A stretch of 64,000 bases of DNA from Synoicihabitans lomoniglobus (GTDB lineage: Bacteria > Verrucomicrobiota > Verrucomicrobiia > Opitutales > Opitutaceae), in NCBI RefSeq assembly GCF_029023725.1, contig NZ_CP119075.1, forward strand, positions 3,715,501 to 3,779,500. Reading direction: 5' to 3'. Below are positions 1-64,000 of the stretch, piece after piece. A program made the translations under genes and the position numbers. The first letter of the stretch is position 1. Each line of letters begins with the position of its first letter. The notes below the pieces were generated by a model. It saw only the letters and a program-made list of their open reading frames with translations. It was not told where the DNA came from and did not search any database.

Positions 1-669
1 TCCGACGTGGATATCATGATCGTCGTTTCCCCCGAGTCCTACGCCGCCCGTAAAGCACGCGACGAACCGCTCTATCTCAACTTCGAGCACAGCACCTACG
101 AAGGTGGCTACATCGACGGCAAGTATCTCGATATTCCTTTCATGGCACAGGTCGCGGACCGCGGCAGTGAAGCCGCCCGCTACGCCTTTCAAGATGCCAT
201 CGTGGTATTTTCCCGCGACGACCAAATCCCCGCCCTCATTTCCCGTATCGTCCGTTTTCCGGTGGAAAAGAAAGCGGATAACATCCGCCGGTTTCTGGCC
301 CAAATGAACGCCTGGAAATGGATGGCGCAGGAGGGTCGCAAACACGGCAACCGCTACATAGTCCGACGCGCGATCGACAACTTCATCCTCTTCTCCAGCC
401 GGGTTATCCTCGCTCACAACGAGCGGCTTTACCCGTTCCACAAATGGATGCTGCGCGAGGTCGAGCGCGCACCGGATCGACCCGCGGACATGCTGGCGAT
501 GATCGATCGGATTCTCGACGAATCATCCGCCGAGTCCGTCGAGGCCCTCTTCTCCGCCGTCAAAGCGACCACCACGGTCGAGTTTGACGACGCGACCTGG
601 GGACGCTGGTTCCAACGCGACAACGAGCTCAACTGGCTCGACCACGAACCGCCGGTGGCCGATTTGTGA
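1..669 (+). CDS. nucleotidyltransferase-like protein, 5' end outside window
   Basis: The frame is open from the first base, and the first residues read SDVDIMIVV. This matches the second half of the nucleotidyltransferase signature (GS-x-SDxDxxV), whose two Asp residues bind the catalytic metal; the GS half would lie upstream of the window. A GTG at position 7 could be read as a start but would cut the motif, so I treat the gene as 5'-truncated by the window edge. The rest is a helical region ending in NWLDHEPPVADL, including a stretch (AHNERLYPFHKWML) of the kind found in the C-terminal helices of stand-alone nucleotidyltransferases. The nucleotide-acceptor substrate cannot be told from the sequence. 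It is followed after 63 bases by the phosphorylase gene on the same strand. Confidence 0.6.
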   Translation, partial: SDVDIMIVVSPESYAARKARDEPLYLNFEHSTYEGGYIDGKYLDIPFMAQVADRGSEAARYAFQDAIVVFSRDDQIPALISRIVRFPVEKKADNIRRFLAQMNAWKWMAQEGRKHGNRYIVRRAIDNFILFSSRVILAHNERLYPFHKWMLREVERAPDRPADMLAMIDRILDESSAESVEALFSAVKATTTVEFDDATWGRWFQRDNELNWLDHEPPVADL

Positions 670-732
670 GAGTCCCGTGACTCGCGGCTTTTGATTTGTA
701 ATACTGTCGCGCCGAGCTGTTGATCCCCCGCT

Positions 733-1431
733 ATGAAAGTCGCCTTTATCAGTGGCACCAGCATCGTGAAGTCCGATCTCTTCGCCGCTTGGGACGTCCG
801 CACCATCGAAACCCCCTACGGCCCCGTCACCTACAAGGCGCACGGCGACCATGTGCTCATCAACCGCCACGGCTACGAGTTTCCCAAGCCGCCGCACACG
901 ATCAACTACCGGGCCAATATCCGGGCGCTGGCCGACCTGGGTTACACCGACATCGTATCCCTCAACTCCGTCGGATCGCTCGATCCCGCGCTGCCTCCCG
1001 GCACGTTTGTTTCCTGCTCCGACTACGTATGCCTCCAGGAGGGACCCAAAACCTTCCACGACGACGAGCTCAAGGGCGGCGCGCCCGGCATCGCCAATAA
1101 CCTCATTCCCGACCTCCTCAAGGCCCTCGACCCGGAGTTCACCATTTATCCCGGCAAGACCTACGTGCAGATGCGCGGCCCGCGCTTCGAAACCAAGGCC
1201 GAAATCCGCGTCGTCAAAAACTGGGGCGATGTCATCGGCATGACCGCCGCCTTCGAAGCCGACCTTTGCTCCGAACTTGGCCTCAACTACAACAGTTTCG
1301 CTCTCATCGATAATTTCGCGAACGGCTTGGAAGGCACCGAAATCGACTTCGCCAAGTTCCACGACCTGGTGAAGGAAAACCAAGCCAAGGTGAACCGCCT
1401 CTTCACGCGTTTCCTCGAGATCCTTGGCTGA
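733..1431 (+). CDS. MTAP/PNP-family nucleoside phosphorylase
   Basis: This 232-residue protein belongs to the family-2 purine nucleoside phosphorylases, which split methylthioadenosine (or methylthioinosine or purine nucleosides) with phosphate in purine and methionine salvage. Visible signatures are the early GTSIV segment, a YRANIRAL region, the TYVQMRGPRFETKAEI block (phosphate and ribose site) and IGMTAAFEADLCSELGL, with the active-site Met in the same block. The base-recognition segment reads LIDNFANG, so one Asp of the adenine-binding pair of human MTAP is kept and the second position is Asn. I therefore cannot decide between MTA and inosine-type substrates. It starts with ATG at 733 and ends 25 bases before the convergent response-regulator gene. 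Confidence 0.85.
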   Translation: MKVAFISGTSIVKSDLFAAWDVRTIETPYGPVTYKAHGDHVLINRHGYEFPKPPHTINYRANIRALADLGYTDIVSLNSVGSLDPALPPGTFVSCSDYVCLQEGPKTFHDDELKGGAPGIANNLIPDLLKALDPEFTIYPGKTYVQMRGPRFETKAEIRVVKNWGDVIGMTAAFEADLCSELGLNYNSFALIDNFANGLEGTEIDFAKFHDLVKENQAKVNRLFTRFLEILG

Positions 1432-1455
1432 GCGCGCTAACGCAGGACCGTGCTG

Positions 1456-2211
1456 CTACTTCGTGCCTATCACCGCGTCGAGCGCTGCGCGGTAGACGCG
1501 CCCGATCGGTATCCAACGTTCCTCGATCAAGATCTCCCCGCCCTTGATCGCGTCGATTTGACCGACGGCAACGATGAACGATTTGTGCACCCGGACAAAC
1601 CCATCGCTCGGCAACCGTCGTTCCCACTGCTGCAAGGTTTCATGACTGATCAACGTGCTGTTGCGACGGACCAACTTCACGTAGTCGCCCACGCCTTCGA
1701 TCAGCAGGATATCCGCCAGGTCGACGCGCACCATCGCGCCTTCGGCTTTGATAAAAACGGATTGATCCGCCCAAGACGTGGCGGCACTTACGCGGCTCTC
1801 GACGACGTTTGAAACACCACCCGCGCTCGTCACGGCTGCGACTTCCATACGGCGCTGAACTTTTTCCAGCGCTTGGCAAAACCGCTCGAAGGAGAACGGT
1901 TTTTTCAAGTAGTCGACCGCCTCCAAGTCGTAGCTCTCCAATGCGTGTTCCGCAAACGCCGTGGTAAATATGATGGGAGGGGCGTGTTTGAGCGATCGCG
2001 CGAAACTCAAACCCGACAATCGCGGCATCTGAATATCCAGAAAGATCACATCGATGTCTTTTTCCGTATGCAGCGCATCCAATGCTTCGACCGCATTGTT
2101 ACACTTTCGCACGATCTGCAGGTGCGGCAGCGAACGCGCGAAATTTTCAATCACACGCTGCGCCAACGGCTCGTCATCCACCACCAAGCATCGGATCGGC
2201 TTCACGACCAC
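1456..2211 (-). CDS. LytTR-family response regulator
   Basis: A two-domain regulator of 251 residues. The receiver domain (about 1-120) has the acidic pair VVDDE (D12, D13), the phospho-acceptor Asp at about 59 in FLDIQMP, the conserved Thr in TTAF and the Lys in DYLKKPF. The C-terminal part (about 150-251) is a LytTR DNA-binding domain, seen in ILLIEGVGDYVKL and FVRVHKSFIVAV. Such regulators bind direct repeats upstream of target genes. The start is GTG at 2211, which overlaps the end of the upstream kinase gene by 10 bases, so the two are probably translationally coupled. The target is unknown; the divergent TonB receptor gene is one candidate by position only. Confidence 0.93.
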   Translation of the reverse strand: MVVKPIRCLVVDDEPLAQRVIENFARSLPHLQIVRKCNNAVEALDALHTEKDIDVIFLDIQMPRLSGLSFARSLKHAPPIIFTTAFAEHALESYDLEAVDYLKKPFSFERFCQALEKVQRRMEVAAVTSAGGVSNVVESRVSAATSWADQSVFIKAEGAMVRVDLADILLIEGVGDYVKLVRRNSTLISHETLQQWERRLPSDGFVRVHKSFIVAVGQIDAIKGGEILIEERWIPIGRVYRAALDAVIGTK

Positions 2212-3278
2212 ACCTCCACTCGCGCAACGAAACGGTCGCCCTCATCACGCAACACCAAGTCGTGACGGTCTGGATACAGCAGGTGCAGGCGCCGTCGCAC
2301 ATTCTCCAAGCCAATCCCTCCCGGCATCTCGCTCGCCGGCGCCGGCGGGGTGATCCCCATCCCCGCCAGGACCGCCTCCATGTCCTCCTTGCTGTTGATC
2401 ACCTCGACCACGAGATGCCCGTCGACCAAAACTGAAGCGTTGATCTCCACAAAGGCCTCCACCGGTGCGGTGCTCACCCCGTGCTTAAACGCGTTTTCCA
2501 CGAACGGCAGGAACAGCAGGGGAGCCACCTGCACGCCTTCCGGATCGCCTTGCACATTCAAGGTCATCCGCATCGTATTCTCAGTCCGGATACGCTCCAG
2601 GTCGAGATAATGCTGCACAAACTCCAACTCCTTGCGCAGCTCGATCGACTCCACTTGGCTGTCGTGCAGGATGTAGCGCATCATCTCCGACATCTTCAAC
2701 ACGTAGGCCGGGCCGTCATCGGATTTGTCCAGCGCCAACGAGTAGATGTTATTAAGCGAGTTGAACAGAAAGTGGGGATTCAACTGCGCCTTCAACGCCG
2801 TCAGTTCCGCTTCGAGTTTTTGACGTTCCAACTCCCGCGATCGCGCCCACGACCGCAAATAGTGAAGCACCGAGCTCAGCGCCGTGAAGACCAGAACCTG
2901 ATTAAAAAACACCACCACCATCTTCGCCTTGGGCGATGGGTAGCGCGCCGGTCGCCCGGTGATCTGCTCCATGACGAAACCATTCGCGGCATAGATCCCG
3001 TGACCCGCGCCGTATACCAGCAACAACAACGCGATGTAATACATCACGAACCGGCGGCGGTGCGCTAATTTGGGCAACAATACGAATACGTTGAAGGAGA
3101 TCGTGATCGCCACCGCCGCGCTCATCACCGCCAGGCGCCCGATATAAATCGGGGTAAACCGACTTTGACCCGGAGGGCTCGGCAACAATACACACATCAA
3201 TCCAATCGCCCCCACCACGACCAAAGCGTAATGCCACCATGGATTGCGGGGCGACGAACGAGTCTCGGAGGGAGCCAT
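2202..3278 (-). CDS. LytS/YehU-type sensor histidine kinase
   Basis: Membrane sensor kinase of the His_kinase (PF06580) plus HATPase type, partner of the overlapping LytTR regulator. Four hydrophobic segments occupy roughly the first 170 residues, followed by a coiled-coil-like linker and the phospho-acceptor block LKAQLNPHFLFNSLNNIYSL. The ATP-binding N-box is LPFVENAFKHGV and the G-box is GIGLENVRRRL. The reading frame is open further upstream to a TTG at 3395, but I prefer ATG at 3278 (protein MAPSETRSSP...), because a GTGAGG sequence lies nine bases before it and the extra 39 residues look unlike a real N-terminus; ATG at 3287 is also possible. A copy of the 36-base element lies about 180 bases upstream. 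Confidence 0.9.
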   Translation of the reverse strand: MAPSETRSSPRNPWWHYALVVVGAIGLMCVLLPSPPGQSRFTPIYIGRLAVMSAAVAITISFNVFVLLPKLAHRRRFVMYYIALLLLVYGAGHGIYAANGFVMEQITGRPARYPSPKAKMVVVFFNQVLVFTALSSVLHYLRSWARSRELERQKLEAELTALKAQLNPHFLFNSLNNIYSLALDKSDDGPAYVLKMSEMMRYILHDSQVESIELRKELEFVQHYLDLERIRTENTMRMTLNVQGDPEGVQVAPLLFLPFVENAFKHGVSTAPVEAFVEINASVLVDGHLVVEVINSKEDMEAVLAGMGITPPAPASEMPGGIGLENVRRRLHLLYPDRHDLVLRDEGDRFVARVEVWS

Positions 3279-3461
3279 ACCCAGCATCCTCACCCACCAC
3301 GGATCGCGGGCAAGCTCACACCCCGGTTCCAACGCAATCGGTTGCGCTGACGTTTTTTTCGGTCCGACTTGTGGATAGGCGAGATGCACGGGCAACGAAA
3401 CGGTCTCACGTCGACCGTTCGAGCGTCATTGTCGCCGGTTCCGTGTCCCGGGAAATCCGAT

Positions 3462-3497
3462 TTCGACCAACGACGCTACTACGCCCGCCATCAACCA
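3462..3497 (-). promoter_or_regulatory. 36-base conserved upstream element, copy C
   Basis: Read on the minus strand it begins TGGTTGAT, continues with GGCGGGCGTAGTAGCGTC and ends GTTGGTCGAA. It has the same two end blocks at the same spacing as the copies at 6666-6701, 20673-20708 and 26462-26497, with two substitutions in the first block. It points toward the histidine kinase gene and lies in the divergent region shared with the TonB receptor gene. Function unknown; a regulatory role is inferred from position and orientation. Confidence 0.5.
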
Positions 3498-3537
3498 GAT
3501 CGCGGCGGCCAACGACACCTGCTGTGCCCTGTTGTGG

Positions 3538-3550
3538 TTAGCACTGCTAA
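3538..3550. promoter_or_regulatory. 13-base perfect palindrome, possible operator
   Basis: TTAGCACTGCTAA reads the same on both strands apart from its central base. It lies about 30 bases before a TATAAT-like hexamer upstream of the TonB receptor gene, a usual place for an activator or repressor site. No regulator can be assigned. The LytTR regulator next door usually uses direct repeats, which makes it a poor match. Confidence 0.35.
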
Positions 3551-3559
3551 TTATGTTAA

Positions 3560-3586
3560 TCTGACCCTACATACCTTTCTTATAAT
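3560..3586 (+). promoter_or_regulatory. candidate promoter of the TonB receptor gene
   Basis: A perfect TATAAT hexamer lies at 3581-3586, in an AT-rich patch of an otherwise GC-rich region. The best -35 candidate is TCTGAC at 3560-3565, which is weak and spaced only 15 bases away. The start codon is about 70 bases downstream. Confidence 0.35.
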
Positions 3587-3655
3587 CCCTCGCCCACCGG
3601 CTTTCGCCGTCATTTCAATGGCCAAGGTGAAAGGCTAGAAATTGGGTGGGAAGCC

Positions 3656-5965
3656 ATGGGTATTTATCCCCTTCGATTTCCACCCATGCTTGTCATGCCT
3701 CCTCAAAACCAAGCCTCTCGGTTGCTTTCTCGCCGATTACGTTGCTCTGCCTACGTAGCGTTTTTGGCTCCGGCAATCGCTTTCGCTCAAACTTCCACCG
3801 AACCCGTGCAGCGCTTACCCGGGGTGGCCGTCACTTCGACCACGTGCAATCCGTCCGAGGATTTTGCCGCCGTCGATCTCTCCACCGGTGAAGTCGTTTT
3901 ACCTCCATCGACCAGCCTGGACGAAGCCTTGTCCGCCATACCCGCAGTCACCTTTTCCCGCCGGGGAGCCAACAACGCCGAGCCCGTCATCCGGGGCTTC
4001 TCGTTCGACCGCATCTCCACGCTCTACAACGGCCTGCCGCTGCTCAACGCCTCCCCCACGCGCACCGCTGCTCCCGTCAACTTCTTCCGCTCCGGCCTCG
4101 TCGGCCAAGTCCGGGTCCAGCGTTCACTCCCGAGTGTGACGTCCGGCCCCATCACCACCGGCGGCCAACTCGAAATCACCAGCTTTCCCACCCTTCCCCT
4201 CCACCGCTCCCCGCCGGCAGAGCCCGCCACCACCCTCAGCGTGCGCACCTACGGCAACCAGCACGGACTCGCCCTCGGCGCCTCCACCACTGGCCAGTCC
4301 GAACGCGTTCGCTACCGCATCGGGGGCCAATACGTCAAAATCGGCGACTACACTTCCGGCGACGGCCGTCGCGTCGACGCCGACCACGAGGGTTGGGGCG
4401 AAAGCGCCGCCCTGCTCCTCGACCTCACCACCCACCACACGACCGAGATCGCGTTGCACCACTGTCACCAGGCCCTCGATCGCAATATTTCCCTGCCGTT
4501 CGACACCGTCGATACCGACTTCTACGCCGCCACGCTCAACCACACTTGGCAACGAGATGACCAGACCCTCCGCTTCCGCGTCGGCTACACCGAGACCCAC
4601 CCCTATCTCTCGACCGCCGCACGCCCGAGCGAGGACGACGCTACCGTTACCGCGCCCGCCACCCCCACTCCCGGCCCCGGTGGACCTGGCGGTCCCGGTG
4701 GTCTCGGCGGACCGGCCACCGCGCCGCCCGCTCGCCCCCTCAACACCGACCTCCACGGCGACGCCATCGCCTACGCCACCGGACTCAGCTGGCAGACCAT
4801 GTGGTCTCAGTCCTTCACCACCACCGTGGGCACCGATGCCACTTGGTCCACCCGCGACGTCGCCCGCGATCGCCTGCTCTCCGACAACTCCATCAACATC
4901 GATCGACTCTGGCCCGACGTGCTCACCCGCGACCTCGGCCTCTTCGGCGAACTTGCATGGCAAAACGAAGCCACCCGCTTCCGCCTCGGCACCCGGCTCG
5001 ACCGCGTGCACCGCGCCGCCCGCGCCGCCGACGCTTCCATCATCGGCATCGCCGGCGCTCGCGGTGAAACCATCCGCCAGAACTACGTCGGGTTCAACGG
5101 ACCCGCCGCCGGCATCACCACCCACGACCACACCACCGGTGCGGCCAATGTCACCATCGCCCACGACCTCACCTCCGCCTGGACCGCCCGCCTCGGCCTC
5201 GGCGTCACCCGCATGGCTCCCACGCCCACCGAGGCCTACCGCGCCTTTCTCAGCAACCCCAGTGGCGTGGCCGATCTCGGCAACCCCGCCCTGGAACCCG
5301 AGACCAAAAAGGAAATCGAAGCCGGCCTCCGTTACGCCTCCGACGACCTCCGATTCTCCGCCCAAGTATTCTACGCGCACATCGACGACTACATCCAACG
5401 CCGCCGCATTCTCATCACGCCCACCCAAGTCTTCAGCTTTCGCAACGCCGACGCCCGCTTCTACGGTGGCGAAGCCGCCCTCGCTTGGACGCCCACCGCC
5501 GCGCCCGGCTGGAGCCTCACCGCCACCGCCGCCAGCGTGCGCGGCGAGGACCTCACCACCGCCATCGACCAAGCCGGACTCCCGCCCTGGAATGCCACCG
5601 TCACCACGCGCTACCAACACACCCTGGGCGAACGCCTACTCTGGATCGCCCTCGAAACCGCCCACACCGCCGGCAAGGTAAATCCCAACCCCACCGAAGC
5701 CGCCCTCTTCCGTGACACGACCAGCTATACGCTGCTCGGGCTTCGCCTCGGAGCCCGTGTCACGAAACAACTCACGCTCGAAGTCGCCGTCGAAAACCTG
5801 CTCGACGAGACCTACTACCGCTACCTCACCGCCCCGGCCGCCACCGCCCCCAGTGGACCTTCGGGATCTCCGGCGCCCGCCATCGCCCCCGACACCCTCG
5901 CTCCCGGCGACAGCGTCCCCGGCGTCGGCCGCAGCATCAACCTCAGCGCCCGCTGGAGTTTTTGA
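3656..5965 (+). CDS. TonB-dependent outer-membrane receptor, OprC/NosA-like
   Basis: A 769-residue outer-membrane receptor that would import a ligand using TonB energy. A signal peptide (hydrophobic SAYVAFLAPAIAFA, cleavage near residue 45) is followed by a plug domain (about 55-175) and a beta-barrel ending in the typical C-terminal Phe (LSARWSF). The plug segment EPVIRGFSFDRISTLYNG with LNASPTRTAAP resembles the copper-receptor group OprC/NosA as I recall it. The positions of the OprC copper ligands (Cys-x3-Met) hold Ser and Thr here, so copper transport is doubtful. A Gly/Pro-rich insert near residues 335-360 is probably an extracellular loop. Start ATG 3656 has a GGGAAG sequence just before it; ATG 3695 would give a shorter leader. 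Confidence 0.85.
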   Translation: MGIYPLRFPPMLVMPPQNQASRLLSRRLRCSAYVAFLAPAIAFAQTSTEPVQRLPGVAVTSTTCNPSEDFAAVDLSTGEVVLPPSTSLDEALSAIPAVTFSRRGANNAEPVIRGFSFDRISTLYNGLPLLNASPTRTAAPVNFFRSGLVGQVRVQRSLPSVTSGPITTGGQLEITSFPTLPLHRSPPAEPATTLSVRTYGNQHGLALGASTTGQSERVRYRIGGQYVKIGDYTSGDGRRVDADHEGWGESAALLLDLTTHHTTEIALHHCHQALDRNISLPFDTVDTDFYAATLNHTWQRDDQTLRFRVGYTETHPYLSTAARPSEDDATVTAPATPTPGPGGPGGPGGLGGPATAPPARPLNTDLHGDAIAYATGLSWQTMWSQSFTTTVGTDATWSTRDVARDRLLSDNSINIDRLWPDVLTRDLGLFGELAWQNEATRFRLGTRLDRVHRAARAADASIIGIAGARGETIRQNYVGFNGPAAGITTHDHTTGAANVTIAHDLTSAWTARLGLGVTRMAPTPTEAYRAFLSNPSGVADLGNPALEPETKKEIEAGLRYASDDLRFSAQVFYAHIDDYIQRRRILITPTQVFSFRNADARFYGGEAALAWTPTAAPGWSLTATAASVRGEDLTTAIDQAGLPPWNATVTTRYQHTLGERLLWIALETAHTAGKVNPNPTEAALFRDTTSYTLLGLRLGARVTKQLTLEVAVENLLDETYYRYLTAPAATAPSGPSGSPAPAIAPDTLAPGDSVPGVGRSINLSARWSF

Positions 5966-6179
5966 ACCCCACGCAGGACCACGCCCTCCCTAGGAACGCC
6001 GACGTCCCCGTCGGCCCCATCCAGTTGGTTCCGACTACGCGTCATAAAAACACCCTGCCCTCCATCAGCCTGCTGGTTTTACAGAAGGAAACGAGGTAAC
6101 CAAGAGCTGACGCACCGCCGGATTACACCGGAGACAGCAGAGGAAAACAGAGCTTGTTCGCCTCAGGCGCGGCCACTGC

Positions 6180-6255
6180 CCCGCGGACGACGTGGAAGTC
6201 GTCCCTCCCCAAACACCCTCTGGGGAGGGACCGGTTCCACCCGGTCCGCAGGCTG
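6180..6255. repeat. 76-base hairpin repeat, copy 1
   Basis: The copy contains two dyads: GACGACGTGGAAGTCGTC and ACCGGTTCCACCCGGT. It matches 6383-6459 closely at both ends; the middle differs. It lies in the gap between the TonB receptor and the giant PATR gene. Confidence 0.65.
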
Positions 6256-6382
6256 ACCGTTTTGTTCCGCTTCGTTCCTTTCTGTAGAATAAAAACAACC
6301 GTCTGACCGGCGCCCCTCCCTCCGTGTCACCTCCGTGACCTCCGTGTCAAAAAAGCACCTGCCCCACCTCGCCTCCCACTCC

Positions 6383-6459
6383 CCCGCGGACGACGTGGAA
6401 GTCGTCCCTCCCCAAACACCACCAAGAGAAAGACCGGTTCCACCCGGTCTCGCAGGCTG
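6383..6459. repeat. 77-base hairpin repeat, copy 2
   Basis: Second copy of the repeat at 6180-6255, with the same two dyads. The central stretch (CACCAAGAGAAAGA) replaces the GGGGAGGG-containing centre of copy 1. Confidence 0.65.
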
Positions 6460-6665
6460 CCCCTCCGCTACCTCCCAGTTGAAAAACCACCTGCCTCCCA
6501 GCATTTCGTGTCTTTCGTGTGTTTCGTGGTTAATAAACAATCCTGCCTCTCAGCATTCCGTATATTTCGGGTGCATTAGCTTACCTCGACGCAGCCTTGC
6601 CGTAGTCGGGTGGACCTATCCCTCCGATTAGGCCCCAAATACCCGTGTTGTTCGCGGGGCCCCAG

Positions 6666-6701
6666 CGGTTGTTTGCGGGTCGAACCGTGTCGTTGGTCGA
6701 A
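6666..6701 (+). promoter_or_regulatory. 36-base conserved upstream element, copy A
   Basis: It begins CGGTTGTT, continues with TGCGGGTCGAACCGTGTC and ends GTTGGTCGAA. It is preceded by the palindrome GGGGCCCC (6656-6663) and lies 45 bases before the ATG chosen for the PATR/PEP-CTERM gene. Over 49 bases it differs from the copy upstream of the RCC1/TSP3 gene at about ten positions. Confidence 0.55.
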
Positions 6702-6746
6702 AGCGAATCGCCGTGATTGGGGCGTCTTCCCCATAACGCGCCCACG

Positions 6747-9700
6747 ATGTGGTGCCTGTCCTTCCTGCCTTCTCCTGCCCAACTTTCGCCCCGGTGCAAA
6801 TCGCTCTACGAGCGAACCGCACCACCGCCTCGGCCCCGACAGCTTCGGCCAATTTCGGCGTTTCAGCTTTTGAGCGTTTCAGCGTTTCTCCTCACCGCGC
6901 CCTCTCTCTCCGCCCAGACCGTCGTCGCGGTCACCCCGACCTCGACCACGCTAGATTCGCTGCTCGAAAACAGCCCCGTCAGTCAAATCACGGACCAATC
7001 CGGCCTATCCTCCGGCTACACCAGCGGCACCACCACCTTCGCCACCGCCACCACCGCCACCCACAACAACACCTCCTCAACTCGCTGGCTGAGCAACGGC
7101 GACACCACCGGCAGCATGGTCTTTGATCTGGGCGACACCTTCACCCTCACCTCATTCGCCCTTTGGAACATGGCATCCAGTTCCAGCCAGGCGGTGAACG
7201 GGTTTACCATCGAGACATCGGTCACCAGCGATTTCACCTCCGCCACCACCGTTCTCACTTCCAGTGCCAGTAATTCCGGCGTGAATTCCGCCGCGCCATC
7301 TCAGAATTTTTCCCTCACGGAAACCGACGCACGTTACGTGCGTTGGAATATCACCAGCAACAAAGGCAACGGCACCATCACCGCCGCGGGTGAAGTCCTC
7401 TTTGGCGGCTATCTTGCCGCCGTCTCAATCTTTGATGCCGAGGTTTTGAGCCTCATGGATCGCGGTGGCTACAGCGGCGATCCCACCATCTACGTCCTCG
7501 GTGAAAATGCCGCCTACGACAAAACCTTCAGCAGCGCCGCCACCCTCGGGTCCACCAAGGACTACAATCAACTCCTCATCCAAAACGGCAGTGTGGTCGA
7601 CTTTGCCAGTGGCCAAGATCAACTCACCCTCGACTCCGATCACAATACCGTGACCGTCGACGACCCCGGCTCCTCTCTCACCGTCGCCACCCTCACCAAT
7701 AACGGCACCAACAATGCGGTTCAAGTCACCGACGGCGGTCTCGTCGATGCCGACAGTCTGGTGATGGGAGACAACGCGGATCTCAATATCAGTATCGACG
7801 GAAGTTCATCCTCCTTCCAACGGGATAGCGTAACGCTCGGCACCGGCGCAACGCTCTCCGCCACCGTTGGCAACGGCGGCACCTACCAGGTTCACGATGC
7901 CGTCGCCGAAACGATCACCCTCAACGACGGCGGCACCCTTCACGTCACCAGCCTGGATTCCGCCTCCTCCTTCGAACTGGATACCCTCGCCTCCCTCACC
8001 TTCGAGTCCGGTGCCACCATCAAATCGGATGTGGCCCTGTCGGACGATTCCACCTTCACCGTCTCTTCAGGGCGCACCGTGGATATCTCCGGCGGCGGCT
8101 CCTTCGACTCGGCCTTCACCCTAGACGGCGGCACGGTGGCAGTAAACGACTTCAACCTCGCCACCGACAACCTCACCTTCACCTCCGGCTCCCTCGACAC
8201 CTCCGGCACCCTCACCGTCGGTTCCGACAACAGCACGCAAACAATCTCCGGCGTCATCTCCGGCACCGGCTCTCTCACCAAAACCGGCACCAGTGAACTC
8301 ACCCTCACCGGCGCGAACACCTACTCCGGTGGCACCACCACCGAAAATGGCACCCTCATCGGCGACACCTCCTCCCTCCAGGGCGACATCACGCACAACG
8401 GCTACTCACTGCAGTTTGATCAATCCACCGATGGCACGTTCGCTGGCAATATCTCCGGCTCCGGCTCCTTCACCAAATCCGGCTCGGGCGACCTGACCCT
8501 TTCCGGCGCCAACTCCTATTCCGGCGGCACCACCGTCTCCGCCGGCACCCTCACCGGCACCACCTCATCGCTCACCGGCGACATCACCAACGCCGCCGCC
8601 CTCGTCTTCGATCAGGATTTCGACGGCTCCTACACCGGCGAACTCTCCGGCTCCGGCACGCTCACCACATCCGGCACCGGCGCACTGACTTTCTCGGGCG
8701 ACAGTTCCTACACCGGCACCACCACCATCAACTCCACCAGTTCGGTCACCCTGGGCCATGCTAGCGCCGTCGGCACCGGCTCCATCATCGTGGACGGCAC
8801 CCTCGACACCGGATCGCACGGTCTCGACCTCACCCGCATCGACGCGGCCGAATCCGACGGCACGATCAGCGGCTCGGGCACCTTCACCGTCGACACCGAT
8901 ACCAACATCGACTTCGGCACACAACTCACTGGCACGGGCGACCTCACCAAATCCGGCACCGGCACCGTCTCCTTCGGCGTCATCGGCGCCAACTTGGATC
9001 TCAGCGGCGACCTCACCGTCAACGGTGGTTTGGTCGATATCGGGCTATTGCAAAGCGGAACGGTGAATGAGTTCTTCCTCAATGGCGGCGGACTCGCCCT
9101 CGGAGAATATCACAACTTCGATCGCGCCGTGGAGCTGCAGTCCGGCGGTGGCACCTTGCACCTCTCCGGGAACGTGTCCGGATGGGACGGCGAAATCTCC
9201 GGCACGGGTTCACTCACCAAGACCGGCGACGGCGAACTCGTCCTTTACGCCAGCAACACCTACTCCGGCGGCACCACCATTTCCGGCGGCACCCTCACCG
9301 GCACCACCTCCACGCTCCAAGGCGACATCACCAACAACGCCACCCTCGAGTTCGACCAATCCACCAGCGGCACCTTCGCCGACATCATCTCCGGCACCGG
9401 CGCGGTCAACATCACCGACTCCGGCAATGTCACCCTTTCTGGCAACAACACCTTCTCCGGCACCACCACCGTGGCCGACGGCACCCTCACCGCGTCCCAC
9501 GCCAACGCCCTTGGGGCCACCACCGCGGGCACCACCGTCCAATCCGGCGCCACCCTCGCTCTTTCCGGAGGTAATACCTTCGACGCCGAAACCATCACCC
9601 TCAACGGCACCGGCGACGGCGGAGCCGGTGCCCTGGCCAATGTCTCCGGCGACAACTCCATCTCGGCCGTCACCCTCGCCTCCGACAGCACCATCGACGT

Positions 9701-12700
9701 GGCTTCCGGCACCACCCTCACCACCACCGGAAGCTTCACCAACAATGGCCTGCTCACCAAGACCGGCGACGGACGCCTCAACCTCACCAACCCCACCAGC
9801 GGTTCCTCCACCACCATCACGATCTCCGAAGGCACCCTTCAGGGCAACTACTCCATCTTCAACACCATCGCCTCCTTTACCAACAACGCCGAGCTCGACT
9901 TCGACGCCGACTTCGACGGCACCTACTCCGGCGTCATTTCCGGCACGGGCGCGTTCACCAAATCCGGCACCGGCGAACTCACTCTCTCCGGCTCCAACAC
10001 CTACTCCGGCGGCACCACTGTCTCGGGCGGCATCCTCATCGGCACCACCACATCACTACAGGGCGACATCACCAACAACGCCACCCTCGAGTTCGATCAG
10101 TCCACCGACGGCACCTTCTCTGATGTGATTTCTGGCACCGGTTCGGTCACCAAGTCCGGCACCGGCAATCTCTCCCTCTCCGGCACCAATACCTACTCCG
10201 GTGGCACCACCATTTCCGACGGCACCCTCACGGGCACGACCGCCACTCTCCAGGGCAACATTCTCAACAACGCCGCCTTGGTCTTTGATCAGGATTCCAA
10301 CGGCACCTACGCTGGCGTGCTCTCCGGCACCGGCTCCCTCACGACCACCGGGACGGGTTCACTTATCTTCTCCGGCAACAGTTCCCATTCTGGATCAAAC
10401 ACGATCGATTCAAATAACACCCTCACCCTGGGACATGCCAACGCCTTGGGCACCGGCGCCATCATCGTGGACGGCGCCCTCGACACCGGATCGCACGGTC
10501 TCGACCTCACCCGCATCGATGCCGCCGAATCTGACGGCACGATCAGCGGCTCGGGCACCTTCACCGTCGACACCGATACCAACATCGACTTCGGCACACA
10601 ACTCACTGGCACGGGCGACCTCACCAAATCCGGCACCGGCACCGTCTCCTTCGGCGTCATCGGCGCCAACTTGGATCTCAGCGGCGACCTCACCGTCAAC
10701 GGTGGTTTGGTCGATATCGGGCTATTGCAAAGCGGAACGGTGAATGAGTTCTTCCTCAATGGCGGCGGACTCGCCCTCGGAGAATATCACAACTTCGATC
10801 GCGCCGTGGAGCTGCAGTCCGGCGGTGGCACCTTGCACCTCTCCGGGAACGTGTCCGGATGGGACGGCGAAATCTCCGGCACGGGTTCACTCACCAAGAC
10901 CGGCGACGGCGAACTCGTCCTTTACGCCAGCAACACCTACTCCGGCGGCACCACCATTTCCGGCGGCACCCTCACCGGCACCACCTCCACGCTCCAAGGC
11001 GACATCACCAACAACGCCACCCTCGAGTTCGACCAATCCACCAGCGGCACCTTCGCCGACATCATCTCCGGCACCGGCGCGGTCAACATCACCGACTCCG
11101 GCAATGTCACCCTTTCTGGCAACAACACCTTCTCCGGCACCACCACCGTGGCCGACGGCACCCTCACCGCGTCCCACGCCAACGCCCTTGGGGCCACCAC
11201 CGCGGGCACCACCGTCCAATCCGGCGCCACCCTCGCTCTTTCCGGAGGTAATACCTTCGACGCCGAAACCATCACCCTCAACGGCACCGGCGACGGCGGA
11301 GCCGGTGCCCTGGCCAATGTCTCCGGCGACAACTCCATCTCGGCCGTCACCCTCGCCTCCGACAGCACCATCGACGTGGCTTCCGGCACCACCCTCACCA
11401 CCACCGGAAGCTTCACCAACAATGGCCTGCTCACCAAGACCGGCGACGGACGCCTCAACCTCACCAACCCCACCAGCGGTTCCTCCACCACCATCACGAT
11501 CTCCGAAGGCACCCTTCAGGGCAACTACTCCATCTTCAACACCATCGCCTCCTTTACCAACAACGCCGAGCTCGACTTCGACGCCGACTTCGACGGCACC
11601 TACTCCGGCGTCATTTCCGGCACGGGCGCGTTCACCAAATCCGGCACCGGCGAACTCACTCTCTCCGGCTCCAACACCTACTCCGGCGGCACCACTGTCT
11701 CGGGCGGCATCCTCATCGGCACCACCACATCACTACAGGGCGACATCACCAACAACGCCACCCTCGAGTTCGATCAGTCCACCGACGGCACCTTCTCTGA
11801 TGTGATTTCCGGCACCGGTTCCGTCGCCAAATTCGGCATGGGCACTGTCACTCTCTCCGGCACCAATACCTACTCCGGCGGCACCACCATTTCCGAAGGC
11901 ACGCTGTCGGCCGCTCCCACCAACCTCGGCTCAGGCACAATCACGATTAACGGCGGCACCCTTTCCACCACCACCTTCGACGGAACCGGCAATACTTTCA
12001 CTTCCGGCGGGCTCGTCGCCAGCGACAGTGTAACCAATCTACCCACTATCGCTTCCGGCATGACGGTCGATCTCACCGGCGACGGCTCCTTCGCCACCGC
12101 CACCACCCTCGACGGCGGCACCCTCGCCACCGCCGACTTCAACTACACCGGCGGCAACCTCACCTTCACCTCCGGCACCCATCAGGCCTCCGGCGCACTT
12201 TCCAATGTGCCCGACATCCAGTCCGGCATGACCGTCGACCTCTCCTCCGGCGGTTCCTTCGCCACTTCCACCACCCTCGACGGGGGCAACCTCACCACGG
12301 CGGCCTTCGACGGCACCAACCTCACCACCAATTCAGGCTCCCTTACCGCCTCCGGGTCCCTCACCAATCTACCATCCATCACCTCAGGAGTGAGTGTCGA
12401 CATCTCCGGCGGCGGTTCCTTCGGCGACGCCACCACCCTCGACGGCGGCACGGTGGCCAGCGGCGCGTTCGACTACAGTTCGGGCAACCTCACCTTTACC
12501 ACCGGCGCCCACGAGTTGTCCGGCGCCCTCACCAACCTCAACACCCTCGGCGCCAACCAAGGCATCGTGCTCGACAGCTCCTCCGCCACCTGGTCACCCA
12601 CCGGCGACATCGACGCCGGCAGCGTCACCCTTGACGGCAACGCCAAGCTCAACGTCGCCGACTACGACGCCTCCAATCTCACCTTCACCGACGGCGATCT

Positions 12701-15700
12701 CACCGTCACTGGCACGCTCACCGGCTTGGATTCGCTCTCCAACACAAGTCAGGACATCATCCTCGACGGCGGCATCTGGTCCACCAGCGGTGACCTCAAC
12801 TTCGGTAACTTTCCAGACCTCAGCGAAAACGTTACTCTCAAGAACGGCGCCACCCTGTCGCTGCACGACTACACGGGATATACCATGAATGGCGACCTGA
12901 CCGGCTCAGGCGGCGGCACCTTGGCCGTCTCGGGCACGCTCACGGCGGGAACCTTCGAATCCTTTAATGACGCCGACCTCACGATCGACCTAACCCCCGG
13001 AGGCCAGATGGTGAATACTGTTTTTGGTTATACCTACATCCAATCGGGCCACCTGATCATCAACGACGGCACGGTGGGAACTGAAGAAGGAGACTACTAT
13101 TTCGATCCCACCAACAGTAGTAGTGCCTCGCTCACGGTCAAAGGCACCCTTTCCGGCACCCTGAGGTCGGAATCCAACCTGACCTTGGTGCTCGACGGTG
13201 GCTCCCACAGCACGACTTCTACCAACATCAACGCCTTGGCCAGTGTCGTGATCCAAAACAACGGCTCCCTCGGCGTCGCCGCCTACGACGCCGACGCCCT
13301 CACCTTCACCGACGGCACGCTCACCGCCACCGGCGCTCTCACCAACCTGCCCACCATCGCTGCCAATAACACCGTCGACATCTCTGGCGGCGGTTCCTTC
13401 GGCGACGCCACCACTCTGGATGGTGGTCAGGTCAATGTCGCCAACTTCAACCTTGCCAGCGACAACCTCACTTTCACTTCCGGCACCCTCGACACCGCCG
13501 GCACGCTCACCGTCGGTTCCGACAACAGCACCGAAACCCTTTCTGGCGTCATCTCCGGCTCCGGCATTCTCACCAAGTCCGGCTCAGGCACCACCACCCT
13601 CTCTGGCACCAACACCTACTCCGGCGGCACCACCATTTCCGGTGGCACTCTCACCGGCACCACCACCTCCCTCCAAGGTGATATCACCAACAACGCCGCC
13701 CTTGCCTTCGACCAAGATACCGACGGCACCTTCTCTGATGTCATCTCCGGCTCCGGCTCCCTCACCAAATCCGGCACCGGCTCCCTCTCCCTCTCCGGCA
13801 CCAACACCTATTCCGGCGGCACCACCGTCGCCTCAGGCACGCTCAGTCTCGGTAGCGACTCCGCCGCCGGCACCGGCACGATAACCACTACAGGATCGGT
13901 GATCGATTACGCCGACGGTGTCACCATCGCCAACGCCATCGACCTCCAGTCGGATACCACTCAACTCCAAGTCACCACCGGCTCCTCCGCCACCCAATCC
14001 GGCGTGATCGGCGAAACCGGGGGTGCACGTCCCTTGGAAAAGATCGGCGACGGCACCCTCGCCCTTACCGGCACCAACACCTACACCGGCGGCACCACCA
14101 TCTCCGCCGGCACCCTGTCCGGCACCAACGCCAACTTTGGTAGCGGGACGATCACCATCGATGGCGGCACCCTCGCCACCACCGACTTCGACGCCACCAA
14201 CCTCGCCTTCACCTCCGGATCCCTCACCACCACCGGTGCCCTCACCAATCTGAACGCGCTCACCGCCGATCAAACCGTCGAACTCAACGGCGGTTATTGG
14301 TCTCCCTCCGGCAACATCGATGCGGGCGATGTCATCCTCCACAATACGGGCCAACTCACCGTCGGAGACTACGACGCCACCAATCTGGCCGGTGTCAGTG
14401 GAGACCACTCTAACCCCGCCAGCACCCTCACCACCACGGGCACCCTCACCAACGTCAACCACGCCGCCGACCTCAACATCGACGTCGTCCTCGACGGCGG
14501 CACCTGGGCTGACTCCACCCTCACCAACGGCCTCGCCATCACCATCCAAAACGGTGGCTCCCTCACCACCCCGGCCGACTACGACGCCTCCCTCCTCACC
14601 TTCACCAACGGCACCCTCAATACCTCCGGTGCCCTCACCAACCTCAACAGCCAAAGCACTGGGACTGGCATCGTGCTCGATGGCGGTTCGTGGTCCCCCA
14701 CCGGCGACATCGACGACGGCAGCCTCACCCTGCAAAACGCTGCCGCCCTCACCATCGGCGACTACGACGCCTCCAATCTCACCTTCACCTCCGGTTCGAT
14801 CACCACCGACGGCGCGCTCACCAACCTCAATACCCTCAACGCCAACCACACCGTCACCATCGACGGCGCCTCCGCCACCTGGTCGCCCACCGACAACATC
14901 GACGCCGGCACCGTCAACCTCACCGAAGGTAGTCTTACGCTGAATACCAGCTTCGACGCAGCCAACCTCACCTTTGCCTCCACCTTCAGTGAGCCGGTTG
15001 CCTTGCTGACGATGAACTCCGGCACCCTCACCAACCTCAACACCCTGCAAGTCGGCCAGCGCGTCACCCTCAACGGCTCCTCCTCCTGGGCCCCCACTGG
15101 CAACATCGAGGCCGGCGAGACCGTGCTCAACAGCGCCAGCGCCACCCTCACCACCACCGGCGATCTCGACACCCGGGTCGTCACCTTCAACGCCGGCACC
15201 CTCGCGGGCGACGGCGTCCTCAGCGAACTGCCCACCATCGGCAGCAACATGACCGTCGATCTCTCCTCCGGCGGCTCCCTCGGCACCGCCACCACCCTCG
15301 ACGGCGGCGACCTCATCACGGCCGACTTCGATGCGACCCTGCTCACCTCCACCCGCGGCGACCTCACCGCCTCCGGCGCCGTCTCTAATCTGGGCACCAT
15401 CGGCACCAACCTTAACGTGGACCTTACCGGTGGAGGCTCCCTCCCCACCGCCACCTCGCTTAGCGGTGGCAACCTTCGGGTCGCTGACTTCGACGCCACC
15501 CAACTCAGCCTGAGTTCCGGCACCCTACTTGCCACCGGCGACGTATCCAATCTCGCCGACATCGGGTCCAATCTGTTCGTCCTGATGAGCAGCTCGGCCG
15601 CCTTTGACACCGCCACCACCCTCGACGGCGGCACCGTTGCCATCAGCGGCTCCCCCGGCATCTACGACTTCAGTGCCAACAACCTCACCTTCTCTTCCGG

Positions 15701-18700
15701 CACGGTTTCATTCTTCGAAACCAACGTGGCCAACATGCCCGACATCACGTCCGGCCAAATCGTGGAACTCGAGTCGACGGGTTTCGCCACCACCGCTACG
15801 CTCAACGGCGGCGAAGTTGAGCTCGTTGATGGCATCTATGATTTCAACGATCTGAACTTCACCTTCACCGCCGGCACGCTCACCCTCAGCGAAGCCGGTC
15901 TCGCCAACCTGCCCGCCATCACCACCAACCAAACAGTGGACATCACCGAAGGCGGATTCATCACCACCACCTTCCTCGCCGGTGGCACCCTCATCACCGA
16001 TAACTTCGACGAAGACGACGATGTGCTCTTCGCCTTCGGCACCCTGCAGGCCTACGGCGCGGTTCATGATCTTGGCAGCATCATCAACGGCCAGATCGTC
16101 GATATCTCCAATGGCGGATCCATTGAAGACCTCACCACGCTCGACGGTGGCACCCTGCGCGTCGATGACATCGACTTTGACGACGAACCGGTCATTTTCA
16201 ACGCAGGCACCGTAGTCGCCCTCGGGAATGTCTACCTGGAGGACGACCTTGAATCCGGCATGATTCTCGACATCACCGCCGGGGGCGAACTGGGTGGCGG
16301 TGCCGACATCATCGGCGGCACCCTGAAGACCGTCGATTTCGACGCCGACGGCCCGAGTCCCACCGATTTCTACGAAGGCACGCTATCGGTCACTGGTGAA
16401 CTTACCAACCTCGACCGACTCTACGGTCCGGATGAAGGCGACGGCCAAACGGTCATCCTTGATGGCGGCACGTGGTCCCCGGATCGCGGGGAGAGCGATT
16501 CCGACTACATCAACGAAGGCAACGTCACGATTCAGAACGACGGCCTGCTCATCGTGAACGGCAACTACGACGCCACCAACCTCACGTTCACCCACGGCAC
16601 GCTCACCCTCACCAACGAAGCCGAACTCGAAAACCTCAACACCCTCGGCGCCGGTCAGACCGTCGTGCTCGACGACGCCTTCTGGATGGCTGAGGGCGAC
16701 ATCAACGCCGGTAACATCGAAATGACCAACGGCAGTTTCCTCGTCGCCAACAGCGGCGGCGGTGCCTCCACGGAATTCGACGCCACCAACCTCACCTTCA
16801 CCTCCGGCGGCCTCGCCGTGGAGGATCAGGACCTCGTCAACCTCAACACCGTCGGCACCAACCAAAGTGTCTACCTCGACAACGGCTCCTGGGCCCCCTC
16901 CGGCTCCATCGACAACGCCGACGAAATCGGTCTCTACAACGACGCCTCCCTCACCGTCGGCGACTACGACGCTTCGAATCTCGACTTCGATTCCGGCACC
17001 GTCACCACCACCGGCTCCCTCACCAACCTCGACACCCTCGGCGCCGACAACGCTGTCGTGATCGACGGCGGCGAGTGGCTGCCCACCGGCGGCGACATCT
17101 CTGCCGGCTCCGTCACCGTGCAAAACGACGGCCTGCTCGGCGTCGGCACCGACTTCTCCACCGGCACCTACGACGCCACCAACCTCACCCTCACCAGCGG
17201 CACCCTCTCGTCCAACCACGACATCACCAATCTGGATACACTGGGCACCGGGGCCACCGTGGAACTCCTCGCCGAGGCCGACTGGTCACCCGCCGGCAAC
17301 ATCGAGGCCGGCACCGTCAAACTCAACGGCGGCACCCTCAACGTCGGCGACTACGACGCCACCAACCTGCCCCTCTCCTTCGACGGCGCCGACGCCGGCG
17401 GCACGCTCGTCACCACCGGCACCCTGACCCATCTCGATAGCCTCACCGCCACCCTCAACGTCACCCTCGACGGCGGCACCTGGAACACCACCGGCGACAT
17501 CGATGCCGGCGCGGTCACCGTGCAAAACGACGGCAACCTCGGCGTGGCCGACTACGACGCCACCAACCTCACCCTCACCGCCGGCACCGTCACCGCCAGC
17601 GGCGCGCTGACCAATCTCAACACCCTCTCCTCCTCCGACCAAACTGTTGTGCTCGACGGCGGCTCTTGGTCGCCCACCGGCAGCGTCGGCGCGGGCAATG
17701 TCACGCTGCAAAACGACGGCACCCTCAACGTCGGCGACTACGACGCCACCCGCCTTACCCTCTCGAACGGCACGGTCGCCTCCGACGGCTCGTTGACCAA
17801 CCTGCCGACCATCGCGGCGAACACCACCATCGACCTCACCCTCGGCGGCACCCTCGACAGCGCGACCACGCTTGACCGCGGCACCATCAACGCCACCGAA
17901 CTCGACGCCACCCACCTCACCTTCACCTCCGGCACCATCAATGTCGCCGGCGGCCCGCTCACCAACCTCAACACGCTCGGTGCCAACCAAACCGTCACCC
18001 TCGACAACGCCTCCTGGTCCACCACCGGCGACATCGACAATGGCCACGTCACCCTCACCAACAACGCCAGTCTCACGGTCGCCGACTACGACACCGCCAA
18101 CCTCACTTTCACCTCCGGCACCCTCGAAGCGACCGGCACCCTCACCCACGACCAGCAACTCGCCGCCAACCAAACCGTGCGCCTCAACGGCACCGAGGCC
18201 ACCTATGACGTCGGCAGCGACCTGCAACTCTCGGCCGGCACCGTCGAACTCACCAACGGCGGCACACTCAGCGTCGGCGACCACACCGCCACCGTGCTCG
18301 ACGCCGGCACCATCAGCTTCGAGTCCGGCGGCGGCGCGATCGCCCTCGACGGCGGCACGCTCAATCTCGCCAGCCTCGACGGCCCCTTCGGCCTCGACGC
18401 CGACGCCAGCATCACCGGCAACGGATCGATCTTCGGCAACGTCAACCTCGGCGTGGGCGGCACCATCGACGGCGACGCCACCGGCCTGGAAGTCTTCGGT
18501 CACATCAGCGGCACCGGCACCCTCGCCGACTTAACCCTTTTCGGGAACATCGACATCGGCAACAGCCCGGGGGACATCTATTTCGAAAACGTGGATCTCT
18601 CGTCTGAATCCACTATCGCCCTCGCCATCGAAGGCCCCGACCTCGGTCAATTCGACCGCCTCTTCGTGAACGCCAGCAGTGATGTATCCGAAGCTACCCT

Positions 18701-18935
18701 ACAAATAACCTTCGACAGCTACACCCCCGCCAGCCTCGCCCTCACTTTCGCCATCGTAAGCAACGACAGCGGCACCGACTTCGCGAGCATCAGCACCCCC
18801 GAAGGTTGGAGCCTCAGCAATGCGGGTCTGCTCACCTACGGTGCCAGCGCCGTGCCTGAACCTGGTTCCTTCGCCCTCCTCGCCGGTCTTGCCACCCTCG
18901 GCCTCGCCGCCACCCGCCGCCGCCGTTCTGCGTAG
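6747..18935 (+). CDS. giant PATR-repeat surface protein with PEP-CTERM tail
   Basis: About 4062 residues, probably exported and anchored or processed at the cell surface. After a long leader with the hydrophobic core ISAFQLLSVSAFLLTAPSLSA comes a discoidin-like (F5/8 type C) region at about 60-220 (FDLGDTFTLTSFALWNM, DARYVRWNI). The rest is built of beta-helix repeats: the first part of PATR type (TLSGANTYSGGTT), the later part of shorter units (DYDASNLTFTSG). It ends in a PEP-CTERM signal: VPEPGSF, hydrophobic segment, RRRRSA. There is no autotransporter barrel, so export must use another route. Two tandem 559-residue blocks are almost identical (see the repeats at 8856 and 10533). The start is uncertain: ATG 6747 is the first ATG, TTG 6717 and TTG 6870 are alternatives, and none has a good Shine-Dalgarno site. 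Confidence 0.88.
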   Translation: MWCLSFLPSPAQLSPRCKSLYERTAPPPRPRQLRPISAFQLLSVSAFLLTAPSLSAQTVVAVTPTSTTLDSLLENSPVSQITDQSGLSSGYTSGTTTFATATTATHNNTSSTRWLSNGDTTGSMVFDLGDTFTLTSFALWNMASSSSQAVNGFTIETSVTSDFTSATTVLTSSASNSGVNSAAPSQNFSLTETDARYVRWNITSNKGNGTITAAGEVLFGGYLAAVSIFDAEVLSLMDRGGYSGDPTIYVLGENAAYDKTFSSAATLGSTKDYNQLLIQNGSVVDFASGQDQLTLDSDHNTVTVDDPGSSLTVATLTNNGTNNAVQVTDGGLVDADSLVMGDNADLNISIDGSSSSFQRDSVTLGTGATLSATVGNGGTYQVHDAVAETITLNDGGTLHVTSLDSASSFELDTLASLTFESGATIKSDVALSDDSTFTVSSGRTVDISGGGSFDSAFTLDGGTVAVNDFNLATDNLTFTSGSLDTSGTLTVGSDNSTQTISGVISGTGSLTKTGTSELTLTGANTYSGGTTTENGTLIGDTSSLQGDITHNGYSLQFDQSTDGTFAGNISGSGSFTKSGSGDLTLSGANSYSGGTTVSAGTLTGTTSSLTGDITNAAALVFDQDFDGSYTGELSGSGTLTTSGTGALTFSGDSSYTGTTTINSTSSVTLGHASAVGTGSIIVDGTLDTGSHGLDLTRIDAAESDGTISGSGTFTVDTDTNIDFGTQLTGTGDLTKSGTGTVSFGVIGANLDLSGDLTVNGGLVDIGLLQSGTVNEFFLNGGGLALGEYHNFDRAVELQSGGGTLHLSGNVSGWDGEISGTGSLTKTGDGELVLYASNTYSGGTTISGGTLTGTTSTLQGDITNNATLEFDQSTSGTFADIISGTGAVNITDSGNVTLSGNNTFSGTTTVADGTLTASHANALGATTAGTTVQSGATLALSGGNTFDAETITLNGTGDGGAGALANVSGDNSISAVTLASDSTIDVASGTTLTTTGSFTNNGLLTKTGDGRLNLTNPTSGSSTTITISEGTLQGNYSIFNTIASFTNNAELDFDADFDGTYSGVISGTGAFTKSGTGELTLSGSNTYSGGTTVSGGILIGTTTSLQGDITNNATLEFDQSTDGTFSDVISGTGSVTKSGTGNLSLSGTNTYSGGTTISDGTLTGTTATLQGNILNNAALVFDQDSNGTYAGVLSGTGSLTTTGTGSLIFSGNSSHSGSNTIDSNNTLTLGHANALGTGAIIVDGALDTGSHGLDLTRIDAAESDGTISGSGTFTVDTDTNIDFGTQLTGTGDLTKSGTGTVSFGVIGANLDLSGDLTVNGGLVDIGLLQSGTVNEFFLNGGGLALGEYHNFDRAVELQSGGGTLHLSGNVSGWDGEISGTGSLTKTGDGELVLYASNTYSGGTTISGGTLTGTTSTLQGDITNNATLEFDQSTSGTFADIISGTGAVNITDSGNVTLSGNNTFSGTTTVADGTLTASHANALGATTAGTTVQSGATLALSGGNTFDAETITLNGTGDGGAGALANVSGDNSISAVTLASDSTIDVASGTTLTTTGSFTNNGLLTKTGDGRLNLTNPTSGSSTTITISEGTLQGNYSIFNTIASFTNNAELDFDADFDGTYSGVISGTGAFTKSGTGELTLSGSNTYSGGTTVSGGILIGTTTSLQGDITNNATLEFDQSTDGTFSDVISGTGSVAKFGMGTVTLSGTNTYSGGTTISEGTLSAAPTNLGSGTITINGGTLSTTTFDGTGNTFTSGGLVASDSVTNLPTIASGMTVDLTGDGSFATATTLDGGTLATADFNYTGGNLTFTSGTHQASGALSNVPDIQSGMTVDLSSGGSFATSTTLDGGNLTTAAFDGTNLTTNSGSLTASGSLTNLPSITSGVSVDISGGGSFGDATTLDGGTVASGAFDYSSGNLTFTTGAHELSGALTNLNTLGANQGIVLDSSSATWSPTGDIDAGSVTLDGNAKLNVADYDASNLTFTDGDLTVTGTLTGLDSLSNTSQDIILDGGIWSTSGDLNFGNFPDLSENVTLKNGATLSLHDYTGYTMNGDLTGSGGGTLAVSGTLTAGTFESFNDADLTIDLTPGGQMVNTVFGYTYIQSGHLIINDGTVGTEEGDYYFDPTNSSSASLTVKGTLSGTLRSESNLTLVLDGGSHSTTSTNINALASVVIQNNGSLGVAAYDADALTFTDGTLTATGALTNLPTIAANNTVDISGGGSFGDATTLDGGQVNVANFNLASDNLTFTSGTLDTAGTLTVGSDNSTETLSGVISGSGILTKSGSGTTTLSGTNTYSGGTTISGGTLTGTTTSLQGDITNNAALAFDQDTDGTFSDVISGSGSLTKSGTGSLSLSGTNTYSGGTTVASGTLSLGSDSAAGTGTITTTGSVIDYADGVTIANAIDLQSDTTQLQVTTGSSATQSGVIGETGGARPLEKIGDGTLALTGTNTYTGGTTISAGTLSGTNANFGSGTITIDGGTLATTDFDATNLAFTSGSLTTTGALTNLNALTADQTVELNGGYWSPSGNIDAGDVILHNTGQLTVGDYDATNLAGVSGDHSNPASTLTTTGTLTNVNHAADLNIDVVLDGGTWADSTLTNGLAITIQNGGSLTTPADYDASLLTFTNGTLNTSGALTNLNSQSTGTGIVLDGGSWSPTGDIDDGSLTLQNAAALTIGDYDASNLTFTSGSITTDGALTNLNTLNANHTVTIDGASATWSPTDNIDAGTVNLTEGSLTLNTSFDAANLTFASTFSEPVALLTMNSGTLTNLNTLQVGQRVTLNGSSSWAPTGNIEAGETVLNSASATLTTTGDLDTRVVTFNAGTLAGDGVLSELPTIGSNMTVDLSSGGSLGTATTLDGGDLITADFDATLLTSTRGDLTASGAVSNLGTIGTNLNVDLTGGGSLPTATSLSGGNLRVADFDATQLSLSSGTLLATGDVSNLADIGSNLFVLMSSSAAFDTATTLDGGTVAISGSPGIYDFSANNLTFSSGTVSFFETNVANMPDITSGQIVELESTGFATTATLNGGEVELVDGIYDFNDLNFTFTAGTLTLSEAGLANLPAITTNQTVDITEGGFITTTFLAGGTLITDNFDEDDDVLFAFGTLQAYGAVHDLGSIINGQIVDISNGGSIEDLTTLDGGTLRVDDIDFDDEPVIFNAGTVVALGNVYLEDDLESGMILDITAGGELGGGADIIGGTLKTVDFDADGPSPTDFYEGTLSVTGELTNLDRLYGPDEGDGQTVILDGGTWSPDRGESDSDYINEGNVTIQNDGLLIVNGNYDATNLTFTHGTLTLTNEAELENLNTLGAGQTVVLDDAFWMAEGDINAGNIEMTNGSFLVANSGGGASTEFDATNLTFTSGGLAVEDQDLVNLNTVGTNQSVYLDNGSWAPSGSIDNADEIGLYNDASLTVGDYDASNLDFDSGTVTTTGSLTNLDTLGADNAVVIDGGEWLPTGGDISAGSVTVQNDGLLGVGTDFSTGTYDATNLTLTSGTLSSNHDITNLDTLGTGATVELLAEADWSPAGNIEAGTVKLNGGTLNVGDYDATNLPLSFDGADAGGTLVTTGTLTHLDSLTATLNVTLDGGTWNTTGDIDAGAVTVQNDGNLGVADYDATNLTLTAGTVTASGALTNLNTLSSSDQTVVLDGGSWSPTGSVGAGNVTLQNDGTLNVGDYDATRLTLSNGTVASDGSLTNLPTIAANTTIDLTLGGTLDSATTLDRGTINATELDATHLTFTSGTINVAGGPLTNLNTLGANQTVTLDNASWSTTGDIDNGHVTLTNNASLTVADYDTANLTFTSGTLEATGTLTHDQQLAANQTVRLNGTEATYDVGSDLQLSAGTVELTNGGTLSVGDHTATVLDAGTISFESGGGAIALDGGTLNLASLDGPFGLDADASITGNGSIFGNVNLGVGGTIDGDATGLEVFGHISGTGTLADLTLFGNIDIGNSPGDIYFENVDLSSESTIALAIEGPDLGQFDRLFVNASSDVSEATLQITFDSYTPASLALTFAIVSNDSGTDFASISTPEGWSLSNAGLLTYGASAVPEPGSFALLAGLATLGLAATRRRRSA
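8856..10132 (+). repeat. 1277-bp direct repeat inside PATR gene, copy 1
   Basis: By reading, this stretch is identical base for base to 10533-11809, at an offset of 1677 bases. All overlapping frames on both strands of the copies translate identically where I compared them. Scattered substitutions appear immediately before and after, for example T at 10133 against C at 11810. It lies within coding sequence and keeps the frame (1677 = 3 x 559). Confidence 0.85.
10533..11809 (+). repeat. 1277-bp direct repeat inside PATR gene, copy 2
   Basis: Second copy of 8856-10132. A diverged flank (about 10135-10532) separates the two identical blocks, as expected for an old tandem duplication partly homogenised by gene conversion, or a recent duplication with unequal flanks. 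Confidence 0.85.
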
Positions 18936-19160
18936 AGCCCCGCCACTCGTCCTTCAGCCTGCCGTTTTACACGAAGGTAACCAAGGTCGGGAAACAGGGC
19001 GAACAAAGCCACGCCACCGTGGCAGTTTTCGTGCGGTTCCGTGTGTTCCGTGAGCTCTCTGGTTCACGTCTCGCATTTCCCGGGGCCAACGGTTCGGGAG
19101 CGTTTCGAACGTGCGGTTCCTGGATTGTCAGGAGCGAGTCCAGGGTCTTCATTTCACCCC
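18936..19160. other. short repeat-bearing gap
   Basis: No gene is visible. It carries a copy of the dispersed element CAGCCTGCCGTTTTACACGA (from about 18957 to 19018) and a CGTG-type short repetition (about 19023-19058) before the AlkZ-related gene. No clear terminator follows the PATR gene. Confidence 0.5.
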
Positions 19161-19700
19161 ATGTCCACCCCCACAGTCAAAACGCTCGAACAGGCCTTTG
19201 AATTCGTGCAGCGGGTCAAACTCTGCCACATCTTCACCGATAACAAGGGCGTCGCACCGTCTCTCTGGGATGCCACAGACCTGCCCGAGAAACAACCCGG
19301 TGAATCCGGCTGGGGCCAAAAGGTGCAGGCCGTGTGGCGATGGAAGAACGAACTGCCCTCCACCTACCCCGACGAAATCTTCTACGGCAAAATCAAAGGC
19401 GGCAAAGCCGTGCTCATGAGCATGGAACACCTGCGCACCGAGCACTATCCACAACACCATGTGCCGGTGGAAAAATGCAGCCCGCTCGCCCGCCAAGTTT
19501 ACGACCTCATCCGCGTGGAACCATTGAAAACCGGCGACCTGCGCAAGGAGATCACCAGCGGCGACAAATCCCGCAAAACCGCCTTCGACAAGGCGCTGGC
19601 CGAACTACAGATCACGCTGAATATCGTGCGCTCCAACGACCCGGCCAACGAAAACGACACCTGGTTGCGCCTGGCCGAACAGTATCCGGAATTCGGCTGA
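19161..19700 (+). CDS. AlkZ-related winged-helix protein
   Basis: A 179-residue soluble protein (MSTPTVKTLEQAFEF...). The segment SLWDATDLPEKQPGE followed by WGQKVQAVWRWKNELP and EIFYGKIKGGKAVLMSMEHL is, as far as I recall, typical of short proteins annotated as AlkZ/YcaQ-related, whose larger relatives are DNA glycosylases acting on crosslinks and alkylated bases. This short form covers only part of such a protein, so glycosylase activity is not shown. The C-terminal half (GDLRKEITSGDKSRKTAFDKALAELQ) reads like a winged helix. The start is ATG 19161; the frame is open upstream but starts there with weak codons. Its last 63 bases are copied at 24136-24198. Confidence 0.6.
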   Translation: MSTPTVKTLEQAFEFVQRVKLCHIFTDNKGVAPSLWDATDLPEKQPGESGWGQKVQAVWRWKNELPSTYPDEIFYGKIKGGKAVLMSMEHLRTEHYPQHHVPVEKCSPLARQVYDLIRVEPLKTGDLRKEITSGDKSRKTAFDKALAELQITLNIVRSNDPANENDTWLRLAEQYPEFG

Positions 19701-19750
19701 ATGTGGGTCATCGCCTCCCCTTGAATTCGGGTTCGGCTCCGGGTGACCTG

Positions 19751-20048
19751 TTCATCGCGTGCAAGCACGCTCCTACATCCCGACCACCACCCAACAGTAG
19801 GAGCCTGCTTGCAGGCGATCCGTCGCCTCTCAGCGCGGTCCCAATCCAACCCCACTCCACCGCATTCATCGCGTGCAAGCACGCTCCTACATCCCTACCG
19901 CCACCCAACAGTAGGAGCCTGCTTGCAGGCGATCCGTCGCCTCTCAGCGCGGCCCCAGCCCACCACCACTCCACCGCATTCATCGCGTGCAAGCACGCTC
20001 CTACATCCCGACCGCCACCCAACAGTAGGAGCTTGCTTGCAGGCGATC
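19751..20048. repeat. three tandem 114-bp REP-type units
   Basis: Units begin at 19751, 19865 and 19979, each with TTCATCGCGTGCAAGCACGC followed by TCCTAC, then a spacer, then GTAGGAGCCTGCTTGCAGGC. Each unit thus carries two opposed REP-like hairpins. The copies differ by a few bases. The hairpin bases differ from those around the RAYT gene at 36.4 kb (GTGC/GCAC and CTGC/GCAG in place of GCGC), so this is a related but distinct subfamily. Confidence 0.8.
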
Positions 20049-20672
20049 GTTTCATCCGCCCCGGTCATTCCCTCCGCATCTCTTCAATCTTCCGGGCCAT
20101 CCATGTTTTCCGTGGGCCACTCCAACGCGTCCATCGCGCGCCAGCGCCCCCCCCAACCTCTCTGCACGTCCCTCTTCTCCTCGACCGTCAGCCAGCAGGT
20201 TTTACACGAAGGCAACGAAGGTTGGAAAACGAAGCAAACCGAGCCACTCCTCTGCCTCTCCACCGCGTTCATCGCGCGCCAGCGCGCTCCTACAATCAAT
20301 CTTGGGTTTTTCTCTGTGATCTCTGTGTCCTCTGTGGTTCAAAAACAAAGCGGAGAGGATATGCAGACTGCCCCTCCGGGTAGGCCGTCCGCTTGCGGAC
20401 GCTCCGTTGTGCACAAGGATGCAGGAGTCCAAATCAAGCACGTGTCTGAATGTCCGGAAGTTTATTTATTTAACACCAAGATCGCAAAGATCGCTAAGGT
20501 GAAACTGAGCGACTGAGGAGTCAGCCCCGTTCTGCAGATTATTGCAGAATACAAACTGCCCCATGATACGAAGTGCGCCCGCGGTTTTCCCACGACTCGA
20601 CTCCGCCCACCATCGGATTCTCGGATTCAACCGGTAAGTCGGTTTCCGCCCGAAATTTTCGGGGGTCGAAAT
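20049..20672. other. intergenic region with degenerate repeats
   Basis: No gene is supported. I see two degenerate REP fragments (about 20127-20147 and 20268-20294), a copy of the dispersed element CAGCCAGCAGGTTTTACACG (20190-20249), a TCTGTG-type short repetition (about 20313-20342), a CCGC/GCGG hairpin near 20387-20405, and a perfect 15-base palindrome (CCCGAAATTTTCGGG, 20649-20663) ten bases before the 36-base element. Confidence 0.5.
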
Positions 20673-20708
20673 CGGTTGTTTACGGGTCGCCAGGTGTCGT
20701 TGGTCGAA
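20673..20708 (+). promoter_or_regulatory. 36-base conserved upstream element, copy B
   Basis: It begins CGGTTGTT, continues with TACGGGTCGCCAGGTGTC and ends GTTGGTCGAA. It lies 160 bases before the start codon of the RCC1/TSP3 protein gene, on the same strand. The sequence GGTCGAAATCG occurs both at its end and just before it. Confidence 0.55.
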
Positions 20709-20868
20709 ATCGAGTGGCTTGCTCGGAGGGAAAGGACGCAAAACCCAACCCGCGACCCCACGGCTACTTAAGCCACGGTAAGTTCGCCCCCCTGTCCGCG
20801 CCCGTCCGCGTTTTCATTGAGTCCCTAATCCGAACCTCCTCCTACCCACTTTCCCAGGAGATATCCGC

Positions 20869-23800
20869 ATGAACTTCCCAGCTCCTTCCCTACCCGATGG
20901 CCTGCACCGTCTTCTCAAACACCCCCTGCTCACGTTCCTCGCCGTCGCTTTTTGCTTCACCGGCGCCCACACTCACGCCAACCCCAAAACCGCCGCCGGG
21001 GTCTACCACAGCGCCATCATCAAAGAGGACGGCACCGCTTGGTCCTGGGGCTACAATCGAGCCGGTCAGATCGGCCAGGGCTACACGTCCGAGTATGTGG
21101 CTGAACCCGCTCAGGTGCTGGCGGATGTCCAGGCCGTGTTTGCCAAGGGCTCATCGCAGGAGCGACAATTTTTCCTCAAGACCGACGGCACCGTTTGGGG
21201 CGTCGGCTCCAACAGCTACGGCTCGTTGGGCGACGGCAGCGGATCGCATCGGACCTCCCCGGTTCAGCTAGCCATCACCGACGTGGTCGACGTCTCGCCG
21301 GGCTGGATTCACACCATTTTCCTCAAATCGGATGGCACCGCCTGGGGCACCGGCCACAACACATGGGGCGAAATCGGCGACATCGGGAAAAACTCAACCT
21401 CGACTCCGCTGCAGGTCATGAGCGATGTGAAAGCGATCTCCGCCGGTCTCTACTTCACCATGTATCTTAAGGAGGATGGCAGCGTTTGGGTTACGGGCGA
21501 CAACCCCTGGGGGCAACTCGGCCTCGGTGACACGGACGATCGTTACGTGCCGACCTTTGTCATGGACGGCGTGAAAGCTGTTTCGGGTGGCTTCCGCCAC
21601 GCGCTCTTTCTCAAGGAGGATGGTTCCGTCTGGGCCGCAGGTGACAACACCTACGGGCAGCTGGGCACCGACACCGTGACCAGCACCCTCGTGCCAATTC
21701 AGGTCATCGCCGGCGGCGTGAAGTCAATCCATGCCGGTTACTACCACAGCCTCTTCATTACCGAAGACGACGCGCTCTGGGGTTCCGGCAACAACGGCAA
21801 CGGCCAGTCCACCGGGACCGCCGCCGACAGCCGTATCTATACGCCCACCTGGATCATGGATGACGTCGAGGAAGCCTCTCCCGGTTATGCTCACAACGTC
21901 GTGCTGAAAAAGGACGGATCCATCCTCATCTGGGGGAACAATCGCTATCGCCAACTCGGCGACGGCACCGGCACCAGCACCAAATTCCCGCAGGAAATTT
22001 ATGGGCCCACCGTCGACGAAACCGACACCGACGGCGACGGCATCTTCGACGCCGAAGAGGAAATTCTGGGCACGGACCCGAATAATCCGGACTCCGATGG
22101 CGACGGGCTGACCGACGGCGACGAAGTGGCCGACGGCACCAACCCGCTCAACGCTGATTCCGATGGCGATGGGGTCTCCGACAGCGATGACCTCGACCCG
22201 CTCGACGCCAACAGCGATTCCGACGGTGACGACGTTTCCGACGCCGAAGAACTGGCCTTGGGCACCAATCCCCTTTCTCCCGACTCCGACGGAGACGGCA
22301 TCAACGACGGCGATGAAATCCTCGCCGGCACCAACCCGCTCGCCAGCGACACCGACAACGACGGACTGAGCGATCAGGAGGAAGCCGACCTCGGCACCAA
22401 TCCTACTAACAGCGACAGCGATGGCGATTCCCTCAGCGATGGGGCCGAAGTGGCCGCGGGTTCCAATCCGCTGAACACCGACTCCGATGGCGACGGCGTG
22501 GCCGATGGCGATGACGTCGACCCCACCGATGCCAACAGTGACTCTGATGGTGACGGGGTTTCCGACAGCGACGAGCTCGCCGCCGGCACCAACCCGTTGT
22601 CCGGCGACACCGATGCTGATGGATTGGGTGATCTGCAGGAGTCCAACCTGGGCACCGATCCGCTTGCGTCAGACTCCGACTCCGACGGCATTGCCGATGG
22701 AGCCGAAGTCGCCGCCGGTCTCGATCCGTTGAATGACGACACGGACGCCGACGGCATCATCGACGGCGACGAAGCCCCCTTGGGCACCGACCCGCTCAAT
22801 CCGGACTCCGACAACGACAACGTGACCGACGGAGCCGAAGTCGCGGCCGGCCTCAATCCGCTCGCCGCCGACACCGATGCGGACGGTCTGAGCGACGGTG
22901 ATGAAATCGCACTGGGCACCGACCCGCTTGCCACTGACTCTGACGGAGACGGTTTGACGGATGGAGCGGAAGTATCGAGCGGATTAAACCCCCTCGATCC
23001 CGATACCGACGCCGACGGCGTCACCGACTACGACGAAGTTGCGGCTGGTCTGAATCCGCTCGACAGCGACTCCGATGCCGACGGATTGGATGACGGGGCG
23101 GAAATCGAACTGGGCACCGACGCCCTCAACCCCGACTCCGACGGTGATGGCGTTTCAGACGGACAGGAAGTAACCACCGGACTCGATCCCCTGAGCCCCG
23201 ACTCCGACGACGACGGCCTCGGTGATGGTGAGGAAATCGACCTCGGCACCGATCCCCTCAATGCCGATTCCGACGACGACGGAGTGAGCGATGGTGACGA
23301 AGTGACCGCTGGACTCGATCCCTTGAACCCCGATTCCGACGGCGACGGTATCACGGACGGCGGCGAGCTCGCCCTCGGCACGGACGCCCTCGACGCCGAT
23401 TCCGACGACGACGGCCTCAATGACGGCGAAGAAGTGGAGCTCGGACTGAATCCCCTCAGCCCGGATTCCGACAACGACGGCGTGAGCGACGCGACCGACC
23501 AACAATACCTCGTTATCACCGGCAACATCGTGCTCCTCGGCGTGGACTCCAACATCGCCAATCGGGCGGATGCCAACGGAGTGGACCTCGGCTCCCAACT
23601 GGAAACTACCTACGCCACCTTGGCGGACGGCGTTCGCAACCACGGAACCTTCGTTTCGAACGTTTCCCGGCATCTGCTGAGCCTGGTTCGGGCCAAGGAG
23701 ATTTCCTTCCGCGAAGCGATCACCCTCGGGAAGATCGCGGCACGTTCCGACGTGGGCAAACCGACCCAGAAGCCCAAGCACGGCGGAAAGAAGGACAAGT

Positions 23801-23874
23801 CGGAGAAAAAGAAAAAGTCCGACAAGAAGAGCGACAAATCGAAAAAGGGCAAAGGCGGCAAAAACAAACGGTAA
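20869..23874 (+). CDS. secreted RCC1-repeat and TSP3-repeat protein
   Basis: A 1001-residue protein with an N-terminal signal ([20 protein letters not shown], about 18-37). Residues about 40-375 form RCC1-type repeats ([20 protein letters not shown] and similar), which fold as a seven-bladed propeller. Residues about 383-870 are thrombospondin type-3 repeats ([12 protein letters not shown], with GTNPL spacers), an Asp-rich array that binds calcium. A short tail follows, and the last ~40 residues are very rich in Lys ([14 protein letters not shown]), which is unusual after an acidic array. There is no PEP-CTERM tail. AGGAG at 20856-20860 fixes the ATG at 20869, and the gene is followed by a strong terminator. 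The role (adhesion, matrix or carbohydrate contact) is not deducible. Confidence 0.9.
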
Positions 23875-23902
23875 ATCCGGAGCCCCCCTCCCATGACCTT
23901 CG

Positions 23903-23931
23903 AGGCCGCACCTGCCAAGTGCGGCCTTTTT
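23903..23931 (+). terminator. rho-independent terminator after RCC1/TSP3 gene
   Basis: A nine-base stem AGGCCGCAC / GTGCGGCCT with a seven-base loop is followed by five T residues. It lies 29 bases after the stop codon. Confidence 0.85.
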
Positions 23932-24135
23932 ATGGTCACCGACGCCACCCGCGCACCGCCTCGATTCGAAGACTTTGAGGCAGGGTCGTGTTCACCACAG
24001 AGGTCGCGGAGAGCACAGGGTCAATGCAGAGATAACCTATCCATTTTATGGATACGTTTAGAGCATGTCGGGGAATCCAACGGGGTCATCGCGAGCAAGC
24101 CATGCCCGAGGCGGACAAGTCGCGCAGAATACTCC

Positions 24136-24198
24136 GACCCGGCCAACGAAAATGACACCTGGTTGCGCCTGGCCGAACAGTATCCGGAATTCGGGTGA
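24136..24198 (+). pseudogene. copied 3' end of the AlkZ-related gene
   Basis: These 63 bases match 19638-19700, the last 20 codons plus stop of the AlkZ-related gene, with two differences. They keep the frame (DPANENDTWLRLAEQYPEFG and stop). Nothing upstream matches the rest of that gene, so this is a fragment and not a functional gene. Confidence 0.8.
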
Positions 24199-24317
24199 AG
24201 GACGTTCTGCGGCGACGAAGGCGGGGGAAGCGCGGGCTATCAGCCGACCGTCTTACACAAAGGCAACGAAGGTCTAAACGGAGAAAACAAAGCCACGCCA
24301 CCGGTCCCACCGCATCC

Positions 24318-24379
24318 ATCGCGCGCAAGCCCGCCACCACGTGACACTCGTTCCTTGTAGGAGCGGGCTTGCGCGCGAT
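24318..24379. repeat. REP-type inverted pair with 17-base perfect arms
   Basis: Arms ATCGCGCGCAAGCCCGC (24318-24334) and GCGGGCTTGCGCGCGAT (24363-24379) are exact reverse complements. The right arm is preceded by GTAGGA, the same 5' end as the REPs next to the RAYT gene. Confidence 0.8.
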
Positions 24380-24466
24380 GAACCCGCCTCCTCGGCTCCG
24401 TCTGCTTAACTCAAAACCACACGCTGGGTTGTCTTCGTCACGTTCTGCGTTTTCGGTGGACGCCTT

Positions 24467-25303
24467 ATGAGTAACCCTACCATCGGCGTTCTTGGTCTTG
24501 GCATAATCGGCGGCATTTGGGCCCGTCACTATAACGACGCAGGCGTGCTCGCCGGCGCGTGGAATCGCACGCCTCAGCCCGATTTTCCGCAATGGCAGGC
24601 CGACCCCGCCGCCGTCGCCCGCGCTGCCGACTTTATTCAAATCGTCGTCGCCGATCCCCCCGCCGTGCAAAGCGTGATCGACTCCATTCTCCCTGCCCTC
24701 GGTCCGGGCAAGACCGTGATCCAGTCGAGCACGATCGACCCCGACAGCAGCGACACGTTCCGCACCGCCGTGCTCGCGACCGGTGCCCGCTACCTCGAAG
24801 CCCCGTTCACCGGTAGCAAGCCCGCCGCCCAAGGCAAACAAAGCGTCTACTATCTCGGTGGCGACGAGGCGCTCTGTGCCGAAGTCGATCCCCTCCTCTC
24901 CCTCGGCTCCGCCCATCGCATTCGTATCGGCGACAATCGTCAGGCTTGCACCCTCAAGCTCGCCATGAACCTCCGCGTCTCCGTGCAAATGCAGGTGCTC
25001 GCGGAGTCGTTCATCATGTGCCGCCGCTCCGGCATCACCGACGACACCTACTTCAACGCGCTCGCGCCCAACATCACCCACTCCGGCCTCGACAAACTTA
25101 AGGAGCCGCAGGTGCGCAATCGCGACTTCGCCCCGCTCTTCTCCATCAAACATATGCTCAAAGACATGCGACTCGCCGCGGGCATGAGCACCACCGGCGA
25201 CCTCGCCACGCTGCAAACCATCAAGGCCCAACTCACCGCCGCCGCCGACGCCGGCTACGGCGACGAGGACTTCGCCGCGTTGTTCAAGTTGATCGACAAG
25301 TAG
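24467..25303 (+). CDS. NAD(P)-dependent reductase, 3-hydroxyisobutyrate dehydrogenase family
   Basis: A 278-residue soluble enzyme of the beta-hydroxyacid dehydrogenase / glyoxylate-succinic semialdehyde reductase group. The N-terminal Rossmann motif is GVLGLGIIGGIWARHY (the GLGxMG position has Ile for Met). The family's catalytic block is EAPFTGSKPAAQGKQSVYY, close to the DAPVSGG motif with a reductase-like GSK. The catalytic Lys region is CTLKLAMNLRVSVQMQVLAE (K and N conserved). NITHSGLDKLKEPQVRNRDF fits substrate binding. The substrate is unknown. It stands alone between repeat-filled gaps. Confidence 0.85.
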   Translation: MSNPTIGVLGLGIIGGIWARHYNDAGVLAGAWNRTPQPDFPQWQADPAAVARAADFIQIVVADPPAVQSVIDSILPALGPGKTVIQSSTIDPDSSDTFRTAVLATGARYLEAPFTGSKPAAQGKQSVYYLGGDEALCAEVDPLLSLGSAHRIRIGDNRQACTLKLAMNLRVSVQMQVLAESFIMCRRSGITDDTYFNALAPNITHSGLDKLKEPQVRNRDFAPLFSIKHMLKDMRLAAGMSTTGDLATLQTIKAQLTAAADAGYGDEDFAALFKLIDK

Positions 25304-25340
25304 GTCCAGTCATGGACCGGCCGCGTCCTGATCCCACCAA

Positions 25341-25483
25341 GCCGCGAGCGCGAGCGAGCTCGCGGCCTACGGGAACTCCGCCTTGCCAACGCATGGTGGG
25401 GGTAGGCCGCGACCTTGGTCGCGCTTTGCACTGAGTCGGGCGGCGCTATCCCACCACACCGCGAGCCCGAGCGAGCTTGCGGC
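25341..25483. repeat. second REP-like hairpin family (GCCGCGAGC type)
   Basis: Three hairpins lie in about 140 bases downstream of the reductase: GCCGCGAGC/GCTCGCGGC (25341-25366), GCGACC/GGTCGC after GTAGGCC (25402-25423), and CCGCGAGC/GCTTGCGG (25459-25482). They share GTAGGCCGCG-like ends, but the stem differs from the GTAGGAGCG family. No transposase for this family is in the window. Confidence 0.7.
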
Positions 25484-25550
25484 GGCCTCTCGCACCAACC
25501 GTGATCCTCCCCGGCCGCCGCTCTGGTGGTGGCTTCTCGAGCCCGCAATA

Positions 25551-26315
25551 CTATGCAGCGCCCAGGTCGTTGACCGCAGACGCCGGGCGTTTCGTGCGCC
25601 GCCGTTGCGTCATGACTCCCACCAAGGCCGCCGCGCCCAGGATCGCCGCGAACGCGGAGGGTTCCGGCACGGCCGAAATGTGGGACACCGCCACACTGTT
25701 CCCTCCGACATTAAACTGGATGTAGCCACTGGATGGCGTATTCATAAAAAACTTACCGTATCCAATGGAATAGGAACCGTCCAATGAGGAGAAATAGTCT
25801 CCCACTTCATACGCGGTCGAATCGGCGGTCAGGTTCCAGCCATCGCTTTCCAGATTTTGGGCATAGAACATGTGGATTCCCGTGCCATCCGGGGAGGTCA
25901 GTCCGCTCAAAGTCTCGAGATTCGAATCAATGGTCATCGTGAGACTGTCGTAGTTTTCGTCCGTCTTGATTTCCGAACTGGGATCCCCCGCCGCCAACGT
26001 CGGCCGTTGGTAGGTGCCGGACAAACTGGAAGAGGTGACATCGAGAAACAATTGATCGTTGCCGGTAAGCTCCTCCCGCCACCAGTTGTGGCGATCGTCG
26101 AAGCTCGTGTCATAGGCGTTCGCGTTAGCGAAATTGTCATTCATCGTGAACGAGAACGTATAGGTGTTTCCCTGCACATAGCCGAGATTGGTGCTCTCGG
26201 CTTGGCCGGTGATGGTGAAAACAGTCGTCTGGCCGCAAAGCCCGACGGCGAAGGCGGAAAAGAAAAATCCGATTGTGGCGACGGCAACGGATCGACGAAG
26301 GATGGTCTTTTTCAT
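25551..26315 (-). CDS. small PEP-CTERM secreted protein
   Basis: A 254-residue exported protein. The signal peptide is MKKTILRRSVAVATIGFFFSAFAVGLCG, the body is a beta-rich domain with no recognised family (VFTITGQAESTNLGYVQGNTYTF...), and the tail is a PEP-CTERM signal (VPEPSAF, hydrophobic segment AAILGAAALVGVM, then QRRRTKR). The tail is followed by about ten more residues (PASAVNDLGAA), longer than usual. In PEP-CTERM systems an exosortase removes the tail during export; no exosortase gene is in this window. I chose ATG 26315 because it gives a standard signal peptide; the frame is open further upstream. Copy D of the 36-base element lies 146 bases upstream. Confidence 0.85.
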   Translation of the reverse strand: MKKTILRRSVAVATIGFFFSAFAVGLCGQTTVFTITGQAESTNLGYVQGNTYTFSFTMNDNFANANAYDTSFDDRHNWWREELTGNDQLFLDVTSSSLSGTYQRPTLAAGDPSSEIKTDENYDSLTMTIDSNLETLSGLTSPDGTGIHMFYAQNLESDGWNLTADSTAYEVGDYFSSLDGSYSIGYGKFFMNTPSSGYIQFNVGGNSVAVSHISAVPEPSAFAAILGAAALVGVMTQRRRTKRPASAVNDLGAA

Positions 26316-26461
26316 GGGGGAGGGTATTTGTTCAGTGATGGCCGACGAGGGATGGATTTGACGCTGCCGTCCCACCCCAAGTGCAAGAGGGGGCGAACTC
26401 AGCGAAACGCTCGACCTTGTGGGACCCACCAGACTTTCGCCTCCCCTTATCTCAAGGCATA

Positions 26462-26497
26462 TTCGACCAACTACTTGATATGACGTGCCAACAACCG
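26462..26497 (-). promoter_or_regulatory. 36-base conserved upstream element, copy D
   Basis: On the minus strand it begins CGGTTGTT, continues with GGCACGTCATATCAAGTA and ends GTTGGTCGAA. Both end blocks are identical to copies A and B, while the middle is quite different. This separates the conserved part (the ends and the spacing) from the variable part. Confidence 0.55.
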
Positions 26498-26612
26498 TTT
26501 CCGGCCACTGAACAGATTCCGCAGTTTCCTCTGTTACCACGGCACAACCGGAGGAATCCACCCGAGGAGACGGCCAGCCAACTGCTCGCCGACGCTTCCA
26601 CCGGCGCGCCGA

Positions 26613-27746
26613 TCAATCCAGCGTCTGCCGGTAGCGCTTCACCCCGATGGTCAGCGCGCCAGCCATGAACAGCAGCATGGGCCACAGGTGGGGCAGGATC
26701 TCGGCGAACCCATTTCCTTTGAGCAGGATGCCGCGCACGATGCGGAGAAAGTGCGTCAGCGGCAGCACGCTGCCGATGTTCTGCGCCCACTCCGGCATGC
26801 CGCGGAACGGAAACATGAAGCCCGACAGCAGGATCGATGGTAGGAAAAAGAAGAACGCCATCTGCATGGCTTGTAGTTGATTGGCTGCTACGGTGGAAAA
26901 CGTGATGCCGACCGCCAGGTTCGCCCCAATAAACAGGAAGGCCACCGCATAGAGCAGCACGAGGCTGCCTTCCATCGGCACGCCAAAAAGGAATCTCGCC
27001 GCCACCAAAATCAAGCTGAGCTGCACGTAGCCCACCACGATGTAGGGCAGGATCTTGCCCGTCATTACCTCGAAGGGCCGGGCCGGTGTCGCCAATAAAT
27101 TTTCCATCGTGCCGCGCTCGCGTTCGCGGGTGATGGCCAGCGCGGTGATGACCACCATGGTCATGGTGAGCACCACGCCCATGAGTCCGGGCACGATGTT
27201 GTATTGAGTGATGACTTCGGGGTTGTAGAGGCGATGCAGGCGCAGCTCCACCGGCGCGGGCGTCGCGCTCAAGTCGGCCAGCGGACCGCGCAGATCGCGC
27301 GCGAGCGCGGAATCGATCACCCCCTGCAACGAGCCCAGCGCACTCCCGGTCGCTCCCGGGTCGGTCGCGTCGGCCTCGATCAACAGCACCGGCCGTTCAC
27401 CGCGCAGCAGCGATCGCGAAAAGTTCTGCGGGATGTTCACGATGAATTGCACGTCACCCAGCTCGAGCAGGCGCTGCGCTTCCGCTTCGGTGCGGACCTC
27501 GTGATCGAACGCGAAGTAGTCACTGTGCTGCATCGCCGCCACGATCGACCGTCCAAAGGGACCGTGATCGGCATTGAGCACACCGGCGGGCAGATGCTTG
27601 GGATCGGAATTGATCGCGAAACCAAACAACATGAGCTGCATCAGCGGGATGCCGACCATCATGCCAAAGGTCACGCGATCGCGCCGCATCTGAATGAACT
27701 CCTTCAGCACGACCGCCCAGAAACGATGAAAGGCAAAACGTCTCAT
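26613..27746 (-). CDS. ABC-2 type transporter permease
   Basis: A 377-residue membrane subunit of an ABC exporter, similar in arrangement to YbhR/YbhS/YhhJ. An N-terminal membrane segment (VTFGMMVGIPLMQLMLFGFAI) is followed by a large extracytoplasmic domain (about 45-180) and then five more membrane helices (VVLTMTMVVITALAI to LLFMAGALTIGV). The ABC-2 signature ERERGTMENLLATPARPFEVM is clear. The ATG at 27746 overlaps the stop of the ATPase gene as ATGA, so the two are translationally coupled. There is only one permease gene where Ybh-type systems have two, so it probably works as a homodimer. Confidence 0.92.
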   Translation of the reverse strand: MRRFAFHRFWAVVLKEFIQMRRDRVTFGMMVGIPLMQLMLFGFAINSDPKHLPAGVLNADHGPFGRSIVAAMQHSDYFAFDHEVRTEAEAQRLLELGDVQFIVNIPQNFSRSLLRGERPVLLIEADATDPGATGSALGSLQGVIDSALARDLRGPLADLSATPAPVELRLHRLYNPEVITQYNIVPGLMGVVLTMTMVVITALAITRERERGTMENLLATPARPFEVMTGKILPYIVVGYVQLSLILVAARFLFGVPMEGSLVLLYAVAFLFIGANLAVGITFSTVAANQLQAMQMAFFFFLPSILLSGFMFPFRGMPEWAQNIGSVLPLTHFLRIVRGILLKGNGFAEILPHLWPMLLFMAGALTIGVKRYRQTLD

Positions 27747-28681
27747 GGCTGCGCGGAGAAGTTGTCCCTGGAGTGGTCCATCAAGCAGATGAACACGTCC
27801 TCCAGACTGGCCGGAACCTGCCGCCAGCGTTGTCCGTCCCGTCGCAACGGGTTCAGCGCCGCTTCGAGTTTCGCAGCGTCGTGTCCACTCACATGCAACG
27901 CGGTGCCAAACGGGACAACTTGCTCAACGCCGGGTAAATCGCGCAGTCGGCCGACTAGGTCATGCAGTCCCGGACCGGTGATTTCCCACGTGCTCAACCC
28001 GGCTTCCGCGATGACTTCGTCGACGGTGCCCTGCGTCATCAAGCGGCCATACGCGAGGTAGGCGAGCCGGTGGCAACGCTCCGCTTCATCCATGTAATGC
28101 GTGGTGATGAGCACGGTCAGGCCTTCGGCCGCGAGTTGATGAATCTGCTCCCAAAAATCCCGCCGCGCCTTCGGGTCGACCCCCGCCGTCGGTTCGTCGA
28201 GCAACAGCAACTGCGGGCCGTGCAGCAACGCGGCCGCCAACGCGAGGCGTTGTTTCCAACCGCCGGAAAGCTCGCCTGCGAGCTGTTTGCTGCGGCCCTG
28301 CAAACCGAGGCGCTCCAGCGCCCGGTCCACGACCTCGCGACGGTTGCGAGTTTCGTAAAGGCGGGCCACGAAATCGAGGTTTTCACGGATACTCAGATCC
28401 TCGTAATAGCTGAACCGCTGGGTCATGTAGCCGACATGCGTGCGGATATCGCGTTGGTCGCGCAGCACGTCGTAGCCGAGGCACGTGCCCTGTCCCGCAT
28501 CGGGCGTGAGCAGGCCACATAACATGCGAATAAACGTCGTCTTGCCGCTGCCGTTGGGCCCGAGAAATCCGTAGATCTCGCCGCGCCGCACGGCCAGGTC
28601 GAGACCGTCGACGACGGTCTTGTCGCCGAAGCGTTTGGTGATGCCAGTGACATCGATGACGTTGTCCGCCGGGATCGTCAT
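27743..28681 (-). CDS. ABC transporter ATP-binding protein
   Basis: A 312-residue ATPase subunit. Walker A is GPNGSGKTT, the signature LSGGWKQRLALA, Walker B LLLLDEPTAGVDP, and the switch His is in TTHYMDE. The C-terminal extension (about 225-312) is typical of drug-export and ABC-2 ATPases. The frame extends upstream to 28747, but ATG 28681 follows the stop of the hlyD-like gene by one base (TGA-C-ATG), which is the more usual operon spacing and gives a normal N-terminus (MTIPADNVIDVTGITKRFG). Confidence 0.92.
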   Translation of the reverse strand: MTIPADNVIDVTGITKRFGDKTVVDGLDLAVRRGEIYGFLGPNGSGKTTFIRMLCGLLTPDAGQGTCLGYDVLRDQRDIRTHVGYMTQRFSYYEDLSIRENLDFVARLYETRNRREVVDRALERLGLQGRSKQLAGELSGGWKQRLALAAALLHGPQLLLLDEPTAGVDPKARRDFWEQIHQLAAEGLTVLITTHYMDEAERCHRLAYLAYGRLMTQGTVDEVIAEAGLSTWEITGPGLHDLVGRLRDLPGVEQVVPFGTALHVSGHDAAKLEAALNPLRRDGQRWRQVPASLEDVFICLMDHSRDNFSAQP

Positions 28682-28682
28682 G

Positions 28683-29663
28683 TCAGTCGGCGCGAGTGAC
28701 ATCGACCGGCTGTCCGGGCAGTAACTCGACGCCGGCGGCGGCGTCAAACTCGGCTTCGATCATGAAGACCAACTTCGCCCGGTTCTCCCGGTTGTAGAGG
28801 ACCGGCGGCGTGAATTCCGCCTGCGGGGAGAGATAGACAACGTGCGCCGACACGGGAGATTCCCTTCCGCTGAGATTGACCTGCACCGCATCTCCCGGCG
28901 CGAGGGTGGCGCGCGCGGCTTCCGGCACGAAGAAACGCACCTTGAGATTCGTCGGCGGTAACAGCGCCACGACCGGACGCCCCGCCGCGACGAACTCTCC
29001 GGGCCGAAACAACGTGTCGAAGACCAAGCCCGCCATCGGCGCATCCCGGGATTTCTCCGTCACACTCCAATCGGCTTGGGCCAGTGCCGCGCGCGCGGCG
29101 GCAACTTCGGCTCGCGCCGAGACGATCCGGTCGTCCCGGCCACCCAGGCGCGCGGTGACGAGTTGGGATTCCAACGCGGTCACCTGGGCCTCGTTGGCTT
29201 CATGGTTCAGGCGAACCCGATCGAAGTCGCCGTCCGGCACCACCTTTTCGCGATGCAACTTCGCGACGCGTTGCAGATCCCGCCGCGAGAGCTCGGCACT
29301 CGCCCGGGCTTGGTCGAGCTGCGCTTCCAACGTCGCCAATTCGGACGGACGTTGGCCTTTGGTCAAATCGCTCAATTGGGCCTCGGCTTGCGCCAGACGT
29401 TCGCGCGCGACGTCACGCGCAGCGGCCTCCGGCGTTTGATCCAATCGGAAAAGCGGGGTGCCGGCCTCGACACTTTGGCCCCGCTTCACGGCCAATTGTT
29501 CGAGACGGCCCGGGAGCGACGACCCCACATAAACATACTCGCCTTCCAAGTAACCTTGCCACCGCGTCTCGGGTTCGGGTGCACAACCCGCCATCAACCA
29601 GACCGTGGCCGCCAGACCAAACCAGCCCGCGGCTCGACAACTAACTGAGCGATACGTTTTCAT
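28683..29663 (-). CDS. HlyD-family periplasmic adaptor, lipoprotein
   Basis: A 326-residue membrane-fusion protein of the YbhG/EmrA group that would link the ABC exporter to an outer-membrane channel. The signal ends in the lipobox LMAGC, so the mature N-terminal Cys (about 27) is probably lipidated. A biotinyl-lipoyl-like half motif (GRLEQLAVKRGQSVEAGTPLFRLD) is followed by a long coiled-coil hairpin (about 85-195) and a beta-barrel region (LVFDTLFRPGEFVAAGRPV). The gene overlaps the end of the tetR gene by 23 bases. No outer-membrane factor (TolC) gene is in the window. Confidence 0.9.
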   Translation of the reverse strand: MKTYRSVSCRAAGWFGLAATVWLMAGCAPEPETRWQGYLEGEYVYVGSSLPGRLEQLAVKRGQSVEAGTPLFRLDQTPEAAARDVARERLAQAEAQLSDLTKGQRPSELATLEAQLDQARASAELSRRDLQRVAKLHREKVVPDGDFDRVRLNHEANEAQVTALESQLVTARLGGRDDRIVSARAEVAAARAALAQADWSVTEKSRDAPMAGLVFDTLFRPGEFVAAGRPVVALLPPTNLKVRFFVPEAARATLAPGDAVQVNLSGRESPVSAHVVYLSPQAEFTPPVLYNRENRAKLVFMIEAEFDAAAGVELLPGQPVDVTRAD

Positions 29664-30273
29664 AGTCCTTCATGCCTTCCGAGGTGAGCAGCCCGCCAAA
29701 AAAGAGGTTGAGTGCCTGATCAAAAATCTGGTCCGGACGCAGCCCGAGACGCTCCGAAGTATCCGGGTGATTGAGCCCTTGAATCGCCTGGGCCCAAAAC
29801 GCTGTGGCGAAGGCGGGATCGACCGAAGCCCGCACGGCGCCGACCCGCTTGCCCTGCATCACCATACGGCCAAAAACCACCGGAATGTTGCGGGAACGCA
29901 GTTCCTCGATGTGCCGATAAACCTTCGGCGCATAACGCTGCAATTCGCGGAAAAGCGTCGGAGGCACCCGCGAAAAACGCTGGGTCAACTCGGACGTAAA
30001 CCGCGCGAGCTTGGCCGGAAACCCGAGTGCATCGTCCAAAAACACGGACTCGGCCATCGCCAAAACATCGGTCGCAAATGCTTCGATGACTGCATCGACG
30101 ATCGCCTCTTTGCCGGAAAAATGGCGGTAGATCGTTTTCTTACTCATGCCCACAGCCTCCGCGAGCAGATCCATCGTCAAGGCCTGATAACCATAGGTGA
30201 AAAGCAGCCGCCGGGCGTTGGACAGCAAACGATCACGAACCGAAACCGACGAGGATGAAGCCACAGGTTGCAC
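29641..30273 (-). CDS. TetR/AcrR-family transcriptional regulator
   Basis: A 210-residue repressor-like protein. The N-terminal helix-turn-helix is TMDLLAEAVGMSKKTIYRHFSGKEAIVDAVI (about 33-63), and the C-terminal helical domain binds an unknown ligand. It is the first gene of the hlyD-ATPase-permease operon, so it probably controls its own operon and induces the exporter when a toxic compound binds. A candidate operator lies just upstream (30299-30326). Confidence 0.92.
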   Translation of the reverse strand: MQPVASSSSVSVRDRLLSNARRLLFTYGYQALTMDLLAEAVGMSKKTIYRHFSGKEAIVDAVIEAFATDVLAMAESVFLDDALGFPAKLARFTSELTQRFSRVPPTLFRELQRYAPKVYRHIEELRSRNIPVVFGRMVMQGKRVGAVRASVDPAFATAFWAQAIQGLNHPDTSERLGLRPDQIFDQALNLFFGGLLTSEGMKDYENVSLS

Positions 30274-30298
30274 CGGGCCATGAAGCGCAAGAAATCAC

Positions 30299-30326
30299 GG
30301 AAACTTCAAGCGTTTACTTAGTTTCC
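30299..30326. promoter_or_regulatory. candidate TetR operator
   Basis: Inverted repeat GGAAACT (30299-30305) and AGTTTCC (30320-30326), 26 bases before the tetR start codon, with a further TTAG/CTAA dyad overlapping its right half. The position fits autoregulation of the exporter operon. Confidence 0.4.
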
Positions 30327-30420
30327 TAATGCAGCCGTGCCCGTTGTCCGCTGGGGTCAGGCCAAGCCGAAGTCACGACGGTCATGCGACCAAAGCACGC
30401 AAAATACGTAATTCTTCCCC

Positions 30421-30449
30421 TTGAAATTTAATAGGGTATTTTACCTATT
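30421..30449 (+). promoter_or_regulatory. AT-rich promoter/operator region of the orphan kinase
   Basis: TTGAAA at 30421-30426 could be a -35 box. It is followed by the inverted repeat AATAGG (30430-30435) and CCTATT (30444-30449). The patch is clearly more AT-rich than its surroundings and lies 38 bases before the kinase start codon. No good -10 hexamer stands out. Confidence 0.3.
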
Positions 30450-30486
30450 TGTGAATAGCTAGTTTAAGTCCACATCTCACTTCCGA

Positions 30487-31581
30487 ATGAATCAAACCTC
30501 GCTGTCCTTCTACCGCACCCTCAACCGGTTTTTCTTCCCGAAGTCCTACTCCTTGAAGTTCCTGGGCATCGCGTTTCTGGGCATCCATCTTCCGCTGATT
30601 GCTTTTGTGATGTATTTGGCGTTGTCGACCGGATGGGCAGACGCCCTGCCCGCGATCATCGTGGTGCTGGCCGCCACCTTGGTCGGCACAGGTTTCACGC
30701 TCTGGTGCCAACATCACCTGCTCGCGCCCGTGCGCAGCGCCTGCCACGATTTGCGCGCCTACCGCCTGGACCGGGCCTTGCCACTTTCACCGGACGGGTT
30801 TGAAGACACCGCCGGTCAACTCATGCGCGAAGCACGTCACAGTATCGAGTCCCTCGACGGACTGATGCGCCTGAAGGACAATCTGGCGGTGGGGATTGCC
30901 CACGATTTCCGCAGCCCCCTCACCGCGATCGTCGCCGCATCCGACATGCTGCAGATGAACCATCCTGAAAACTCCAGCACCCACAAACTTGCCGGCATGA
31001 TCCGTCGCTCGGCTCAAGCGCAAGCGCATCAAGTCACCGGTTTGTTGGAGGCGGGCATGAGCGATACCGGGAGCACCTTCACCTACGCTCCGGTGAAACT
31101 GACTTCGCTGTGGCAGGCCGCATTGGACAACCAGGCGCTCTTCGCCCAAACCCAAGGCGTGGCGCTTAATTTCCCGTCCGCCCACGGCAGCGTCGGCGGA
31201 GACCAGGCGCGTTTGCTCCAAGTGATGAACAATTTGATCGGCAACGCGATCAAGGCCTGCAGCTCCGGCGACATCGTCGAAATCGGGGCCGAGCCGTGCC
31301 ACCGCGGCATTCGTATTTCGGTCTCCGACAACGGCCAGGGCGTGGATCCGGCCAAACTTTACTCCGCTCTGGCGGCACCGGAAGACGATGATACCGCCAC
31401 CGACGGCGATCTGAAACTCGGGCTCGGTCTGCGCATGGTGAACAATCTGCTGGCGCTGCATGCCAGCAAACTGAGCATCGAACGCCGCCCCACCGGCGGC
31501 ATGTGTTTCTCGTTCGACCTGCTCGCCGCCGAGAGTCCGGCCCCCGGCTCCAAGGTTCGCCCCCTGGAAATGGCCTGCTGA
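30487..31581 (+). CDS. orphan sensor histidine kinase
   Basis: A 364-residue kinase with two membrane helices (about 25-46 and 54-75) enclosing a very short periplasmic loop of about seven residues, so it probably senses something in or at the membrane, or inside the cell. A HAMP-like linker precedes the HisKA box VGIAHDFRSPLTAIVAASDM (H139). The HATPase part has the N-box VMNNLIGNAIKAC, the G1 box VSDNGQGVDP, a poorly conserved middle and the G2 box KLGLGLRMVNNLL. There is no response-regulator gene beside it. A terminator follows directly. Confidence 0.88.
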   Translation: MNQTSLSFYRTLNRFFFPKSYSLKFLGIAFLGIHLPLIAFVMYLALSTGWADALPAIIVVLAATLVGTGFTLWCQHHLLAPVRSACHDLRAYRLDRALPLSPDGFEDTAGQLMREARHSIESLDGLMRLKDNLAVGIAHDFRSPLTAIVAASDMLQMNHPENSSTHKLAGMIRRSAQAQAHQVTGLLEAGMSDTGSTFTYAPVKLTSLWQAALDNQALFAQTQGVALNFPSAHGSVGGDQARLLQVMNNLIGNAIKACSSGDIVEIGAEPCHRGIRISVSDNGQGVDPAKLYSALAAPEDDDTATDGDLKLGLGLRMVNNLLALHASKLSIERRPTGGMCFSFDLLAAESPAPGSKVRPLEMAC

Positions 31582-31623
31582 TGACATCGCTTTCTCCGCG
31601 CGAGGAAGCCGACTGATCCCAAG

Positions 31624-31659
31624 CCCCGGCTGGACTCGACTCTTCGCCGGGGATTTTTT
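31624..31659 (+). terminator. rho-independent terminator after orphan kinase
   Basis: Stem CCCCGGC (31624-31630) and GCCGGGG (31646-31652) with a 15-base loop, followed by A and six T residues. Confidence 0.75.
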
Positions 31660-31752
31660 ATGTCCGCACGAGTCGAAGCCGTTTGGCTTTTCACCAGTTC
31701 TGAACCTGAGTGTCCCGTCCCCGATAATCTTCCTGTCCGCCCCGTTCCCAGC

Positions 31753-32724
31753 ATGAGTGATTTTGTATCCGGTGCGTCCATGACCGACGCCAAACAAGCC
31801 ATCCAAAAACTGCGCGCCAACATGCGCCGCACCATCAAGGGCAAGGACGAGGTCATCGAGCGCACCATCACGTGTCTGCTCGCCCGCGGTCACCTGCTGA
31901 TCGAGGATCTGCCCGGCGTCGGCAAAACCACCCTCGCCTACTGTCTGGCTCGCTCGCTCGACTGCGCCTTCTCCCGCGTGCAATTCACCAGCGATCTCCT
32001 GCCCAGCGATGTGACTGGGGTCGCGATCTACGATGAAAACACCAAGGAATTCGTTTTCAAAAAAGGGCCGGTCTTCGCCTCCATCGTGCTGGCCGATGAA
32101 ATCAACCGCGCCACCCCCAAGACCCAGTCGGCTCTGCTCGAGGTGATGGATCGCGGCAAAGTCACCGTCGATGGCGAATCCCACACGGTGGGCACGCCGT
32201 TCATGGTCTTTGCCACCCAAAACCCCGTCGATTACGAGGGCACGTTTCCCCTGCCCGAGAGCCAAATGGACCGCTTCCTCATGCGCATCCACATGGGTTA
32301 CCCGGCCGGAGCCGACGAAATGGAAATCCTGCGCGCGCAGCAAACCTCCTACGACGGCATCTCGCTCGATCCGGTGCTCACGCGCACCGAAGTGGCTCAA
32401 CTGCAGGAAATCGCCAGTCAAGTCTTCGTGGAAGACAGCGTGCTCGAATATATCCTGCGCATCATCAACGCCACGCGCACGGAAGCCGAATTCAAAGCCG
32501 GCGTGAGCGTGCGCGGCGGATTGGCGCTCAAGCATGCCGCCCAGGCCTGCGCGCTCATCCAAGGTCGCGACTTCGTGGTGCCGGATGATGTCAGCAATCT
32601 CGTCGTCCCCACCCTCGGCCACCGCCTCGGTCTGACCCGCCCCACCAGCGACGCGCTGGAAGAACGTCGTGCCATCGCCGCCGCGCTCAAACGCATCGTG
32701 GAGAACCTCCCGTCGCCGCAGTAG
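31753..32724 (+). CDS. MoxR-type AAA+ ATPase
   Basis: A 323-residue chaperone-like ATPase. Walker A is PGVGKTT (residues 54-60), Walker B is IVLADEIN, sensor 1 is FATQNP, and the AAA lid domain is C-terminal. MoxR proteins work with von Willebrand or DUF58 partners encoded beside them, in assembling or activating other proteins; here the partners are the DUF58 and transglutaminase genes that follow. ATG 31753 was chosen because it follows the terminator of the kinase gene and gives the normal N-terminus; the frame is open farther upstream through the terminator. Confidence 0.92.
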
Positions 32725-32856
32725 CGCCGACGCTCGCGGCGGAAACCCCAACTCTCAAACACCCAAAATCCAACATGACCTTCGTCGCCCCCACGATGCA
32801 CGCTGCGTCCTTCTTGGGATTGGGGATTTAGTGCATTGGGGTTTACCAGCGCGGAT

Positions 32857-34050
32857 ATGAATGCCACGACGACAACCGCCGCCTCCGACCCGCGCTGGTC
32901 GGGTCCCGGCGCGGATCGCAAATCCATGCGGCAACACTGGCGCGAGTTGTCCTGGCGCAAGTTGCTGTGGTCGCTGCTCTACCCCCCGCGCGGTCAGCGC
33001 ATCATGCCGACGATTTCCGGCTTCCTGCTCATCATCGTCGCCCTGGGCATCGGTAGTGCTGCTTACAATACATCGAATAACATCCTGTTCATCACGCTGT
33101 CGTTGTTGCTGGCCTGCCTGATCGGGAGCGGCGTGTTGTCCGCCCTCAATCTCGCCAAGGTCGCCTGGCGCATGGTGCCGTCGCCGCCTTATCGCGTGGG
33201 CCAGACCGGCACCGTCACGATCGAGCTGCGCAACCGTAAAAAATTGCTGCCCACTCACGGCCTGTGGTTCGAGGTTCGCACCAAGGCCGAACCCAAGGGT
33301 CGGCGTCTCGTATTGCGCGAGCGTCTGGACGCGGGCGGCGGCACCGCCCGGTTGGAGTGGTCGTGGCAACCGACGACCCGCGGTCACGAGGTCGTCGAAC
33401 TCACCGCCGTCGGGTCGCTGTTTCCCTTCGGCTTTCTGCGCAAGGTGCTGGCCTGCGAGATTCGCACGGAGGTGCTGGTGTGGCCGGCGCCGGTGGAATA
33501 CCAACGCTTTGCCGTGCTCGTCGCCAGTCGCCGCCAAAGCGGTCACGCCGTCAATAAGATCGGCCAGTCGGGTGACTTGCTGGCCGTGCGCAGATACGTC
33601 TCCGGCGACTCACATCGCCAGATTCACTGGAAAGCGTCGGCGCGACTGCGGCAACTGATGGTCCGTCAATTTTCCACCGAGCAACAGGAGGGCTATTCGC
33701 TGCGGCTCGACACGGCGGGCGATGTCTGGACGCGTCCCGAGCAATTCGAGTTGGCCTGCAGCTTCGTCGCCACGTTGGCGGAGGATCTGTTCACGACCGG
33801 TCGACTGGGCACGGTGACCATCGATCATGAACTGCCGCAACCGATCCGCGGCGTGCGGGACCTCGAGGCGTTCTTCGATCGGCTCGCCGAACTCACCCCG
33901 CGCGAATCCACCGGACGCCCCTCGCAGGCCCCGTTCCCTTCCGTTTCCGTCGGTCCTGGCGCCGCCGCCCGCTTAACCCTCACCTTCGCTCCGGAAGGAG
34001 CCCGCGGCGTGGCCGCCTTCGTCGATGGACAAAAAGCGGCCGCAGCTTAA
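32857..34050 (+). CDS. DUF58 family membrane protein
   Basis: A 397-residue protein with two membrane helices near the N-terminus (TISGFLLIIVALGIGSAAY and ILFITLSLLLACLIGSGVL), then a beta-rich part and the DUF58 signature VRRYVSGDSHRQIHWKASAR (about 250-270). DUF58 proteins resemble von Willebrand A domains and sit between moxR and transglutaminase genes in many bacteria. ATG 32857 was preferred over TTG 32836. It overlaps the transglutaminase gene by 26 bases. The function is not established for the family. Confidence 0.9.
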   Translation: MNATTTTAASDPRWSGPGADRKSMRQHWRELSWRKLLWSLLYPPRGQRIMPTISGFLLIIVALGIGSAAYNTSNNILFITLSLLLACLIGSGVLSALNLAKVAWRMVPSPPYRVGQTGTVTIELRNRKKLLPTHGLWFEVRTKAEPKGRRLVLRERLDAGGGTARLEWSWQPTTRGHEVVELTAVGSLFPFGFLRKVLACEIRTEVLVWPAPVEYQRFAVLVASRRQSGHAVNKIGQSGDLLAVRRYVSGDSHRQIHWKASARLRQLMVRQFSTEQQEGYSLRLDTAGDVWTRPEQFELACSFVATLAEDLFTTGRLGTVTIDHELPQPIRGVRDLEAFFDRLAELTPRESTGRPSQAPFPSVSVGPGAAARLTLTFAPEGARGVAAFVDGQKAAAA

Positions 34051-36199
34051 TTCCGACGACCTCGGACGACTCCGCTGGTGGCTGGGTGCCGTGCTCGCCC
34101 TGCTCTCGGTTGTCACGGTTTTCTTCATGGAAATCGATGCGTGGTTGCACATGCCGGTCGTCGCCGTCGCGGCCATCGCGGCGCTGGTCAAACCGACCTG
34201 GCCGGGTCAAGTGCCGGCCTGGATGCACCGGGCGGCGTTTCCGCTCATCGTGGTTATGTTTGTGGTCGATCTGGCTCTGACCCGCGAGCCGTTGCCGGCA
34301 CTGATCCGGCTCGACCTCACCCTCATTTTTTACCGACTGGTGACCTACCGCCAACGGCGCGACGACCTGCAACTCGTGCTGCTGGGACTGTTCCTCGTGA
34401 TTGTCGCGGGCGTGATCACCGTGTCGCTTTCGTTTGTGCTGCAACTACTGGCATTCACATCGTGTGCCCTGGTGATGTTGCTCGCCGTCACCCTCGAACA
34501 CGCCGATGGCGTCTCGCCTCCGCCGGTGCCGCCGCGGGTGGTGCCCTCCTGGGCGCGCATCAGTTGGCGGACGCATCGCCAGAAACTGCGGGCGGCGACG
34601 GATTGGCGGCTGGCGACGCTGGGCGTGGTCGGCTTCGGTGCCATGGTGGTGCTGTCCGGTCTGCTGTTTTTGGCCATCCCTCGCTTCGACATGCAGAGCT
34701 CGCTCTTCATCGACCGGCTCATCACGCGCACCACGCGCACGGGGTTTTCCGACAACATACAATTCGGTGACGTCACCTCGATCACCGAAGACAACAGCCT
34801 CGCTTTTTCCGTCGACCTGACTGACCCGAGCGTGATGCCCCGCGTGCCCTATTGGCGCATGGTCGTGCTCGATGAATACACCGGCGCCGGATTCAAGATG
34901 TCCGACGAATTCCGGCGCGATCTCAACGGCTATCGTCCGCTGCGCAGCGAGCTCAACGGGCGCGGCATCTTCTGGACTCGGGCTCCCACGTGGACGATCT
35001 ACATGGAGCCGGCGGTGAGTCGTTATCTGCCGCTTTTGGGCAACTTCTACAGCATTCGCTTCACCGAGCCACAGACCTTCACCATGAGCGAAGAATTGCG
35101 CATCGTGGCGTTGCAAAGGGACCCGCCCAAGATGTTCGCGTTTCGCACCTGGAGCATGGACACCGGCGACACGCTCAAGGATGCCACCTTCACCTTGAAA
35201 CGACGCGACGGCCGTCTCTCCGGCAGCGACTTCACCGCCCTGCCCGAGAATGCGGTCACGCGGAGTCGGCTCACCACGATTCTCGGTGACATCGCGCCGC
35301 CCGCCCATACCGATGCGACGAGCTTTGCCCAACACGTCGTGAAATGGCTGAGCGAGGTGCACCCCTATGCGCTCTCCAGTGCAGTGCCCCCCGGCGAAGG
35401 CGACACGCTGGTGCGCTGGCTCGATTCCGAGGCGTCCGGACATTGCGAGTTTTTCGCCGGATCATTCGTATTGCTTGCGCGCGCCGCCGGCTACCCCGCC
35501 CGTTTGGTCACAGGATTCCGGGGGGGGACCTGGAACGACTTCAGTGGCAGCTTTACGGTGCGCAATGCCAACGCCCACGCGTGGTGTGAGATATTCGATG
35601 ATGCATCCGGATCATGGATACGAGTCGACCCCACGCCGGGAAATCAAGGTCTCGCCACCACCGGAATCGATCCCACCACGGGGGCGGCGCTGGCTCGCGA
35701 CCGCGACAACAGTTGGAAAGCGCGGCTGGAAAGCCTGCGCGTGTTTTGGTATCGGCGCATCGTCAACTTCGACCTTGATTCGCAGGAGGCCATTCTCTCC
35801 AGCACGACCAAGTTCTTCCGCGAAAGTCGGGAAATGCTGGTGGAATGGGCGGACGAAAAGGCCAACGCGGTGCGCACCTGGGTCCAGCGCCCCTGGAACC
35901 TCGACCGCTTCCTCCAGTTGGCGGGCGCCCTCATCGGCGTGGGTCTCTTGGTTTGGGTTTGGCGTCAATATGGACGGGCATGGTGGCTGCGACTGCGACG
36001 GTCGACCGCGCGCGTCGATCAAGACCCGGTGCGGCGCGAAGCGGGACGATGGCTGCAACGAGCAACCAAACGAACGGGCTTCGTCTGGCCCCCCGAGACC
36101 GAGCTCGCCCTGCTGCGACTCCGCTTCGGCAATTCCGACACCTGGCCCGAACCCGTGAAAGTCTTTCGCTCCGCCAAAACCGCCCTGCGCAACGCGTAA
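34025..36199 (+). CDS. TgpA-like membrane transglutaminase
   Basis: A 724-residue protein. An N-terminal membrane block (about 15-230, six or more helices) is followed by a periplasmic or external transglutaminase-like domain. The catalytic triad is visible as Cys about 473 in GHCEFFAGSF, His about 517 in NANAHAWCEI and Asp about 534 in RVDPTPG. One membrane helix follows near 625-645 (FLQLAGALIGVGLLVWVW), then a cytoplasmic tail. It is related to TgpA of Pseudomonas and the DUF3488 family. With moxR and DUF58 it forms the common three-gene operon, and the 26-base overlap supports co-translation. The natural substrate is unknown. Confidence 0.9.
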   Translation: MDKKRPQLNSDDLGRLRWWLGAVLALLSVVTVFFMEIDAWLHMPVVAVAAIAALVKPTWPGQVPAWMHRAAFPLIVVMFVVDLALTREPLPALIRLDLTLIFYRLVTYRQRRDDLQLVLLGLFLVIVAGVITVSLSFVLQLLAFTSCALVMLLAVTLEHADGVSPPPVPPRVVPSWARISWRTHRQKLRAATDWRLATLGVVGFGAMVVLSGLLFLAIPRFDMQSSLFIDRLITRTTRTGFSDNIQFGDVTSITEDNSLAFSVDLTDPSVMPRVPYWRMVVLDEYTGAGFKMSDEFRRDLNGYRPLRSELNGRGIFWTRAPTWTIYMEPAVSRYLPLLGNFYSIRFTEPQTFTMSEELRIVALQRDPPKMFAFRTWSMDTGDTLKDATFTLKRRDGRLSGSDFTALPENAVTRSRLTTILGDIAPPAHTDATSFAQHVVKWLSEVHPYALSSAVPPGEGDTLVRWLDSEASGHCEFFAGSFVLLARAAGYPARLVTGFRGGTWNDFSGSFTVRNANAHAWCEIFDDASGSWIRVDPTPGNQGLATTGIDPTTGAALARDRDNSWKARLESLRVFWYRRIVNFDLDSQEAILSSTTKFFRESREMLVEWADEKANAVRTWVQRPWNLDRFLQLAGALIGVGLLVWVWRQYGRAWWLRLRRSTARVDQDPVRREAGRWLQRATKRTGFVWPPETELALLRLRFGNSDTWPEPVKVFRSAKTALRNA

Positions 36200-36234
36200 C
36201 CACGCGCTCACGCGTGATCACGTCGCCTCCGCCG

Positions 36235-36417
36235 CGTTCATCAATTCGTTTTTCACACCACGCCGCCGCGTTCATCGCGCGTAAACGCGCTCCTACCCCA
36301 GCAGGAGACCACCCATTGTAGGAGCGTGCTTGCGCGCGATCACCTTGCCTCGCCGTCCCACCCCGCTCGGTTTTCAGACCACGCCGCCGCGTTCATCGCG
36401 CGTAAACGCGCTCCTAC
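36235..36417. repeat. REP array left of the RAYT gene
   Basis: Units begin TTCATCGCGCGTAAACGCGC at 36271 and 36392, a spacing of 121 bases. Between them lies the opposed GTAGGAGCGTGCTTGCGCGC hairpin (36318-36340). The right-hand end (CTCCTAC, 36411-36417) overlaps the 3' end of the RAYT gene, whose TAG stop is formed by these bases. Confidence 0.9.
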
Positions 36418-36941
36418 TTTTTGAGCCAAGCGGGATGGGTCGATTCGTCGTCGTCGGGAAACCCAGGGCGAAACCAATTGGATTCGACTTCACCCAATCG
36501 AAACCACGGCCACACCTGCTCCGTCGACTTCGTCAAACCCGCGCGAAACGGATTGAGAGCCATATACCGCAAGACCGGGGCAAGTTTGTCGTCGGGTCGA
36601 ATCCGATGATCGAAGTAGCCACGTTCCCAGTGCAAATTTCCGGATTGCAACGCGCCCTTCGTCTTGGCCTTGAACCGTGAAATCGCTGGGGAGAGATCGA
36701 GTTTTGCGCCGAGCGCGACCAAAACATGCACGTGGTCGGGCATGATCGTCAGCGCCTGCAATCGCCAGACATCATCATCCGCGAGTATTTCGACCTCACG
36801 AATCACCGCTTCCGCCAAAATCGAGGTCGTGAGTCCCGGGCACCGATGCTCCGTGCATAAGGTCAGAAAGTAGCTCGCGCCCACGATCGAAAACCGTCCG
36901 CGCCTCAACGCAGCGTGGCCTTTCCTTTCGTCGCGCGACAT
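36414..36941 (-). CDS. REP-associated tyrosine transposase (RAYT)
   Basis: A 175-residue Y1 (IS200/TnpA-like) single-strand transposase. The HUH metal motif is PDHVHVLV (H70, H72), and the probable catalytic Tyr is Y109 in HWERGYFDHRI, followed by APVLRYMALNPFRAGL, all standard for RAYTs. These enzymes nick and move, or maintain, REP palindromes. REP arrays lie directly on both sides (36235-36417 and 36985-37475), so enzyme and substrate are together. The start is ATG 36941. The stop codon TAG is the reverse complement of CTA inside the REP sequence CTCCTAC. The gene looks intact. Confidence 0.93.
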   Translation of the reverse strand: MSRDERKGHAALRRGRFSIVGASYFLTLCTEHRCPGLTTSILAEAVIREVEILADDDVWRLQALTIMPDHVHVLVALGAKLDLSPAISRFKAKTKGALQSGNLHWERGYFDHRIRPDDKLAPVLRYMALNPFRAGLTKSTEQVWPWFRLGEVESNWFRPGFPDDDESTHPAWLKK

Positions 36942-36984
36942 AACGGAAAAAAGCCCCCTTCAGGCCACGAGGACAACCCCCAAC

Positions 36985-37475
36985 GTAGGAGCGTGCTTGC
37001 GCGCGATCACCTTGCCTCACCGTCCCACCCCGCTCGGTTTTCAGACCACGCCGCCGTGTTCATCGCGCGTAAACGCGCTCCTACCCAAGCAGGAGACCAC
37101 TCCGATGTAGGAGCGTGCTTGCGCGCGATCACCTTGCCTCACCGTCCGACCCCGCTCGGTTTTCAGACCACTCCGCCGCGTTCATCGCGCGTAAACGCGC
37201 TCCTACCCAGGCAGGAGACCACCCATTGTAGGAGCGTGCTTGCGCGCGATCACTTTGCCTCGCCGTCCGACCCCGCTCGGTTTTCAGACCACTCCGCCGC
37301 GTTCATCGCGCGTAAACGCGCTCCTACCCCAGCAGGAGACCACCCATTGTAGGAGCGTGCTTGCGCGCGATCACCTTGCCTCACCGTCCGAGCCCGCTCG
37401 CTTTTCACACCACGCCGCCGCGTTCATCGCGCGTAAACGCGCTCCTACCCCAACAAGAGACCACTCCGATGTTGA
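36985..37475. repeat. REP array right of the RAYT gene
   Basis: GTAGGAGCGTGCTTGCGCGC occurs at 36985, 37107, 37228 and 37349, alternating with TTCATCGCGCGTAAACGCGC at 37059, 37181, 37302 and 37423. The period is 121-122 bases. The spacers alternate between two short types (one with CACCCATT, one with CACTCCGAT). The last right-hand hairpin (about 37470) is degenerate. The opposed pairs make BIME-like units. Confidence 0.92.
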
Positions 37476-37513
37476 AGCGGGCCGGCAGCGGTGCCCCGGA
37501 TGCGCGTTTGAAT

Positions 37514-37810
37514 TCAGGCAGTCACAATCTTTTCCATCGCGGTGGCCAATGTGATGTCTTTTGCCGTGATCTTGTTGCCTGCGTGGTGGGTCCGCAGGCG
37601 CACGGTGACGGTGTCGTAGACGTTGGTCCATTCCGGGTGATGGTCCATGGCGTCCGCTTCAAATCCGACTTGCATCATGAACACCAATGCCGCGCGGAAA
37701 TCAGCAAAGGTGTATTCCTTGGTGAGACTGTCGCCATCGACCGACCAACCGGGCAGGGCAGCCAGGGCGGATTGAATCGCGGCGGGTTCGAGGGGCGGGT
37801 CTGCAGACAT
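37514..37810 (-). CDS. phhB: pterin-4a-carbinolamine dehydratase
   Basis: A 98-residue enzyme that dehydrates 4a-hydroxytetrahydrobiopterin, recycling the pterin cofactor of aromatic amino acid hydroxylases. The family motif is seen as DHHPEWTNVYDTVTVRLRTH followed by AGNKITAKD, with the catalytic His residues in DHHP and RTHH. Its length is typical. It is divergent from uppS and no hydroxylase gene is nearby, so its actual partner reaction here is not shown. Confidence 0.93.
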   Translation of the reverse strand: MSADPPLEPAAIQSALAALPGWSVDGDSLTKEYTFADFRAALVFMMQVGFEADAMDHHPEWTNVYDTVTVRLRTHHAGNKITAKDITLATAMEKIVTA

Positions 37811-37933
37811 AATTCCAAGATAGGCGGTTTCGCGGCATGGTCAAAGTCGCACCGGTATCTGTCACCGCGTGCCGTTCAGGTTGTGGCCTTGTCAAAACCG
37901 GTCGCCGCTCCCTAACGTGTTGCCCTTACCTGC

Positions 37934-38710
37934 ATGGCCGAACCCGAATCTGCATCCGTCCCGCATCACGTAGCCATCATCATGGATGGGAACGGCCGCT
38001 GGGCCAAACAACGCGGCCTCCCTCGCATCGAAGGCCATCGTCGTGGCGTCGAGACCGTTCGCCGCACGATCGAAACCGCGCGCGAACTGGGGATTGAATA
38101 TCTCACACTCTACGCCTTCTCGGTCGAAAACTGGCGTCGGCCGCAGGACGAAGTGGGGGCGTTGATGGGCCTCTTGGAGTATTTTCTCAAACGCGAGACC
38201 TCCACCCTGGTTAAAAACCAAGTTCGGTTGCGCACCATCGGGCGCACCGACTTACTGCCCGATTTCGTGCGCCAGGAGCTCGAACGCACGATCGCCGCCA
38301 CCGCCGATTTCACCGAGCACACCCTCGTGCTCGCGCTCAACTATGGCTCCCGCACGGAGGTGCTCGATGCCGCCAAGTCCTACGCCGCCGCGGTCGCAGC
38401 CGGCGAAATCGCGGCCGACGACGACAGCTGGGAGAGTTTCGCCCGCCACCTTTACACCAAGGATCTGCCCGACCCCGATCTGGTGATCCGCACGTCGGGC
38501 GAGACTCGAGTCAGCAATTTCCTCCTCATGCAGGCAGCCTACGCGGAATTCGTGTTTCTGCCGATTTTTTGGCCTGATTTTTCCGCCGATCATTTCAAGG
38601 CCGCAGTGGCGGAATTCGCCAAGCGGGAACGCCGGTTCGGCCGCACCGGCGATCAGTTGCGATCGCCTGCCGCCACGGCCGCCATCCCGCCGTTAGTTGC
38701 TGGACGCTGA
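37934..38710 (+). CDS. uppS: isoprenyl transferase (undecaprenyl diphosphate synthase)
   Basis: A 258-residue cis-prenyltransferase that makes the C55 lipid carrier for cell-wall synthesis. The catalytic and diphosphate-binding region is IIMDGNGRWAKQRGLPRIEG, the second signature is YAFSVENWRRP, and the C-terminal signature is DLVIRTSGETRVSNFLLMQA with EFVFLPIFWPDF. It is the first gene of the uppS-cdsA-dxr-rseP group, one of the most conserved lipid/envelope gene orders in bacteria. Confidence 0.95.
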   Translation: MAEPESASVPHHVAIIMDGNGRWAKQRGLPRIEGHRRGVETVRRTIETARELGIEYLTLYAFSVENWRRPQDEVGALMGLLEYFLKRETSTLVKNQVRLRTIGRTDLLPDFVRQELERTIAATADFTEHTLVLALNYGSRTEVLDAAKSYAAAVAAGEIAADDDSWESFARHLYTKDLPDPDLVIRTSGETRVSNFLLMQAAYAEFVFLPIFWPDFSADHFKAAVAEFAKRERRFGRTGDQLRSPAATAAIPPLVAGR

Positions 38711-38743
38711 TCGGCGGCCCCGCTACCCAACCTCTTTTCCACC

Positions 38744-39565
38744 GTGGGCTCCCGTATTTTCAGCACCCTTCTGCTTTGGGCAATCGTCGCCGGTTGCGTT
38801 ATTTTTCTGGGCCCGATCGGGGCCGTCTGGCTCATCGCGCTCATCGCCGTGCTGACCCAGTGGGAGTTTTTCAAACTCATCCAGCGCCTCGGGCTCAAGC
38901 CCTTCAATCGCATCGGCATGCTGTTCGGGGCCGCGTTGTGCCTCGGGCCGCTTTATCTGGAACCCCACGGCTTGAGCAGCGGCCCGTTGCTGGCGCTGGC
39001 CGCCATCGTGTTTGCCGTGCGCATCCTCGGTGAACGCGACGCCGAAAATCGCATGGAATCGCTCGCGTGGACGTTGTTCGGCATCGTTTACATTCCGTTC
39101 ATGTTGTCGTTTCTCGGCCGAATTGTGCTGATCAACGATCCCGTGGCGCACACCGGTTTGATTCTGGGCGTCTGGGTCATCGCGGTGTCTAAATTTTGCG
39201 ATGTCGGCGCACTGCTCGCCGGGCTCGCCTTCGGTCGGCACAAGATGGCCCCGGGCATCAGCCCCAAAAAGACGTGGGAAGGAGCCGTCGGCGGACTATT
39301 GACGTCCATGGGCGTCGGGGCCGGGTTGGCCTACGGCTTCGCCGATCAACTACCGGCCCTGTTCACCCCACTCCTGGCCGGCCTGCTCGCCCTGCCCGTG
39401 GCGGCGTTGGCCATCGTGTCCGATCTGGTGGAATCCGTGATCAAGCGCCGCACCAACGCGAAGGACGCCGGTGCCACCATTCCGGGGATTGGCGGGGTGT
39501 TTGATCTGTCGGACAGCTTGATTCTCACGGCTCCGATCGGGTATCTGGTCTTCCGGTTGTTGTGA
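38744..39565 (+). CDS. cdsA: phosphatidate cytidylyltransferase
   Basis: A 273-residue integral membrane enzyme that makes CDP-diacylglycerol from phosphatidate and CTP, the branch point of phospholipid synthesis. It has about seven hydrophobic segments. The C-terminal signature reads SVIKRRTNAKDAGATIPGIG followed by GVFDLSDSL. The general S-x-x-K-R...K-D-x-G...P-G-x-G-G...D...D-S pattern is kept, but the usual His (PGHGG) is Ile and the usual Arg (DRxDS) is Leu. The start is GTG 38744, the only plausible codon near the first helix. The stop overlaps the dxr start as GTGA. Confidence 0.9.
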   Translation: MGSRIFSTLLLWAIVAGCVIFLGPIGAVWLIALIAVLTQWEFFKLIQRLGLKPFNRIGMLFGAALCLGPLYLEPHGLSSGPLLALAAIVFAVRILGERDAENRMESLAWTLFGIVYIPFMLSFLGRIVLINDPVAHTGLILGVWVIAVSKFCDVGALLAGLAFGRHKMAPGISPKKTWEGAVGGLLTSMGVGAGLAYGFADQLPALFTPLLAGLLALPVAALAIVSDLVESVIKRRTNAKDAGATIPGIGGVFDLSDSLILTAPIGYLVFRLL

Positions 39566-40755
39566 GCAGCATGCGTCCAACCTCCCCCAAGCGCGTCGCA
39601 TTGCTGGGCGCGACGGGATCCATTGGCGAAAGCGCTTTGCGGGTCATCGCCGCGCATCCGGCGCACCTGGAGCTCGTGGCCGTGGCGGCTCAAACCAATC
39701 ACGCCGAGTTGGCCGCGATTTCCCACCGGTTCCCCTCCGTGCGGCATGCGACCTTGTTTGATGCCGACGCTTACGCTGCGGCCAAAGCAGGCCAAGCCTT
39801 TCGGTCCGGCGTCGACCTGCACGCGGGCCTCGCCGGACTCAACACTCTGGCCACGTTGCCCGAAGCCGACATCGTGCTGGTCGCGGTCGTGGGAGTGACC
39901 GGCCTCGAACCCGCGCTCGCGGCGATCAATGCCGGCAAGGATCTCGCCCTCGCCTCCAAGGAAATCCTCGTGATGGCCGGCAAATTTGTCATGGCCGCCG
40001 CCCGCGAACGGGGCATCACCCTCCGCCCGGTCGACAGTGAACATAATGCGGTGGCGCAATGTCTCGCCGACAACCCCACCAAAGACGTGGCGCGGATCAT
40101 CCTGACCGCTTCAGGCGGCGCGTTTCGCGATCGTTCCCTGGCCGAGCTTGGCGCAGTCACCCCGGCCGACGCCCTGCAGCATCCGAATTGGTCCATGGGG
40201 CCAAAAATCACCGTCGATTCGGCGACGCTTGCCAACAAGGGCCTGGAACTCATTGAGGCTCAATGGCTTTTCGATCTACGTCCGGAGCAGTGCCAGGCCG
40301 TCCTGCACTCCCAGAGCCTCGCGCACTGCCTCGTCGAGTTCACGGACGGTGCCATGCTCACCCACCTGTGCCCGCCTTCGATGACGTTCCCCATCCAGCA
40401 TGCGCTGTTGCACCCGTTGCGCCTGCCGAGCGTAGAGCCATCGCTGGATGTGCACGCTCCGTTCTCCTTGGATTTCCGCCCGATCGACCAAGACCGGTTT
40501 CCCATGCTGCGGCTGGCGCTTGAGGCGATGAAGAGGGGCGGCATCGCCCCCGCCGCCTTCAATGCCGCCAATGAAATCGCCGTCGCCGCCTTCCTGAGTG
40601 AACAAATCCCCTTTCTTGCGATCCCACGAATCGTCGAACAGGCTCTCAGCCGTATCGATCATCACGATCCCTCCCATCTCGACGCCGTAATCGCAGCCGA
40701 CGCCGAGGCCCGACGACTCGCCACCTCGCTACTCACTTCCCACGCCGTCACCTGA
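39562..40755 (+). CDS. dxr: 1-deoxy-D-xylulose-5-phosphate reductoisomerase
   Basis: A 397-residue enzyme of the MEP isoprenoid pathway (DXP to MEP with NADPH). The NADPH site is LLGATGSIGESALRVI, the metal and substrate region is PVDSEHNAVAQCL, and the flexible-loop and C-terminal region is SQSLAHCLVEFTDGAMLTHL followed by CPPSMTFPIQ. GTG 39562 overlaps the cdsA stop by four bases; ATG 39571 three codons on is the alternative. It makes precursors used by uppS in the same operon. Confidence 0.95.
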   Translation: MSSMRPTSPKRVALLGATGSIGESALRVIAAHPAHLELVAVAAQTNHAELAAISHRFPSVRHATLFDADAYAAAKAGQAFRSGVDLHAGLAGLNTLATLPEADIVLVAVVGVTGLEPALAAINAGKDLALASKEILVMAGKFVMAAARERGITLRPVDSEHNAVAQCLADNPTKDVARIILTASGGAFRDRSLAELGAVTPADALQHPNWSMGPKITVDSATLANKGLELIEAQWLFDLRPEQCQAVLHSQSLAHCLVEFTDGAMLTHLCPPSMTFPIQHALLHPLRLPSVEPSLDVHAPFSLDFRPIDQDRFPMLRLALEAMKRGGIAPAAFNAANEIAVAAFLSEQIPFLAIPRIVEQALSRIDHHDPSHLDAVIAADAEARRLATSLLTSHAVT

Positions 40756-40762
40756 CTGACCC

Positions 40763-42178
40763 ATGCCCGCCGACCTGCTCAACGCCCTGTTTTCCAACCT
40801 CTGGGCCGTCTTTCTCATTGTTCTCTTTTTCGGGGGATCGATCTTCGTGCACGAACTCGGTCATTTTCTCGCCGCGCGACGACGCGGCGTGCACGTTTCC
40901 CGTTTTTCCATCGGCTTCGGCCCGAAGATGTTCGGCTGGCGGGGCAAAGACGGGGTGGAATACCGCGTCTCTTGGCTCCCCCTCGGCGGCTACGTGGCCC
41001 TCCCCCAACTCGCCGACATGGCTGCGGTCGAAGGCAACGACGACCGCGCCGAGGATCTGCCGCCCGTCAGCTACTCGACGCGCATGCTCGTCTTCGTCAT
41101 GGGGGCGACATTCAACCTGATTTTTGCTTTCCTGCTCGCGACCATCATCTGGCTGGTCGGCCAACCCACGACGAGTGATCAAGCCACCACCCAAATCGGC
41201 TACGTCGTCGACGAGATTGAAACGTCCACCGGCGAGACCGTGCCCAGCCCCGCGCGCCAAGCCGGATTGGAAGTGGGCGACACCATTCGCGCCATCGACG
41301 GCAGCAAAGTCGATGACTGGCAGGAACTCCTGCAGACCCTGGTCACCAGCGCGGGGCGCACCGACGCCGGTCGGCGCTACAACGTCTTCACCGTCGAACG
41401 CGACGGCCAGTCGCGCGAAGTCACCGTCTTTCCGCAGATCGCCGGTGATGAGGAGATCCGCAAAGTGGGCATCATTGCCGCCTACGAATTAATCGTCGCC
41501 GGGGTGGCGGAAGGTTCCGCCGGCGCCGCGCTCGGACTGCAAGTGGGCGATCGCTTCATCGCGATGGACGACACGCGTATTCTCAACATCCAGACTTACG
41601 CGGACCACCTGGCCGCCCACCACGACCGTCCGATCGCGGTCCATTTGGAGCGTGACGGCCAACCGCTCACGCTGACCATGGCAGCTCGTCCAGAGGTCGA
41701 ACAACCGGCTGATCTGGGTCTGCAACTCACGACCGACTCGAAGCTGGTTTACCCCACACCCTTCGCTCAGTTCAGCGACCACGTGCGCATGACCTTCCGC
41801 ACGCTCGGCAGCCTCATCAACCCGCAGTCCGACATCGGTATTTCCAAACTCAGCGGTCCGGTCGGCATCATCCGGGTGTTTCACATGGCCGCGCAGGCGG
41901 ATATCCGGCTCGTGCTCTGGTTCACGATTCTGGTGAACATCAATCTCGCGATCTTCAACCTGTTGCCCATCCCCGTGCTCGACGGGGGCCACATGCTCTT
42001 CGCCACCATTGGCAAACTGCGCGGCCGCGCCCTGCCGACCAATTTCATCATGACGACCCAAAGCGTGTTCATGATGATGCTGCTTTCGATGATCCTCTAC
42101 GTGAGTTTCTTTGACGTGCGCCGGATCGTGCGCGATGTGACCCCCACCACGACCGAGGATCCGGCTGACACCAAATAG
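40763..42178 (+). CDS. rseP: RseP-type site-2 zinc metalloprotease
   Basis: A 471-residue intramembrane protease. The first helix carries the zinc motif HELGH (about 31-35), and the last helices carry NLLPIPVLDGGH with the third metal ligand Asp. Two PDZ-like regions lie between them (about 150-230 and 235-310). In other bacteria RseP cleaves anti-sigma factors and signal peptides in the membrane. It is somewhat longer than the E. coli enzyme. It is seven bases after dxr and clearly in the same operon. Confidence 0.93.
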   Translation: MPADLLNALFSNLWAVFLIVLFFGGSIFVHELGHFLAARRRGVHVSRFSIGFGPKMFGWRGKDGVEYRVSWLPLGGYVALPQLADMAAVEGNDDRAEDLPPVSYSTRMLVFVMGATFNLIFAFLLATIIWLVGQPTTSDQATTQIGYVVDEIETSTGETVPSPARQAGLEVGDTIRAIDGSKVDDWQELLQTLVTSAGRTDAGRRYNVFTVERDGQSREVTVFPQIAGDEEIRKVGIIAAYELIVAGVAEGSAGAALGLQVGDRFIAMDDTRILNIQTYADHLAAHHDRPIAVHLERDGQPLTLTMAARPEVEQPADLGLQLTTDSKLVYPTPFAQFSDHVRMTFRTLGSLINPQSDIGISKLSGPVGIIRVFHMAAQADIRLVLWFTILVNINLAIFNLLPIPVLDGGHMLFATIGKLRGRALPTNFIMTTQSVFMMMLLSMILYVSFFDVRRIVRDVTPTTTEDPADTK

Positions 42179-42256
42179 AGTCAGCGCGGGGCGGAACAGA
42201 ACCGCCCACCAGTCCGGCGCGCTTTACTTCATTCCGCTTAGTTCCAACGTGTTCCC

Positions 42257-44305
42257 ATGAGCTACTGTGCTTCACGTTTTCGTTCGGTCCGACGGCGATC
42301 ATCCGAGGTGATGGTCGGCGACGTCGGGGTCGGCGGGCTTTATCCTCTGCGCGTGCAGTCGATGACGACCACCAACACTCAGGACGTGGCGGCCACCGTG
42401 AAACAGGCCATCGCGCTGGCCGAGGTGGGTTGTGAAATCGTGCGAGTGACCGCTCCCAACAAAGCCGCGGCCCGCGCCCTCAAGGATATTCGGTCCGAAT
42501 TCAGCGCCGCCGGTTTCGCCTCGGTCCCGCTGGTGGCGGACATTCATTTTCTCCCCTCCGCCGCCATGGAAGCGGTCGAACACGTTGAGAAAGTCCGGGT
42601 AAACCCCGGCAATTACGCCGACAAGAAGAAGTTCGCCGTGCAGGAGTATTCAGATTCCGCCTACGAGGAGGAATTGGCCCGGTTGCACGAGGCGTTCTCC
42701 CCGCTGGTGAAACGCTCCCGCGAGCTCGGTCGCGCCATGCGCATCGGCACCAACCACGGTTCGCTCTCCGATCGCATCATGAACCGCTACGGCGATACGC
42801 CGCTCGGCATGGTGGAAAGCGCGTTGGAGTTTCTGCGCATCGCCGAAAGCCACGACTACCACGCCATCGTGCTGTCGATGAAAGCCTCGAACCCCAAGGT
42901 GATGATCGAAGCCTACCGTTTGCTGGTAAAACGGATGGCGGAGGAATCCATGCACTACCCGCTCCACCTCGGTGTGACCGAGGCCGGGGACGGCGAGGAT
43001 GGTCGCATCAAGAGCGCCATCGGGATCGGCAGTCTGCTCCTCGACGGACTGGGCGACACCATCCGGGTTTCACTCACGGAAGATCCCGTCTACGAAATCC
43101 CCGTCGCCCAGGCATTGGCTGCCAAAGCCATGGCCACTTGGTCGGGCGATACGGTTCCGGCCGACCAATTTCCCATTGAGCCCGCGGACCCGCTGGACCC
43201 GTTTCACTTCAATCGTCGCGACGTGCGGTCGCTCGACCTCGGCGATGGTGCTTTGGTCGGCCCCGAACAGCCCCCACGCGTGATCGTAAGTGCGCCCGAC
43301 GTGGCGGCCCTGCCGGACTTCGCCACCGCGCTGAAGAACCCGACGCTCAAGGACAATCCCCCGGAAGGGATCCGGGTGCCGATCGAAACCCCGGCCGATC
43401 TCAAGACCCTGCGCGATCTGAGTCTTGATCTGCCCGCCACGTTTCTGGTGTTGGACCTCAACCCTGATCTCACCGTCGATGATCTCGCGCCGACCCTGGA
43501 GGCGGCCTCGGGCTCTTTGATCCTGCTGCGGGAGTTTGCTTCCGGCAGCAGCGCGTTGCTCGCCAGCTGGCTCGATCAGCTGCGCGCCAGTCCCCGCCAC
43601 ACCCTGGCCGTGGCAGCATCTCCCGCCGCGCTGGCGTCTCTGGCTTCGGTTCTCACCACCGCCGGCGAAGCCCGCGTCATCGTCACCCTCGCCGACCATC
43701 GGCCGAGTCCTCAGTCGCCCGAACACGCCGTCGGCACCTACCGTCGACTCGCCGCGACGCTGCACACCCACGGATCGCGCACGCCACTGTGGATTCGCAA
43801 CACCCCCGGCACCGCCTTGGCCGGTGACAAGAGTTTCCTCTCCCGGCTGCTGGACGCCTCGATGCTCACCGGCTCGCTCCTCTGCGACGGGTTGGGCGAC
43901 ATGGTCAGCCTGGAAACCGAAGGCGACGCCGTTCGCGCCGTGAAACTCGCTTACAACGTGCTGCAAGGCGCGGGCGCCCGCATCACCAAGACCGAGTTCG
44001 TCGCCTGCCCCTCCTGCGGTCGCACGTTGTTTGATCTGCAATCCACCACCCAACGCATCCGTGAACAGACCGGTCACCTGAAAGGGGTGAAAATTGCCAT
44101 CATGGGTTGTATCGTCAACGGGCCGGGAGAGATGGCCGACGCCGACTTTGGCTACGTCGGCGGGGCGCCCGGAAAGATCAATCTCTACGTCGGCAAGACC
44201 TGCGTCCAATACAACATCCCGCAAAAAAATGCGGATGCTCGATTAATCGAACTCATCCGCGAACACGGAAAGTGGGTCGATCCGGACCACGTCGCAGCGG
44301 TTTGA
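42257..44305 (+). CDS. ispG: 4-hydroxy-3-methylbut-2-enyl diphosphate synthase, long form
   Basis: A 682-residue enzyme of the MEP pathway that converts ME-cPP to HMBPP with a [4Fe-4S] cluster. The N-terminal TIM barrel (about 15-280) has IVRVTAPNKAAARAL and LVADIHFLPSAA. The C-terminal domain has the cluster ligands Cys 584 and 587 (CPSC), Cys about 618 and Glu about 625 (MGCIVNGPGE). Between them is an insertion of about 280 residues, as in plant and chlamydial enzymes and not in the ~370-residue E. coli type. Start ATG 42257. The 78-base gap from rseP suggests partly separate transcription. Confidence 0.95.
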   Translation: MSYCASRFRSVRRRSSEVMVGDVGVGGLYPLRVQSMTTTNTQDVAATVKQAIALAEVGCEIVRVTAPNKAAARALKDIRSEFSAAGFASVPLVADIHFLPSAAMEAVEHVEKVRVNPGNYADKKKFAVQEYSDSAYEEELARLHEAFSPLVKRSRELGRAMRIGTNHGSLSDRIMNRYGDTPLGMVESALEFLRIAESHDYHAIVLSMKASNPKVMIEAYRLLVKRMAEESMHYPLHLGVTEAGDGEDGRIKSAIGIGSLLLDGLGDTIRVSLTEDPVYEIPVAQALAAKAMATWSGDTVPADQFPIEPADPLDPFHFNRRDVRSLDLGDGALVGPEQPPRVIVSAPDVAALPDFATALKNPTLKDNPPEGIRVPIETPADLKTLRDLSLDLPATFLVLDLNPDLTVDDLAPTLEAASGSLILLREFASGSSALLASWLDQLRASPRHTLAVAASPAALASLASVLTTAGEARVIVTLADHRPSPQSPEHAVGTYRRLAATLHTHGSRTPLWIRNTPGTALAGDKSFLSRLLDASMLTGSLLCDGLGDMVSLETEGDAVRAVKLAYNVLQGAGARITKTEFVACPSCGRTLFDLQSTTQRIREQTGHLKGVKIAIMGCIVNGPGEMADADFGYVGGAPGKINLYVGKTCVQYNIPQKNADARLIELIREHGKWVDPDHVAAV

Positions 44306-44817
44306 AACCCACTCGTGACGCTCTCGTAACAAAACAAACACTACGAGTCCGGTCCCGATTTCATGACTCTTAGGAGGGGGGAACCGCGATTTGTAGTGCT
44401 CCAGACCTTACGCCAAAAACCACCCCCGGCGGCACCGGTTTTCCCGCCTTTAAAGCAACAGTAAAATGTTAAAAAGTTATCCGCTCGCCGTTGTGAATAA
44501 CTTGTTGGAAAGTTCGCCTTGAAACCCTAAATCGCCTGCCCGTTTACTCCTCCCCCTCCACTTCACCCCGACCACGTGATTTGGAACGCTCTTTTCCACT
44601 CCTAATCGTCAGATCTCCAGCCGATCTCGTAACCTTTGACCCTACCCCCTGAATACCAGAAGCTTACAGCAAACATCACCTTAATGGTGCGCACGCTTCG
44701 CCTATTCCCCTCCCTTTTTGTTACGATCCCGCCCTTAGCTGGATTTTTCGATTCAGGCGTGCCTTCCCTGCGTTCCCAACCACATTGTGAATAAAACCGT
44801 ATCGTCGCCTGAATTTA
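44306..44817. other. AT-rich region before dnaA, candidate oriC or dnaA control region
   Basis: A 512-base gap without a gene. It holds two perfect DnaA boxes on the minus strand (TTATTCACA; plus-strand TGTGAATAA at 44492-44500 and 44786-44794), the second only 23 bases before the dnaA start. An AT-rich stretch with AGTAAAATGTTAAAAAGTTA lies just before the first box. Two perfect boxes are few for an origin; they may serve dnaA autoregulation only. A weak CCGG hairpin with T residues (about 44428-44443) may end ispG transcription. Confidence 0.5.
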
Positions 44818-46215
44818 ATGCCCGCCGTAACATCGTCTTCATCTCTCTGGGAAACCGCCAAACAGGACTTTAAAACCCTGTTTCCGGAGGACGTTTTCCA
44901 GCTTTGGTTCGAGCCGCTCGTGTGTCTCGATACCGCCGAGGACAGTCTGACCTTGGGTGTGCCCAACGACTTCGCTGCAATTTGGATCCACGACAACTAC
45001 CTGGACCTGATCATCCAGCGTCTGCGCCTCACGGCGGGTCGTGATATCAAAGTCGCCTTGAAGAAGGCGGATACCCCCAGCACCCCGCCCGCTCCGGCCC
45101 GTTCGAACCGCTTGCGCGCCGCCGAACCGGAAGTCGCGCCGAAGCGTCCCTCCGGTCGCCGGACCGGCCTGTCCCATACCGCCGGAGCCCATGCGGGGAA
45201 CCTCAACCCACGCAATACGTTCGAAAATTTCGTAGTCGGCAGCAACAACCAGATGGCGCAAGCCGCCTCGCTCGCCGTGGCGCAGTCGCCCGCGCAGGCT
45301 TACAATCCACTCTTCCTCTACGGCGATACCGGACTGGGTAAAACCCACCTCATGCATGCGATCGGGCATGCCATCCTCCGCCAGAAACCGGATGCCCGGG
45401 TGGCGTATCTCTCCACCGAGAAATTCACCAACGAGTTCATCCAAGGCCTGCAGGAAAACGCCCTCGTCAAATTCCGCCAACGCTACCGCAACGTCGACGT
45501 GCTGCTGCTCGACGATGTGCAGTTCCTCGGCGGCAAGGAGCGCATTCAGGAAGAGTTCTTCCACACCTTTAACGATCTCTTCGAATCCGGTAAACAGATC
45601 GTGCTCTCGAGCGATCGCCGCGCCTCGGAAATCGCCAAACTCGAAGCCCGTCTCGTCTCGCGTTTCGAATGGGGACTGCCAGCCGACATCCACGCCCCCG
45701 ATTTTGAAACGCGCGTGGCCATCCTGCGCACCAAGGCCAAGAGCCTCAAACTCGAGGTGCCGCCCGAGGTCATCACCTTCGTCGCCCAAAACATCGCGAA
45801 GAACATCCGCCGTCTCGAAGGCGCTCTCATCAAAGTCGCCAGCTACGCCTCGCTCACCGGCAAACACCTCGACGTGCCCACCACCGAGATGCTGCTCCAG
45901 GACGTGCTCATGGAGCAGGCGCAGAACATGCTCACGATCGAAACGATCCAAAAGCGTGTCGCCGACCACTTTCAGATCCGCTTGTCCGACATGACCAGCA
46001 AGCGTCGCCCCAACAACATCGCCATTCCCCGCCAGATCGCGATGTATCTGTCCCGCACCCTGACCAAGCACTCGCTGCAGGAAATCGGTGACATGTATGG
46101 AGGCCGCGATCACGGCACCGTCATCCACGCCTGCAAAGCGGTGGACAACATGATGGAGCAGGACCAGACCATGCGCAGCAGCATCGAGTTTCTGCGCAAC
46201 CAGCTGAGCCGCTAA
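44818..46215 (+). CDS. dnaA: chromosomal replication initiator protein DnaA
   Basis: A 465-residue AAA+ initiator. Domain I is at about 8-80 (LWETAKQDFKTLFPEDVFQLW), followed by a short Pro/Arg-rich linker. Domain III has Walker A GDTGLGKTH, Walker B LLLDDVQFL and sensor 1 LSSDR. Domain IV has the box-binding signature GGRDHGTVIHACK. ATG 44818 is preceded by a DnaA box. dnaN does not follow, unlike in many bacteria; the next gene is a conserved hypothetical. Confidence 0.97.
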   Translation: MPAVTSSSSLWETAKQDFKTLFPEDVFQLWFEPLVCLDTAEDSLTLGVPNDFAAIWIHDNYLDLIIQRLRLTAGRDIKVALKKADTPSTPPAPARSNRLRAAEPEVAPKRPSGRRTGLSHTAGAHAGNLNPRNTFENFVVGSNNQMAQAASLAVAQSPAQAYNPLFLYGDTGLGKTHLMHAIGHAILRQKPDARVAYLSTEKFTNEFIQGLQENALVKFRQRYRNVDVLLLDDVQFLGGKERIQEEFFHTFNDLFESGKQIVLSSDRRASEIAKLEARLVSRFEWGLPADIHAPDFETRVAILRTKAKSLKLEVPPEVITFVAQNIAKNIRRLEGALIKVASYASLTGKHLDVPTTEMLLQDVLMEQAQNMLTIETIQKRVADHFQIRLSDMTSKRRPNNIAIPRQIAMYLSRTLTKHSLQEIGDMYGGRDHGTVIHACKAVDNMMEQDQTMRSSIEFLRNQLSR

Positions 46216-46323
46216 GATCGCGCGTTCGCCGGTCGGAGACCGCAGCCCGGCAGCCTCTGCTTTCGTAGGTGTTGCGAGACTGCTGAACTTGCGCATCGGT
46301 TACCCGAAATCCATTATTCCGCC

Positions 46324-46845
46324 ATGTCCCTTTCCTCTGAACAAACCCTGACCGTCTCCCAATGGGTCAAAGACGGCGCCACCCTCTCCGAAGTGCAAAA
46401 GCGCATTCTCGAAGAGTTCAAACTCTCCATGACCTACATGGACGTGCGATTTCTGGTCGATGACCTCGACCTCACCCTCGTCGACCATGCCCCCAAGGCC
46501 GATGCCAGCGATGTCAGCAAGACGCCGCCACCGCCGCCCAAACCCAAGGCACCTGCCCCGGCCGCTCCGGGCGCGACCGACCAAGACCTTCCGGCTGAAG
46601 ACGCCGAGGCGTTCCCCGTCGGCACCGTTACACTCGACGTTGACAACGTGACCTTGATTCCGGGCGCCATCGCGAGTGGCTCCGTGACGTTCAGCGACGG
46701 CGTCACCGGCAAATGGATTGTGGACCACCAGGGACGTCCCGGCTTCACCGAAGTCAGTCAGGACGGCTACCAACCTTCGCCCGAAGATGCGCAGATGTTC
46801 ATGCAGGAACTCAGCGCGGCGCTTCGCGCCAAAGGCATGGGATAA
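46324..46845 (+). CDS. conserved hypothetical protein
   Basis: A 173-residue soluble protein that I do not recognise as a named family. The first ~55 residues look like a helical, possibly DNA-binding, region (VSQWVKDGATLSEVQKRILE). A Pro/Ala-rich linker follows (about 65-90: KTPPPPPKPKAPAPAAPG). The second half is beta-rich (GTVTLDVDNVTLIPGAIASG), with DGVTGKWIVDHQGRPGF. Codon use and composition match its neighbours, and the frame is clean, so it is probably a real gene. It lies 108 bases after dnaA. Confidence 0.75.
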   Translation: MSLSSEQTLTVSQWVKDGATLSEVQKRILEEFKLSMTYMDVRFLVDDLDLTLVDHAPKADASDVSKTPPPPPKPKAPAPAAPGATDQDLPAEDAEAFPVGTVTLDVDNVTLIPGAIASGSVTFSDGVTGKWIVDHQGRPGFTEVSQDGYQPSPEDAQMFMQELSAALRAKGMG

Positions 46846-46956
46846 AGTGGCCCGGCCGAGCCGAGCGAAACACCGGGTCTTCAGATCCGAAACGAGGGGA
46901 AACGGAACTCAGGGAGCCAGGTTGGGTCCTCATAGGCTACCCCAACCTACCCCGCC

Positions 46957-48804
46957 ATGCCTACAATTCTTCGTAACCTGTGCTCCGGCATGGGTGCCCT
47001 CCTCTTCGGGGCCGCGCCTGTTCTCTCAGCACAGACTCCCTATATTCTGATCGAAGCGGAGACGCTGACCGGCCAACCCGACACCACCTTCACGGACCTC
47101 AACGACGTCGGCCAAATCGTCGGCTACTACGCGATCTCTTCCACGCGGGACAACGCGTTCGTCTGGCAAAGCGGCCGCTCGACCCGTTTGCCCCAGATGC
47201 CGGACGGCATCTCCACGCGAGCGGTGGGCATCAATGCCCACGGTCAAATCGTCGGAAGTTCATCGGCCACGTATCAATACTTTCATGCGGTCACCTGGAT
47301 CGACGGCGACATCAACATTCTCGACCCCGCGGCCAGCTCACCGAGTTGGGGAGACGCGATCAACGATCTCGGGCACATTGCCGGCCGCTACTACGAGTTC
47401 GGGACCAACAACGGCGTGCAGCCCTTCATCCGCGCCGGAGAGGATCTCGACTTTTTCTACGATAACGCCGCCTCCGTTTCCATCACCACCCTCAACACCC
47501 GTGGCACCACCGGGGGCTCCGTGCAGGTCCAGTCCGGGGAACCACCCCGGGGCTGGTTTCGCACCTCCGGTCTTTCGAACCCTCGCTTCGTCGGCATCAG
47601 CGGCTCGCCGCAGGGCACGGTCAACGACATCAACGCCTCCGATCAGGCGACCGGAGGCAGTGTGCTTCCCGCGGGTGGCGGCCTCACTCACGCCTTTCGC
47701 TATGAACGCACGGACGGGTTCACCACCGTTCTGGATCTGAATCCCCCCGGGGCTTGGCAAAGCAACGGACACGTCATCACCGATGACGGCACGGTATACG
47801 GCTGGGTTCAATTCGACGCCAACGAGGACGGCCGCATCGCCCAAATCGACGGCGCCGATACCATCGATATTTCCGGCGCGACCATCGGCGCAGACGCATG
47901 GAACCTGCGCGGTGTCATCGCTCGAAACAACGCAGGCTGGTTACTCGGCAGTGGCCTGCACCGTGATGATATTTTTAACGTGGTGCATTATCTACTTCTG
48001 CCGCGTGAAGCCGCCACGAGCGTGTTCAGCAACCTGTCGGTCAGAGCTAATTTAACCGCCCATACACCGTTGATCGTCGGCACCGTCGCCACGGGGGGCG
48101 CTCGCGAGGTGCTCGTGCGGGGCATCGGGCCGGGACTCTCCCCGTATGTCACCGATACCCCTTCGCTGGCCGCCGATCCCCGACTTGCCGTGTTTGATTC
48201 CAGTCAAAACCAGCAAACCGCCAACGACAATTGGGGCGGGACTCCCGAACTCATCGCGGCGGTCACCGCCAGCCAATCCTTCCCGCTCGATCCGGCCAGC
48301 CTCGACGCCATGGCACTCGCCACCATCAGCGGTCCCACCTCCGCCCACGTCACCGACGACGCCGCCGGCCTCGCGTTGATCGAACTCTACGACCTCAGCG
48401 TCGCCGACGCCGACAACCGTCTCACCAACCTCTCCGCCCGCTACGAGGTGGGCACGGGCAGCAACATCCTTATCGCGGGCTTCATCATTTCCGGCAGCGG
48501 AGCCAAGACCGTGCTCGTCCGCGGCATCGGACCCGGCTTGGAGGCGTTCGACGTCGCGGGCGCGCTCGACGACCCTCAGATCACCATCCTCGACAGCGCG
48601 GGCAACATCATCGCCCGCAACGACGACTGGAGCAGCAACCTCGGATCCGTTTTTACCGCCGCCGGCGCGTTCGAACTCGCCGCCGGCAGCAAGGACGCCG
48701 CGCTGGTGCTCCCCCTTTGGCCGGGCGCCTACACCGTCCACCTCAGCGGCGTCGCCCAAACCACCGGCCAAGGCCTCATCGAAATCTACGACCTCGATCT
48801 TTGA
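46957..48804 (+). CDS. secreted HAF-repeat protein with two VRGIGP modules
   Basis: A 615-residue exported protein with a signal peptide ending near ALLFGAAPVLSA. Residues about 40-340 are HAF-type extracellular repeats (INAHGQIVGSSS, INDLGHIAGRYY, HAFRYERTDG). Two copies of a ~130-residue beta module follow (about 357-485 and 486-615), each with a NLS(A/V)R opening, a (K/R)-x-VLVRGIGPGL core, a NDDW/NDNWG segment and a closing ALIELYDL/IEIYDL. The same module occurs twice in the NHL-repeat protein at 49877-53410. There is no PEP-CTERM tail, so the module may act as a C-terminal sorting or attachment domain; this is inference. Confidence 0.82.
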   Translation: MPTILRNLCSGMGALLFGAAPVLSAQTPYILIEAETLTGQPDTTFTDLNDVGQIVGYYAISSTRDNAFVWQSGRSTRLPQMPDGISTRAVGINAHGQIVGSSSATYQYFHAVTWIDGDINILDPAASSPSWGDAINDLGHIAGRYYEFGTNNGVQPFIRAGEDLDFFYDNAASVSITTLNTRGTTGGSVQVQSGEPPRGWFRTSGLSNPRFVGISGSPQGTVNDINASDQATGGSVLPAGGGLTHAFRYERTDGFTTVLDLNPPGAWQSNGHVITDDGTVYGWVQFDANEDGRIAQIDGADTIDISGATIGADAWNLRGVIARNNAGWLLGSGLHRDDIFNVVHYLLLPREAATSVFSNLSVRANLTAHTPLIVGTVATGGAREVLVRGIGPGLSPYVTDTPSLAADPRLAVFDSSQNQQTANDNWGGTPELIAAVTASQSFPLDPASLDAMALATISGPTSAHVTDDAAGLALIELYDLSVADADNRLTNLSARYEVGTGSNILIAGFIISGSGAKTVLVRGIGPGLEAFDVAGALDDPQITILDSAGNIIARNDDWSSNLGSVFTAAGAFELAAGSKDAALVLPLWPGAYTVHLSGVAQTTGQGLIEIYDLDL

Positions 48805-49070
48805 TCACGCGGGCGCTCGCCGAATCACGAAAATCTGCCCGAATTTCGCCGCCCGGTTTCCCCGGGACGGCCACGATGGAGGTTCAGGCCACCGCATCGG
48901 TGACCTGCTGCTAGTCAGGCAGTAAGGCGGGCCGGGGCCAACCGAATACGATCCTCCCGAGCGCGGGTTCTTCCCAAGTTCGGCGCCGACACCATGAAAC
49001 TATTTAGGGCAAATCTCGTCTCATTGAAAGACACGTGAATACCACGCCATCGTTTTTCGTCACAACTGCC
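48805..49070. other. gap between HAF-repeat and DUF6515-like genes
   Basis: No gene, repeat element or clear promoter is seen. A small hairpin CCCGG-TTTCC-CCGGG lies near 48851-48865 without a following T run, so it is at best a weak terminator. Confidence 0.4.
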
Positions 49071-49769
49071 ATGAACCTCTCGTTTGCTTCCTTTTCTCGC
49101 CGCACCCGCTTGGGGGCGGTCCTCGTTCTCGCCCTGCTGGGTGGAGGCGTCACGCACGCGGTCGCCGATGGTCGCGTTTCAGTTTCCCTCGGGGTCGGCG
49201 TGCCCATCGGGGGTCGCGAGTTTCGTCACGGCCCCGACCGCTACTACGCCTACCGCGGCGAATACTACCGGTGGGATCGCGGTCGCTACTACCGCGCCGC
49301 TCCTCCCCGCGGATACTACGTCAATACGTTGCCACCTCATTACACGCGGGTGGTCGTCGGCCGCGATGTCTACTACCGGGCGGACCACGTCTATTATCGC
49401 CCCTACGGCAACCGCTACGAGATCGTGGAGATCCCCGTGGTCGAGGAACGTTACACCCCTCCTGCACGTGTGAGCTCACCCCCGCCAAAAAACGACGCTT
49501 TGGTCGCCGTCTGGCTGGATGACACCCGCTACCTGTTGGAGAAAGGCGAGTATTTCAAAAACTCCAGCAAGGGTCGCGTGTGGGTGCCGACGCCGGTCGG
49601 TGCCAAGATAAAGTCCTTGCCGATCGGAGCCATGACCGTGTGGCACGAGGAAAACGAATACTTCGAGTTTGACGGCGGTTATTTCCGTCGCACCCCCGAA
49701 GGCTTCAAGGTCGTCGAAGCCCCGTGGAAAGTCGAAGGCGGAAAACCCGCCGCCGCCAGCACCAGTTGA
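49071..49769 (+). CDS. exported Tyr/Arg-rich protein, DUF6515-like
   Basis: A 232-residue protein with a signal peptide (RRTRLGAVLVLALLGGGVTHAVA, ending near residue 32). It continues with a Tyr/Arg/Gly-rich segment (RYYAYRGEYYRWDRGRYY) and two short beta-rich repeats (DVYYRADHVYYRPYGNRYEIV and NEYFEFDGGYFRRTPEGFKVV). This pattern fits the DUF6515 proteins, whose function is unknown, presumably in the envelope. I chose ATG 49071 over GTG 49035 because it places the signal peptide close to the N-terminus. Confidence 0.75.
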   Translation: MNLSFASFSRRTRLGAVLVLALLGGGVTHAVADGRVSVSLGVGVPIGGREFRHGPDRYYAYRGEYYRWDRGRYYRAAPPRGYYVNTLPPHYTRVVVGRDVYYRADHVYYRPYGNRYEIVEIPVVEERYTPPARVSSPPPKNDALVAVWLDDTRYLLEKGEYFKNSSKGRVWVPTPVGAKIKSLPIGAMTVWHEENEYFEFDGGYFRRTPEGFKVVEAPWKVEGGKPAAASTS

Positions 49770-49876
49770 CACCGTAAACAACGAGAAGCGGGACCAGTAT
49801 CTCGTTGTCAGTTTGAGCGGAGGATCGTAGGCACGGCGGCTCATCGCGTTACCACGGCTGGCCGCCCTCGTATCTC

Positions 49877-55458
<5,582 letters not shown>

Positions 55459-55475
55459 CTATCTGGCACCACGAC

Positions 55476-55901
55476 TCACGACTTGGCAACCGGCGCAGGG
55501 CGTGAACGCCAAAGATTTTTCTCCAGCAACAACCGGTAACGTTTCCAATGGGTGTAAATCAGCACCGCGGTCAGCGCACCCAACGTATCCGCCACCCAGT
55601 CGGCCACCTCCACAGAGCGACCGGGCGTGAAGCTCTGCCGCCACTCGTCGACCAATCCATAGAGTGACGCGAGTAGAATGCCGACCCACCAGCGTCCCGG
55701 GCGCTGGGTTCGGGCGATGAGCGTCCCCAACAAGCCGAAGACCGCGAAATGGGTAATCTTGTCGATGTTGATCACGGGTGGCACCGCCACTTGCCCGCGG
55801 CCGGACGCGACGAAAATCATGACCGCCATCAACAGGGGCCATGCCCAGTGGCCCCGGGCATTCGCCTTTTTTTCCGACGAGGCTTCGGTCGCCTCCCTCA
55901 T
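55476..55901 (-). CDS. VanZ-like membrane protein
   Basis: A 141-residue protein of the VanZ-like family. A first hydrophobic segment (WPLLMAVMIFVASG) is followed by DKITHFAVFGLLGTLIA, the central YGLVDEWRQSFTPGRSVEVA with DWVADTLGA, and a last helix. The conserved H, DE and RS residues of the family are present. In the literature VanZ relatives alter sensitivity to cell-wall antibiotics; its role here is unknown. I prefer ATG 55901 because it forms an ATGA overlap with the toxin gene; ATG 55919 is the alternative. Confidence 0.8.
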   Translation of the reverse strand: MREATEASSEKKANARGHWAWPLLMAVMIFVASGRGQVAVPPVINIDKITHFAVFGLLGTLIARTQRPGRWWVGILLASLYGLVDEWRQSFTPGRSVEVADWVADTLGALTAVLIYTHWKRYRLLLEKNLWRSRPAPVAKS

Positions 55902-56164
55902 TCGCCGTAGTGCGTCCACATGCGTAATATCAAAACGATCTTTTTTTCTTCGAAGACTTCGTAAACGAGACGGTGCTGGATATTAATTCTTCGCGAATAA
56001 CACCCTTCGAGCGATCCCACCAATGGCTCGAAACGCGGTGGCGATTGCATTGGATCGGTCCGTAATATCTCGATCAATTTTTCCGCTTTCTGCTTGTGTG
56101 CACTCCTGGCGAGTTTCTTCGCGTCGTGCTGCGCCTGTCGCGAAAAAAGAACGGTATAGCTCAC
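55898..56164 (-). CDS. YoeB/Txe-type mRNA interferase toxin
   Basis: An 88-residue toxin of the RelE superfamily. It has the residues known to be catalytic in YoeB: Glu46 (FEPLVG), Arg65 (IQHRLVYEV) and the C-terminal His-Tyr (H85, Y86 in MWTHYGE). YoeB cuts mRNA at the ribosome. The gene overlaps the antitoxin stop by four bases (ATGA), a standard toxin-antitoxin arrangement, and ends in an ATGA overlap with the VanZ-like gene. Confidence 0.93.
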   Translation of the reverse strand: MSYTVLFSRQAQHDAKKLARSAHKQKAEKLIEILRTDPMQSPPRFEPLVGSLEGCYSRRINIQHRLVYEVFEEKKIVLILRMWTHYGE

Positions 56165-56403
56165 CAGTCCAAATGCTCCGAAGCGGCTTCGACGCCTTCG
56201 TCACGCGCCTTCTGAATCGACTCCACCAATCCTGGCACTGAATGTAGATGCAGAGTCTCGCGAATCGCTCGCCAATCGCCCTCTGAGATCAACACCGCAT
56301 TCCCACGTTTGCCGGTAATCTGGACGGGCTCATGGGACGCATTCGCCTCATCAATGAGCGCATACAAACTACCCCGAGCTTTGGTGGCGGTGACAGTGGT
56401 CAT
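56161..56403 (-). CDS. YefM/Phd-type antitoxin
   Basis: An 80-residue antitoxin. The N-terminal Phd/YefM fold (TVTATKARGSLYALIDEANA) includes the usual DNA-binding and dimer part, followed by EPVQITGKRGNAVLISEGDW. The C-terminal part (about 50-80) wraps the toxin. The antitoxin is first in the operon and usually represses it. An inverted repeat lies ten bases upstream. Confidence 0.93.
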   Translation of the reverse strand: MTTVTATKARGSLYALIDEANASHEPVQITGKRGNAVLISEGDWRAIRETLHLHSVPGLVESIQKARDEGVEAASEHLDW

Positions 56404-56412
56404 ACGTAAAAA

Positions 56413-56430
56413 CGTGCGCTATCCCGCACG
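56413..56430. promoter_or_regulatory. candidate antitoxin operator
   Basis: Inverted repeat CGTGCG-CTATCC-CGCACG, ten bases before the antitoxin start codon. The position fits autorepression by a YefM-type complex. YefM sites usually contain TGTACA, which is absent here. Confidence 0.35.
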
Positions 56431-56447
56431 CATGTCAATTCTGGGGA

Positions 56448-56735
56448 CTACCGCCGGAATGCTTCATCAGGCTTAAGTTGCACCGCGTCGTAAGCGCAGA
56501 CTTCGCTCAATGCTTTCCACGAGCCTAACGCTTCCTCTCGAGCCCAGAAACGTTTCGAAAACAGAAAGCTGTCAGAGCCACGCAACGACCACATACCCGA
56601 GGCCACGGCCAGTAGCCGTCCGTTTCCCGATGAACCGCAGCAGACGAACTTGCCAATTCGTTTCCATCCCCCGTGTTGGCGTAGCGAGCACGGGGGGCAC
56701 CGACGTTCGCCGTCCGTCTCCGATTTTCCTTTCAA
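56448..56735 (-). pseudogene. doubtful ORF or gene remnant next to tRNA-Pro
   Basis: A frame of 95 codons starts two bases after the tRNA 3' end. The last half (FSKRFWAREEALGSWKALSE then VCAYDAVQLKPDEAFRR) reads like real protein; the first half (Cys/Gly/Arg-rich) does not. It may be the 3' remnant of a gene whose front was replaced, as happens at tRNA integration sites. I do not recognise a family. Confidence 0.22.
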
Positions 56736-56736
56736 A

Positions 56737-56813
56737 TGGTCGGGCCGGGGAGATTCGAACTCCCGACCTCTTGCACCCCATGCAAGCGCGCTACCAGGCT
56801 ACGCTACGGCCCG
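56737..56813 (-). tRNA. tRNA-Pro (GGG anticodon)
   Basis: A 77-base cloverleaf on the minus strand. The acceptor stem is CGGGCCG/CGGCCCG, the discriminator base A, and the 3' CCA is encoded. The anticodon stem is CTTGC/GCAAG with loop ATGGGGT, giving anticodon GGG for Pro. The T arm contains GTTCGAATC. The only tRNA in the window. Confidence 0.95.
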
Positions 56814-56959
56814 AACCGAAAGGAGGGCCCACAATCGGTATCCCTCGGAGTGAAGCAAGCGGTTTTTTCACCAGTCTTCCGCTCTTCCCCTTCCGCAGGT
56901 GCGGAAACGATCGCAAGCCATGCGTAGCGTCACCGCCCGGGTTGAGCTATATTGGCCTC

Positions 56960-57403
56960 ATGAAAACGATACTCACCCCGGTAGACTTTTCCCCCGCCAC
57001 GGCCCACGTGCTTGATGCCGCCGTCGACTTGGCCCGCGCCGTGAACGCGAACATCGTCCTACTCCACGTCAATCAGCCCCCCACGGTCACCGCCGACTAC
57101 GGTCTGGCCATGGAAAACGTCCAGGAAGTCATCGCAGTCAGCGAAAAGGCCTCCAAGAGCCAGCTCAAACACCTGGAATCTCAACTCACCGCGCGCGGCG
57201 TCGAGGTAACCACCGTCTCCGGCACCGGACCTTCCGTCCCCACCATCGTGCAAGAGGCCCGCGATCACCATGCGATCTACATCGTCATGGGTTCCCACGG
57301 CCACACTGCTTTTTACGATCTGCTGGTCGGGAGCACCACCCACGGCGTCCTCAAGAAAGCCCCCTGCCCCGTGGTCATCGTGCCTCGGCAAAAGGACGAC
57401 TAA
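56960..57403 (+). CDS. universal stress protein, UspA family
   Basis: A 147-residue single-domain UspA protein, usually a dimer and often ATP-binding. It opens with KTILTPVDFSPATAHVLDAA and ends with MGSHGHTAFYDLLVGSTTHG followed by VLKKAPCPVVIV, which holds the G-2x-G-9x-G-S/T ATP motif. ATG 56960 is the natural start; the frame is open far upstream without meaning. Its place beside the cbb3 oxidase operon fits the frequent pairing of Usp proteins with low-oxygen genes, but it is on the opposite strand. Confidence 0.93.
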   Translation: MKTILTPVDFSPATAHVLDAAVDLARAVNANIVLLHVNQPPTVTADYGLAMENVQEVIAVSEKASKSQLKHLESQLTARGVEVTTVSGTGPSVPTIVQEARDHHAIYIVMGSHGHTAFYDLLVGSTTHGVLKKAPCPVVIVPRQKDD

Positions 57404-57431
57404 GCCGTCCGATTCCGCCCCCTCCAAGGGT

Positions 57432-59813
57432 TCACTTCTCCCACGCTCGTCGCATGCCAATCCCGACGATGGCGAGCGTGGCGAGTGAACTCAGCGGCAT
57501 GAGCACGGCTGCGAACAGCGGACTCATCCATCCCGCCACGGCCAGCCCGACCGCTGTCAGGTTGTAGGCGACCATGAACCCGAGCAGCACGCGTTGGGTG
57601 CGGCGGCGCACGTCATTTACCTCAAACAAAGCCCGCAAGCCGCCCAGGCCTTGCCCGAGGTAATAAAAATCGGATTTCTCCGCCAATACGCCCCGGTGAA
57701 CCACCGGCGTGCCCCGACACCGCGCCGCGTCAAACGCGAGACTGTCATTAGCACCGTCACCGAGCATCAACGCGTCGTGCGCTCCGTGCTCCAGGAGCCA
57801 GGCCGCCTTGGCCTGCGGTGTCTGACCGCCATAGGCATTGTCCGGCGGCAGCCCCAGATCACGAGCCATACGGGCGACTTTACCCGTTTCGTCGCCACTG
57901 AGAATGAAGGTCTGCAGACCCCGATCAGCCAGCGCCGACATTTCCGCCACTGCATCCGGTCGCAATTGATCCCGAAACACGAATCGTGCCACCGCACACC
58001 CCGCGTGACAGAGCACGGTCGCGCCGTCCGCCGGTCCTTGGTCGCGCCACCCGGCGCGGCCCAACGACCAATCGCCCAGCGTCACTCCCGCCCCCACCTG
58101 CTCGTGGATCTGCGCGGGAATGAGTTGAGGCAACCGGCCGCGCACCAACTCGGCCAACAGCGTCCGGCTCACCGGATGCGGATTGTCGCGCACCATTGTG
58201 AACAGCACCGCCCGCGCCTCCAGCGACAACCGATCCACCTCCCCCGGTTCCGCGAGCACAGGGTTTTCCAGGGTGAGCGTGCCGGTCTTGTCGAAAACGA
58301 GTTTCTTAATGTGGACGAGCCGACCCCAGAGATCGCCCGCCCGCACAAACACGCCACGTTTACGCAACGCCACCGTCGCCATCTCATCGGCCAACGGAAA
58401 CGCCAGGCCCAACGCACACGGACACGACACGACCAGCACCGCCGTCACCACCGCGCCCGCGAGCAACAAGTCGCCGGTGCCCCACCACCAGCCGATTCCG
58501 GCCCCACCCGCGATGGCAAAGATCGCCACCAAGTAGGCCTGGATCACTCGCTCAATCAAACGTTCGCCCTCCGTCTCCCGCGTCACGGGTTGCAGCAACT
58601 GCGCCAACAACGATTCGTCCCACCCTTGCGTGGCGCACAATCGGATTTCACTCCGCCCGACGTTCTGCGCTCCGCCCGCCACACTCTCACCGGCTCGGAA
58701 CATCCGTGATTCCGATTCGCCATTGATCCACGCGAGATTCAGATCGGCCCAATCGCTCTCCAACCTTGCCTGCACCGGCACCGTTTGCCCGGTCGGTATC
58801 GCAAAACACATGCCGGCCATCAACTGCTCCGGCGGCACTTCGCGCCGAATCCCGTCCGCCTCAAACACCGTGACCTGCGGCGGCGTGGGCTGCTCCTGCA
58901 GCAAACGGCGTTGGTTGCGTTCCACCGCCGCCACCTGCGCCCAGCGACCGATCAACATGAGCAGGATGAACCCGCTCACAAAATCGAAATACGTGTAGGC
59001 CGGTTGCGCCGTCAGCCACCCATAAAGTGAACCCGCGTAGGCTCCCACAATACCCACCGCGATCGGCAAATCGATATGGATCGCGCCCTCGCGCAGAGCC
59101 CGCACCGCCCGGGTGAGAAAATAGCCGCCGCCCGCCAACAAGCTCAACGTGCCAAAACCCAGGGCCAACGTGTCGAACAACCGCGCGTAGGTGAACCCTG
59201 CCTCCATGCCGAAGTAAGCCGGCAGGGTGAACAGCATCACGTTCATCACAAACGCCGCACACAGGCCGATGCGTTTCACCAGATCCCGGCTCTCCGAAAT
59301 CCCCGCCACCGCGGCTCCCGGCGGCCCGAGTAGGTAGTTGAAGCGCTGCAACGTCGCCGCAAAATCGGCCGCTTCAAATGTGGGCTGGGCATCACGCCGC
59401 CAACTCAGGCGCAATTGCCCGGTCTGGGCGTTGATCTCGATGCGACCCGCCCCCGGCACTTTGGCAAACAGCCGCTCGATCAGCCACACACACCCGGCGC
59501 AGGACAAGCCCTGCACCGCCAGCTGCAGGCGCGGCGTGCGCCCGGTGTCGCTCGCTTGAGTCTCCGCTTCGTGCTGGAGGTTGCGCAGCCAACCATAGTC
59601 ACGAGTGTGCTCCAGCACAGCGGCCGCCGGCACGGTGACGTCGTCCTTGATCTGGTAATAAGCATCGAGTCCTTCGTCATGCACGAGCCGATACACGTAA
59701 GCACAGCCCGCACAGCAAAACGCCTCGTTCGCCGGCGCAGGGGCGCCGCAATGACGGCAATGTGGTTTGAGTGCCGAGCGCTTCGCCGTTTTGGTGGACG
59801 TCTTCAGTGGCAT
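57432..59813 (-). CDS. ccoI: copper-translocating P-type ATPase of the cbb3 operon (CcoI/FixI)
   Basis: A 793-residue P1B ATPase that supplies copper for assembly of the cbb3 oxidase. The N-terminal Cys-rich part (CRHCG...CCAGC, about 19-37) is typical of the CcoI group. A heavy-metal-associated domain has GLSCAGCVWLIE (about 110). The metal helix carries CPC in VSCPCALGLAF (about 463), the phosphorylation motif is DKTGTLT (about 508), and the hinge is MLGDGANDSLAF (about 690). About eight membrane helices are visible. It is the last gene of the operon and overlaps the safE-like gene by ten bases. Confidence 0.93.
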   Translation of the reverse strand: MPLKTSTKTAKRSALKPHCRHCGAPAPANEAFCCAGCAYVYRLVHDEGLDAYYQIKDDVTVPAAAVLEHTRDYGWLRNLQHEAETQASDTGRTPRLQLAVQGLSCAGCVWLIERLFAKVPGAGRIEINAQTGQLRLSWRRDAQPTFEAADFAATLQRFNYLLGPPGAAVAGISESRDLVKRIGLCAAFVMNVMLFTLPAYFGMEAGFTYARLFDTLALGFGTLSLLAGGGYFLTRAVRALREGAIHIDLPIAVGIVGAYAGSLYGWLTAQPAYTYFDFVSGFILLMLIGRWAQVAAVERNQRRLLQEQPTPPQVTVFEADGIRREVPPEQLMAGMCFAIPTGQTVPVQARLESDWADLNLAWINGESESRMFRAGESVAGGAQNVGRSEIRLCATQGWDESLLAQLLQPVTRETEGERLIERVIQAYLVAIFAIAGGAGIGWWWGTGDLLLAGAVVTAVLVVSCPCALGLAFPLADEMATVALRKRGVFVRAGDLWGRLVHIKKLVFDKTGTLTLENPVLAEPGEVDRLSLEARAVLFTMVRDNPHPVSRTLLAELVRGRLPQLIPAQIHEQVGAGVTLGDWSLGRAGWRDQGPADGATVLCHAGCAVARFVFRDQLRPDAVAEMSALADRGLQTFILSGDETGKVARMARDLGLPPDNAYGGQTPQAKAAWLLEHGAHDALMLGDGANDSLAFDAARCRGTPVVHRGVLAEKSDFYYLGQGLGGLRALFEVNDVRRRTQRVLLGFMVAYNLTAVGLAVAGWMSPLFAAVLMPLSSLATLAIVGIGMRRAWEK

Positions 59814-60499
59814 AGGAACTGATCCACGGAGGGACCGTCAAAGCCCAGCGTCGCGCGCAGACGCCAACTGATCACCAAGGCGGCCACCACCGCCAACCCC
59901 GTCTGAAACCGTGCCAACCCCACCGGTGAAAGATGGCGCCGCAACCACCCAAACTGGGTTTGCGCGAGCCACAGCAGCGGCACCGTGCCGATCCCAAACG
60001 CCAACATGAATTCCGCTCCGCGCAGCGCCGATCCCGTCATGGCCGCGAGCGTCACCAAAAAATACAACGGTCCACACGGCAGCAGTGGCGTCAGCGCTCC
60101 CATGGCCGCGGCGACCTGCACCCGCGGCCGCGATCGCAGTCGCGCCTGGATTTTCAACGACCACCGCGCCAGCCACACTATGCGCGGCAAGCGATGATCG
60201 ATTCGCAGCGCCACCAGCACAAAAAACACGACCAGCAACCAGGGCAACCACCGCACCACCGTTTCGGAGAAAAACGCCCGCGGCACCATGCCCATTGCGC
60301 CGGCGATCACGCCCAGCGTCGTGTATCCGGCGAGCCGCGACACATGGTAGATGGTATTGATCGTGGTGGCATCAGCCCGATCGCCCTTCGTGGGACCGAG
60401 CATGCACGCGAGCGGCCCGCACATGCCGGCACAGTGCAGACTCGTTACGAGTCCCGCCAAGAGTGCGGCGGTCGGGGTGTTGATGGCGGCGAGGTCCAT
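59804..60499 (-). CDS. SafE/CcoS-region membrane protein (TauE/SafE, UreH-like)
   Basis: A 231-residue membrane protein with about six helices. The Cys motifs LHCAGMCGPLACM (about 22-34) and LLPCGPLYF (about 140) match the DsbD-like/UreH_2 proteins commonly annotated as sulfite exporter TauE/SafE family. Such genes are regular members of cco clusters between ccoG and ccoI, and a role in copper handling or redox during oxidase assembly is likely. Direct evidence for sulfite export is lacking. Start ATG 60499, four bases after the small gene upstream. Confidence 0.85.
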   Translation of the reverse strand: MDLAAINTPTAALLAGLVTSLHCAGMCGPLACMLGPTKGDRADATTINTIYHVSRLAGYTTLGVIAGAMGMVPRAFFSETVVRWLPWLLVVFFVLVALRIDHRLPRIVWLARWSLKIQARLRSRPRVQVAAAMGALTPLLPCGPLYFLVTLAAMTGSALRGAEFMLAFGIGTVPLLWLAQTQFGWLRRHLSPVGLARFQTGLAVVAALVISWRLRATLGFDGPSVDQFLCH

Positions 60500-60503
60500 G
60501 CGG

Positions 60504-60665
60504 CTACGGGTTGCTCCGGTGCTCCACCGGCACCGACTCCACGGGATTCCGGGAGGCCAGCGTTAACAGAATCGTCCATGCTATCGCCATCAGGACGAAG
60601 AGCACACCCACTCCCAGCCACAGCGTTTTGGCGGAGGGCTTCACCTTCGGGTCGTCCGCGTTCAT
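60504..60665 (-). CDS. 53-residue single-pass membrane peptide in cco operon
   Basis: A small gene, MNADDPKVKPSAKTLWLGVG... ending PVEHRSNP. It has one membrane helix (about 15-38: LWLGVGVLFVLMAIAWTILLTLA) and a short, charged tail. Its ATG overlaps the ccoG stop as ATGA and its stop is four bases before the safE-like start, so it sits exactly between coupled genes and is very probably translated. The position is where fixH/ccoH usually lies, but FixH is about 150 residues with a periplasmic domain, which is absent here. It could be a reduced FixH, a CcoS-type peptide or a new subunit. Confidence 0.75.
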   Translation of the reverse strand: MNADDPKVKPSAKTLWLGVGVLFVLMAIAWTILLTLASRNPVESVPVEHRSNP

Positions 60666-62071
60666 GGGGTATCCTCCCGCAAAAGCTTGGGATCAGGTCC
60701 GACAAACTCGACCTCCCGCTCCACCGTGTAGCTACCCGCTTCGTCGCGCAGCACCACCAGCAAATGAAACCGGCCGTCGTAGTTTGAACGCGGCACCTGC
60801 AACACCAACGGGACCACCTTTTCGCCCAGGGCGCTGAGCTCGATGGTTTCCGTAAAACCCGTGCGCTCCAACGACGCCGGCCCATCCCGGAGCTCGAGCG
60901 TGAACGATTGATTCGTGTCACGTTTGTTGACCACCCGCACGAGGAACTGATTCCGCACCGCCGTATCGCTCACGATGTAGGGCGCCCCGGGAATTCGCGT
61001 CACGCCGAAGCTGGCGGGACGCACCGTCGAAATCGCAAACGTCGCCACGCTCATGCCAACCAGCAGCAGGATGGAATACATGATCGTCCGCGGCCGCATC
61101 CAGCGCGTCTTGCCCCCTTCGAGTCCGACGAGGGAGTCGTAGCGAATCAAGCCGGTGGGCCGTTTTACCTTGGTCATGATGTCGTCACAGGCATCGATGC
61201 AGGCCGCGCAGCCGATACACTCCAGCTGCAGCCCTTGACGAATATCGATTCCCGTCGGGCACACCTGCACGCAGCGGTTGCAATCAATGCAGGACCCCAC
61301 GTCGGGCGTCCCTACTTTGCCGCGGGGCTCGCCGCGATCGGCATCGTAGCCGATGACCATGGTATTATCGTCCGTAAGGGCGGACTGCAGCCGACCATAG
61401 GGACAGATCACGATGCACAATTGCTCCCGAAACCACGCGAAGTTGAAGTAGATGGCACCGGTAAACAGGAACACAAAAACGAACGCCCCCCAGTGCTCGG
61501 CCGGTGCATGGCCCATCATGTCCCACAGCTCGGGGATCGACACATAGTAAGCCAAAAACAGATGCGAGATGACGGCCGAAACGATCACGAACGCGACTTG
61601 CTTGCCTCCTCGCTTGGCGATTTTGGCGACGTCCCAGGGCGCAGCATCGAGCTTACGGCGTTTCACCGCATCGCCCTCGATCCACCGTTCGATCCGACGA
61701 TAAACATGCTCCAAAAACACGGTTTGCGGACACGCCCAACCACACCACAGCCGCCCCAGTAAAGAGGTGATGAAAAACAGCGAGAACCCCAGCCCGGTAA
61801 TCGCAAAGAACAGCAGCCACGCGTCCTGAAACGCGAGCACCAGTCCCATGAGGTGAAACCGCCGCCCCCCGATATCGAGAAACACCGCCGGATGGCCGCC
61901 GATCTTGATCCACGGTAACGACAGGTAGATCGCTATCAGCAACAAACCGGTCCAGCGCCGGTGCCGCGTGAAGAATCCCTTCACATCCGCCGGATGCAAA
62001 AAGAAGCGCGAGCCATCGTCACGGATCGTAGTGACCGTATCAATACTCGGACGTTGAGAAGGTTTGGGCAT
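60662..62071 (-). CDS. ccoG: cbb3 oxidase accessory ferredoxin-like protein
   Basis: A 469-residue membrane iron-sulfur protein (CcoG/RdxA/FixG). Five membrane helices are visible, with GRLWCGWACPQTVFLE in the cytoplasmic loop region. Two 4Fe-4S motifs follow, CIDCNRCVQVCPTG and CIGCAACIDACDDIM. The C-terminal IgFixG domain is at about 350-469. CcoG reduces copper for the cbb3 assembly route. Start ATG 62071; the 51 bases between it and ccoP contain a REP-like hairpin. Confidence 0.95.
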   Translation of the reverse strand: MPKPSQRPSIDTVTTIRDDGSRFFLHPADVKGFFTRHRRWTGLLLIAIYLSLPWIKIGGHPAVFLDIGGRRFHLMGLVLAFQDAWLLFFAITGLGFSLFFITSLLGRLWCGWACPQTVFLEHVYRRIERWIEGDAVKRRKLDAAPWDVAKIAKRGGKQVAFVIVSAVISHLFLAYYVSIPELWDMMGHAPAEHWGAFVFVFLFTGAIYFNFAWFREQLCIVICPYGRLQSALTDDNTMVIGYDADRGEPRGKVGTPDVGSCIDCNRCVQVCPTGIDIRQGLQLECIGCAACIDACDDIMTKVKRPTGLIRYDSLVGLEGGKTRWMRPRTIMYSILLLVGMSVATFAISTVRPASFGVTRIPGAPYIVSDTAVRNQFLVRVVNKRDTNQSFTLELRDGPASLERTGFTETIELSALGEKVVPLVLQVPRSNYDGRFHLLVVLRDEAGSYTVEREVEFVGPDPKLLREDTP

Positions 62072-62084
62072 GGAGGTGATGGGC

Positions 62085-62106
62085 AGGAGCGCGAGCGCAC
62101 TCCTAC
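62085..62106. repeat. REP-like hairpin between ccoP and ccoG
   Basis: AGGAGCGCGAGCGCACTCCT followed by AC forms an imperfect hairpin (AGGAG/CTCCT arms) and ends in CTCCTAC, like the REPs at 36-37 kb. It lies inside an operon and would be transcribed. Confidence 0.5.
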
Positions 62107-62122
62107 CCGGACTTGGACTGGA

Positions 62123-62677
62123 TTACGGCGCCTGATGATGGCTGAGAATGAACGCGACGACCTGAGCCGTTTTTTCGGTGCCGAGCACCGGGCCCCAGGC
62201 GGGCATGCCTTTTTCCAGCACGCCGGCGTCGACCACATGGTAGACATTGATCGGTTCCGCCCCGTGAATCCATTCGCCGTCGGTCAGATCGGGGCCAATC
62301 GCAGCGGGGCTCTCACTCTTGCCCCGCAGGCTCGGCAGGTGGCACGCCGCACACAGCGATTGGTAGGTCTCCTCGCCGCCGGCGATGAAGACGGCGTTGC
62401 GGCTCATCTCCCACAAGTGCGGATCATCGATGACCACGTTGGAGGACATCTTGATAGCCTGAATGCGAGCAATCTCGGCCTCGACCCGGGGGCCGTCCTC
62501 CACCGGCACCCCCGACTGGGCGTAGTAAAACCAATAGCCGATCGAAAACACGATCGCCCCATAGAGCGTGAACAACCACCAGTTGGGCAGACGTTTATTG
62601 AACTCTTCAATACCGTCGTAAACGTGGTGGCGCGTGCTACCCTCTTCCGGTGTTTCCGGTTTGTCTGAATCACTCAT
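62123..62677 (-). CDS. ccoP: cbb3 oxidase subunit III, mono-heme short form
   Basis: A 184-residue membrane-anchored cytochrome c. The N-terminal segment HHVYDGIEEFNKRLPNWWLF with the helix LYGAIVFSIGYWFYYAQ is the typical CcoP/FixP N-terminus. Only one heme motif is present, CAACH (about 117), with the Met ligand in KGMPAWGPVLG. Most CcoP proteins have two hemes and about 300 residues. Start ATG 62677 overlaps the ccoQ end by eight bases; an upstream ATG at 62722 would cover more of ccoQ. Confidence 0.9.
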   Translation of the reverse strand: MSDSDKPETPEEGSTRHHVYDGIEEFNKRLPNWWLFTLYGAIVFSIGYWFYYAQSGVPVEDGPRVEAEIARIQAIKMSSNVVIDDPHLWEMSRNAVFIAGGEETYQSLCAACHLPSLRGKSESPAAIGPDLTDGEWIHGAEPINVYHVVDAGVLEKGMPAWGPVLGTEKTAQVVAFILSHHQAP

Positions 62678-62867
62678 CGGTCGTGGCGGCGGATTGCTCG
62701 GTGGCGGGCCCATCGCCCTCAAAGGGCAGGTGGGACAGGCGATCGATTTGGGGACGGCGCATCTTGAGGGCTCGGTAAAATACGGAGCCGTAAACCGAGA
62801 GCGCGGTGATGAAGGCGATGATCGTGAAGATCACGGTCCAGTCTTCGATAAAGAGACGTCGAAACAT
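62670..62867 (-). CDS. ccoQ: cbb3 oxidase small subunit CcoQ-like
   Basis: A 65-residue protein with one membrane helix (TVIFTIIAFITALSVYGSVFY) and a charged tail. It sits between ccoO and ccoP, as in standard ccoNOQP order. The sequence of such small subunits is poorly conserved, so the name rests mainly on position and form. Confidence 0.8.
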   Translation of the reverse strand: MFRRLFIEDWTVIFTIIAFITALSVYGSVFYRALKMRRPQIDRLSHLPFEGDGPATEQSAATTDE

Positions 62868-62907
62868 AGGAGATGGTGGAGTTGGGAAGGGAGTGGTGCG
62901 GGCGGAA

Positions 62908-64000
62908 TCAGCGGCGGGCAGTTTGCGCGGAAACGTCTTCGTAGTTGCCGAGCTGTTGAAGGTAGGCGATGAGCGCGATGATCTGTTTTTCAGGCGCCAC
63001 GTAGACGCCGGCGGCCTTCAGCTCGGCCGCCAAGGCGGAGGCTTGTTGATCGACGGCGGTTTGGATTTCGGCGTCGGTCATGGCCGGATACGGCACCCCG
63101 AGCGTGCGCTGCACGCTCAGCTTCGACGGCAACGCGGCGACATCGGTTTCGTTGTCGAAGAGCCACGGGTAGTTGGGCATATTCGACCCCACCGAAATCT
63201 GGCGCGGATCCTCCATATGGCGGAAATGCCAGACGTTGGGATACTTGCCACCGACCCGCGCCAAGTCCGGTCCGGCGCGGCGCGAGCCCCACTGGTAGGG
63301 CCGATCATAGATCGACTCACCGAGTCGCGAGTAGTCGCCATAGCGCAACACATCGGGCACGAGCGTCCGGATCATCTGCGAGTGGCAGTTGTAGCAACCC
63401 TCGGCGACGTAGATGTCGCGACCCGCGAGTTCGAGCGGCGTGTAAGGGACCTGCAACCGATCCTCCACCATGGCGGCCTGGTGGGTCACCATGCCCGGGA
63501 TGATTTGCACGAGTCCGCCAATGGCGACCGCGATGACCACGAGCACCGTGAAGGGCGCCGCACTTACCAACAGGCGGTCATACCAGGCCGCCCAGCGTTT
63601 GCCACGAGATTCAAAATGCGCCCACGCCAGGATCACCGACAGCGTCGTCCCGAAGATACCCACTATCTGCAAAAACGGACCGCCAAAGATCCAGACGAAG
63701 GCGCAAAGCGTTCCCACCGTGATGAAAATCACCGGGGGGTTGATGAAGGTGATGACCGCACCGAGCGGGCGCTCGTTCTCGGGCACATCGTCCTCGACCA
63801 CGATTTGCATGGTGCCATTGACCGGGACCGAACCGCGCACGGTCTGCCACAGATTGTAGGCCATGATGAACCAACCCACCAGGTAGAGCCCGCCACCGAC
63901 GACGCGCAGCAGCATGAGAGGGCGGATGGTGTTGAGTGTGTCGAGGAAGTTTGGATACGTCAGCAACGTGCCGCCCTCCGTGGTCGAGTTGAGCATGAGC
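62908..64000 (-). CDS. ccoNO: fused cbb3 oxidase CcoN-CcoO, 5' end outside window
   Basis: The frame is open to the window end. The first ~50 visible residues (LLRVVGGGLYLVGWFIMAYN then LWQTVRG) match the last helix of the catalytic subunit CcoN. The sequence then runs without a stop through further membrane helices (about 75-110 and 145-170) into the mono-heme CcoO domain: heme motif CYNCH, YGDYSRLGESIYDRPYQWGS, and the Met ligand in SNMPNYPW. It is therefore a CcoN-CcoO fusion, known in some Verrucomicrobia and Bacteroidetes. The ATG at 63996 is internal. The oxidase reduces oxygen at low concentration and pumps protons. Confidence 0.9.
   Translation of the reverse strand, partial: LMLNSTTEGGTLLTYPNFLDTLNTIRPLMLLRVVGGGLYLVGWFIMAYNLWQTVRGSVPVNGTMQIVVEDDVPENERPLGAVITFINPPVIFITVGTLCAFVWIFGGPFLQIVGIFGTTLSVILAWAHFESRGKRWAAWYDRLLVSAAPFTVLVVIAVAIGGLVQIIPGMVTHQAAMVEDRLQVPYTPLELAGRDIYVAEGCYNCHSQMIRTLVPDVLRYGDYSRLGESIYDRPYQWGSRRAGPDLARVGGKYPNVWHFRHMEDPRQISVGSNMPNYPWLFDNETDVAALPSKLSVQRTLGVPYPAMTDAEIQTAVDQQASALAAELKAAGVYVAPEKQIIALIAYLQQLGNYEDVSAQTARR

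Follow-up and report, generated by a model that had tools for sequence, protein, structure and literature searches.

We describe here a RAYT (REP-associated tyrosine transposase) gene from a verrucomicrobial genome, embedded in an array of REPs, one of which supplies the TAG stop codon of the gene. The locus is very probably an ordinary RAYT/REPtron provided with its own REPs, in which the sharing of a stop codon between gene and repeat is recurrent, labile and in need of no special function. The window analyzed, a stretch of 64,000 nucleotides, spans positions 3715501-3779500 of a genome assembled in one contig of 5,926,369 bases. The features found around the RAYT, in window coordinates, are the following:

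34025-36199, plus strand: tgpA-like transglutaminase gene, left neighbor, convergent with the RAYT
36196-36296: head-to-head REP unit 1; its left REP is degenerate, with the head position coinciding with the tgpA stop TAA (36197-36199)
36318-36417: head-to-head REP unit 2, adjoining the 3' end of the RAYT
36414-36416, minus strand: TAG stop codon of the RAYT, within the REP head GTAG (36417 to 36414)
36414-36941, minus strand: RAYT gene, 175 aa, with HVH at residues 70-72 and catalytic Tyr126
36418-36984: tail-to-tail interval of 567 bp containing the RAYT (other intervals in the array, 21-22 bp)
36985-37084: head-to-head REP unit 3, upstream of the RAYT, with a 43-nt leader between
37107-37206: head-to-head REP unit 4, predicted to form a single long hairpin (z -3.31)
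37228-37327: head-to-head REP unit 5
37349-37448: head-to-head REP unit 6, followed by an apparent degenerate head near 37471, seen by eye
37514-37810, minus strand, as the RAYT: pterin-4a-carbinolamine dehydratase gene, right neighbor

The array consists of 11 good REPs and a degenerate one, arranged in six head-to-head pairs of about 100 bp with their GTAG heads pointing outward: heads on the plus strand start at 36318, 36985, 37107, 37228 and 37349, those on the minus strand are found at 36296, 36417, 37084, 37206, 37327 and 37448. The two units to the left of the RAYT and the four to its right, recurring with a period of 121-122 bases, were correctly recognized in a preliminary description of this DNA, which however placed the beginning of the leftmost unit at 36235 instead of 36196, having missed its degenerate left REP, GTAACCACGCGCTCACGCGTGATC. 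The latter features GTAA in place of GTAG, and its stem appears by eye still able to pair; the left 70 nt of unit 1 align with a score of 19.3, compared to 7.6 for the best of 300 shuffles. Identity among the aligned parts of the units ranges from 93 to 100%, and each pair combines two loop variants, CTTG in one REP and TTTA in its partner. Two spacer types had been said to alternate: long spacers inside the head-to-head pairs do alternate with short ones of 21-22 nt between pairs, but the short ones come in two variants, which do not strictly alternate. When folded as DNA, unit 4 forms one long hairpin, and none of 200 shuffles is equally stable.

The RAYT is preceded by an inverse REP and carries a forward one at its stop, and is thus flanked by inverted REPs on both sides. 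Its TAG (36416 to 36414, minus strand) is, as originally noticed, the TAG of GTAGGAGCGCGTTTACGCGC, and is found in the context G-TAG-GAGCG within the REP head. Derivation of the short tail-to-tail spacers from the RAYT leader, which would make them remnants of a deleted RAYT, is not claimed, as the spacers disagree: two match the leader at 13 of 21 positions (shuffle p 0.005), the remaining ones at 11/21 (p 0.04) and 6/22 (p 0.76).

The gene is intact, and its product matches Pfam Y1_Tnp and passes the curated cut-off of the NCBIfam REP_Tyr_transpos model NF047646 (88.1 versus 80 bits), while falling below that of the IS200/IS605 transposase equivalog NF033573 (31.2 versus 55 bits). The HVH motif reported at first is confirmed, both histidines, His70 and His72, being present in 77/77 relatives. 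In contrast, Tyr109, initially taken as the nucleophile, is to be replaced by Tyr126, on the basis of alignment and conservation: position 126 is a tyrosine in 74/77 relatives, and position 109 is a tyrosine in 22 and a phenylalanine in 43 of the 77. Tyr126 pairs, as counted on a sequence alignment, with residue 115 of the E. coli protein, where Y115F is reported as a catalytic mutant (PMC8266576). The best solved relative by sequence is 4er8 (TnpA-REP), a REP-associated tyrosine transposase in complex with a REP hairpin, which is also the best PDB match (E 5e-8, TM 0.67 and 0.71) of a predicted model of the RAYT structure (pLDDT 83.9), where residue 126 falls within helix 121-133. Third-position GC is 0.68, compared to 0.765 +- 0.039 for 34 genes of the window, of which 32 exceed the RAYT; this low value fits either a foreign origin or fast evolution.

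REPs are abundant in the rest of the window as well. A 15-base REP core, searched with up to 3 mismatches, is found 28 times, versus 7.1 +- 2.6 in dinucleotide shuffles, a figure reached in none of 100 shuffles. Outside the RAYT array, the following elements were located:

19762-20039: second array of the same REP family, with six REPs, a 114-bp period and 20-nt tail-to-tail spacers
24326-24371: tail-to-tail pair of the same family, one partner being degenerate
62092-62106, minus strand: degenerate single REP

These elements had been described as diverged forms of the palindrome found next to the RAYT. They are indeed related, but the copies at 19.7-20.0 kb and 24.3 kb are not diverged: since their cores are exact or one-mismatch, they belong to the same genome-wide family. 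The degenerate partner at 24326 has 3 core mismatches and the copy at 62.1 kb has 2. A few hundred bases past the 19.7-20.0 kb array, at 20381-20402, the sequence GTAGGCCGTCCGCTTGCGGACG resembles a REP of another family; a 17-base pattern derived from a repetitive-looking string near 20.3 kb occurs only once in the genome.

Genome-wide, the core is found 70 times (30 + 40), and a reversed-pattern control gives 0. Units related to those of the array are found at four other places, with 73-75% identity over most of the unit. In 444 kb of sequence from the same genome, made up of loci selected for REPs or RAYTs and therefore not representative of genome-wide density, 130 REPs were detected with up to 4 mismatches, versus 6 in one shuffled copy. 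Neighbors within 150 nt are head-to-head in 36 cases, tail-to-tail in 14 and never in the same direction, 43 of the 130 REPs being single; spacing between cores is mostly 16-62 nt. Within the same loci, 57 of 128 placed REPs lie between convergent genes, 55 between co-directional and 2 between divergent ones, with 14 inside called genes, the gaps longer than 30 nt being 46 convergent, 104 co-directional and 20 divergent.

The same genome hosts further loci of this kind. A tandem RAYT pair at 5878081-5879252 (locus L084), each gene being followed by an inverse GTAGGCCGCGAGC REP, represents another RAYT/REP family. RAYT-like matches were also observed at 4356559, 3465588 and 1819425, the last with an internal TAG, and a Y1_Tnp match with an internal TGA, possibly a decayed RAYT, was noted at 2983128-2983376, about 1.4 kb from a head-to-head unit of the window family (2981604-2981691).

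The junction occupied by the array could be compared in other genomes of the genus. The tgpA gene lies near the pterin dehydratase gene in five of seven; no pterin gene falls inside the examined locus of G064, and the tgpA match of G122 is weak. The gap between the two convergent stops is 3 bp in G020, 55 bp in G090 and 67 bp in G120, where the tgpA frame is interrupted in the assembly, compared to 1,314 bp in the window. Gaps of 861-871 bp in G111 and G121 indicate that this junction is not always tight. Among the same-genus genomes compared, a RAYT query matched at this junction only in the locus of the window, so that RAYT and array were either added in the lineage of the window or lost elsewhere. 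None of the four other same-genus genomes present in the family sample of 120 contains the core REP (0 copies), and their RAYTs are only more distant ones (best match 7.8e-34, in G064).

The sample of 120 genomes, belonging to 49 genera of the family, was used to place the locus in a wider context. A relative of the RAYT is encoded in 95 of them, and 79 RAYT loci were analyzed, weaker matches having been taken in only partly; one locus whose contig ends before the stop (L079), one with a broken frame (L098) and duplicates (L029 = L061, L030 = L099) were left out, and L106 and L107, found in two genomes, are nearly identical. The tree includes 77 of the 79 RAYTs, without L077, which has an internal stop, and one member of the L084 tandem. 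For distant RAYTs the start was extrapolated from the alignment, and upstream distances are accordingly rough.

A GTRG head recurring within the locus is found at most 100 nt downstream of the stop in 68 of the 79 RAYTs, the first one being forward in 33 and inverse in 35, and all of these 68 are provided with another upstream, at most 150 nt away. Around the genes, heads face the RAYT (tail-to-tail) in 19 cases, point away (head-to-head) in 30 and run the same way in 19, with 11 undetermined. The type of head requires 28 changes on the RAYT tree, versus a mean of 53.8 after shuffling, with none of 200 shuffles as low: RAYT and REP type co-vary, the REP type following the RAYT tree.

All 12 genomes with a GTAGGAGC head flanking an examined RAYT contain the core REP, in 2 to 92 copies, compared to 40 of the other 108 genomes, which have at least one copy (Mann-Whitney p 1.7e-7). 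That REPs of this sequence would not be common where such a RAYT is lacking, as initially anticipated, holds only in part, as 13 of the 108 contain at least 20 core REPs and no GTAGGAGC-flanked RAYT among the loci examined, which cover the RAYTs of most genomes partly. REPs can thus be present where none of the examined RAYTs matches them, although assemblies broken at repeats may hide some RAYTs. G071, assembled in one contig, has 122 core REPs, and in its locus L209 a head-to-head GTAGGAGC pair lies about 0.5 kb from a RAYT, without flanking it. G083, in about 380 contigs, has 470 copies of the core REP; in this fragmented assembly no RAYT passed the NCBIfam cut-off, and six GTAGGAGC heads are present in the 3.2 kb of its Y1-transposase locus L220. 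G083 also features many Y1-transposase matches within open frames of about 331 codons.

How often RAYTs share their stop with a REP was determined over the whole set. A hairpin detector requiring a stem of at least 6 missed the window's own REP, and was replaced by a 5-bp one and then by one based on head recurrence; both give 18 of 79 RAYTs with the stop TAG in a REP head, differing in one member (L063 versus L116). The suggestion that the gene might always end inside a REP in relatives is therefore not borne out, and of the 42 RAYTs nearest to that of the window only 6 share their stop. On the tree of 77 RAYTs the character changes 15 times, at least 9 changes being forced by well-supported branches, compared to a shuffled mean of 16.5, with 98 of 500 shuffles as low. 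With this many changes, and clustering no better than chance, stop sharing must have been gained or lost many times; a conserved RAYT trait is ruled out. Stop sharing as a special feature of this gene, as it had seemed at first sight, is likewise unsupported, being limited to 18/79 RAYTs, scattered on the tree and shown by other ORFs.

Indeed, 15 of 255 control ORFs of at least 150 codons from the same loci, which are mechanical and not annotated genes, end in a REP head (10/255 by the 5-bp detector), and 101 of the 255 have a recurring GTRG head downstream. Stop sharing is nevertheless more frequent in RAYTs, both overall (18/79 versus 15/255, p 5e-5) and where the first downstream REP is forward (18/33 versus 15/72, Fisher p 0.0012), neither figure being corrected for relatedness. 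Given this excess, a factor other than chance placement may be at work in RAYTs, but the excess may also reflect only REPs lying closer to them. In a wider control of 496 ORFs of at least 200 codons, with own-genome loci added, 14 forward heads fall exactly on the stop, with none at offsets -4 to -2, 3 at 0 to 5 and 47 at 6 to 30; in 14 cases a head hit within the last 90 nt is read through, about five of these looking by eye like true REPs.

Besides the window RAYT, which is absent from this list and counted separately, a REP provides the stop of four called genes in the own-genome loci; genes were called by a home-made codon-usage score. Three of them match Pfam Ppx-GppA, pseudouridine synthase and the class I tRNA synthetase catalytic domain, and the fourth has no Pfam match. 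The Ppx-GppA and pseudouridine synthase genes are convergent, and both their stops are heads of a single head-to-head unit (2364473-2364651), whose REPs differ from the consensus by 2 and 4 mismatches. At the same junction in G020 a different REP, present at 5 places of that genome (3 exact, 2 with one mismatch), supplies the Ppx stop (C1:321653-321710); the pseudouridine synthase gene likewise stops in a GTAG, after which a hairpin, at most a candidate repeat, may form. In G064, G111 and G121 one gene directly adjoins or overlaps the other, and no REP was seen; the distance is about 57 bp in G120, and in G090 the genes are not neighbors. The C-terminal lengths of the three REP-stopped genes were within the range of their orthologues, as judged by eye.

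The explanation that we favor regards the RAYT as a single-strand transposase that was domesticated and has a REP family of its own. What moves would probably be the head-to-head pair, or REPIN, of about 100 bp, which the RAYT, judging from studied relatives, might mobilize in trans via GTAG head and hairpin. The array may have arisen by entry of REP units at a tight convergent junction, between tgpA and the pterin dehydratase gene, and by local tandem amplification, with the RAYT apparently sitting in one of its tail-to-tail gaps. As GTAG contains TAG, a REP that adjoins the end of a gene can provide the stop in place of the original one when in the right frame; a RAYT, with REPs close on both sides, would share its stop often, not always, and sharing would come and go. 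Stop sharing looks like a recurrent and short-lived by-product of where REPs settle. This explanation leaves unaccounted for the 13 REP-rich genomes where no matching RAYT was found; the putatively mobile REPINs were observed as dispersed copies.

Two different views would assign a role to the position of REPs at stop codons. REP units could choose them, insertion being targeted to gene ends, or retained there, so that a GTAG head precisely replaces the native stop and a unit falling at a convergent junction caps both genes; we regard this as a possible but somewhat unlikely reading. The Ppx-GppA/pseudouridine synthase junction, capped on both sides by one unit here, involving a different REP in G020 and abutting or overlapping without REPs in three other genomes, speaks in its favor, along with the C-terminal lengths of the REP-stopped proteins, similar by eye to those of orthologues, and the 14 heads found on stops versus about five apparently true read-through cases, where random frames predict read-through to be twice as frequent as stops. 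Numbers are, however, small, and selection after random insertion would yield the same pattern. Moreover, the tgpA protein of the window ends at the residue matching G020 and G120, and yet the adjoining head is GTAA and not an intact GTAG, and GTGG-headed REPs have spread without offering any stop. In its strongest form, which we consider unlikely, the GTAG head would be a built-in stop, the two outward TAGs capping both convergent genes at their native length; through selection or target choice, this would help explain why GTAG heads are maintained in different REP families and why RAYTs often end in their own REPs. If true, REP position and head sequence would have a simple reason in many bacteria, and the way in which REPs avoid harming dense genomes would receive an explanation open to testing. 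It is quite improbable, in our opinion, that REP hairpins at start and stop tune the translation of the RAYT in an autoregulatory manner. The distance from the end of an inverse REP to the expected start is 3-12 nt in nine RAYTs, eight of which actually have a start codon at that place, the stop lies inside a REP head in 18 of 79, and lowered translation has been reported in E. coli for REPs at most 15 nt from a stop (PMC12306157); but the leader of the window RAYT is 43 nt long, and stop sharing is not conserved. The absence of Shine-Dalgarno sites in RAYTs is uninformative, since few genes of the genome have one (22 of 242 when the leftmost start is considered, 40 of 242 when any start within the first 30 codons is allowed).

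It could also be argued that the array originated by simple tandem duplication without any connection to the RAYT, the gene having entered it only afterwards. The regular period of 121-122 bp, the 93-100% identity of the aligned unit parts and the third-position GC of the gene (0.68 versus 0.765 +- 0.039) would fit such a history. We deem it very improbable, given that related units are dispersed at four places of the genome with 73-75% identity, that the REP type follows the RAYT tree, and that a recurring GTRG head is found on both sides of 68 of 79 RAYTs, a downstream one being present in 101 of 255 control ORFs.

Most elements of this picture have been reported before. Di Nocera et al. (2013) described GTAG repeats in Opitutus terrae, a member of the Verrucomicrobia, among species rich in GTAG REPs (PMC3733652), and GTAG REPs supplying TAG stops are already published; the likeness to BIMEs, rightly pointed out in the preliminary description, is thus not surprising. 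Nunvar et al. (2010) reported REPs very near or directly after the stop of rayt genes, BIMEs incorporating the 3' end of these genes, and the coevolution of RAYTs and REPs (PMC2817692), RAYTs are reported to bind and cut single-stranded REPs with involvement of the GTAG head (PMC8266576), and the REP doublet is reported to be the spreading unit (Bertels and Rainey 2011, PMC3116915). In the literature covered, consisting of main-text passages for the most part outside subscription journals, we found neither a count of stop sharing over a RAYT tree nor a comparison of protein ends between REP-stopped genes and REP-free orthologues. In the light of these reports the locus joins the known RAYT/REPtrons with a REPIN/BIME array, and the comparative addition is modest: among RAYTs the shared stop is an unstable character, and the stop of a gene can be provided by a REP head in place of the native one. 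The analysis also provides a quantitative extension of RAYT/REPIN systems to a family of Verrucomicrobia, where the REP type tracks the RAYT tree, as reported for Stenotrophomonas.

As in the RAYT/TnpA-REP systems and REPtrons described previously (PMC2817692, PMC3733652, PMC8266576), an HUH-Tyr relative of IS200/IS605 transposases is flanked on both sides by inverted GTAG-headed REPs, co-varies with them and is associated with a BIME array; REPs abut or overlap the gene end, and GTAG REPs supply TAG stops. The present locus differs in being a verrucomicrobial member, whose activity is predicted, and in the position of the RAYT within a tail-to-tail gap of an array of head-to-head pairs, with GTAG heads beside the gene. 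REPINs, as described (PMC3116915), are similarly inverted doublets of defined length, capable of forming a single hairpin and clustered in tandem beside a RAYT; here the unit is about 100 bp long and combines two REP variants, with CTTG and TTTA loops, in each pair. Gamma-proteobacterial BIMEs share the alternating orientation of REPs and the long and short spacers, but belong to another phylum and have a different REP sequence. Closest in taxonomy are the O. terrae GTAG-17, GTAG-19 and GTAG-20 repeats (PMC3733652), likened here by description and not by consensus sequence, which in this verrucomicrobium are GTAG/GTGG palindromes arranged as dimers, either head-to-head or tail-to-tail; in the GTAG-17 and GTAG-19 dimers the partners are reported to lie 1-2 bp apart, compared to the 16-62 nt mostly found between cores in the family described here.
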